A stretch of DNA of 33,299 bases from Lachnospiraceae bacterium (GTDB taxonomy: Bacteria; Bacillota; Clostridia; Lachnospirales; Lachnospiraceae), in contig SVEA01000166.1 of assembly GCA_015057615.1 (NCBI GenBank), forward strand, positions 1 through 33,299. The letters run 5' to 3'. Positions 1-33,299 of this stretch are shown here, piece by piece (position 1 is the stretch's first letter; each line of letters opens with the position of its first letter). The position numbers were made by a program, and so were the translations under genes. The notes beneath the pieces are model-generated. The model ran no database searches, was not told the origin of the DNA, and saw only the letters and a list, made by a program, of their open reading frames with translations.

Positions 1-140
1 ATGATTTCGACAAATGATATCCGATCAGGAGTATTTGCATTCGTTGGTACTTTGGCTCCGTATTTTGGAGCCTTATGTACCGCTACGTAATGAATCTTAA
101 GCGAAAGCGTCTCCGATTCGGATACATTTGACGAAATCAT
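1..140 (+). repeat. Structured intergenic repeat, copy A (may extend left of window)
   Basis: The ends are inverted repeats: 1-9 pairs with 131-139 (ATGATTTCG / CGAAATCAT), with further pairing between 11-29 and 111-130. Inside is a long nested hairpin: CGT 42-44 with ACG 85-87, GGTAC 46-50 with GTACC 77-81, GGCTCC 54-59 with GGAGCC 67-72, around a GTATTTTG loop. A small GC-GAAA-GC hairpin lies near 101-108. The core (CGTTGGT, GTATTTTG, CTTATGTACC, TACGTA) is shared with copies at 13113-13229 and 15261-15380. The stems differ in sequence but keep pairing. Confidence 0.75.
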
Positions 141-213
141 AACATGGTATACATGGTGGGTGTGAACAGTAACGCTTACTATGCTTTCATTAATAATTAA
201 TGCTTTTGAATTA

Positions 214-242
214 TTTATAAATATTACAAATAGTGATATTAT
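214..242 (+). promoter_or_regulatory. Possible extended -10 promoter for the DUF4321 gene
   Basis: TGaTATTAT at 234-242 is a good extended -10 element. The matching -35 region (TTTATA, 214-219, spacing 17) is weak. It lies 160 bases before the DUF4321 start in an otherwise AT-rich non-coding stretch (141-405) where I see no gene. Confidence 0.4.
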
Positions 243-405
243 AGTAAGGGAAGGAAGCGTTAAAGCGGAAGAAATATGCAGGGTCCGGGTTGTCATTTAC
301 AGCAGGGATTTGGAATTTGACGTATACAAAGCTTCGTACTTGTGATAAAATGTTAAAAGGATTTCCACATAATAAGCCGGGTATTCCGGAAGGAGGCATA
401 GCAAT

Positions 406-681
406 ATGGCTAGAACATATGGCAAAAACAATTGGGCACTATTTTTATTGATTCTTTCCGGGCTCGTTGTCGGCAGTTTTCTTGGACATCTGGCAAAGGA
501 TGTTTCATTTTTATCCTGGTTGAATTTTGGTATTAATTTTGCCATTGGCGATACCAATTCTGGAGATATTGTTTGTCTGGATCTTGGAGTCCTCGTAATT
601 CAATTCGGTATCCGGTTAAAGATTACGGTAGCAAGTGTGATTGGTGCTTTATGCGCCGTCCTTATTTATAAAAAGATATGA
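406..681 (+). CDS. DUF4321 family small membrane protein
   Basis: A 91-residue protein with two hydrophobic segments, about residues 10-30 and 60-88, the second ending in a basic YKKI tail. The sequence resembles the DUF4321 family, small membrane proteins commonly found near radC and mreB in Clostridia; function unknown. The ATG is preceded by AGGAGG about nine bases upstream, so the start is well supported. It stands 160 bases upstream of radC on the same strand and may be transcribed with it. The family call is from memory of the sequence pattern. Confidence 0.75.
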   Translation: MARTYGKNNWALFLLILSGLVVGSFLGHLAKDVSFLSWLNFGINFAIGDTNSGDIVCLDLGVLVIQFGIRLKITVASVIGALCAVLIYKKI

Positions 682-842
682 GATTGAAATGCGTTAAAAA
701 AAGCGCAGGACGAGAATAAGAGTGCGCAATATAAGCAATACAATAATATGGTTATTAGTGCGTGAAAGCAGCGCAAAATGAGGAAAAAAGCAAATTTTCA
801 TGATCCAACTGATTTCTTTGGAGAGAGAGCAAGGAGGATTTC

Positions 843-1541
843 ATGAATCAAACTTACTTAACGGTGAAGGACCTTCCTGTATCCGAACGACCTTATGAGA
901 AATGCGAGAAGTACGGTGCCAAAGCGTTATCCGATGCGGAACTGCTTGCTGTCATTCTAAGAACAGGAACCAGAAATCTGCGGGCAATTGATTTGGCAGT
1001 GAATGTTCTTAATTATTCCCCTTCCTATCCGGGGCTGAAAGGACTGAACTACCTGACGCTCAAAGAATTCACCAAGATCAAGGGGATTGGCAGAGTGAAA
1101 GCGATTGAGCTTCTATGCCTTGCTGAGCTTACAAAACGAATGGCAAAAGAAATCCATAAGGAGAATCTGAAATTAGTAACACCGCAGAGTGTTGCCAACT
1201 ATTACATGCAGGATATGCGTCATCTCACCAGAGAGCAGGTTAAGCTCTTAATGATGGATTCAAAGAATAAGATCATTAAGGATATCCTTATTTCCGCAGG
1301 AACGGTGAATACATCCCTCATGCCGATCCGAGAAATATTTGTGCAGGCTTTGAAATACGAAGCCGTTAATATTATCGTACTCCATAACCATCCAAGCGGT
1401 GACCCAGCTCCCAGTTCAGAAGATGTCCGCGTCACCAAGAGACTGGCAGAAGCAGGCAAATTAATTGGAATCACACTTATGGATCATATTATTATTGGCG
1501 ATAATAGATATATCAGTTTGAAAGAACATGGATATTTTTAG
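843..1541 (+). CDS. radC: RadC family protein (JAMM/MPN domain)
   Basis: A 232-residue UPF0758/RadC protein of normal length. The N-terminal half has a helix-hairpin-helix-like region (around FTKIKGIGRVKAIELL, residues 78-93). The C-terminal half carries the JAMM metalloprotease-like signature: HNHPSG starting at His181, followed about ten residues on by the conserved Asp of SSEDVRVT, with a DHIIIG strand near the end. The historic DNA-repair role is doubtful; the molecular function in Firmicutes is not established. Start ATG follows AAGGAGG with five bases spacing. radC directly before mreB is the usual Firmicute arrangement. Confidence 0.93.
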   Translation: MNQTYLTVKDLPVSERPYEKCEKYGAKALSDAELLAVILRTGTRNLRAIDLAVNVLNYSPSYPGLKGLNYLTLKEFTKIKGIGRVKAIELLCLAELTKRMAKEIHKENLKLVTPQSVANYYMQDMRHLTREQVKLLMMDSKNKIIKDILISAGTVNTSLMPIREIFVQALKYEAVNIIVLHNHPSGDPAPSSEDVRVTKRLAEAGKLIGITLMDHIIIGDNRYISLKEHGYF

Positions 1542-1587
1542 CTGACAAGTGAACTACTTAGGTAAAGATATAGGAGGTAACTAGATT

Positions 1588-2607
1588 ATGGCTCTTAAAG
1601 CATTCGGTATAGATTTTGGTACGAGTACAATGAAAATATATAAAAAAGGGCATGGCATCGCATTAAATGAGCGAAATATTATCGCAATCGCAGATCGTAA
1701 AAATGTCATTGCCATTGGTGATGAAGCCTATGATATGTATGAAAAGGCACCGGCAAATATATCGGTAAGCTATCCGGTACGAAACGGTGTGATTGCGGAT
1801 GTGGCAAATATGCTCACGTTACTCAATCAATTCATGCAGCGTATCAATGGCAGCAAACGTCTTGGGGCAGCCGATTATATCGTAGCGGTCCCGACCGATA
1901 TAACAGAGGTGGAACGCCGCTCTTTTTATGAATTGATTATGAATTCTAATTTAAAGGTCGGTCATATCCGAATCGTTGAAAAACCGGTTGCAGATGCGGT
2001 TGGTGCAGGACTTGATGTGATGACGGCAAAGGGTGTTATGGTAGTAGATATCGGTGCAGACACAACGGAGATCTCCATCCTTTCCCTGGGTGGTATCGTA
2101 TTAAGTAAATTGATCCCGGTCGGAGGCAATAAGCTGGATGAAGCGATCAAGAATACGGTAAAAAGGAAGTATAATTTATATATTGGCGATAAGACAGCGG
2201 AGGGTATCAAGAAGAAGCTTGCCTGTGCCGTTCCACAGGTAGAAGGTTCGGTTAAGGTCTATGGACGAGATATGGTAACCGGTCTGCCAAAGGAGATGGA
2301 GGTTGCCTCGAATACGGTTTATGAATCCATTCAGGAATATCTCTATGCCATTATTGATGCCATTAAGATCATTCTGGAGCGCACACCGCCTGAAATTTCT
2401 TCCGACATCATTGACAGTGGAATTTATGTCACCGGCGGCTCGGCTAAGATCTTCTCTCTGGATGAGCTGATTCATCAGGAAACGGAATTAAAGGTCAATA
2501 TTTGTCCAGATTCTGCTGATACGGTGGTAAACGGCTTGGGTAAAATTATCGAGGACCATAATCTTTCCTCCCTGGCGGATGCCTTACGGCCGAAAACATT
2601 TGTATAA
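1588..2607 (+). CDS. mreB: Rod shape-determining protein MreB (actin-like)
   Basis: A 339-residue bacterial actin that forms membrane-associated filaments guiding lateral wall synthesis. Visible actin-fold motifs are the phosphate-1 loop GIDFGTSTMKIY near the N-terminus, VMVVDIGADTTEISIL (phosphate-2) near residues 150-165, and YVTGGSAKIF (adenosine region) near 282. Length is typical. Start ATG has AGGAGG seven to eight bases upstream. It could be a Mbl-type paralogue rather than MreB itself; both are actin-like shape proteins. It heads the mreBCD-mrdA group, 46 bases after radC. Confidence 0.95.
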   Translation: MALKAFGIDFGTSTMKIYKKGHGIALNERNIIAIADRKNVIAIGDEAYDMYEKAPANISVSYPVRNGVIADVANMLTLLNQFMQRINGSKRLGAADYIVAVPTDITEVERRSFYELIMNSNLKVGHIRIVEKPVADAVGAGLDVMTAKGVMVVDIGADTTEISILSLGGIVLSKLIPVGGNKLDEAIKNTVKRKYNLYIGDKTAEGIKKKLACAVPQVEGSVKVYGRDMVTGLPKEMEVASNTVYESIQEYLYAIIDAIKIILERTPPEISSDIIDSGIYVTGGSAKIFSLDELIHQETELKVNICPDSADTVVNGLGKIIEDHNLSSLADALRPKTFV

Positions 2608-2663
2608 TTTGAAATTTTTAGTAATGTTATGTACTGCCTGCAATTGCAAGCAGCAGGAAGTTA

Positions 2664-2689
2664 GTGTAAAAAACCATGATTTTTTACAC
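2664..2689 (+). other. Perfect hairpin upstream of mreC
   Basis: GTGTAAAAAA at 2664-2673 pairs with TTTTTTACAC at 2680-2689 around a six-base loop. It sits between mreB and the shared leader element of mreC. It ends in a T-rich strand but has no free T-run after the stem, so it may be a weak terminator or part of the leader structure. A similar GTGTGAAGA hairpin lies upstream of minC. Confidence 0.6.
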
Positions 2690-2697
2690 GCAACTTT

Positions 2698-2739
2698 GTG
2701 CCTGCGGCCCAAAGTTTGCAGGTAAACAAGAAAGGCATG
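2698..2739 (+). promoter_or_regulatory. Shared leader element, copy 1 (upstream of mreC)
   Basis: This stretch is nearly the same as 7483-7524 (minC) and 19003-19042 (lspA). Shared blocks are GGCCCAAAGTTTGCAGG and AAGAAAGGCATG. CCTGC (2701-2705) can pair with GCAGG (2718-2722); alternatively GCAACTTTG (2690-2698) can pair with CAAAGTTTGC (2710-2719). The two pairings exclude each other. The element ends 9 bases before the likely mreC start. Confidence 0.6.
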
Positions 2740-2748
2740 ATTATTTTT

Positions 2749-3735
2749 ATGAGACGAAGGACAAAATTTCACATAAATCCAAAGCATGTTCTTATTGCAG
2801 GTGTGATTCTCTGCGTAGGTTTTGTGGGGGTTTCATTTCGTTTTGGCGAACAGCTGGCACCCGTCCGCTCGGCGGTAGGATCCGTATTTACGCCAATGCA
2901 GAAGGGAATCAATGTGGTCGGCTCCTTTCTTTCTGATAAACTGGATAATTTTAAGAATATTAACGATTTATTAGAGGAAAATGAAGAATTAAAGGACCAC
3001 ATTAATGTACTTACCTATGAAAATAAGATGCTTTTGCAGGACAAATATGAGCTGGACAGACTGCGTGATTTATACGAACTGGATCAGAAATATCTGGATT
3101 ATCCGAAGGTGTCCGCACGGGTTATCAGTAAACCCGGTAATTGGTATAATGTATTTACCATTGATAAAGGAACCCGGGATGGCCTGGCAAAGGATATGAA
3201 TGTTTTGGCAGGCAATGGTCTGGTCGGTATCATCGCGGAATGCTATTATAATTATTCCGTTGTCCGTTCCATCGTCGATGATAAAAGTTATGTCAGCGGT
3301 ATGTTTTTAAAGACCTCGGACACCTGTTTTGTTCAAGGGGACTTACAGCTGATGGACAAGGGTAAGATTCGTGTGGAGATGATCAGTAAGGATGCGGAGA
3401 TCGAAGATGGATATGAAGTGGTTACCTCTCATATCAGTCCGAACTTTCTACAGGGAATCCTGATCGGATACGTCAGCGATATTGAGCTGGATGCCAGTAA
3501 CATGACCAAAACTGCCTATCTGACTCCGGCGGTTGATTTTGAACATCTGGAGGAAGTACTGATTATCACCGAATTAAAGGAACCACTGCTGGAAGAGCCT
3601 CCCGAAGAACCGGAAGCAGAGGCCGAAATCTCGGATGCAGAAGGATCGGATACCGAAACACCGGGCACAGAAGAACTGGATAAGGAAACCGATAGCGAGG
3701 CTGGTATCGATACGGAATCGGAAACCAATCCGTAA
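2749..3735 (+). CDS. mreC: Rod shape-determining protein MreC
   Basis: A 328-residue protein linking the MreB cytoskeleton to the external wall-synthesis enzymes. It has a short basic cytoplasmic start (MRRRTKF), one membrane segment at about residues 13-33, a coiled coil (LLEENEELKDHINVLTYENK, about 70-105), then the beta-rich MreC domain (GNWYNVFTIDKG, NGLVGIIAE, GDLQLMDKG). The last 50 or so residues are an unusual acidic tail rich in Glu, Asp, Ser and Thr. Start choice: ATG 2749 gives the usual short N-terminus; ATG 2737 is also in frame but lies one base from the AAGAAAGG, too close for normal initiation. Confidence 0.93.
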   Translation: MRRRTKFHINPKHVLIAGVILCVGFVGVSFRFGEQLAPVRSAVGSVFTPMQKGINVVGSFLSDKLDNFKNINDLLEENEELKDHINVLTYENKMLLQDKYELDRLRDLYELDQKYLDYPKVSARVISKPGNWYNVFTIDKGTRDGLAKDMNVLAGNGLVGIIAECYYNYSVVRSIVDDKSYVSGMFLKTSDTCFVQGDLQLMDKGKIRVEMISKDAEIEDGYEVVTSHISPNFLQGILIGYVSDIELDASNMTKTAYLTPAVDFEHLEEVLIITELKEPLLEEPPEEPEAEAEISDAEGSDTETPGTEELDKETDSEAGIDTESETNP

Positions 3736-3846
3736 GCGGACAGCGAAACATAGAATAGATAATCTCATGCACCAATAGACAAATAAAGATGTGAACGCAG
3801 TCCTGATATTAGTGCATAAAAGTAGTTAAAAAACAGGAACAGAGAA

Positions 3847-3900
3847 TATCGGTATGGATGCATGGAGAAAGCAGACAAACGTGCATTCAGATACCGGTAT
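3847..3900 (+). other. Long hairpin in mreC-mreD gap
   Basis: ATATCGGTAT followed by GGATGCA pairs with TGCATTC, a two-base bulge and ATACCGGTAT, giving about 17 pairs with a couple of wobbles. No T-run follows, so it is not an ordinary terminator. It may be an RNA processing or stability element between mreC and mreD. Confidence 0.5.
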
Positions 3901-3943
3901 AAAACATAGATCAGGTACAGAATAAGGAAAAGCAGGTAACAAT

Positions 3944-4450
3944 GTGAAACGATTTTTAGTTTATTTATCCGAAATATTAATATTGTTTGTAATTCAGACT
4001 TCCACTTTCCATTACTTTGGGTTAGCAGATATCATGCCGAATTTACTTCTGATTCTAGTGGTATCTTCCGCCTACATGCGGGGAAGAATGACCGGACTGG
4101 GAATCGGCTTTTTTACCGGACTTCTGGTCGACATAGTATATGGTGAATTAATTGGATTGTATGCATTTATTTATATGATTCTTGGTTATTTCATTGGATT
4201 TACGAACAAAATATACTCGAACGATGATTATACTCTTCCCATCGTGTTTGTAGCTGTGAGTGACTTCGTCTTTGGCTTTTACAATTATATTTTTGATTTT
4301 TTACTAAGAGGACGTTTAAATCTGCTGTTTTATTTCAGAAGAATCATTTTACCGGAAATGATTTATACTGTTGCAATCTCTGTTCTCCTATATAAATTGC
4401 TGCATACGATCAATAACCGTTTAGAACGTAAAATGAATGAGGAGGAATAG
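3944..4450 (+). CDS. mreD: Rod shape-determining protein MreD
   Basis: A 168-residue polytopic membrane protein of typical MreD length with about five hydrophobic segments. It resembles MreD at the LLLILVVSSAYMRGRMTGLGIGFFTGLLVDI stretch (about residues 34-64; the RGxxxGxxxGFxxGLLxD pattern is the family hallmark). It partners with MreC in the elongation complex. The start is GTG, with only a weak ribosome site (AGCAGG) upstream. Its 3' end carries the GAGGAGG that serves the next gene, so mreD and mrdA are tightly coupled. Confidence 0.92.
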   Translation: MKRFLVYLSEILILFVIQTSTFHYFGLADIMPNLLLILVVSSAYMRGRMTGLGIGFFTGLLVDIVYGELIGLYAFIYMILGYFIGFTNKIYSNDDYTLPIVFVAVSDFVFGFYNYIFDFLLRGRLNLLFYFRRIILPEMIYTVAISVLLYKLLHTINNRLERKMNEEE

Positions 4451-4452
4451 GT

Positions 4453-7305
4453 TTGTTTGATGTAATCCTTGACTATATAAAAAAAATAATAAAATCAAGA
4501 CTTTTTCCTATCACTCTTATTTTTGTCACTCTATTATCCGTGCTGGTATATCGTTTGTTCGAGCTTCAGATCGTAGAGGGACCGGAGATCGCAGAGGAAA
4601 CCATTTTAAAGACAACAAAAACCCGTGAGGTTAAAAGCACCCGGGGTAATATTTATGATCGAAACGGGAAACTCCTTGCCACAAACGTCCTTTCCTACTC
4701 TGTTATGCTTGAGGACAGCTCCGCCGTTACATCAAACGAGCAGAGAAATGCCATGATATATAATTTGATTCATATCATTGAAAAAAACGGTGATACCTTA
4801 GATACTAAATTTTATATCATTCAGAATGAAGCGGGAGAATTTGAATTTACGATAAAAGGAGCGGCTTTAACCCGCTTTTTAAAGAATGCGTTTGCTTACT
4901 TAGATAAAAAGGAGCTGAACGATAAGCTGGAAACCGCAACCGCAGAAGAAGTATATGAATTTCTTCGAGAGGGAACCGGTAATAATTATACCCATATGTT
5001 CGGCATTTCAGATGAATACACCGTGGAGGAAACCTTAAAGATCATGAGTATCCGCTATGCTTTGTTCTGCAACTATCCAAAGCATCTGCAGATTACGGTT
5101 GCTTCCAATGTAAATGAGAAAACTGTTGCCGAGGTGATGGAAGAAAGCGCGAATCTCCCCGGCGTGGAAATACAAAAACAGACAAGAAGATACTATAATG
5201 ATAGCTTATATTTTGCCCATATCCTTGGCTATACGGGTCTGATTAGTGCGGATGAGCTGGAGGAATATGACGATGGAACCGGATATTATAATTATACCGA
5301 TGTGATAGGCAAATCCGGATTGGAAAAAGAATATGAGAGCTATCTGTCCGGGAAGAAGGGAAGCGAGATTGTCACGGTTGGTACCTCCGGCAAAGTAATC
5401 GGTGTCGTAGACCGTATCGATCCGGTTGCTGGAAATGATGTCTATCTATCCATTAACAGCGACTTGCAAAAGGACATTTACCATATTGTTGAGAAAAAGC
5501 TTGCAAGCATTCTTCTGGATAAGCTCCAATCCAATATGAATTACGGTACCAAGGGCGATAGTGCTACGAATATTCTTACACCAATCTATGAGGTGTATTT
5601 TGCATTAATCAATAACAATATCATTGATATTACAAAGTTTGAAGATCCAGATGCTTCGGATCTGGAAAAACAGGTGTATGCGAAATACGAATCCACGCTT
5701 TCCAACGTGTTTCGGCAGCTGGACACCTTATTAGCTTATGATAATACCGTACCGAATAATAAAACCGATGATATGGAGGATTATCTGGATTATTTCTATC
5801 AAGTCATGAAGAAGCAAGATCTTCTCCATGTAAGTGATATTCCAAAGGATGATCCGATTTATCAGGACTATGTAAATAGTAAAATTGGTCTTAATAAGTT
5901 CCTGATCCATGCCATTTCAGAGAACTGGGTTGATTTGTCTCCGCTGGAAATCGGCGATCGTTATTATAATGCGCAAGAGCTTTATAACATGCTGGTTACC
6001 TATGTGAAGAATATTTTAAAAAAGGATGGCACATTTAATAAAAAGGTATACCATAATTTGGTGTTTTCATACAAATTATCAGGAACTGAAATTTGTCTTT
6101 TATTATTTGAGCAAGGTGTGTTAGAATATAATCAGGTCGATATAAACCGGTTAAAAAATGGTGATGTATCTGCCTATCAGTTTATACGCAACAAGCTGAC
6201 GAGTTTGGAAATAACACCTGCGATGCTGGCACTCGATCCTTGCAGTGCTTCAGTTGTTGTCACCGATGTCAATTCCGGTGATGTTTTAGCAATGGTGACC
6301 TATCCAAGCTATGATAATAATAAGATGGCGAATAAAGTAGAGGCCAAATATTTTAATCAGCTTCTGCATGATGAGACGAAACCTTTACTAAACCGTCCAG
6401 TTCAGCAGAAGGTTGCACCGGGTTCCACCTTTAAGATGGTTACCTCTGCTGCAGCTTTGGAGGAAGGTGCCGTAACGCCGTATGAGAAGATACATGACTT
6501 AGGGATATTCAATAAATCAAGCCATCCCCCAAAATGTCATATCTATCCGGGTTCCCATGGCAATGTCAATATCGTGGATGCTTTGAGGGTATCCTGTAAC
6601 TATTATTTTTATGAAGCTGCCTATCGGTTAAGCACTGACAGCAGCGGTTATAATGGGCAATTAGGTTTGGAGAAACTCGCCAAATACGCAGCCATGTTTG
6701 GGTTTAGTAAGCCTTCCGGTGTTGAATTGCCGGAGAATGATCCGCAGATTTCAGACGAGGATCCCATCCGTTCTGCAATCGGACAAGGTACCCATGCCTA
6801 TACCGCAGCGCAATTATCCAAGTATATTACGACCATTGCAAACCGGGGCGTTTCCTATGACCTTACGTTGTTAGAGAAGATTGTCGATAAAGACGGTAAA
6901 ATCGTTGTTGATAATAAAGCAAAAGTAGATCAGAAGTTAACAGGCATTAAGCAAAGTACTTGGGACAATATCCAGCAGGGACTGTACTCGGTTGTGAATG
7001 TTGCCGGAGGATCTGTATATAATAACGGTTTGTACCGAAACTTAGGTGTTACGGTAGCCGGTAAGACAGGAACCTCTCAGATTAGTAAGTTTGTTCCAAA
7101 CAATGCATTATTTGTTTCCTATGCGCCGTTCGAGAAACCGGAGATTTCGATAACTACCATCATTCCAAATGGACATACCTCTGGAAATGCCACCGAGCTG
7201 ACCAGAGATATCTATAAATTGTATTATAATCTGGGGGATCATGACAAACTGGTGGACAAGAATGTTACGTTGCCGGAAAACAGATCCAAGGCTTTTTCAG
7301 ATTAA
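4453..7305 (+). CDS. mrdA: Penicillin-binding protein 2, unusually long
   Basis: A 950-residue class B PBP, the transpeptidase that cross-links lateral peptidoglycan with RodA. It has a short cytoplasmic start, one membrane segment (about 17-37), the dimerisation domain with STRGNIYDRNGKLLAT (about 57-72), and the penicillin-binding domain with STFK (Ser658 nucleophile), SCN (Ser714) and KTGTS (Lys871). PBP2 proteins are usually 600-700 residues; about 230 extra residues lie between roughly 345 and 590, after the LQKDIY helix and before the CSASVVVTDVNSGDVLAMV strand. Start is TTG, two bases after the mreD stop, with GAGGAGG inside mreD. Confidence 0.94.
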   Translation: MFDVILDYIKKIIKSRLFPITLIFVTLLSVLVYRLFELQIVEGPEIAEETILKTTKTREVKSTRGNIYDRNGKLLATNVLSYSVMLEDSSAVTSNEQRNAMIYNLIHIIEKNGDTLDTKFYIIQNEAGEFEFTIKGAALTRFLKNAFAYLDKKELNDKLETATAEEVYEFLREGTGNNYTHMFGISDEYTVEETLKIMSIRYALFCNYPKHLQITVASNVNEKTVAEVMEESANLPGVEIQKQTRRYYNDSLYFAHILGYTGLISADELEEYDDGTGYYNYTDVIGKSGLEKEYESYLSGKKGSEIVTVGTSGKVIGVVDRIDPVAGNDVYLSINSDLQKDIYHIVEKKLASILLDKLQSNMNYGTKGDSATNILTPIYEVYFALINNNIIDITKFEDPDASDLEKQVYAKYESTLSNVFRQLDTLLAYDNTVPNNKTDDMEDYLDYFYQVMKKQDLLHVSDIPKDDPIYQDYVNSKIGLNKFLIHAISENWVDLSPLEIGDRYYNAQELYNMLVTYVKNILKKDGTFNKKVYHNLVFSYKLSGTEICLLLFEQGVLEYNQVDINRLKNGDVSAYQFIRNKLTSLEITPAMLALDPCSASVVVTDVNSGDVLAMVTYPSYDNNKMANKVEAKYFNQLLHDETKPLLNRPVQQKVAPGSTFKMVTSAAALEEGAVTPYEKIHDLGIFNKSSHPPKCHIYPGSHGNVNIVDALRVSCNYYFYEAAYRLSTDSSGYNGQLGLEKLAKYAAMFGFSKPSGVELPENDPQISDEDPIRSAIGQGTHAYTAAQLSKYITTIANRGVSYDLTLLEKIVDKDGKIVVDNKAKVDQKLTGIKQSTWDNIQQGLYSVVNVAGGSVYNNGLYRNLGVTVAGKTGTSQISKFVPNNALFVSYAPFEKPEISITTIIPNGHTSGNATELTRDIYKLYYNLGDHDKLVDKNVTLPENRSKAFSD

Positions 7306-7344
7306 ATGCGGATAAAACCGGGTTATGCTTGTAACTAAGGGGTA

Positions 7345-7369
7345 GTGTGAAGAAGAAACATCTTCACAC
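7345..7369 (+). other. Perfect hairpin between mrdA and minC
   Basis: GTGTGAAGA (7345-7353) pairs with TCTTCACAC (7361-7369) around a seven-base loop. A second weaker stem, GAAGAAC with GTTCTTC (7373-7416), is followed by TGGGTTTTT and could act as a terminator after mrdA. A third hairpin (7432-7439 with 7470-7477) precedes the leader element of minC. Confidence 0.55.
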
Positions 7370-7482
7370 GGGAAGAACTGCAAAGTTCGCATATAGATGC
7401 TCACTCCTTGTTCTTCTGGGTTTTTGAGATACTGCAAAGTGGCATTATGGGCATAAGTGAACTAATTCGCTTTGCAGATATT

Positions 7483-7524
7483 GTGTCTTCAGCCCAAAGT
7501 TTGCAGGCTATGAAGAAAGGCATG
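7483..7524 (+). promoter_or_regulatory. Shared leader element, copy 2 (upstream of minC)
   Basis: It matches the mreC and lspA leaders at AGCCCAAAGTTTGCAGG and AAGAAAGGCATGG. Here CTTCA-GCC (7487-7494) can pair with GGC-TATGAAG (7506-7515). The ATG at the end of the core (7522) opens a five-codon frame (MVIRI) whose TGA overlaps the minC ATG, which could couple the two. Confidence 0.6.
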
Positions 7525-7535
7525 GTTATTAGAAT

Positions 7536-8210
7536 ATGAATACAACAAACAACGCTGTAATAATCAAAGGGAATAAATATGGGATTATTGTCGTATTAAG
7601 TCCCGATGAAAAATTTGATACAATTAAGGAGCTAGTTGCTGAAAAATTCAAAGAGTCAAGTAAATTTTTTGAAAATGCAAAAATGGCGATCAGTTTCGAA
7701 GGCAGAGATTTAACGAATGAGGAGCAGAGAGAAATTCTAGATATCATTCAAGAGAATACAGACATGCATATTGTGTGTGTCATTGACGAGGATGCCGAAC
7801 GGGAAGAACTTTTTCGCAAGACCTTAGAGCAAAGGCTCATGGAGCTTGCGAATAACACCGGGCAGTTTTATAAAGGTATCCTTCGTTCCGGTGCCTCTTT
7901 GGAGTTTGAAACCAGTGTGATCATCATTGGTGATGTGAATCATGGCGCACGAGTGGTATCGAAGGGGAACATCATTGTTCTCGGAGCCTTAAAAGGGAAT
8001 GCATTTGCCGGTGCAACCGGTAATACGAATTCTTTCGTTGTTGCCCTTGATATGAGACCGATGCAGATTCGGATCGCGGATACGATTGCGAGGTCTCCGG
8101 ACAAGCCGGTGAAAGAGGAAGAAAAAGAAGCAAAGATTGCTTTTTTAGAGGATGGCAATATTTATATTGAGCCGCTGACCAAGAGTGTCCTTCAGGATAT
8201 AAGCTTATAA
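7536..8210 (+). CDS. minC: Septum site-determining protein MinC
   Basis: A 224-residue FtsZ assembly inhibitor. The N-terminal half is the variable FtsZ-binding domain; the C-terminal half is the beta-helix that binds MinD, with the family pattern GARVVSKGNIIVLGALKGNAFAGATG at about residues 137-162 and the RIADTIARSP stretch after it. Length is typical. The start overlaps the stop of a tiny upstream frame (see the leader element); the nearest AAGAAAGG is 15 bases upstream, longer than usual. It begins minCDE, with mrdA upstream and minD 125 bases downstream. Confidence 0.92.
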   Translation: MNTTNNAVIIKGNKYGIIVVLSPDEKFDTIKELVAEKFKESSKFFENAKMAISFEGRDLTNEEQREILDIIQENTDMHIVCVIDEDAEREELFRKTLEQRLMELANNTGQFYKGILRSGASLEFETSVIIIGDVNHGARVVSKGNIIVLGALKGNAFAGATGNTNSFVVALDMRPMQIRIADTIARSPDKPVKEEEKEAKIAFLEDGNIYIEPLTKSVLQDISL

Positions 8211-8335
8211 GCGGAACTTTGATATTTTCTTATAAATATTAGATGCAGAAGATAAGTCTTCCGGTTAATTGCAGGAAGAAAAAATATCTTCGAATAAGCA
8301 GGAGGTGAATCCCTCTTAAATAGGAGGAACTTTAA

Positions 8336-9127
8336 ATGGGTGAAGTTATTGTAGTAACATCTGGAAAAGGCGGCGTCGGGAAAACAACGAGCACTGCCAA
8401 TATCGGAACAGGCTTAGCTATGTTGGACAAGAAAGTGGTTTTAATTGATACGGATATCGGTTTACGTAACTTAGATGTTGTTATGGGATTAGAGAATCGA
8501 ATTGTCTACAATCTGGTGGATGTTATTGAAGGGAATTGCAGAATTCGAAATGCCCTGATTAAGGATAAACGTTATCCGAACTTATATCTTTTGCCGTCTG
8601 CACAGACAAGAGATAAGACCTCCGTAAGTCCGGAGCAGATGAAAAAACTCTCCGATGAGCTGAAAGAGGAGTTTGATTACATACTGATGGACTGCCCGGC
8701 CGGAATTGAGCAAGGCTTTAAGAATGCCATTGCAGGCGCGGACAGGGCACTAGTAGTTACCACTCCCGAGGTTTCCGCAGTAAGAGATGCGGACCGCATT
8801 ATTGGCTTATTAGAAGCCAATGAGATGAAGCAAACCAATCTCATCGTGAACCGTCTTCGTATGGATATGGTGAAACGGGGAGATATGATGTCCAGTGAAG
8901 ATGTATGTGAGATTCTTGCGGTTGATCTGATCGGGGTCGTGCCGGATGATGAAAACATCGTCATATCTACAAACCAGGGGGAACCGCTTGTAGGTTCCGA
9001 TACCATGGCCGGACGCGCCTATATGAATATCTGCAGGAGAATCATTGGTGAAGATGTTCCTTTTATGGATCTTTCCGAAAAGAACGGCATCTTCAGTAAG
9101 CTGTTTGGTAAACGCAGGAAGAATTAG
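8336..9127 (+). CDS. minD: Septum site-determining protein MinD (ATPase)
   Basis: A 263-residue ParA/MinD-type ATPase that recruits MinC to the membrane. It has the deviant Walker A GKGGVGKT at residues 10-17 (signature Lys11), switch motif IDTDIGLRNLD, YILMDCPAGIE for Walker B, and a C-terminal amphipathic membrane-targeting helix (GIFSKLFGKRRKN). Start ATG follows AGGAGG by eight bases. A second GGAGG lies upstream at 8300-8305 beside a CCCTC that could pair with it. minE starts 12 bases downstream. Confidence 0.96.
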   Translation: MGEVIVVTSGKGGVGKTTSTANIGTGLAMLDKKVVLIDTDIGLRNLDVVMGLENRIVYNLVDVIEGNCRIRNALIKDKRYPNLYLLPSAQTRDKTSVSPEQMKKLSDELKEEFDYILMDCPAGIEQGFKNAIAGADRALVVTTPEVSAVRDADRIIGLLEANEMKQTNLIVNRLRMDMVKRGDMMSSEDVCEILAVDLIGVVPDDENIVISTNQGEPLVGSDTMAGRAYMNICRRIIGEDVPFMDLSEKNGIFSKLFGKRRKN

Positions 9128-9139
9128 GGGGTGGCTTAA

Positions 9140-9415
9140 TTGGGTTTAGCAGACTTTTTTAAAAGAAGAGGGACCGGTAGTATTGCGAAGGACCGTCTGA
9201 AACTGGTATTGGTTTCAGACCGTGCCGGATGCTCACCGGAAGTCATGGAGCAAATTAAAAATGATATCATTGCGGTGATATCAAAGTATATCGAAATCGA
9301 CCAAGAAGGACTGGATATTAAAATAAAGCAGACCGAATCCGAGACACACAACGGCAGCGTACCTGCGTTATTTGCCAATATTCCGATAAAAGACTTAAAG
9401 GGCTCGAAGAAGTAA
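9140..9415 (+). CDS. minE: Cell division topological specificity factor MinE
   Basis: A 91-residue MinE that stimulates MinD ATPase and drives Min oscillation. It opens with the membrane-targeting MGLADFFKRR, then the anti-MinCD region (SIAKDRLKLVLVSDRAGCSPE) and the dimerisation domain (IKNDIIAVISKYIEID...LDIKIKQTE). Start is TTG with a GGGGGTGG ribosome site; there is no better start. MinE together with MinD indicates an oscillating Min system, as in many Clostridia, instead of the DivIVA/MinJ type of Bacillus. Confidence 0.95.
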   Translation: MGLADFFKRRGTGSIAKDRLKLVLVSDRAGCSPEVMEQIKNDIIAVISKYIEIDQEGLDIKIKQTESETHNGSVPALFANIPIKDLKGSKK

Positions 9416-9428
9416 GGATGAATACCGA

Positions 9429-10583
9429 ATGTTCAATATATTCCATATATTCAATTTTAAACAGTATGATTTTAAACGATATAATTATTCGTTGCTTGTC
9501 GTAGTTACTATGCTGGTGATGATCGGATCCTTTCTAATCAAACAGGTGCAGACACCGGAGGAGGATTTATTTCAAAAGCAGCTGATCGGTTTTGCAATGG
9601 GATTATTTGTCGCGGCAGTCGTCTCCATGATTGATTATCACTTTATTTGCAAATTTTATATTGTTTTGTATTTTATCAATCTAATTCTATTAATTATGGT
9701 TAAACTATTTGGTGTAACCATAAATTATGCAACAAGATGGCTCGAGGTAGGCTCCATTCAGTTTCAACCATCGGAACTCAGTAAAATTATCCTTATTCTG
9801 TTCATGGCAAAATTGTTTACGATATTTGAACATAGGATTAATAGCTTTTTTGTTATTATCCTATCGGTAATAGCACTTGCAATACCAACCTTTTTAATTC
9901 TTACCCAGACAGATTTATCCACAAGTATGGTAATTATGTTTACCTTTGTTATGATGATATTTGCTGCCGGACTCAGTTGGAAAATAATACTTCCGATTTT
10001 GGCAATTGGGATACCCAGTATCGCTGTTCTGTTTTGGTATGTACAGCAGGATTATCAGGTATTGCTGTCAACGACACAGCAGGAGCGCGTACTTTCGATC
10101 CTGCATCCGGAGCTATATCCGGAAATTATGTATCAACAGGAAAACTCCATACAAGCCATTGGTTCCGGTCAGTTATACGGCAAACTATTTGGCCCTGCCG
10201 GGGTACGTGGTTATAATTTTGTACCGATATCGGAAAGTGATTTTATCTTCTCTGTAGCAGGAGAGGAGTTAGGCTTTATTGGCTGCTGCCTTATTATCCT
10301 GCTTTTTGCTATCCTGATTTATAAATGTTTAGTCGCGGGGAAAAAAGCTCCCGATCGTATCGGTATGCTGATCGGTGTCGGAATATCATCTATGTTTATG
10401 TTTCAGGTATTTGTAAATATTGGTGTTGCCACACAGATATTACCGAACACAGGAATTCCGCTTCCGTTTTTAAGTTCCGGTTTGAGCGGACTTTTAAGCT
10501 ATATGATTTCCATTGGAATAATTCTAAATATAAGTATACAAAATAAACCAAATCGAAATAACCTACAAGGGAATATTCGATAA
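9429..10583 (+). CDS. rodA: Peptidoglycan glycosyltransferase RodA (SEDS family)
   Basis: A 384-residue SEDS protein with about ten membrane segments that polymerises glycan strands together with a class B PBP, here probably the mrdA product. Family marks are RWLEVGSIQFQPSELSKI (about 96-113), the extracellular TQTDLSTSMV region with the catalytic-type Asp (about 160-170), FVPISESDFIFSVAGEELGF, and NTGIPLPFLSSGLSGLL at the end. The FtsW and SpoVE paralogues look similar; position beside mre/min genes favours RodA. Start ATG after AAGGATG, 13 bases after the minE stop. Its 3' end overlaps a 36-base tandem repeat. Confidence 0.92.
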   Translation: MFNIFHIFNFKQYDFKRYNYSLLVVVTMLVMIGSFLIKQVQTPEEDLFQKQLIGFAMGLFVAAVVSMIDYHFICKFYIVLYFINLILLIMVKLFGVTINYATRWLEVGSIQFQPSELSKIILILFMAKLFTIFEHRINSFFVIILSVIALAIPTFLILTQTDLSTSMVIMFTFVMMIFAAGLSWKIILPILAIGIPSIAVLFWYVQQDYQVLLSTTQQERVLSILHPELYPEIMYQQENSIQAIGSGQLYGKLFGPAGVRGYNFVPISESDFIFSVAGEELGFIGCCLIILLFAILIYKCLVAGKKAPDRIGMLIGVGISSMFMFQVFVNIGVATQILPNTGIPLPFLSSGLSGLLSYMISIGIILNISIQNKPNRNNLQGNIR

Positions 10584-10642
10584 TTCCATTGTATTAACAA
10601 GTAAGTGAATATTCGATGATTTCATTGTATTAAAGCAAGTGA
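10571..10642 (+). repeat. Tandem repeat, two units of about 36 bases, plus hairpin
   Basis: Unit 1 (10571-10606) and unit 2 (10607-10642) share GAATATTCGAT, ATT.CATTGTATTA and AAGT.. with few differences. Unit 1 covers the rodA stop codon. A partial third unit (GAATTAATATTCG) follows, and CAAGTGAA (10636-10643) pairs with TTCACTTG (10654-10661). Confidence 0.75.
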
Positions 10643-10694
10643 ATTAATATTCGTTCACTTGATAGGAATAAAAAAATAACAGGGGGTTGAAAAT

Positions 10695-11093
10695 ATGAAT
10701 ATTGGAATGATCGCCCATGATGCTAAGAAAAAATTGATGCAGAATTTCTGCATTGCATATCGTGGAATTTTGAGTAAGAATACTCTTTACGCCACCGGAA
10801 CGACCGGGCGTTTAATTGAAGAAGTAACGAATTTAAACGTGCATAAATATCTTGCCGGCCATCTCGGCGGAGAACAACAGTTAGGCTCTCAGATAGAGCA
10901 TAATCAGATTGACATGGTAATCTTTTTACGGGATCCACTGACGAAGAAATCCCATGAACCGGATGTCAATAATATTTTCCAACTGTGTGATAAGCACAAC
11001 ATACCTCTCGCTACCAATTTGGCAACCGCAGAGCTGTTAATTAAGGCTTTGGATCGCGGTGATTTGGATTGGAGAGAACTATATAAGGTTTAA
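10695..11093 (+). CDS. mgsA: Methylglyoxal synthase
   Basis: A 132-residue protein of the MGS-like fold converting dihydroxyacetone phosphate to methylglyoxal and phosphate, a bypass of lower glycolysis under phosphate limitation. It shows IAHDAKKK (phosphate region, residues 6-13), LYATGTTGRLI (30-40), IFLRDPL and SHEPDV with His87 and Asp90. The motif that in E. coli and Bacillus is GGDQQ, with the catalytic base Asp71 in E. coli, is GGEQQ here with Glu60. Start ATG follows AGGGGG with good spacing. The gene stands alone after rodA. Confidence 0.93.
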   Translation: MNIGMIAHDAKKKLMQNFCIAYRGILSKNTLYATGTTGRLIEEVTNLNVHKYLAGHLGGEQQLGSQIEHNQIDMVIFLRDPLTKKSHEPDVNNIFQLCDKHNIPLATNLATAELLIKALDRGDLDWRELYKV

Positions 11094-11175
11094 TACAGCT
11101 TCAACTTCTTACCCATGACAAAGGAGACAGCATTTCTCGTTTCCTTGTATCATAAGGAAAGGAGCCTTGATACGA

Positions 11176-12147
11176 ATGAAAAGAAAATTAATTATTCTCC
11201 TTACGTTTGCATGCTTTTCTTTGACCGGATGCCAGAATACTTCCGGAGAAATGCTTGCTTATGAAGAAATGAAAGCTTCCGCTGGTTTTGTTTTTGATAA
11301 CCAGTTTACGGAGGCTGATTTCTTTGCTGAAAATCTCACCATTATCACGGAGGAAGAGAATCATGGAGAGGATGCCGCTTTAACATCCAAAGCCAGTTTG
11401 CTCATTAATAGCACCGATAATGAAGTGATCTATGCAGATCATGTTTATGATCGGATTTACCCAGCCAGTCTGACTAAGCTGATGACGGCTCTGCTTGCTT
11501 TACAAAATGGTGAGTTGACGGATACGGTGACCATAAGCTATAATGCATCCCATATAGCAGAACGCGGAGCCAAGCTTTGCGGATTTAAGGAAGGGGATAC
11601 GATATCCCTGGAAGCGCTGCTTCATGCACTTCTGCTTTATTCCGGAAATGATGCCGGTATCGCGGTTGCCGAGCATATTGGCAAAAGTGAAGAAGACTTT
11701 GCGAAAATGATGAATGAAGAAGCAACAAAAATAGGTGCAGTTCATTCTAATTTTGTTAACGCACATGGACTCCATGATGACAATCACTATACAACGGCTT
11801 ACGATCTCTATCTGATCTTTCATCAATTAATTCAGTATGATACTTTTCTCTCAATCATAAATACTCCAAGTTACAAGGCTGTTTATAAGGACAAAGAAGG
11901 AAATGAAAAGCATAAGACTTTCCAGACGACGAATCAATTTCTGAATGGGAAGGCGGAAACGATTCCTGGAATCGAGATTATCGGCGGAAAGACCGGAACC
12001 ACTTATAAGGCGGGGAATTGCTTAATCTTATTATGCCGGGACAGTAATCAGAAGGAATATATCTCTTTACTGCTAAAATCCTCTAATGCGGACCAGTTAT
12101 ATTCCCAGATGTCACATATGCTAGCCTATATAACTAAAACCGAGTAA
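11176..12147 (+). CDS. D-alanyl-D-alanine carboxypeptidase, lipoprotein
   Basis: A 323-residue peptidase S11 (DacA/DacF-type penicillin-binding protein 5 class) that removes the terminal D-Ala from wall pentapeptides. Active-site motifs are all present: SLTK (Ser98, Lys101), SGN (156-158) and KTG (272-274). The N-terminus is a lipoprotein signal with lipobox LTGC (Cys20 after a hydrophobic stretch), so the enzyme should be anchored by a lipid, where the related PBPs usually use a C-terminal amphipathic helix. TTG at 11167 is only two to three bases from GGAG; ATG at 11176 has better spacing and gives a normal signal peptide. Confidence 0.93.
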   Translation: MKRKLIILLTFACFSLTGCQNTSGEMLAYEEMKASAGFVFDNQFTEADFFAENLTIITEEENHGEDAALTSKASLLINSTDNEVIYADHVYDRIYPASLTKLMTALLALQNGELTDTVTISYNASHIAERGAKLCGFKEGDTISLEALLHALLLYSGNDAGIAVAEHIGKSEEDFAKMMNEEATKIGAVHSNFVNAHGLHDDNHYTTAYDLYLIFHQLIQYDTFLSIINTPSYKAVYKDKEGNEKHKTFQTTNQFLNGKAETIPGIEIIGGKTGTTYKAGNCLILLCRDSNQKEYISLLLKSSNADQLYSQMSHMLAYITKTE

Positions 12148-12170
12148 TCCCTTATGCAAACGGTTTTTTT
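12136..12170 (+). terminator. Intrinsic terminator after the carboxypeptidase gene
   Basis: AAAACCG (12136-12142) pairs with CGGTTTT (12161-12167) and the T-run continues to 12170. The stem starts inside the last codons of the gene. The region from here to 12450 contains no gene I can support. Confidence 0.7.
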
Positions 12171-12454
12171 GTTCTTGTCATACCGAAAAGGAAAATTCAT
12201 TTGTAAATAGTATAGTAATGAGTAAGCGCGTGAGCCAGGATAAAAATATTGTATCCATCGTAGTAGCAGACGAATTACTGATTTCATCAAGCAATTAGCG
12301 GCGAAATTTCATTTTTATAATATAAATCAGTGCCAGAAGCAATACAAATACATAAGAAACACCTATTCTTATAAATTCACAAAGTTTCTGAATGAAATTG
12401 AATGAAATGTCCGTTCAAAAGTTAATAATATTAACAAGGAATGGAATTTAACAG

Positions 12455-12483
12455 TTGTCTTTGCAATATAATTGTACTATAAT
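12455..12483 (+). promoter_or_regulatory. SigA-type promoter for the P-loop ATPase gene
   Basis: TTGTCT (12455-12460), 17-base spacer, TATAAT (12478-12483). It leaves a leader of about 85 bases before the ATG at 12577. Confidence 0.75.
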
Positions 12484-12576
12484 TAAGTTACAGATACAAA
12501 AATCCTATACAAATATTACAAAATAATATTGGCATAGCAAATTTAACGTTGCGCCCATCATAAGGAGGAGATTACA

Positions 12577-12996
12577 ATGATACAGATTATTTCTGGTGAA
12601 AAAGGTAAGGGCAAGACAAAAATCCTTATCGAGAAAGCAAACACCGAAGCAAAAGCTGCACATGGAAACATTGTTTATCTTGACAAAAGCAACAAGCATA
12701 TGTACGAACTAAGTAATAAGATACGTTTAATTAATGTACGAGACCATTTCATTGAAAATCATAGTGAATTTATCGGTTTAATCAGTGGTATCATATCCTG
12801 CGATCATGATTTGCAAGCTGTATTTCTTGATAGTTTCTTAAAAATCGCCTATATAAATGATAAAAATATAGAAGAAGTAATGAATAAGCTTTCCAAGATC
12901 TCTGATCATTGTAAGGTTGATTTTGTAATTAGCTTATCCAAGAATTATGATCAGCTACCGGAAAGTGTTCAGAAGTATGTGACCGTATCCTTGTAA
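12577..12996 (+). CDS. Small P-loop ATPase of unknown function
   Basis: A 139-residue protein with a clear Walker A motif GEKGKGKT at residues 7-14 and a likely Walker B strand (AVFLDSF, about 83-89). It is much shorter than a normal ATPase domain of the RecA or AAA classes and has no second domain. I recognise the pattern from Lachnospiraceae genomes, where similar genes are conserved, but I know no function. Start ATG has AAGGAGG upstream. It is monocistronic: own promoter, then a strong terminator at 13051-13083. Confidence 0.82.
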   Translation: MIQIISGEKGKGKTKILIEKANTEAKAAHGNIVYLDKSNKHMYELSNKIRLINVRDHFIENHSEFIGLISGIISCDHDLQAVFLDSFLKIAYINDKNIEEVMNKLSKISDHCKVDFVISLSKNYDQLPESVQKYVTVSL

Positions 12997-13050
12997 TTCC
13001 TGAATTCCATTAGAAAATAATAAAACTAGTTTTTATAGAAGATTATCCTA

Positions 13051-13083
13051 ACCGCCGGCGTCTATACTGCCGGTGGTTTTTTT
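13051..13083 (+). terminator. Strong intrinsic terminator after the P-loop gene
   Basis: ACCGCCGGC (13051-13059) pairs with GCCGGTGGT (13069-13077) with one G-T pair, followed by a run of T to 13083. Confidence 0.88.
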
Positions 13084-13112
13084 CTATTGACAAAAGCCTT
13101 CTTAATTTTAAT

Positions 13113-13229
13113 ACGCAACTGTTTGAAGTCGTTGGTCTTAGACCAATGTATTTTGTGGTCTTATGTACCATTACGTACTTCATCCAAGCATTGCATTTTG
13201 TGCAATGCTTGGCGGGACTGCGTGTTGCG
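13113..13229 (+). repeat. Structured intergenic repeat, copy B
   Basis: Terminal ACGCAA/TTGCG stem (13114-13118 with 13225-13229). Hairpin 1 nests GAAGT/ACTTC (13125-13129 / 13177-13181), CGT/ACG, TGGT/ACCA and AGACCA/TGGTCT (13140-13145 / 13156-13161) around a loop containing GTATTTTG. Hairpin 2 is a perfect 12-pair stem, CCAAGCATTGCA (13184-13195) with TGCAATGCTTGG (13201-13212). It is about 75-80 percent like copy C and shares its core with copy A. Confidence 0.85.
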
Positions 13230-13271
13230 AATGAAATTTGTTTCAATTATTGTTGACACATAGATTGTGCA

Positions 13272-13315
13272 AAGAGGGTCTGTTACCTTCCCTCAGGGAG
13301 GTAACAGACCCTCTT
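13272..13315 (-). terminator. Very strong stem-loop, terminator of the DUF378 gene
   Basis: A 20-pair stem with one G-T pair and a CTCA loop (13272-13291 with 13296-13315). It lies 39 bases beyond the stop of the reverse-strand DUF378 gene. The T-run after the stem is short on either strand, so it may block transcription in both directions or protect the 3' end. Confidence 0.75.
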
Positions 13316-13353
13316 ACCGTATTCATCTTGTATTGCTGCACCCTATTATCGTA

Positions 13354-13554
13354 TCATTCGTCGTTTCTTAATCTTCCGAAGAAGCTTAGAGAATACAATC
13401 CTGCGATACCGACCAAAGCATAAATAATTCTTGATACCATGGTCATATCTCCAAAGATCATTCTAACTAAATCAAAACTGAAAAACCCGATTAAGCCCCA
13501 ATTGATAGCACCAATGGCTACAAGAATCAGTGCGATATAATCCAAAGTTTTCAT
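13354..13554 (-). CDS. DUF378 small membrane protein
   Basis: A 66-residue protein with two membrane segments and the DUF378 pattern: MKTLDYIALILVAIGAINWGLIGFF, then IIYALVGIAGLYSL near the end. These are common, widespread and of unknown function. The start at 13554 has GGAGGA (reverse strand, 13561-13566) at the right distance; an upstream in-frame ATG at 13596 would place the ribosome site inside the gene. It is the only confident reverse-strand gene in the window and lies between repeat copies B and C, divergent from the HlyD-like gene. Confidence 0.9.
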   Translation of the reverse strand: MKTLDYIALILVAIGAINWGLIGFFSFDLVRMIFGDMTMVSRIIYALVGIAGLYSLSFFGRLRNDE

Positions 13555-13730
13555 TATATTTCCTCCTTTTAGCCTTATGATCACTCTTAATAACATAAAT
13601 CATTAAGAGAATCTGTTCTTTTCTTATTTTTACCTCTTTTTTGTTATTTATACACCTTGTTCGAGTTTTCTAAGTAGTCAATCAGAAAACTTTTATTTTT
13701 TACCATATTTAGGAATATTTGAAAAAGGGC

Positions 13731-13759
13731 TTTAAAAAATAGGGAAAAGTAAGTATAAT
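13731..13759 (+). promoter_or_regulatory. Probable promoter of the HlyD-like gene
   Basis: TTTAAA (13731-13736), 17-base spacer, consensus TATAAT (13754-13759), 32 bases before the TTG start. The -35 is weak, the -10 is perfect. Confidence 0.6.
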
Positions 13760-13791
13760 AGATTAGAATATCGGAATAGGAGGCGGAAAGC

Positions 13792-15177
13792 TTGAGCAGA
13801 AATCAAAAGGTCGTAAAATTTCGAAAGCGAAAAAGTCTTAATATTGGTATCGCTGTGTTTCTCGTTATTTTCATATATATCATAATTAATATTTACATAT
13901 ATCTTACTAAGAATCATATTTCCATTTATGAGGTACATGAGGGTACTACCGCCCAGGATAATCGTATCACGGGGCTCATACTGCGAAAGGAGAAGGTCAT
14001 CACCTCGGATGGGGCCGGATATATATCCTATTTTCAGAAGGAAGGCGCGAGAGTTTCGAAGAATTCTTCCGTTTATGCCGTCGATGAAAGCAGGCAGATC
14101 GTTGATGTCATTTTAAGCGGTGATGTCCCGATCACCTTATCGAAGAAGAATAATGCTGAAATCAAATACGAAATTATGTCATTTCAAAAAAATTACTCAA
14201 AAAGTGATTTCTCCGCTGTCTATAATTTTAAAGAAGAGGCGGATAATTTAGTCCTTGATTTACTGAATACCACTATGCTGGATCACGGACATACGATTCA
14301 GGAGGATACCGGCCTTGATTACTCCTATCAAATGTATAAAAGCAAGGCAAGCGGAGTAATCTCTTATTATGTCGATAATTATGAAACGGTTACCGAGAAT
14401 ACGATTTCTTCGGATCTTTTTCAGCGGGATAATTATGATCGGACCAGTCTGCGTACAACAACCATGCTTCCTCCGAACAGTCCGGTCTATAAAATAATTA
14501 CTTCCGATCAGTGGTCACTTCTGCTTCCGCTCAAGAAAGAGCAGTATGCCGGACTGCAGGAGAAGGAGACCATTAAATTTACGATACGAAAAGACGATGT
14601 GGACGCAAAGGCAAAAATCTCCTTGCTACAGAAAGGATCTGAATTTTATGCAAAGCTTACCATGGATAAGTATATGACAAATTATCTGAACGACCGATTC
14701 CTGGAGGTTGATCTGAAGATCAATGGGGTAGAAGGGCTTAAGATTCCAAAAACCTCTATTGTTGAAAAGAATTTCTACATGGTACCTCTCGAATATTTTA
14801 CCGAAGGCGGCGACAGCGGTAAGAGCGGTCTGATCGTGGAACAATATTCGAAAAACGGAGAGGTTTCCTATCAGTTTGTGCCGGTGGATATTTACTATGA
14901 GGATGAGATTTACGGTTATGTAGATACGGAAATGTTTGAAGTCGGAACCGGAATCGTTTCGGACGGAAATATGGACCGCTTCACCCTGACACAGATGAAT
15001 AAACTAACCGGTGTATACTGTGTGAATACCGGCTATTCCGTATTTAAAAGAATTGAAGTCCTCTATGAAGATAAGGAGTATTGCATTATCGAGAAGAATA
15101 CTCTGAGCGGACTTTCTGCCTATGACCACATTGCACTCGATGGAAGCACCGCAGTGGATCAGGCGATTATTTACTAG
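13792..15177 (+). CDS. HlyD-like membrane-anchored protein
   Basis: A 461-residue protein with a basic cytoplasmic start, one membrane segment (about 17-38) and a large outside domain. The region after the membrane segment (EVHEGTTAQDNRITGLILRKEKVITSDGAGYISY) resembles the biotinyl-lipoyl-like start of HlyD/membrane-fusion proteins, and the LTGVYCVNTGYSVFKRIEVLYEDKEYCIIE part near the C-terminus is the matching end. In Lachnospiraceae such genes sit beside ylmE-sepF-ylmH, as here, which hints at a role in envelope or division. No transporter partner is present. Start is TTG with AGGAGG eight bases upstream. Confidence 0.78.
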   Translation: MSRNQKVVKFRKRKSLNIGIAVFLVIFIYIIINIYIYLTKNHISIYEVHEGTTAQDNRITGLILRKEKVITSDGAGYISYFQKEGARVSKNSSVYAVDESRQIVDVILSGDVPITLSKKNNAEIKYEIMSFQKNYSKSDFSAVYNFKEEADNLVLDLLNTTMLDHGHTIQEDTGLDYSYQMYKSKASGVISYYVDNYETVTENTISSDLFQRDNYDRTSLRTTTMLPPNSPVYKIITSDQWSLLLPLKKEQYAGLQEKETIKFTIRKDDVDAKAKISLLQKGSEFYAKLTMDKYMTNYLNDRFLEVDLKINGVEGLKIPKTSIVEKNFYMVPLEYFTEGGDSGKSGLIVEQYSKNGEVSYQFVPVDIYYEDEIYGYVDTEMFEVGTGIVSDGNMDRFTLTQMNKLTGVYCVNTGYSVFKRIEVLYEDKEYCIIEKNTLSGLSAYDHIALDGSTAVDQAIIY

Positions 15178-15260
15178 AAACAGAGTTTAAAAAGCCAATT
15201 TAATTAACGACTTTAATTTTCACAATTTATGTATTGATAAGTAATTTGAAACATATTTCA

Positions 15261-15380
15261 TGCGCAACACATTGTTCCTAAAGTATTGCAAAAAACGCAA
15301 TACTTGGAATGAAGTACGTAAAGATACATAAGACCACAAAACACGTGGTCTAGATACCAACGACTTCAAACGATCGCGCA
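15261..15380 (-). repeat. Structured intergenic repeat, copy C (reverse orientation)
   Basis: Read on the minus strand it aligns with copy B. The terminal stem is TGCGC (15261-15265) with GCGCA (15376-15380). Hairpin 1: GAAGT (15311-15315) with ACTTC (15363-15367) and AGACCAC (15331-15337) with GTGGTCT (15345-15351). Hairpin 2: AAGTATTGC (15281-15289) with GCAATACTT (15297-15305). Paired positions differ from copy B on both sides of the stem in step. It fills most of the 330-base gap before ylmE. Confidence 0.85.
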
Positions 15381-15508
15381 TTTAAATACGTTTTTAAATT
15401 ACTTGGTTTTCTTTGATTTGTGCTAATTGAAGAAGACGATAGGAAGGCTTTTAAACAAGCATGGACTTATGACATTTATATATTACTTTTATTAAAGGAG
15501 CGATCATT

Positions 15509-16291
15509 GTGTTAAAGGATAATATTATTGAAATAGAACGACGGATTCAAGCTGCCTGTGACAGAGCTGGCAGGGACCGGTCCGAGGTTACTTTAATTGC
15601 TGTCAGCAAGACCAAACCGGTTTCCATGATTCGTGAAGCATACGATTGCGGGATGCGTCACTTTGGCGAAAATAAGGTACAGGAGCTCGCACAGAAATAC
15701 GAAGCATTGCAGGATGCCTTTGCAGAGGATATCTACTGGCATCAAATCGGGCATTTACAAAGGAACAAGGTCAAATCTGTGATGGATAAGGCGGTTCTTA
15801 TTCATTCGGTGGATTCCCTGCGCTTAGCCCTACAGATTGAACAGGAGGCAGCGAAGAAAGATCTCCTGTGTGATATCTTAATTGAAGTAAATGTCTCCGG
15901 CGAAGAAAGCAAATTTGGAGTAAGCGTGGAGGAAGCTTTACCGCTCATCCAAGAAGTAGTAAAATTGGCCCATATTCGAGTCAGAGGCTTAATGACAATC
16001 GCACCAAATAGCGAGAAACCCGAGAAAAATAGGGAGTATTTCAAAAAAATGCGAGAATTATATGTTGACATCAAAACCAAAAACATTGATAATGATGATA
16101 ACGAGAAAATATGGGACAAGTCTGCGAATGGCAGTCCGACGAAAGAAAATCTTGAATGTAATTTTTCTAGTTACTTTAATATACTTTCCATGGGAATGAC
16201 CGGAGATTTCGAAGTGGCAATTGAAGAAGGTGCTACCATGGTGCGCGTTGGAACCGGCATCTTTGGTGATCGCCAGTATTATAGGGAGTAA
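15509..16291 (+). CDS. ylmE: YggS/YlmE family PLP-binding protein
   Basis: A 260-residue PLP homeostasis protein with the alanine-racemase-like barrel. The PLP lysine is in LIAVSKTKPV (about residue 35), followed by FGENKVQEL, WHQIGHLQRNK, SVDSL, and the phosphate-binding SMGMTGDFEVAIEEGATMVRVGTGIFG at the end. The family is usually near 225-235 residues; about 25 extra, polar and Asn/Asp/Lys-rich residues lie at roughly 190-220, just before the SMGM strand. Start is GTG with AAAGGAG eight bases upstream. It opens the ylmE-sepF-ylmH division group. Confidence 0.93.
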   Translation: MLKDNIIEIERRIQAACDRAGRDRSEVTLIAVSKTKPVSMIREAYDCGMRHFGENKVQELAQKYEALQDAFAEDIYWHQIGHLQRNKVKSVMDKAVLIHSVDSLRLALQIEQEAAKKDLLCDILIEVNVSGEESKFGVSVEEALPLIQEVVKLAHIRVRGLMTIAPNSEKPEKNREYFKKMRELYVDIKTKNIDNDDNEKIWDKSANGSPTKENLECNFSSYFNILSMGMTGDFEVAIEEGATMVRVGTGIFGDRQYYRE

Positions 16292-16319
16292 TTAGAGATG
16301 GAGATAGGAGAATCGATCA

Positions 16320-16874
16320 ATGGCAAATATTTTAAAAAACTTTTTGAATTCCATGAAGCTTACAGAAGATGACGATTACGAAGATTATCTTGAAGAAGAG
16401 GCGGAAAAGGAACAAAGAAAAGCAAAACGTCTTGAAAGGATGGCACAGAAAGCAGAAGCAACCGAAGAGCTACCCAGAAACCAATCACCGATTGCAACGA
16501 ATGAGATCCGAAAGGAGAGGGTGTCCAGGATGGAAAGAAGTTCATCGAATAAAGTTGTTCCGATTCGCACCATTGCAAAAGGACTTGAGGTATGTATTAT
16601 GAAGCCCACCTCCTTTGAGGATTCACAGGAAATCTGCGACATGCTGCTATCGGGAAGGGCAACCGTAATCAACCTGGAAGGCTTTGACGATAAGCTGGCA
16701 CAACGGACCATGGATTTTATCTCCGGTTCGGTTTATGCCATTAATGGAAAACTGCATCGAATCTCGAATTGTATCTTTATCGTTTCTCCGGATACGGTAG
16801 ATATTTCAGGGGATTACCTTGATTTGATTCAGGAACAGGGATTTGAACCACCAACATTTCACTCTCAATTTTAA
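16320..16874 (+). CDS. sepF: Cell division protein SepF
   Basis: A 184-residue FtsZ-binding protein that anchors and bundles Z-ring filaments. It begins with an amphipathic membrane-targeting helix (MANILKNFLNSMKL), has an acidic and charged linker (about 20-75), then the SepF core: IMKPTSFEDSQEICDMLLSGRATVINLEGFDDKLAQRTMDFISGSVYAINGKLHRIS. Length is typical. ATG start with AGGAG eight bases upstream. ylmG (YggT), often found next to it, is absent here. Confidence 0.95.
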   Translation: MANILKNFLNSMKLTEDDDYEDYLEEEAEKEQRKAKRLERMAQKAEATEELPRNQSPIATNEIRKERVSRMERSSSNKVVPIRTIAKGLEVCIMKPTSFEDSQEICDMLLSGRATVINLEGFDDKLAQRTMDFISGSVYAINGKLHRISNCIFIVSPDTVDISGDYLDLIQEQGFEPPTFHSQF

Positions 16875-16888
16875 GGAAACTTACGCAT

Positions 16889-17653
16889 ATGGATAAAGAG
16901 GAACAATTATTACGCAGACGCCTTCTAGACTTGGCAAATACAAGTTACTATAAAGGCATCTGCGTATTCTCTGATTTTTTGAATTTAAATGAACAAAGTA
17001 TTTTTCACAGTATGAAAAATGAATTACCTGCAATACAATATGATCTCTATGGCGGATTCCCGGATGCGGAAAGAAAGACGATCGCTTTTTGTGGATATGC
17101 TCCCGGTATAGAGCAGGAGGATATACCTTATCCCATCACCTGTATACGAATTCGTCCCCGAAATAAGAGGTTCAGTGATTCCCTTTCTCATCGTGATTTT
17201 CTTGGTGCGGTGCTTAATCTTGGTATCGATCGAAGCAAGCTCGGTGATATCTTAATGGAAGAGAATGAGGGATATTTATTCTGTACGTCATCCATACATG
17301 CATTTATTACGGAGCAGCTAATTAAAGTGAAGCATACGATGGTAACTGCCGAAGTCATAGAGCCAGGGGAATTTCATTATGAACCAAAGCGAAAGGAGAT
17401 CGTCGGTACCGTTTCTTCCGCCCGTTTAGACAGTATTCTCTCGGTTGCCTTCAAACGTTCAAGAAGTAGCATGACCGGTCTGATCGAAGGCGGAAAGGTA
17501 TATGTAAACAGTAGGGAAGTCCTATCGAACAGCTATGTATTAAAGGAACAGGATGTTGTATCCGTACGAGGATACGGTAAATTTATTTATGCCGGAACCT
17601 CCTATCAGACAAAAAAAGGGAGGTATTCCGTGAAGGTACTTCTGTATACCTGA
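16889..17653 (+). CDS. ylmH: YlmH S4-domain RNA-binding protein
   Basis: A 254-residue protein of the YlmH family, recently linked to ribosome rescue/quality control and genetically to cell division. The N-terminal two thirds are the YlmH-specific domain (RLLDLANTSYYKG, FLNLNEQ, HRDFLGAVLNLGIDRSKLGDI); the C-terminal S4 domain is visible at SARLDSILSVAFKRSRSSMTGLIEGGKVYVN. Start ATG is 14 bases after the sepF stop with only a weak AAGGAA upstream, so translation is probably coupled to sepF. Confidence 0.93.
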   Translation: MDKEEQLLRRRLLDLANTSYYKGICVFSDFLNLNEQSIFHSMKNELPAIQYDLYGGFPDAERKTIAFCGYAPGIEQEDIPYPITCIRIRPRNKRFSDSLSHRDFLGAVLNLGIDRSKLGDILMEENEGYLFCTSSIHAFITEQLIKVKHTMVTAEVIEPGEFHYEPKRKEIVGTVSSARLDSILSVAFKRSRSSMTGLIEGGKVYVNSREVLSNSYVLKEQDVVSVRGYGKFIYAGTSYQTKKGRYSVKVLLYT

Positions 17654-17689
17654 TATGCATTTTCTTGAAATATATTGTTAAGGAGGATG

Positions 17690-17728
17690 GCATAACCAAA
17701 GTCGGATCGGATATGGTTATGCAATTTT
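17690..17728 (+). terminator. Hairpin with T-run directly before aroB (terminator or attenuator)
   Basis: GCATAACCA (17690-17698) pairs perfectly with TGGTTATGC (17714-17722), followed by AATTTTT. It lies between a good AAGGAGG (17680-17686) and the aroB ATG at 17732, so it may end ylmH transcription, attenuate aroB, or fold the ribosome site closer to the start. Confidence 0.7.
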
Positions 17729-17731
17729 TAA

Positions 17732-18838
17732 ATGAATGAAGCAGGCAAAGCACTGGAGATAAAAGTAGATAATAAATTAGCGTATGAAATTAGAATAGAA
17801 GAAAGCTATCGTTTCTTATCAGAAATATTACAGTCGCTCGATATGCAAAACCGAAAGTTTATGATTCTAACGGATCGTAATGTCGGTAAGCTTTATGCAG
17901 AGCAGGTTGAAAAAGCTCTTCGCCCCATTGCGAAGTCGGTTGCCGTTTATCCGTTCCCCGCTGGGGAGAAAAGCAAGAATCTAGATACCGTCAAGGACTG
18001 CTATGAGCAGTTGATCCTACATGGCTTTGACCGTAAGGATATCCTGATTGCCTTAGGCGGAGGAGTTGTCGGGGACTTAACCGGCTTTGTCGCCTCCACC
18101 TATCTAAGAGGGATTCGGTTTGTTCAGGTTCCAACTACCCTGCTTGCCATGGTGGATTCCAGTATCGGAGGAAAGACCGGCGTTGATTTTAACGACTACA
18201 AGAACATGGTAGGTGCCTTCTATCAGCCAAAGCTGGTATATATCAATCTGGCTGCTTTAAAGACCCTTCCGGCAAACCAGTATTATTCCGGAATGGGCGA
18301 GATTATCAAGCATGGATTAATTAAGGATTGCAATTACTACACCTGGATCAAAGAGCATACGGCGCAGATCAAAGCGAAGGATTATACTACCCTTGCCAAG
18401 ATGATTTATAGAAGCTGCCGGATCAAGAAAGAAGTCGTTGAGGAGGATCCAAAGGAAGCCGGTGTCCGGGCACTATTAAACTTCGGCCACACCATTGGAC
18501 ACTCGGTTGAAAAGCTTAAGAACTTCACCTTACTTCACGGAGAATGTGTTTCGATCGGAATGGCTGCGGCTGCTTATATTTCACTTCAACGGGGAGATAT
18601 AACCGAGGGACAGTACAAAGATCTGTTGCAGACCTTACAAGCATTTGAGCAGCCGATAACGGTTCAGGGGTTAGATGTGGAGGCTGTTTTAGAAGCAACT
18701 AAGCTGGATAAGAAAATGGATGCCGGACAGATCAAATTCATCCTTTTAAAAGAGATCGGAGAGGGGATTATCGATACCACCGTATCAGAAAAGGAGATCC
18801 GTGAGGCAATTCAATCTGTTATGATAGAGGAAAGGTAA
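17732..18838 (+). CDS. aroB: 3-dehydroquinate synthase
   Basis: A 368-residue enzyme of normal length, second step of the shikimate pathway (DAHP to 3-dehydroquinate). Visible are the NAD-binding GGGVVGDLTGFVASTYLRGI, the substrate motif VPTTLLAMVDSSIGGKTGVDF, the metal-binding Glu of GMGEIIKHGLI, and the metal-binding histidines in FGHTIGHSVE and LHGECVSIGM. A TAA stop lies immediately before the ATG, so no longer protein is possible; the only clear ribosome site is 45 bases upstream, separated by a hairpin. Other aromatic pathway genes are not adjacent. Confidence 0.96.
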   Translation: MNEAGKALEIKVDNKLAYEIRIEESYRFLSEILQSLDMQNRKFMILTDRNVGKLYAEQVEKALRPIAKSVAVYPFPAGEKSKNLDTVKDCYEQLILHGFDRKDILIALGGGVVGDLTGFVASTYLRGIRFVQVPTTLLAMVDSSIGGKTGVDFNDYKNMVGAFYQPKLVYINLAALKTLPANQYYSGMGEIIKHGLIKDCNYYTWIKEHTAQIKAKDYTTLAKMIYRSCRIKKEVVEEDPKEAGVRALLNFGHTIGHSVEKLKNFTLLHGECVSIGMAAAAYISLQRGDITEGQYKDLLQTLQAFEQPITVQGLDVEAVLEATKLDKKMDAGQIKFILLKEIGEGIIDTTVSEKEIREAIQSVMIEER

Positions 18839-18908
18839 GACGCAGAGAAAGCTTCGGCTGATTTGCTTTTATTACAAAAAGAGAATTCGGTGGACAGGTA
18901 TGAATAGT

Positions 18909-18959
18909 CTCGCATAGAAACTGCGAGCCATTACAAGAATAGCAAAAGCAGCTATTCTT
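18909..18959 (+). other. Two hairpins in the aroB-lspA gap
   Basis: CTCGCA (18909-18914) pairs with TGCGAG (18922-18927), and AAGAATAGC (18935-18943) with GCTATTCTT (18951-18959). A third small one, GCCC (18970-18973) with GGGC (18983-18986), follows. Together with the shared leader core at 19003 they make a structured 200-base lspA leader. Confidence 0.6.
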
Positions 18960-19002
18960 CCGGTTTTATGCCCAAAAAGCATGGGCGTTAGTATGAATAT
19001 AA

Positions 19003-19042
19003 GCCTGCGGCACAAAGTTGCAGGTAGTCAAGAAAGGGCATG
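19003..19042 (+). promoter_or_regulatory. Shared leader element, copy 3 (upstream of lspA)
   Basis: It carries the CCTGCGGCACAAAGTTGCAGG and AAGAAAGGGCATGG blocks, matching the mreC and minC copies. CCTGC (19004-19008) pairs with GCAGG (19019-19023). Confidence 0.6.
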
Positions 19043-19051
19043 GAGATTATT

Positions 19052-19582
19052 ATGAAAGAACATATCAGACATTTCATCTATTTATGCATCCTGATCGTCA
19101 TTGACCAGGCATCAAAATATTGGGCGAAGGCTGCTTTATCGGCAGGCAACGCGATTACAATCATCCCAAAGGTATTAAAGCTTCAATACCACGAGAACAG
19201 CGGTGCCGTCTGGGGAATACTGCAGGGAAAAGCTGGCGCCTTAAGTATCTTAACAATTTTTATCCTTGCCGCCCTGTTTTTTGTCTATCTGCATATCCCG
19301 AAGGATAAGAAGTACACCGTATTAAAGCTGGTATTTCTATTGATTGCAGCCGGCGCTGTCGGCAATATGATCGATCGTATCCATTATAACTATGTCGTTG
19401 ACTTTATTTATTTTGAATTAATTAATTTCCCGGTATTTAATATCGCGGACAGCTATGTAACCGTAGCCTCTGCTCTGATTATTATTTTAGCGATTTTTTA
19501 TTATAAGGACGAAGATCTGGCTTTTTTGGAACAGATGTTTCGTAAGAAAAAGACGGGAAAGCAGGATAATGCCAATCGATAG
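19052..19582 (+). CDS. lspA: Lipoprotein signal peptidase
   Basis: A 176-residue type II signal peptidase that cleaves prolipoproteins at the lipobox Cys, for example the carboxypeptidase encoded at 11176. It has four membrane segments, the IDQASKYWA start motif, QYHENSGAVWGIL, and the two catalytic aspartates in GAVGNMIDRIHYNYVVDFI and FNIADSYV. An in-frame ATG at 19040 lies inside the leader core, one base from AAGAAAGGG; I prefer 19052 by analogy with mreC. rluD follows after 39 bases. Confidence 0.94.
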   Translation: MKEHIRHFIYLCILIVIDQASKYWAKAALSAGNAITIIPKVLKLQYHENSGAVWGILQGKAGALSILTIFILAALFFVYLHIPKDKKYTVLKLVFLLIAAGAVGNMIDRIHYNYVVDFIYFELINFPVFNIADSYVTVASALIIILAIFYYKDEDLAFLEQMFRKKKTGKQDNANR

Positions 19583-19621
19583 GATACGATACACTATTTT
19601 TAGGAAAGGATTCGATCTACC

Positions 19622-20578
19622 ATGGAAGAGGATTTATTAGAATTATCCGAAGAGGATCAGGGAATCGAACGGATTGTAGAAGAAAAATATAATGGTATTC
19701 GTATTGATAAATATCTTTCGCAGGTGCAGGAGGAGCTTTCCCGCAGCTATATCCAGAAATTAATCGACGATGGTAAGGTTCGAATGGAGGGCAAGCCCGT
19801 AAAATCAAATTTAAAGGTCAAAACCGGTGCAAGGGTGGTTTATTACATTCCTGAGGCAAAAGAGGTCGAAATCGTCCCGGAAGACCTTCCCATCGACATC
19901 ATATATGAAGATAAGGATATTATTCTTATTAATAAACAGAAAGGGGTCGTTGTACACCCTGCCGCAGGCCATGCAACTGGCACCTTAGTAAATGCCTTAC
20001 TCTATCATTGCAAAGGGGAGTTATCCGGAATCAACGGTATTATGCGTCCAGGCATCGTTCACCGTATTGACCGGGACACCACAGGCATCCTTGTAGCATG
20101 TAAAAATGATAAAGCCCATGCATTTATTGCCGAGCAGTTAAAAGCCCATACCATCAAACGCCGCTACCAGGCAATTGTATATCAGCCATTTAAGGTGGAA
20201 AGTGGAAGAATAGAGGCTCCGATCGGCAGGAATCCAAAGGACCGTAAGAAGATGGCGGTCAATTATAAAAACGGCAAATATGCTGCGACCAACTATATTG
20301 TATTAGAAAACCTAAGCACAAAGTATGCCCATATCGAATGCTCCTTAGAAACCGGACGTACGCATCAGATTCGTGTTCATATGGCAAGCATTCATCACCC
20401 CCTGGTCGGTGACACGGTATATGGTCCGGACAAAGATCCCTTCCATCTTCAGGGACAGGCACTGCATGCCGGGTCACTCGGCTTTATTCATCCCACCACG
20501 AAAGAATACGTTGAATTTAGCGTACCGCTTCCGGATTATTTTACAGAATTATTAGTGAAATTAAGACATAAGGGGTAG
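19622..20578 (+). CDS. rluD: RluD/RluA-type 23S rRNA pseudouridine synthase
   Basis: A 318-residue pseudouridine synthase. An S4 RNA-binding domain (IRIDKYLSQVQEELSRSYIQKLIDDGKVRMEG) is at about residues 26-80; the catalytic domain has HRIDRDTTGILV with the catalytic Asp150 (usually HRLD), and LETGRTHQIRVH. Neighbour lspA and S4 domain are as in the common lspA-ylyB pair of Firmicutes, so the target is probably 23S rRNA of the RluD type. The ATG follows AAAGGA with ten or eleven bases spacing. Confidence 0.94.
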   Translation: MEEDLLELSEEDQGIERIVEEKYNGIRIDKYLSQVQEELSRSYIQKLIDDGKVRMEGKPVKSNLKVKTGARVVYYIPEAKEVEIVPEDLPIDIIYEDKDIILINKQKGVVVHPAAGHATGTLVNALLYHCKGELSGINGIMRPGIVHRIDRDTTGILVACKNDKAHAFIAEQLKAHTIKRRYQAIVYQPFKVESGRIEAPIGRNPKDRKKMAVNYKNGKYAATNYIVLENLSTKYAHIECSLETGRTHQIRVHMASIHHPLVGDTVYGPDKDPFHLQGQALHAGSLGFIHPTTKEYVEFSVPLPDYFTELLVKLRHKG

Positions 20579-20584
20579 CTTTCA

Positions 20585-21874
20585 TTGAAAAGAAAAATTA
20601 TTGATATCTTAATTGAATGGAAAGATCTTGCGATAGATCAAAAGGAGCGTAAACCTATCCTTCTGCTCGGAGCAAAGGGGGTGGGAAAGACTTTTCTTGC
20701 CTATGATTTTGCAAAATCTTTTTTTGAGCATATCACCTATCTTAACTTTGAACAGGACAAAAGCTTAAGCACAAGCCTGCTCCGGTATTATTTATCAAAA
20801 AGGGAAGAATCCCTACAGGATAACCATATCCTAATTCTGGATGAAATTCCTTCCGAACCGGAAGTGATTTCGTCCATTCTGCATTTACAGACCTCCGGCG
20901 CTTTTCCTTATATTCTGACAGCTTCCAGTTCGCCGGTTCCAAAAGAGTATCAAGAACGGTTTCTGACGCTTCCCGTCTATCCGATGGAATTTGATGAATT
21001 TTTAATTGCGACGGCAAATGAATGGTATATTGAAGTAATTACGAACAACTTTATCTCGAGTAAAAAGATTCCGGACATCGTACATAAAGAGCTTTTGACA
21101 CTATTTCATCAATATCTGCAAATCGGCGGAATGCCTGCTGCGGTGAATGAATATATCAATATGTCCTCCCTGATTAATATTCCCGAGCAGCATCAGAATT
21201 TGATCGGTTCCTATCATGATTTTATCGTCAGGGACCATTCGGAAAGTGATGCGCTTAAGATGAATCAGGTCTTTGATTGCATTCCTCTTCAACTGTTAAA
21301 AAACAATAAAAAATTTCAATATAAATTGATTCGAAAAGGTACCACCCACGCCATGTATCAGGAGGCAATCCATAAACTGACCGAGAGATCCTATACGATT
21401 CTCTGCAGCAAACTACCAAGCGAGGCGCTTTCCGATGGTAATGTATTCTTTCATAAGAATCCGGCGGCGGATGCGTCAAATACGAATTTTAAGCTGTATC
21501 TTGCCGATATAGGTCTACTCTATACCAGATTGACCGAAGAGATCGGCAAGGGCAGTCATGCTGCGAATGAAAAACTTTCGAAGAACCGAAAGAAAGCACT
21601 GCTTGAAAATTATACGGCGCAGGCTCTACAGGCAAGAGGTTATCCCTTTGCCTTCTGGGAGTCCGATTCCACGGCGAAAATAGATTTTATTATCCAGAAG
21701 GATGGCAATCTTCTTCCGATCGAGATTCATTGCAGCGATAACACCCGGTCGAAGAGCATCAGTGTATTCCGGCAAAAATGTGATATCCCCTATGCAATCA
21801 AAATCTCATCCAGAAATTTTGCCGATACCAACCAAATAAAATACATACCATACTATGCAGCTTTCTGTATTTAA
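20585..21874 (+). CDS. AAA ATPase with DUF4143
   Basis: A 429-residue protein of the AAA_14 plus DUF4143 family. It has Walker A GAKGVGKT (29-36), Walker B ILILDE (about 84-89), a central helical part and a C-terminal nuclease-like fold (AKIDFIIQKDGNLLPIEIHC). Function of the family is unclear. The C-terminal part resembles the PD-(D/E)xK pattern, which normally ends E-x-K; here it is E-I-H, so nuclease activity is doubtful. Start is TTG with AAGGGG 10 bases upstream, just past the rluD stop, so it is likely co-transcribed with rluD. Confidence 0.87.
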   Translation: MKRKIIDILIEWKDLAIDQKERKPILLLGAKGVGKTFLAYDFAKSFFEHITYLNFEQDKSLSTSLLRYYLSKREESLQDNHILILDEIPSEPEVISSILHLQTSGAFPYILTASSSPVPKEYQERFLTLPVYPMEFDEFLIATANEWYIEVITNNFISSKKIPDIVHKELLTLFHQYLQIGGMPAAVNEYINMSSLINIPEQHQNLIGSYHDFIVRDHSESDALKMNQVFDCIPLQLLKNNKKFQYKLIRKGTTHAMYQEAIHKLTERSYTILCSKLPSEALSDGNVFFHKNPAADASNTNFKLYLADIGLLYTRLTEEIGKGSHAANEKLSKNRKKALLENYTAQALQARGYPFAFWESDSTAKIDFIIQKDGNLLPIEIHCSDNTRSKSISVFRQKCDIPYAIKISSRNFADTNQIKYIPYYAAFCI

Positions 21875-21916
21875 AGGCATTATTTCCCAAATTACATAGA
21901 AATTATTGTGAAACAG

Positions 21917-21945
21917 TTGACAAATATTTTCTATTAAGGTAGTAT
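21917..21945 (+). promoter_or_regulatory. SigA-type promoter of the BlaI-like gene
   Basis: Consensus TTGACA (21917-21922), 17-base spacer, TAGTAT (21940-21945). The first operator dyad begins 18 bases downstream, so a repressor bound there would block early transcription. The leader to the ATG at 22187 is about 235 bases. Confidence 0.75.
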
Positions 21946-21962
21946 ATAGGATATGCTGCATT

Positions 21963-21978
21963 AACTACCATTGTAGTT
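21963..21978 (+). promoter_or_regulatory. BlaI/MecI-type operator 1
   Basis: Inverted repeat AACTACCATTGTAGTT, which fits the TACA-N2-TGTA core of BlaI/MecI operators with one change. It lies just after the promoter. Confidence 0.65.
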
Positions 21979-22004
21979 ATTTTAGTAGGATATTTCTGCG
22001 TTTA

Positions 22005-22020
22005 TTCTACAACTGTATTA
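22005..22020 (+). promoter_or_regulatory. BlaI/MecI-type operator 2
   Basis: TTCTACAACTGTATTA has the exact TACA-N2-TGTA core. Confidence 0.6.
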
Positions 22021-22138
22021 TATACCTTCCTTGTACAAGCTCTATAGCAATAATTCTCCTTGGGCGAATTTAACGAACATCATTGATTATGTTGATTATT
22101 GCATTTCATACGTAAGAAAAGATAGATTTTCATTGATG

Positions 22139-22150
22139 CTACAATTGTAG
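22139..22150 (+). promoter_or_regulatory. BlaI/MecI-type operator 3
   Basis: CTACAATTGTAG is a perfect palindrome with the TACA-N2-TGTA core, 36 bases before the repressor start. Confidence 0.65.
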
Positions 22151-22186
22151 AACGAGTTAATTAGTGTAAAAGGGGTGTAACAAATC

Positions 22187-22558
22187 ATGGCACAGCCAGA
22201 AATACGCCTTCATGAAGGCGAACTTAATGTTATGGAATTATTGTGGTCAAATAAAGCTTTGGCTGCAAAGGATATTTCAAAAATTATTAAGGAATATATT
22301 GGTTGGGAGAAGAACACGACCTATACGGTAATTAAGCGCCTTATTGATAAAGGTGCTGTGAAGCGTGAGGAGCCTGGATTTATCTGCAGGGCTACGATAT
22401 CCAAGCGAGCGGTACAAAACATTGAGACAAAAGCATTATTAAATAAACTCTATAATGGATCCTTAATTACATTTTTAAATGAGTATCTAAAGAACCAGGA
22501 GTTATCCCGCTCTGAGATCATGGAACTGGAGCGTATCTTGGGAGAAAAAAGATTTTAA
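22187..22558 (+). CDS. BlaI/MecI/CopY family repressor
   Basis: A 123-residue winged-helix repressor of typical length. The start LHEGELNVMELLWSNKALAAKDISKII and the recognition region NTTYTVIKRLIDKGAVKREE are classic for BlaI/MecI; the C-terminal half is the dimerisation helix region. Family members are usually inactivated by a membrane M56 peptidase (BlaR1/MecR1), but none is encoded in this window. Three TACA-N2-TGTA-like dyads upstream suggest autorepression. A strong terminator follows, so the 5'-nucleotidase gene is probably not simply co-transcribed. Target genes are unknown. Confidence 0.9.
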   Translation: MAQPEIRLHEGELNVMELLWSNKALAAKDISKIIKEYIGWEKNTTYTVIKRLIDKGAVKREEPGFICRATISKRAVQNIETKALLNKLYNGSLITFLNEYLKNQELSRSEIMELERILGEKRF

Positions 22559-22576
22559 ATATTACATATAAAGCAG

Positions 22577-22630
22577 GAGAGTCAAAAGCCGATTCATAAA
22601 ATCAGCTTTTGACTCTCTTTTTATTTCTTT
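22577..22630 (+). terminator. Strong intrinsic terminator after the BlaI-like gene
   Basis: GAGAGTCAAAAGC (22577-22589) pairs perfectly with GCTTTTGACTCTC (22605-22617) and is followed by TTTTTAT. Confidence 0.92.
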
Positions 22631-22660
22631 ATTGAACATAATTCCGGGAGGTGGTAAAAT

Positions 22661-24544
22661 ATGGTTGTACCAAACAATCGTGGTGCTGCTACGAATACGA
22701 TCATGCAGCAAGAAAGGTGGTTAATGATGAAGTATTTGAAAAGGTTTCTTTCTTTACTACTTGCTCTGGCCCTTGTTCTACTGCCGGTCACACCGGCTGC
22801 CGCCAGTTTACTGCCGGAGGGTGAAATTAATTTTGAGGGTTACACCGTAATCATCCATACGAATGATACGCATGCAAGAGCTGTTCCCAACAGCGGCCAG
22901 AACCAGATGGGCTTTACCGCAGTAAGTGCTTTGAAGCAGTATTGTGAAAAAGCAAACGTCAAGGTGATCCTTTTGGATGCCGGGGATACCTTGCACGGAT
23001 TGCCCTTTGCGAACCTTGTTGAGGGAAAAAGCATCGTTGATCTTATGAATTTAGCCGGTTATGATGCCATGACTCCCGGAAATCATGATTTTAATTATGG
23101 TACCGACACGCTGACAAAACGATCGATCGAAATGAAGTTTCCTTTGTTGTCTGCAAATATCACAAAGAAGAGCGACGGTTCGGATTATCTTCAGAAGCAT
23201 ACCGTGATCGAGCGAAACGGAAAGAAATTCGGTATCTTCGGATTATCGACTCCGGAGACTGCCTATAAGACGAACCCAAAAAATGTAGAGGACGTCATCT
23301 TTGGTGATCCCGTTGATGCAGCGAAAAAGGAAGTTGAAGAATTGCAGGCTCTGGGTGTTGATGTTATTATAGCACTGGCTCATTTAGGCGTAGATGAGGG
23401 AAGTGAATATACCTCGAAGCTAGTTGCTGAAACCGTGGACGGTATTGATTTAATCGTTGACGGTCACAGCCATTCCACCTTTGAAAAAGGCTATAAAGTA
23501 AAAGACACCTTAATCGTCAGCACCGGTGATTACATACAGCATATTGGCGTAGTTGCCATTGATCCGGAGGGTAATATCAAAGGCGCTGGTCTGATCGATC
23601 AGACTCTATTTACCCAGACTGATCCTACCATTGATAAATATGTAGAATCCTACAATATAAAGCTTGAAAAACTTTTATCCGAAGTTGTCGGCTATACCAA
23701 GGTCGAGCTGGATGGTGTCCGTGAGCATGTACGTGCCGTTGAGACCAATCTGGGTAATCTGGTGACGGATGCATTCCGTTGGAAAACCGGAGCCGATGTA
23801 GCCTTCACCAATGGCGGCGGTATCCGTGCATCCATTGATGCCGGTGATATAACAAAGAATGAAATCGTAACCGTCTTCCCCTTCGGCAACTTTATTGTAA
23901 CGAAGAAGGTTACCGGAGATACAATTATAAAAGCTTTGGAGCATGGGGTTCGGGTCTATCCGGAGCTAAACGGAGGCTTTCCGCAGGTATCCGGAATAAC
24001 CTTTACTCTGGATCCGTCCAAACCGGCAGGCAGCCGCGTATCGGATGTGAAGATCGGCGGCAAGGCAATTGATCTTAAGAAGGAATATCTACTGGCTACG
24101 AATGATTTCGTAATTGCCGGCGGGGATGATTATACGATGTTAGCCGATATCCCTATCGCCAATGAATTTGGTTCCATGGAAGATCTCATCATTGAATATT
24201 TACAGGAGATCGGTGAAGTCAATCTTCAGACGGAAGGCCGTGTTACCGTCTTGAATCCGGCAGAAACAAAAGAGGAACAAGAAGAGCCGGAAGGAATTAA
24301 AGAGAAGGAAGGAACTAAAGAAATTGAGGAAAGTAAAGATATAAAAGAAGTTGAAGAAAGTGAAAAAGTCGAGAAAAAATTCTTCATCTATATCATCAAG
24401 AAAGGCGATACGCTTAAAAAAATTGCAAGAAATCTGTTTGGCAAGGAAAATGATTGGAAACAGATTTATAAGTGGAATATAGACAGCATCGCAAATCCGG
24501 ATCGGATTCGCATCGGGCAGGAATTAATTATCTATTCAAATTAA
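22661..24544 (+). CDS. Secreted 5'-nucleotidase/phosphoesterase with LysM domain
   Basis: A 627-residue secreted enzyme that should release phosphate from nucleotides outside the cell. It has a signal peptide (hydrophobic core about 30-45, cleavage near AAA-S 49), the metallophosphatase domain (NDTHA with Asp69/His71, DAGDTLHG, PGNHDFNYG, DGHSHS), the 5'-nucleotidase C-terminal domain (ETNLGNLVTDAFRWKTGADVAFTNGGGIR), a Glu/Lys-rich linker (about 535-570) and a LysM repeat (YIIKKGDTLKKIARNLFG...IRIGQELIIY), which should bind peptidoglycan. GGGAGGTGG six bases before ATG 22661 supports that start; ATG 22724 would give a shorter signal peptide. Confidence 0.93.
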   Translation: MVVPNNRGAATNTIMQQERWLMMKYLKRFLSLLLALALVLLPVTPAAASLLPEGEINFEGYTVIIHTNDTHARAVPNSGQNQMGFTAVSALKQYCEKANVKVILLDAGDTLHGLPFANLVEGKSIVDLMNLAGYDAMTPGNHDFNYGTDTLTKRSIEMKFPLLSANITKKSDGSDYLQKHTVIERNGKKFGIFGLSTPETAYKTNPKNVEDVIFGDPVDAAKKEVEELQALGVDVIIALAHLGVDEGSEYTSKLVAETVDGIDLIVDGHSHSTFEKGYKVKDTLIVSTGDYIQHIGVVAIDPEGNIKGAGLIDQTLFTQTDPTIDKYVESYNIKLEKLLSEVVGYTKVELDGVREHVRAVETNLGNLVTDAFRWKTGADVAFTNGGGIRASIDAGDITKNEIVTVFPFGNFIVTKKVTGDTIIKALEHGVRVYPELNGGFPQVSGITFTLDPSKPAGSRVSDVKIGGKAIDLKKEYLLATNDFVIAGGDDYTMLADIPIANEFGSMEDLIIEYLQEIGEVNLQTEGRVTVLNPAETKEEQEEPEGIKEKEGTKEIEESKDIKEVEESEKVEKKFFIYIIKKGDTLKKIARNLFGKENDWKQIYKWNIDSIANPDRIRIGQELIIYSN

Positions 24545-24628
24545 CAATAACAACGTGATCGTCGAAACCTGCTAAGGCATCCGCAGGAATTAACCATTTG
24601 TATGGATTAACAAAAAATGTAATATTGG

Positions 24629-24713
24629 AAAGACAGGTTGTTCATTTTGTGGCCTATGCGAATAAAGGTATATTGGTACGATTATAGCATACAAAATGAA
24701 TGATCTGTCTTTT
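24629..24713 (+). other. Long palindromic stem-loop
   Basis: AAAGACAG (24629-24636) pairs with CTGTCTTT (24705-24712), TTCATTTTGT (24641-24650) with ACAAAATGAA (24691-24700), and TATGC with GCATA inside. It may end the 5'-nucleotidase transcript; the long stem and AT-rich loop of about 40 bases are unlike an ordinary terminator. Confidence 0.65.
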
Positions 24714-24822
24714 GATTTTGTGTCTTCTGTTATTTTTTAAGCGCTTTCCTCGTACAATTAACTACCAGTTTTGAATGAATTACGCCGGGACACAATAATA
24801 GAAAATGAAAAGGAGGTATTGT

Positions 24823-24993
24823 ATGAGCAAAAATAAAAGTGTTATGCCGGAAAGCGATAAAATGGAATTTGCAAAAGAGCTTGGCGTATATGATAAAGTA
24901 AAAACAAGTGGTTGGGGAGAGGTTTCTTCAAAAGATTGCGGCAATATTGTTAAGAAGGCTATAGAAAAGCAGAACAAGCAAGAAAGTAATTAA
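24823..24993 (+). CDS. Alpha/beta-type small acid-soluble spore protein
   Basis: A 56-residue DNA-binding spore protein with the family pattern: KMEFAKELGVYDKVKTSGWGEVSSKDCGNIVKKAIE. It matches the shorter SspF-like group more than the large SspA/B type. Such proteins coat spore DNA against damage and are degraded at germination; the EFAKELG sequence is the usual GPR protease site region. ATG at 24823 follows AAAGGAGGT by five bases; ATG 24805 would put the ribosome site inside the gene. A GAATG...AATAATA pair (24773-24777, 24794-24800) loosely resembles a forespore SigG promoter, but the spacing is short. Confidence 0.9.
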   Translation: MSKNKSVMPESDKMEFAKELGVYDKVKTSGWGEVSSKDCGNIVKKAIEKQNKQESN

Positions 24994-25006
24994 TCATTCG
25001 TAAATA

Positions 25007-25073
25007 AAATACAAGTAACTGGCTTCGTTTCAAGGTTTTCAGGCAATGAATCGTAGTCAGTTTTTTTGTATTT
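25007..25073 (+). terminator. Bidirectional terminator after the spore protein gene
   Basis: AAATACAA (25007-25014) pairs with TTGTATTT (25066-25073), and AACTG (25017-25021) with CAGTT (25058-25062). The downstream arm is rich in T. Confidence 0.65.
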
Positions 25074-25123
25074 AAAACCAATATTAAACCCGGTTATCGT
25101 CCGGTATGAATCGCGTGGCTTCG

Positions 25124-25289
25124 TATGGTATACTGCAATTATGAAAGATGTAAAAGCAAGCGGGCTATCTCACCATTCATCGAATTCCCTTCTATACAAG
25201 ACGCGCATCTGTGTTAACAAGAAATATGGTATACTTTCGTTATGAAAAATAACAAAATACATTTCGATTATGGGAGGATATGGTATAAT
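25124..25289 (+). repeat. Three TATGGTATAMT motifs before the DUF6054 gene
   Basis: TATGGTATACT occurs at 25124-25134 and 25225-25235, and TATGGTATAAT at 25279-25289. Each is an extended -10 type sequence (TGGTATAMT), and each is followed closely by ATGAAA. Only the third has a tolerable -35 (TTTCGA, spacing 16). The 368-base gap holds no other gene. Confidence 0.55.
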
Positions 25290-25361
25290 GAAAGATGAAT
25301 GAGGAAATGCAAGATAAAACATTTTTATTTCGAATAAAATGTATAAAAAGGAGGGTTATGT

Positions 25362-25697
25362 ATGGCAAAATATGAAAGAACCATCACGGGTCAATTTGAA
25401 GATGTGATCCGTCGACTGCAAAATGCGATCGAAGCCAGTGCTATCTCAATGAATCTCGTGGATGAAAGTTATTATTCTTCCGGTGATACCAAGATAGCGG
25501 TCCGGGTATATGATAAATATTTTATGAGAAACAAAAACAGAGCAAGTCTCAGTCTTACCGCTGTCGGTAATGGCAACAAAATCTTCATTTCAGCCATTGG
25601 TGCCGGCGGAGGACAAGGAGTTTTCTTCAATTTCAGTTGGGGTGCTGAAGAACAACTGGTCGATGTCGTGCGAACATGCATCGAACGAATGAACTAG
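25362..25697 (+). CDS. DUF6054 family protein
   Basis: A 111-residue soluble protein without signal peptide or membrane segment. The pattern with N-terminal MAKYERTITGQF, central IAVRVYDKYFM and LSLTAVGNGNKIFISAIGAGGGQGVFFNF resembles the DUF6054 family of small Clostridia proteins; function unknown. ATG start with AAAGGAGG upstream. The downstream helicase gene starts 34 bases later, so both may be on one transcript. Confidence 0.78.
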   Translation: MAKYERTITGQFEDVIRRLQNAIEASAISMNLVDESYYSSGDTKIAVRVYDKYFMRNKNRASLSLTAVGNGNKIFISAIGAGGGQGVFFNFSWGAEEQLVDVVRTCIERMN

Positions 25698-25731
25698 ACC
25701 ATCATACGAAAAAGATTTTGGAAGGAGTCCT

Positions 25732-28700
25732 ATGTCACAGAATTCTCTCGCTATTTTTGATCAACTTACCGCAGATTGGTTTCGCCGTACACTCGGTAAA
25801 CCGACTGCCGTACAAGATGCCGCATGGCCTGCAATCTCCTCCGGCGTACACACCCTGGTATCCGCACCAACCGGTACCGGCAAGACGCTGTCCGCTTTTC
25901 TTGTGTTTATAGACCGGTTCCTGGCAGAGGCACGCTCCAGCACGCTAAAGGAAGAGCTTAAGCTCATTTACATCTCACCGCTTAAATCCCTTGCTGGTGA
26001 TATAAGAGAAAATCTGCGCTGTCCGCTGAATGGTATTTATGAGGAAGAGCGTAAGCAAAATCCTTCTGCAAAAAACAGCTTTTCGGAATTAAAGATTGCG
26101 ATACGTACTGGGGATACCCCGCAGAACGAACGCCGCAGTATGATTAAACATCCTCCGCATATCCTGATTACCACACCGGAATCGCTTTTTCTAATGCTGA
26201 CGAGTAAATCCGGTAGAAAGATATTAGGCACCGCACAAACCGTTATTATTGATGAACTACATGCGCTCATTGACTCGAAGCGCGGCGCCCATTTGATGCT
26301 GTCCCTTGCCCGCTTGGACATGCTCTGTGCGAAACCGTTACAGCGAATCGGACTGTCTGCTACCATCGAACCGCTTAGTCTGGCAGCAGAATATCTATCC
26401 TGTGATCCGGTTACCGTTATCGCGCCTGCGATGCAAAAGAAGGTACAGCTGGAAGTAACCAGTCCATGGTCTGAGACGAGCTTTTTGCAGAGAGATTCGT
26501 TCTGGCACGGGCTTGCTCAAACAGTGGTTGAGCTTTGTAAGGAATCGCGAAGTGTGATTGCCTTTGTTGAAGGCCGTGCCTATGCAGAAAAGCTTGCCTA
26601 TCAAGTAAATCTATTGGCAGGGGAGGGATTTGCCAGAACCCATCATGGAAGTTTATCAAAAGAGCAGCGTTTTGAGGTGGAAGACGAGCTGCGAAATGGT
26701 AACCTGCGCTTATTATGTGCTACCTCCTCAATGGAATTAGGTATTGATGTTGGGGATATCGATCATGTCTTCCAGATCGGCTGCCCGCGTTCCGTTTCCA
26801 GTACGATGCAGCGGCTGGGACGTGCCGGACATAACCCGGATCGTGTCAGTGTCATGCATATATTTCCGCGAACAGCAACGGAAAGCCTGTACTGCGGGAT
26901 GACTGCGGAGGTGGTACGAAACGGTGAACTGGAGTATTCCCGCCCACCGAGATTGTGCCTGGACGTACTTGCACAGCATCTGGTATCCATGGCAGCAGGG
27001 GAGGGATATGACCTGGAGGATGTCATGGCGCTATTACCGAGAGCGTATCCTTTTAAAATGGTAACGAGGGAGGATGTAAAGGATGTTTTATGTATGCTGG
27101 CCGGAGATTTTGAACATGAGCGCAATATCCCGGTGCGTCCAAGGCTTCTATATGACCGCATCCATGAACATATCGACGGGGATTCCTATAGCCGTATGCT
27201 GGCGATATCCGCAGGTGGAACGATTCCGGATAAGGGTCTGTACTCGGTAAAAACTGAAAACGGAGTAAAGCTTGGGGAGGTAGATGAAGAATTTGTATTT
27301 GAAGCGCGTCTCGGGGACAAATTCCTGCTGGGTGCATTTGCCTGGCAGATCAACAGCATTCAAAAAGATACCGTCGTAGTGTCGCAGTCCTCAATGTATG
27401 GTGCAAGACCACCTTTCTATAAAGCAGAAATTATTGGACGGCGGCTGCAGACCGGTATCGCTTTCGGCAAAATATTAAGAAAACTCAGTAATGCTTTGGA
27501 AAAGGATACTCTTTTACAGGAACTACATCAGCTGGGTCTTGACGCTGCCTGCGCGCAGATAGCGCTTGATCTGATAAAGAGACAAATGGAAGCTACGCAG
27601 GGTCTGCCGGATGATCGTACCATCGTAATCGAGCATTTTCGCGATGAAACAGGAACCCACCAGATGATGGTGCATTCTGTCTTTGGACGGCAGGTAAATG
27701 CGCCTCTTGCAATCCTTGTCCGAGAAGCTGCTAAGCGCCATATCAAAACAAATATCAGCTGCTTTGATGATGATGACGGATTTTTATTATTCCCCTATGG
27801 CGAGTATGAATTGCCGGAGGGCCTATTACAGAGTATTTTACCGGAAACAGCCCGTCCGATTTTGGATGCCGTTCTCCCAGCAACACCGGTATTTAACATG
27901 ACCTTTCGATATAATGCAGCCCGTGCTCTCATGATGGGTGTACGTAAATTCGGACGGCAGCCGCTGTGGATCCAACGCCTGCGCAGTGCGCAGATGATGG
28001 ATTCCTTAATGAAATACAAGGATCACCCTCTCATCCGCGAGACGAAGCGGGAATGTCTCGAGGATCACTGGGACCTGCAGGGAGTAGAAGATATCCTTAG
28101 CGGCATTCAATCCGGATCCATCCAGGTGCGGGAGATATTTCTTGAGAAGCCATCGCCTATGTCACTGCCGTTACGGCGTCAGACGGAAGCAACGATGATG
28201 TATGATTATACACCAACTCCCATGGGTGTTCATATTGCGGCGGAGGAAGCGCTGAAGGAGACACAGATGATTCCCCCATCCCCGGAGCAATTGGCATCTG
28301 TATCCGAACGCAGACGTTTACCGGAGGATGAGAAGCAGCTGCACTCCCTCCTTATGATCGAAGGAGATCTCATAGCAGGAGAATTAGACATCCCGATCGA
28401 ATGGCTGGAAATGCTTGCCCAGGAGGAACGGGTGCGTTACATCGAACCCGGACTATGGATCGCAGCCGAGCATGCCGATAAATATGCCGCCGCTTTGGAA
28501 GATGCAGACCGGCAGGCAAGATTACAGATCGTACTGCGGTTGTTACGCTACCGCGGGGCATGGACTCCGGAGCTCCTAGCAGAACGTTACCTATGGACGG
28601 AGAAGATCTCTGGGGATTTACTGAGTGAATTATGTAAAGAGGGCAGTGCGGTAAAAAGTGACGGGCTCTATTATCATATAGAGCTATACAATCGAGCACG

Positions 28701-29892
28701 AAGGGAAACAATAAAAAGCCGACGTAAACAGATCAAGACAGTGCCTGCCGAACGTTATGCTGCACTTCTGGCAGACCAGGTACGAATAACGGCACCACCG
28801 ATGGAACAGCTGGAAAAAGCACTCAACCGATTAAGCGGACGCCCTTATCCGCCGGCATGGTGGGAGAGTGTCCTTCTGCCATCCCGGATAGGAGGCTACC
28901 GGCCGGACCTGCTGGATAACCTACTCGCACAGGGAAATCTGTTCTGGCATATGACAGAAGGTTTCGAGCTTAGTTTCCACCGATATGAAGATATTGACTG
29001 GGAGGAAGATATGTCTACGGTATCCGATGCTTTGGACGGTAATGAGAAGATTATCTATGAAGCTCTATTAAAACGTGGTGCCAGCTTTATGCAGAGACTT
29101 TCCAGCCTGATTGAAGGCGCCTCCGTATATGATGTCCTGATTGAACTTACCGAGAAAGGTCTTGTATGTGCGGACAGCTTTCTACCGGTCAGGCACTGGA
29201 TGAAGAAAGAAGAGCTGCAAAAGGGAACCGTACGGCAGCGTGTTACTGCCCGCAGCAAAGCGCGAACATCTGGAAGATGGGAAATATCACGTCCCCTTAC
29301 ACCGCTTACCGTAGAGGAGCAGTTAGAGCGTATCTTTGATTTTGTTGTAATCCTATCCAAGGAAACCCTGCAAAACCTGCCTCTGGTACAAAAACTATCC
29401 TGGGCAAAGGCATTGGAGACCCTGCGCATATGGGAGTATACCGGACGTGTCCGCAGGGGGTATTTTATCGAAGGATTATCCGGAATCCAATTTATTCGGG
29501 ATAAGGATTTTGTCGGAGTCATACGGGAATTCGAACATCCGCGGGATGAAATTATCTGGCTGTCTGCAGTCGATCCCGCCCAGCCATGGGGCAAAACCCT
29601 TCCGCACATGGAGGAAAGAGCCTTTATAAATGTTCCAGGAACCATCGTTGCATTACGCGGTGGGATACCGGCAGCAGTTTTTGAACGGCAGGGTAAGGTA
29701 TTGCGATGCTTTGAGGATGCAGCAACGATACAGGAAGCCTTACGGATATTTACCGCAGACTATAATGCACACCGTATCTTACCGTTGCAAAATCGTTTGG
29801 TTGTAAAGCAATATCCTCATGAAATGGAAGATGCACTCGTTCAATCCGGTTTTCTAAAAGAAATTCAGGATTATGTACTGTACAGAAATTGA
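25732..29892 (+). CDS. lhr: Lhr-type DEAD/DEAH-box helicase
   Basis: A 1386-residue superfamily 2 helicase of the large-helicase-related class. Motifs: APTGTGKT (Lys51), TTPESL, DELH (174-177), LSATIEP, the HHGSLSKEQR and CATSSMELGIDVGDIDHVFQIGCPRSVSSTMQRLGRAGH regions. The Lhr winged-helix and Lhr-core parts follow (about 440-850), then a long C-terminal region seen in full-length Lhr. Members unwind DNA or RNA-DNA and act in DNA repair in Mycobacterium and E. coli. Start ATG after AAGGAG. The gene is visibly richer in G and C than its right-hand neighbours. Confidence 0.92.
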   Translation: MSQNSLAIFDQLTADWFRRTLGKPTAVQDAAWPAISSGVHTLVSAPTGTGKTLSAFLVFIDRFLAEARSSTLKEELKLIYISPLKSLAGDIRENLRCPLNGIYEEERKQNPSAKNSFSELKIAIRTGDTPQNERRSMIKHPPHILITTPESLFLMLTSKSGRKILGTAQTVIIDELHALIDSKRGAHLMLSLARLDMLCAKPLQRIGLSATIEPLSLAAEYLSCDPVTVIAPAMQKKVQLEVTSPWSETSFLQRDSFWHGLAQTVVELCKESRSVIAFVEGRAYAEKLAYQVNLLAGEGFARTHHGSLSKEQRFEVEDELRNGNLRLLCATSSMELGIDVGDIDHVFQIGCPRSVSSTMQRLGRAGHNPDRVSVMHIFPRTATESLYCGMTAEVVRNGELEYSRPPRLCLDVLAQHLVSMAAGEGYDLEDVMALLPRAYPFKMVTREDVKDVLCMLAGDFEHERNIPVRPRLLYDRIHEHIDGDSYSRMLAISAGGTIPDKGLYSVKTENGVKLGEVDEEFVFEARLGDKFLLGAFAWQINSIQKDTVVVSQSSMYGARPPFYKAEIIGRRLQTGIAFGKILRKLSNALEKDTLLQELHQLGLDAACAQIALDLIKRQMEATQGLPDDRTIVIEHFRDETGTHQMMVHSVFGRQVNAPLAILVREAAKRHIKTNISCFDDDDGFLLFPYGEYELPEGLLQSILPETARPILDAVLPATPVFNMTFRYNAARALMMGVRKFGRQPLWIQRLRSAQMMDSLMKYKDHPLIRETKRECLEDHWDLQGVEDILSGIQSGSIQVREIFLEKPSPMSLPLRRQTEATMMYDYTPTPMGVHIAAEEALKETQMIPPSPEQLASVSERRRLPEDEKQLHSLLMIEGDLIAGELDIPIEWLEMLAQEERVRYIEPGLWIAAEHADKYAAALEDADRQARLQIVLRLLRYRGAWTPELLAERYLWTEKISGDLLSELCKEGSAVKSDGLYYHIELYNRARRETIKSRRKQIKTVPAERYAALLADQVRITAPPMEQLEKALNRLSGRPYPPAWWESVLLPSRIGGYRPDLLDNLLAQGNLFWHMTEGFELSFHRYEDIDWEEDMSTVSDALDGNEKIIYEALLKRGASFMQRLSSLIEGASVYDVLIELTEKGLVCADSFLPVRHWMKKEELQKGTVRQRVTARSKARTSGRWEISRPLTPLTVEEQLERIFDFVVILSKETLQNLPLVQKLSWAKALETLRIWEYTGRVRRGYFIEGLSGIQFIRDKDFVGVIREFEHPRDEIIWLSAVDPAQPWGKTLPHMEERAFINVPGTIVALRGGIPAAVFERQGKVLRCFEDAATIQEALRIFTADYNAHRILPLQNRLVVKQYPHEMEDALVQSGFLKEIQDYVLYRN

Positions 29893-29913
29893 AAAGCATT
29901 TTAGGCTAATCAT

Positions 29914-29942
29914 TTAAAATAATTGTTAATTTGTGGTATAAT
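29914..29942 (+). promoter_or_regulatory. Likely promoter of the GyrI-like gene
   Basis: Extended -10 TGGTATAAT (29934-29942) with a poor -35 (TTAAAA, spacing 17). It lies inside the loop of an 8-base inverted repeat, TAGGCTAA with TTAGCCTA (29901-29953), which could be a terminator of the helicase gene. Confidence 0.55.
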
Positions 29943-30009
29943 TTTTTAGCCTATATTTATTTGCAATTGACGAATATGAAATAGAAAATATGCAGCAGGA
30001 GGCTTAATA

Positions 30010-30474
30010 GTGGAAATTCAAACATGTACAAAACAGTCTTTTTTCGTTATCGGTAAGGAAGGCTCCACAAAGGATGGAAAAGATTTTATACAAAGATTAT
30101 GGAATGATGCCAATTCTCACTTTCAAGAAGTGGCTGAATTAGCTAAAAAAGATGAGAATGGTAACCTGATCGGGATATGGGGTGCGATGTCTGATTTATC
30201 GCGTTCTTTTAAACCATGGGAGAATAATTTTACAAAAGGTCTTTATCTTGCAGGAGTTGAAGTGACAGATGATTCCAAAGCACCACAAGGTTGGGTAAAA
30301 TGGACAATTCCGTCCTACGAATATATCTATGTTAAAAGCGAAAGCTCCTCCACCTTTGCAGATGTTATTAAATATTTAGAAGGAAAAGGCATTTCACTTG
30401 CCGGTGCAGTTCATGATTTTACTTGTCCTGAAACCGGACAAGGTTATATATTTTTCCCGATACGTAAATTATAA
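30010..30474 (+). CDS. GyrI-like / effector-binding domain protein
   Basis: A 154-residue stand-alone domain of the GyrI-like small-molecule-binding (SHS2) fold, as found at the end of AraC and MerR regulators, but without a DNA-binding part. Marks are FVIGKEG at the start, GLYLAGVEV and PQGWVKWTIPSYEYIYVK in the middle, and FFPIRK at the end. Ligand unknown. Start is GTG with AGGAGG eight bases upstream. Base composition turns AT-rich from here to the right edge. Confidence 0.8.
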   Translation: MEIQTCTKQSFFVIGKEGSTKDGKDFIQRLWNDANSHFQEVAELAKKDENGNLIGIWGAMSDLSRSFKPWENNFTKGLYLAGVEVTDDSKAPQGWVKWTIPSYEYIYVKSESSSTFADVIKYLEGKGISLAGAVHDFTCPETGQGYIFFPIRKL

Positions 30475-30549
30475 AGAATAAAGAAGAGGTAGTATTATCT
30501 TATCAATTGCGAATGTGGCAACAGCGATTAAAAGATTATGGAGGGAAAA

Positions 30550-30897
30550 ATGAATAATGAATTTTGGACAGCATTAGATAATTTAGTAAATCAATCAGAA
30601 ATTGTTATTGATAGACCAAAAGGTACAGCTCACCCAAAATATTCTGATTTTATTTATAAAGTGGATTATGGTTTCTTGAAAAATACTACTTCAATGGACG
30701 GCGCAGGAATAGACGTATGGGTTGGAACGGATGAAGAGAAGAGTATTGATGCAATAATGTGCATTGTTGATATGCTGAAACGCGATTCGGAAATAAAGAT
30801 ACTAATTGGATGCACAGAAGAAGAAAAGAAAATAATTTACCAAACACATAATGAATCAGAATATATGAAAGGTATTTTATTACGACGAGAGAAATAA
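30550..30897 (+). CDS. Inorganic pyrophosphatase-like small protein
   Basis: A 115-residue protein resembling the inorganic-pyrophosphatase-like proteins of Clostridia, with IDRPKGTAHPKYSDFIYKVDYGFLKNTTSMDGAGIDVWVG. It has the DYGFL and D-G-x-x-D elements of family I pyrophosphatases but is shorter than a full enzyme (about 170), and several expected acidic metal residues are missing from what I can see, so hydrolase activity is uncertain. The ATG at 30550 is preceded by GGAGGG; ATG 30538 lies before that ribosome site. Confidence 0.8.
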   Translation: MNNEFWTALDNLVNQSEIVIDRPKGTAHPKYSDFIYKVDYGFLKNTTSMDGAGIDVWVGTDEEKSIDAIMCIVDMLKRDSEIKILIGCTEEEKKIIYQTHNESEYMKGILLRREK

Positions 30898-31059
30898 ATT
30901 ATTAACTAATTGTAAAATTGAGGTGGAGAAGAAAGAAGAAGCAAGTGGAATGATGGAGTATTTCATGATTTGTAAAGAGTAAATTTTATTGATATGCCAG
31001 AATACGTTGTAGTATCTTTAAGCATTTGAAGTGTTGTAAAACTATGGTGTAATCTTTGT

Positions 31060-31662
31060 ATGTTCCACTTCATATATAATGGCAAAAGCGAAGTGGATAA
31101 TTTATGTTATTGGTGGGTGATTGAAATTTATTTATATCATTATTTCGATAAAACAATCGGACCATTTGTCAACTTGTCAGACGTACCGATTGATGAAGCA
31201 AAATCTATTCTTGATACAATAAAAGTAACAAAACCAAATTCCCAATGTGCTCAAAGACATGATAAGTATGTGGAGTATAGACGTAATTGCGAAAATATAA
31301 TCCGCTCCGAATTTGCCAAGAAAGGGGGCATTATAAATCGGACATCACCGCATTATATGGTGATTGAACATAGCCCATGGCTAAGCACTTGGTTTGAAAA
31401 CAGCGCCTATATAAAAATTCCTATTGAGGAATTTGAAAAAAAGACTATTTCATTTACTTACGGTGATTCAATGCCGACATTTAGTCCGACAATTAATGAT
31501 GGAAAAGAATATCGAAAAAAGCTTTATACTTATGATGAAATATTAAAAGTTATTGAGAAGTATGGATTGCCACAGGATTGGAATGATGATGGAAAATACG
31601 GTCCAGAACGATATATTGAAGCTCATATATGGAGCGATGAAACAATTAATAGGTACCGCTAA
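31060..31662 (+). CDS. Conserved protein of unknown function
   Basis: A 200-residue soluble protein that I do not recognise by function. It is rich in aromatic residues, with the stretches CYWWVIEIYLYHYFD, AQRHDKYVEYRRNCENIIRSEFAKKGGI, PHYMVIEHSPWL and FTYGDSMPTFSPTINDGKEYRK, and ends in IEAHIWSD. These compact, unbroken motifs suggest a real gene and not a shadow. No Shine-Dalgarno site is visible before ATG 31060, and no start upstream in frame is better, so translation start is uncertain. The preceding 160 bases contain no gene I can support. Confidence 0.7.
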   Translation: MFHFIYNGKSEVDNLCYWWVIEIYLYHYFDKTIGPFVNLSDVPIDEAKSILDTIKVTKPNSQCAQRHDKYVEYRRNCENIIRSEFAKKGGIINRTSPHYMVIEHSPWLSTWFENSAYIKIPIEEFEKKTISFTYGDSMPTFSPTINDGKEYRKKLYTYDEILKVIEKYGLPQDWNDDGKYGPERYIEAHIWSDETINRYR

Positions 31663-31753
31663 TAAGCGAATATTTTAAGAATGGAGCGATTGAAGAAGGG
31701 ACTTTGCCAGGAAAAGAAAATATTTTGATTGTTCATGTATAGGAGGTTTTCGG

Positions 31754-32500
31754 TTGAATTATTATGAAATAACTTCAAATTATTATTCAAAATGGTTAGG
31801 TAAGGATAATAGTTTAGATATAGCCAGTGAACAGTGCCAATTTATATATTCATCCGAGCGGAATAAAATCCAATTTGGTTATGCAACTCGGTATGACCTT
31901 ATTTTGTTTTATCAACCAAATAGAATGATTGTTTCTTATGGGAATAAAATGTTGCCATATTTAGAAGATTTAAAAAGGCGAATACAAGAGTTTACATCAT
32001 TAGAAGAGATCAAAGACACTTTAAATAATAGTTTGGGAAAAAAGGTAAACCACAGCTTAAAATTTGTTTTTAATAAATTTCCAACCTATGAAATAAAATC
32101 CGTTGTTTTGAAAGAAAATCAGTACTATGAATATCTTGAATTTTACAAGAGAACCAATCCGAGTTGTACAAATACCGATTGGTTGGAAGAGTATTTTATC
32201 GGCATGACCAAGGAACGTACATGTTGCGGATTTTTTCTGGATAAAAATCTTGTTAGCTGTACCGATTCACCTTGTATGCCCTATATGTCTGATGCTGTTC
32301 AAGAAATTGGTATAAATACGATAGAAGATTACAGAGGTAGAGGATATGCAACCGACGCATGTGTATTATGTGCTCAAGAAATTATAAAAAATGGAAAATG
32401 CCCACAATGGTCAACATCGATAGAAAATATGGCGTCTCAAAAACTAGCTAGAAATGTTGGATTTATTAAATTTGCAGATGTATTAACTGTTACATTATAG
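31754..32500 (+). CDS. GNAT family N-acetyltransferase
   Basis: A 248-residue protein with an N-terminal domain of unknown role (about 1-120) and a C-terminal GNAT fold. The acetyl-CoA-binding motif is INTIEDYRGRGYATDACVLCAQEI (about 188-211), and the end QWSTSIENMASQKLARNVGF is the usual GNAT C-terminal strand-helix. Substrate unknown. TTG start with AGGAGG seven bases upstream. A cysteine-rich stretch (RTCCGFF...SCTDSPCMPY) is unusual for the family. Confidence 0.85.
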   Translation: MNYYEITSNYYSKWLGKDNSLDIASEQCQFIYSSERNKIQFGYATRYDLILFYQPNRMIVSYGNKMLPYLEDLKRRIQEFTSLEEIKDTLNNSLGKKVNHSLKFVFNKFPTYEIKSVVLKENQYYEYLEFYKRTNPSCTNTDWLEEYFIGMTKERTCCGFFLDKNLVSCTDSPCMPYMSDAVQEIGINTIEDYRGRGYATDACVLCAQEIIKNGKCPQWSTSIENMASQKLARNVGFIKFADVLTVTL

Positions 32501-32574
32501 AATAAAATAAGCTTAACATTTGTGATTATAATTAATTCACATTCGTATTTAATTACAAGTTAGGAGAATGCAAA

Positions 32575-33020
32575 ATGAAATAGAATAATAATTATAAAGC
32601 GACAAATGGTATCTGAACATATGGGAAATAGCCCATACTTTATGTATTCTTCTTCAGAAGATTTTAAATATGGGTTGGCTCGTGCTGAGGAGCGCAACTC
32701 CAGGTTATTTGTTGCCAAGGATAGTTAAAAAGCTGACTGCATTCGTAGAAGTAACAAGCAATGGTGAAAACTTTGTTACCGAAGTCGATACTATGAGTAA
32801 TATTTGTGGAGCTTTTTGCCTTCCTGAATACCGCGGGAAGAACATCTATCAGAATTTATTAAATTTTACAATAGCGAAGTTAGAAGGAGAAGGATATAAG
32901 ATTCTAGGAGTAGACTTTAAGAGTTTTAACCCTACTGTATATAGTTTCTGGCTTAAATATTTTATTGCCTATACGAATAGTGTGGTTCGTAGAATTGATG
33001 AATGTGCATTACACGATTAA
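32575..33020 (+). pseudogene. Frameshifted GNAT acetyltransferase gene
   Basis: The natural start is ATG 32575 behind AGGAG (32562-32566), but it hits TAG two codons later. Reading in the next frame gives IIIIKRQMVSEHMGNS and continues to a TAA at 32726. From there a third frame carries on to 33020 with GNAT motif A: NICGAFCLPEYRGKNIYQNLLNFTI. So two frame changes break what would be one protein of about 145-150 residues. Both could be sequencing errors, but neither site is a long homopolymer. Confidence 0.75.
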
Positions 33021-33094
33021 TACCTGGCCATCTTATCAATAATATTAGAATGGTTGGAATATGCTGGAACTGGTAAGAAAACTCGGAATGGGAA

Positions 33095-33123
33095 TTGACA
33101 ACCATAAAAAGTAGTGATAATAT
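33095..33123 (+). promoter_or_regulatory. Consensus SigA promoter of the riboswitch
   Basis: Consensus TTGACA (33095-33100), 17-base spacer, TAATAT (33118-33123) with an extended TG (33115-33116). Transcription should start just inside the riboswitch stem. Confidence 0.85.
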
Positions 33124-33199
33124 AAATATGCTGTACGACTGACGGAAGTGGAATTAACCACAGGAAGTACAGCATATTTGAAAGCCGACCGTCTGGGCA
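33124..33199 (+). ncRNA. ZTP (pfl) riboswitch aptamer
   Basis: The region shows the parts of the ZTP/ZMP riboswitch. P1: AAATATGCTGTAC (33124-33136) with GTACAGCATATTT (33167-33179). The conserved GACTGACGG (33137-33145). P2: GTGG (33148-33151) with CCAC (33158-33161). Then CCGTCTGGGCA (33189-33199) preceded by GCCGA. These motifs match the pfl consensus from memory. The class senses ZTP/ZMP, intermediates that rise with folate or one-carbon shortage, and normally controls purine or folate genes. The controlled gene must lie right of the window. Confidence 0.85.
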
Positions 33200-33226
33200 T
33201 GATGCTTGGATTGGTGGGTCTTTTTT
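33181..33226 (+). terminator. Expression platform terminator of the riboswitch
   Basis: AAAGCCGACC (33181-33190) can pair with GGTGGGTCTTT (33213-33223) with one bulge and one mismatch, followed by more T to 33226. The 5' arm overlaps the conserved end of the aptamer, so ligand binding and terminator folding should exclude each other. Confidence 0.65.
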
Positions 33227-33299
33227 ATTGGATTCCGAATGTCACCAGTGCCATTTGGAGAAACGTTTGAATCATGAGCAGAGTAGGATTTTGTGCGTA

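Follow-up and report, generated by a model that had tools for sequence, protein, structure and literature searches.

A folded head of about 105 nucleotides carried by MITEs of at least two transposase classes

Repeat copies in the window

The window, by which we mean the whole of contig SVEA01000166.1 (33,299 nt), belongs to a 4.07-Mb genome, referred to below as its own genome. It holds three copies of a repeat with a common core, A, B and C, which an initial annotation placed at 1-140, 13113-13229 and 15261-15380; all three were found there, between the longer ORFs as described. The paired stem changes it reported are present in the sequence (GGCTCC/GGAGCC in A, AGACCA/TGGTCT in B, AGACCAC/GTGGTCT in C), and the second hairpin does differ in length between B and C. 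For every copy, and on either strand, the fold is more stable than in any of 200 dinucleotide shuffles (z -6.80 to -8.38). Two other points needed redrawing. The sequences ATGATTTCG...CGAAATCAT at 1-140, read as a terminal inverted repeat (TIR), form an inner arm, the true right TIR of copy A lying at 160-173. The three copies are also not all of one type: copy A is a non-autonomous DNA transposon (MITE) of another type than B and C, with which it has little in common outside a shared, folded head. The elements and their parts are as follows.

1-173, + strand: type A MITE (copy A), delimited by comparison with complete copies in its own genome; left end cut by the contig start
24-129, + strand: folded head of copy A (start of the basal stem, long hairpin, GNRA hairpin), from its row in alignment A5 and the consensus structure
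37-93, + strand: core hairpin of copy A, cmsearch with model R1, 80.2 bits (copy among R1's own training sequences)
101-108, + strand: second hairpin of copy A, GCGAAAGC, with a GAAA (GNRA) loop, read from the sequence
160-173, - strand: right TIR of copy A, reading GTGTGAACAGTAAC on the + strand; exact match to the TIR pattern
about 13088-13272, + strand: type B MITE remnant (copy B), both ends eroded; limits set by eye against the type B consensus
13125-13181, + strand: core hairpin of copy B, R1, 64.3 bits (copy in the training set)
13184-13212, + strand: second hairpin of copy B, with a longer stem and no GNRA loop; inverted repeat 13173-13195/13201-13223
about 15185-15456, - strand: type B MITE (copy C), degenerate ends GTTTAAAAAGCC/GGCTTTTAAAC; limits set by eye
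15311-15367, - strand: core hairpin of copy C, R1, 75.9 bits (copy in the training set)

The contig start cuts copy A off on the left, which leaves just its right end and hides its target duplication; no duplication is visible for copies B and C either, which are old, B being a remnant. Copy C begins 7 bases past the stop codon of the ORF at 13792-15177. A strong 20-nt inverted repeat (13272-13315, 95 % complementary, 4-nt gap) adjoins the end of copy B. Near the right end of the window, at 33125-33205 on the + strand, lies a ZMP/ZTP riboswitch aptamer (66.5 bits), which was the sole Rfam 15 match in the window at gathering score and is away from the copies. When 12 related loci were searched at E values up to 5, the element itself drew just two miRNA models (E 1.3 and 2.5), both well short of the gathering score. 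No Rfam family thus matches the element at gathering score in the window or in these loci.

Copy number and MITE types

The family is far larger than the three copies first proposed. When as many as two mismatches are allowed, the core pattern CTTATGTACCNNTACGTA has 298 matches in the window's own genome vs 7 for a reversed-pattern control, and R1, a covariance model built from 44 cores of that genome including the three window copies, has at least 150. The elements carrying the core fall into types distinguished by their ends. Complete type A copies in its own genome are mostly 200-205 bp, with 14-bp TIRs GTTACTGTTCACAC/GTGTGAACAGTAAC; type B elements are mostly about 270-310 bp, ending near GATTTGAGTGTCAAAAGC; and type T2, found in other genomes, has ends TAGGCAATTGCGAAACTC and a length of 201-212 bp for most copies. 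Type A elements are flanked by an 8-bp target duplication in 23 of 28 cases (at most one mismatch), vs 0.95 for shuffled pairs. Among 25 T2 rows, some of which may be alternative end pairs of one element, duplications of 10, 11, 12 and 13 bp number 3, 6, 3 and 2 (shuffled 0.14, 0.28, 0.11 and 0.11). Those of type B are variable and weaker, 5, 6, 7 and 8 bp occurring in 8, 11, 8 and 5 of 43 end pairs (shuffled 4.00, 2.02, 0.82 and 0.18), some of which are alternative end pairs of one element; for all types, counts at adjacent lengths can overlap.

TIRs and target-site duplications identify these elements as MITEs. They have no transposase gene, and for types A and T2 autonomous elements with the same ends exist. 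Of the mobile classes initially offered, MITE or REP-like, the first is therefore borne out by TIRs and duplications, and the second is disfavoured by the distribution of RAYT-like matches. A REP-like repeat moved by a RAYT (HUH) transposase would suit the high copy number, the mostly intergenic position and the inverted neighbours seen at some loci, and a GTAG/GTAA tag can be made out by eye beside the hairpin on the minus strand. TIRs with duplications of 8 or 10-13 bp, however, are typical of DDE enzymes. Moreover, RAYT-like matches, taken at E up to 0.001 with just 16 of 117 genomes above the curated cut-off, are present in 8 of the 28 core-bearing genomes vs 48 of the 89 others, and eight of the nine genomes with at least 20 counted cores have none. 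We consider the REP-like reading very improbable. The window's own genome has no match to NF047646; a single partial Y1_Tnp match at a contig end there (L041/L064, C25) is probably a fragment of an IS200/IS605 transposase. Integron attC sites and single-strand origins were among the alternatives considered and set aside.

Some elements have the ends and lack the head: MITEs with type A ends (L190, judged by eye) and, in the window's own genome, one with T2 ends (L046, 847-959). The head is therefore separable from the ends. A larger type A element of 1247 bp (L276, 195-1441) has the core, a duplication CCGACTTA and no listed ORF above 98 aa. In one genome (G006), the long hairpin is repeated in a number of elements, for example L076, where a second and shorter copy lies some 85-110 nt upstream of the main core. 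At six loci (L116, L156, L082, L130, L102 and L135) two inverted heads stand about 260-330 bp apart, mostly each with its own long basal stem; the L082 pair adjoins the tmRNA gene. At L091 (1501-1627, genome G048) only the distal part of the long hairpin is found, in tandem repeats with a 93-bp period.

Transposase partners

A transposase with matching ends, which the initial annotation proposed to look for, was found for types A and T2 on IMG/VR contigs, and for none in the window's own genome. The type A partner (L274, 695-2966) shares the type A ends, is flanked by an exact 8-bp duplication, TAAATGGA, and encodes an IS66-like transposase, whose first 500 residues, the part scanned, score 26.9 bits with PF03050 (cut-off 23.1) and 75.8 bits with NF033517 (cut-off 180). 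The T2 partner (L271, 368-2163) combines T2 ends and an 11-bp duplication, in which one base differs, with an IS1182-like transposase scoring 48.2 bits with PF05598 (cut-off 23.1) and 68.4 bits with NF033551 (cut-off 270). A second T2-ended element (L273, 8985-10751), counted as a partner by its ends and an ORF similar to that of L271, has no evident duplication, and a third contig (L270) has a single T2 end beside a third such IS1182-like ORF (69.1 bits). The core pattern has no match in the viral-contig partner elements with type A or T2 ends. Since these elements encode different transposases and lack the core, one head of about 105 nt is carried by MITEs of at least two, probably three, transposase classes.

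In its own genome, the single IS66 transposase copy (L063) was rejected as the type A partner because no type A ends were found around it, and none of five PF01609 matches has paired ends. The type B end has no exact match in the viral contigs, and no type B partner was found there. An IS4-family element (L257, about 1010-2600), with ends like ATGTGGTCAACTTAAG, was at first a candidate because it is bordered by a type B end. Its sequence shows it to be an insertion into the core hairpin of a type B copy, where the repeated target of about 13 bp covers GGTACTTAGATCA (insertion and target judged by eye), and it was set aside. The type A consensus has no match in the plasmid collection, nor the type B consensus in the phage collection. 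Three stretches of the viral contigs match the core pattern; R1 confirms two (L095 and L097), in which a type B element lies between tail genes of a phage, and the third (L096), for which R1 gave no match, was treated as a chance match.

Architecture and covariation of the head

The head forms a three-way junction in which a basal stem carries two hairpins, one long and one short, the short one capped by a GNRA loop. The long hairpin has two conserved internal loops and a GUNNUUU-like terminal loop. All 78 heads of alignment A5 have the same internal-loop bases, TT and TA; this invariance, like that of the last T of the terminal loop, is partly built in, as the search pattern fixes those bases.

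The covariation of the head is strong. In A4, an alignment of 100 core matches from 85 sources whose fit to R1 biases it towards R1's structure, 96.3 % of pair cells hold standard pairs and the covariation score is 0.556, against 0.147 for shuffled alignments and at most 0.099 for slid structures. Of its 20 pairs, 17 changed on both sides, which, with the many further copies recovered, upholds the structured family initially proposed from three. Further pair types number 50 vs 46.5 in shuffles, 51 of 500 shuffles being as high; the other measures exceed every shuffle. The variety in the free stem (for example GC 40, CG 27, UA 22 and AU 9) can hardly come from model-fitting alone. When the own-genome cores are taken alone (A2), the covariation score is 0.299 vs 0.135 for shuffles, and pairs changed on both sides (7) are not above the shuffled 6.7, because few subfamilies carry the changes.

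A second alignment, A5, was made separately with MAFFT from 78 longer heads, its structure derived by RNAalifold with none imposed. It takes 78 of the 100 A4 rows: 20 were dropped as truncated or odd matches, own-genome forms with a long second hairpin or rows near an end, and two more as copies from loci already represented. The consensus has 23 pairs, 18 of them changed on both sides; besides the basal stem and the long hairpin it contains a hairpin of two pairs closing a loop of four bases.

That second hairpin is absent from both the search pattern and R1. Among the 100 cores, two had too little flank for a survey of its loop and in 12 of the other 98 no in-frame loop could be scored, six or more of these being forms with a longer second hairpin. 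The loop is GNRA in 84 of the 86 scorable in-frame cases. Its second base is A in 54, C in 17, G in 12 and T in 1, and its third is A in 48 and G in 36, with no pyrimidine; the scoring preferred loops starting with G and ending with A and had no preference at the third base. One head (L170) keeps a GAGA loop over a closing C-A mismatch.

RNA or DNA

The fold could act in the element's DNA or in its transcript. As DNA, the head would be a cruciform or single-strand hairpin read by a protein in transposition or replication, with a host replication or repair factor or a transposase as the candidate reader; we hold this to be possible but rather unlikely. The elements are DNA transposons with long palindromic arms, and GCGAAAGC forms a very stable mini-hairpin in DNA too. 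The long hairpin consists almost entirely of Watson-Crick pairs, with G-U in 9 of 1247 pair cells of the A5 heads, and A4 has 17 G-U and 9 A-C among 1906 pair cells; nine tRNAs, for comparison, have G-U in 15 of 197 pairs. So few G-U pairs are unusual for an RNA. The own-genome cores of A2, with 25 G-U and 28 A-C, have no wobble preference and no RNA-like drift.

Set against this is the second loop. Stable GNNA loops in DNA do not require a purine at the third base, whereas RNA GNRA loops have one, and the third base is a purine in 84 of 84 G...A loops. The wobble pairs of the whole head lean the same way: G-U outnumbers A-C by 42:9 in the 78 heads (38:9 with identical contexts counted once), split into 30:6 in the four basal pairs and 12:3 in the rest. 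A G-U pair also closes the long loop in 77 of 78 heads; its last T is in the search pattern and its G is not. The outer arms of 85 elements from other genomes that passed the arm-score cut have 178:181. In its own genome the arms lean opposite ways, 65:37 in type A and 132:197 in type B, so shared ancestry alone can skew wobble counts. On balance we lean, not strongly, towards the head acting as plus-strand RNA rather than as DNA.

Distribution and genomic context

The core was found in 28 of 117 genomes searched with R1 (its own included; best 48 candidates per genome), all of one family. In an even sample of the phylum, searched with a strict filter (best 14 candidates a genome, E 1e-6), 2 of 398 genomes had matches, the window's own and one other of the same family. 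Among the 80 matches listed of at least 109, records are mostly of Lachnospiraceae or unplaced Clostridia, including Roseburia porci, Coprococcus catus, Anaerocolumna, Herbinix, Mobilitalea, Anaerobium and others; three records, from two MAGs under the name Muribaculum or Muribaculaceae, probably carry a wrong label. The names of the matched records suggest that the MITE set is centred on the Lachnospiraceae.

The copies are mostly intergenic. Gene context, taken throughout from simple ORF calling, was surveyed in the window and 20 further stretches of its own genome, each of 20 kb. Of the 32 cores in these 21 stretches, 31 are placed between ORFs (minimum 100 aa), though 83 % of the sequence counts as coding. 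With ORFs of at least 80 aa and a looser pattern that also admits false matches, 19 of 117 own-genome and 45 of 235 other matches fall inside an ORF. Between co-directional genes, own-genome type B elements are antisense in 32 cases and sense in 4 (p 2e-6), type B elements of other genomes in 8 and 4, and T2 elements in 11 and 2 (p 0.02). No orientation bias is seen for own-genome type A (antisense/sense 2/6), type A elsewhere (8/10) or other forms (X; 28/36). These counts might mean that types B and T2 do damage when inserted in sense, or that they choose their targets directionally. The bias of type B suggests that transcription matters, which tells against a DNA hairpin; as type B lies antisense to flanking genes, host read-through would mostly carry the opposite strand of the head. 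In G006, a single 4.15-Mb contig in which R1 scored up to 150 candidates, 18 of 31 full-length matches are co-directional with replication (counted by hand, the terminus assumed opposite dnaA), and there is therefore no strong replication-strand preference either way.

Constraint on individual copies was assessed in 24 type A copies chosen by their TIRs, with the ends excluded; one of them (L044) has lost the hairpin. Private substitutions occupy 9 of 1331 cells in the core vs 48 of 2835 elsewhere (p 0.009), and all differences from the consensus 36 of 1331 vs 173 of 2835. The first of these comparisons tells against neutral drift of copies after insertion, and the small sample suggests constraint on the copies as well as on source elements.

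These data bear on a third reading, in which the head has no function: one ancestral structured MITE would have diversified, its ends swapped by recombination and its palindromes kept perfect by hairpin-templated repair. The symmetric drift of the outer arms in other genomes agrees with it, as do inverted or tandem neighbouring heads at some loci and the confinement of most own-genome variation to a few subfamilies. Yet templated repair should also erase asymmetric internal loops, and these persist; the GNRA rule and a strand bias specific to the head need selection; and private substitutions are rarer in the core. We judge the absence of function improbable. Taken together, the observations hint that the fold does something for the elements, perhaps as RNA.

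A model for the shared head

We propose, at about even confidence, a set of MITEs mobilised in trans whose shared head acts in cis as plus-strand RNA and aids their retention. Transposases of insertion sequences would act in trans on the terminal repeats, an IS66-like enzyme on type A and an IS1182-like one on T2. Once transcribed, the plus-strand head might bind a host factor or alter how the transcript around it is processed, terminated or degraded, and copies would in this way be tolerated and retained; several MITE lineages could for that reason have taken up or kept the same head. A bolder version, which we put forward tentatively and think less probable, makes the head a new class of small functional RNA, protein-binding or even self-processing, serving as a selfish module of several MITE families. 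Its spread across the Lachnospiraceae, on that tentative version, would reflect a fold that aids the spread or tolerance of the element.

Comparison with known systems

MITEs are known, and structured MITEs among them. As far as our literature searches reach, one structured head common to MITEs of different transposase classes has not been described; no description of the repeat was found, judging from search listings, which does not imply that it is unpublished.

REP sequences with GTAG or CGTC tags, and the BIMEs they form, are described as palindromic, intergenic and often in inverted pairs (PMC3733652), features that the head elements share. REPs measure 20-40 bp, and the GTAG kind is tied to RAYTs, whereas the head elements measure about 200-310 bp and have TIRs. 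A term search of that article returned no mention of Firmicutes or Clostridia. The bcr1-bcr3 repeats of the Bacillus cereus group are MITE-like, of high copy number and often in UTRs or operon spacers (PMC3446304). The likeness to our elements, drawn from descriptions rather than sequences, lies in the MITE-like form and high copy number; bcr1-bcr3 are not known to share one head between MITEs whose ends and duplications differ.

The closest relatives by their ends are MITEs of known insertion-sequence families. Type A resembles IS66-family MITEs in that its ends and 8-bp duplications match the IS66-like L274; L274, however, lacks the core, and type A-ended MITEs without the head exist. Type T2 resembles IS1182-family MITEs, its ends matching those of the IS1182-like L271 with its 11-bp duplication (one mismatch), but the L271 transposase reaches just 68.4 of the 270 bits set as the NCBIfam cut-off, and L271, too, lacks the core.

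MITEs are commonly viewed as passive leftovers and classed by their ends. In the present elements it is the middle that is kept across many genera, down to compensatory pairs and a GNRA loop, while the ends vary. If the head is active, selection would be at work on the inside of a transposon that has no gene, with hundreds of natural variants within one genome, and an intergenic repeat class absent from Rfam 15 would gain a name.
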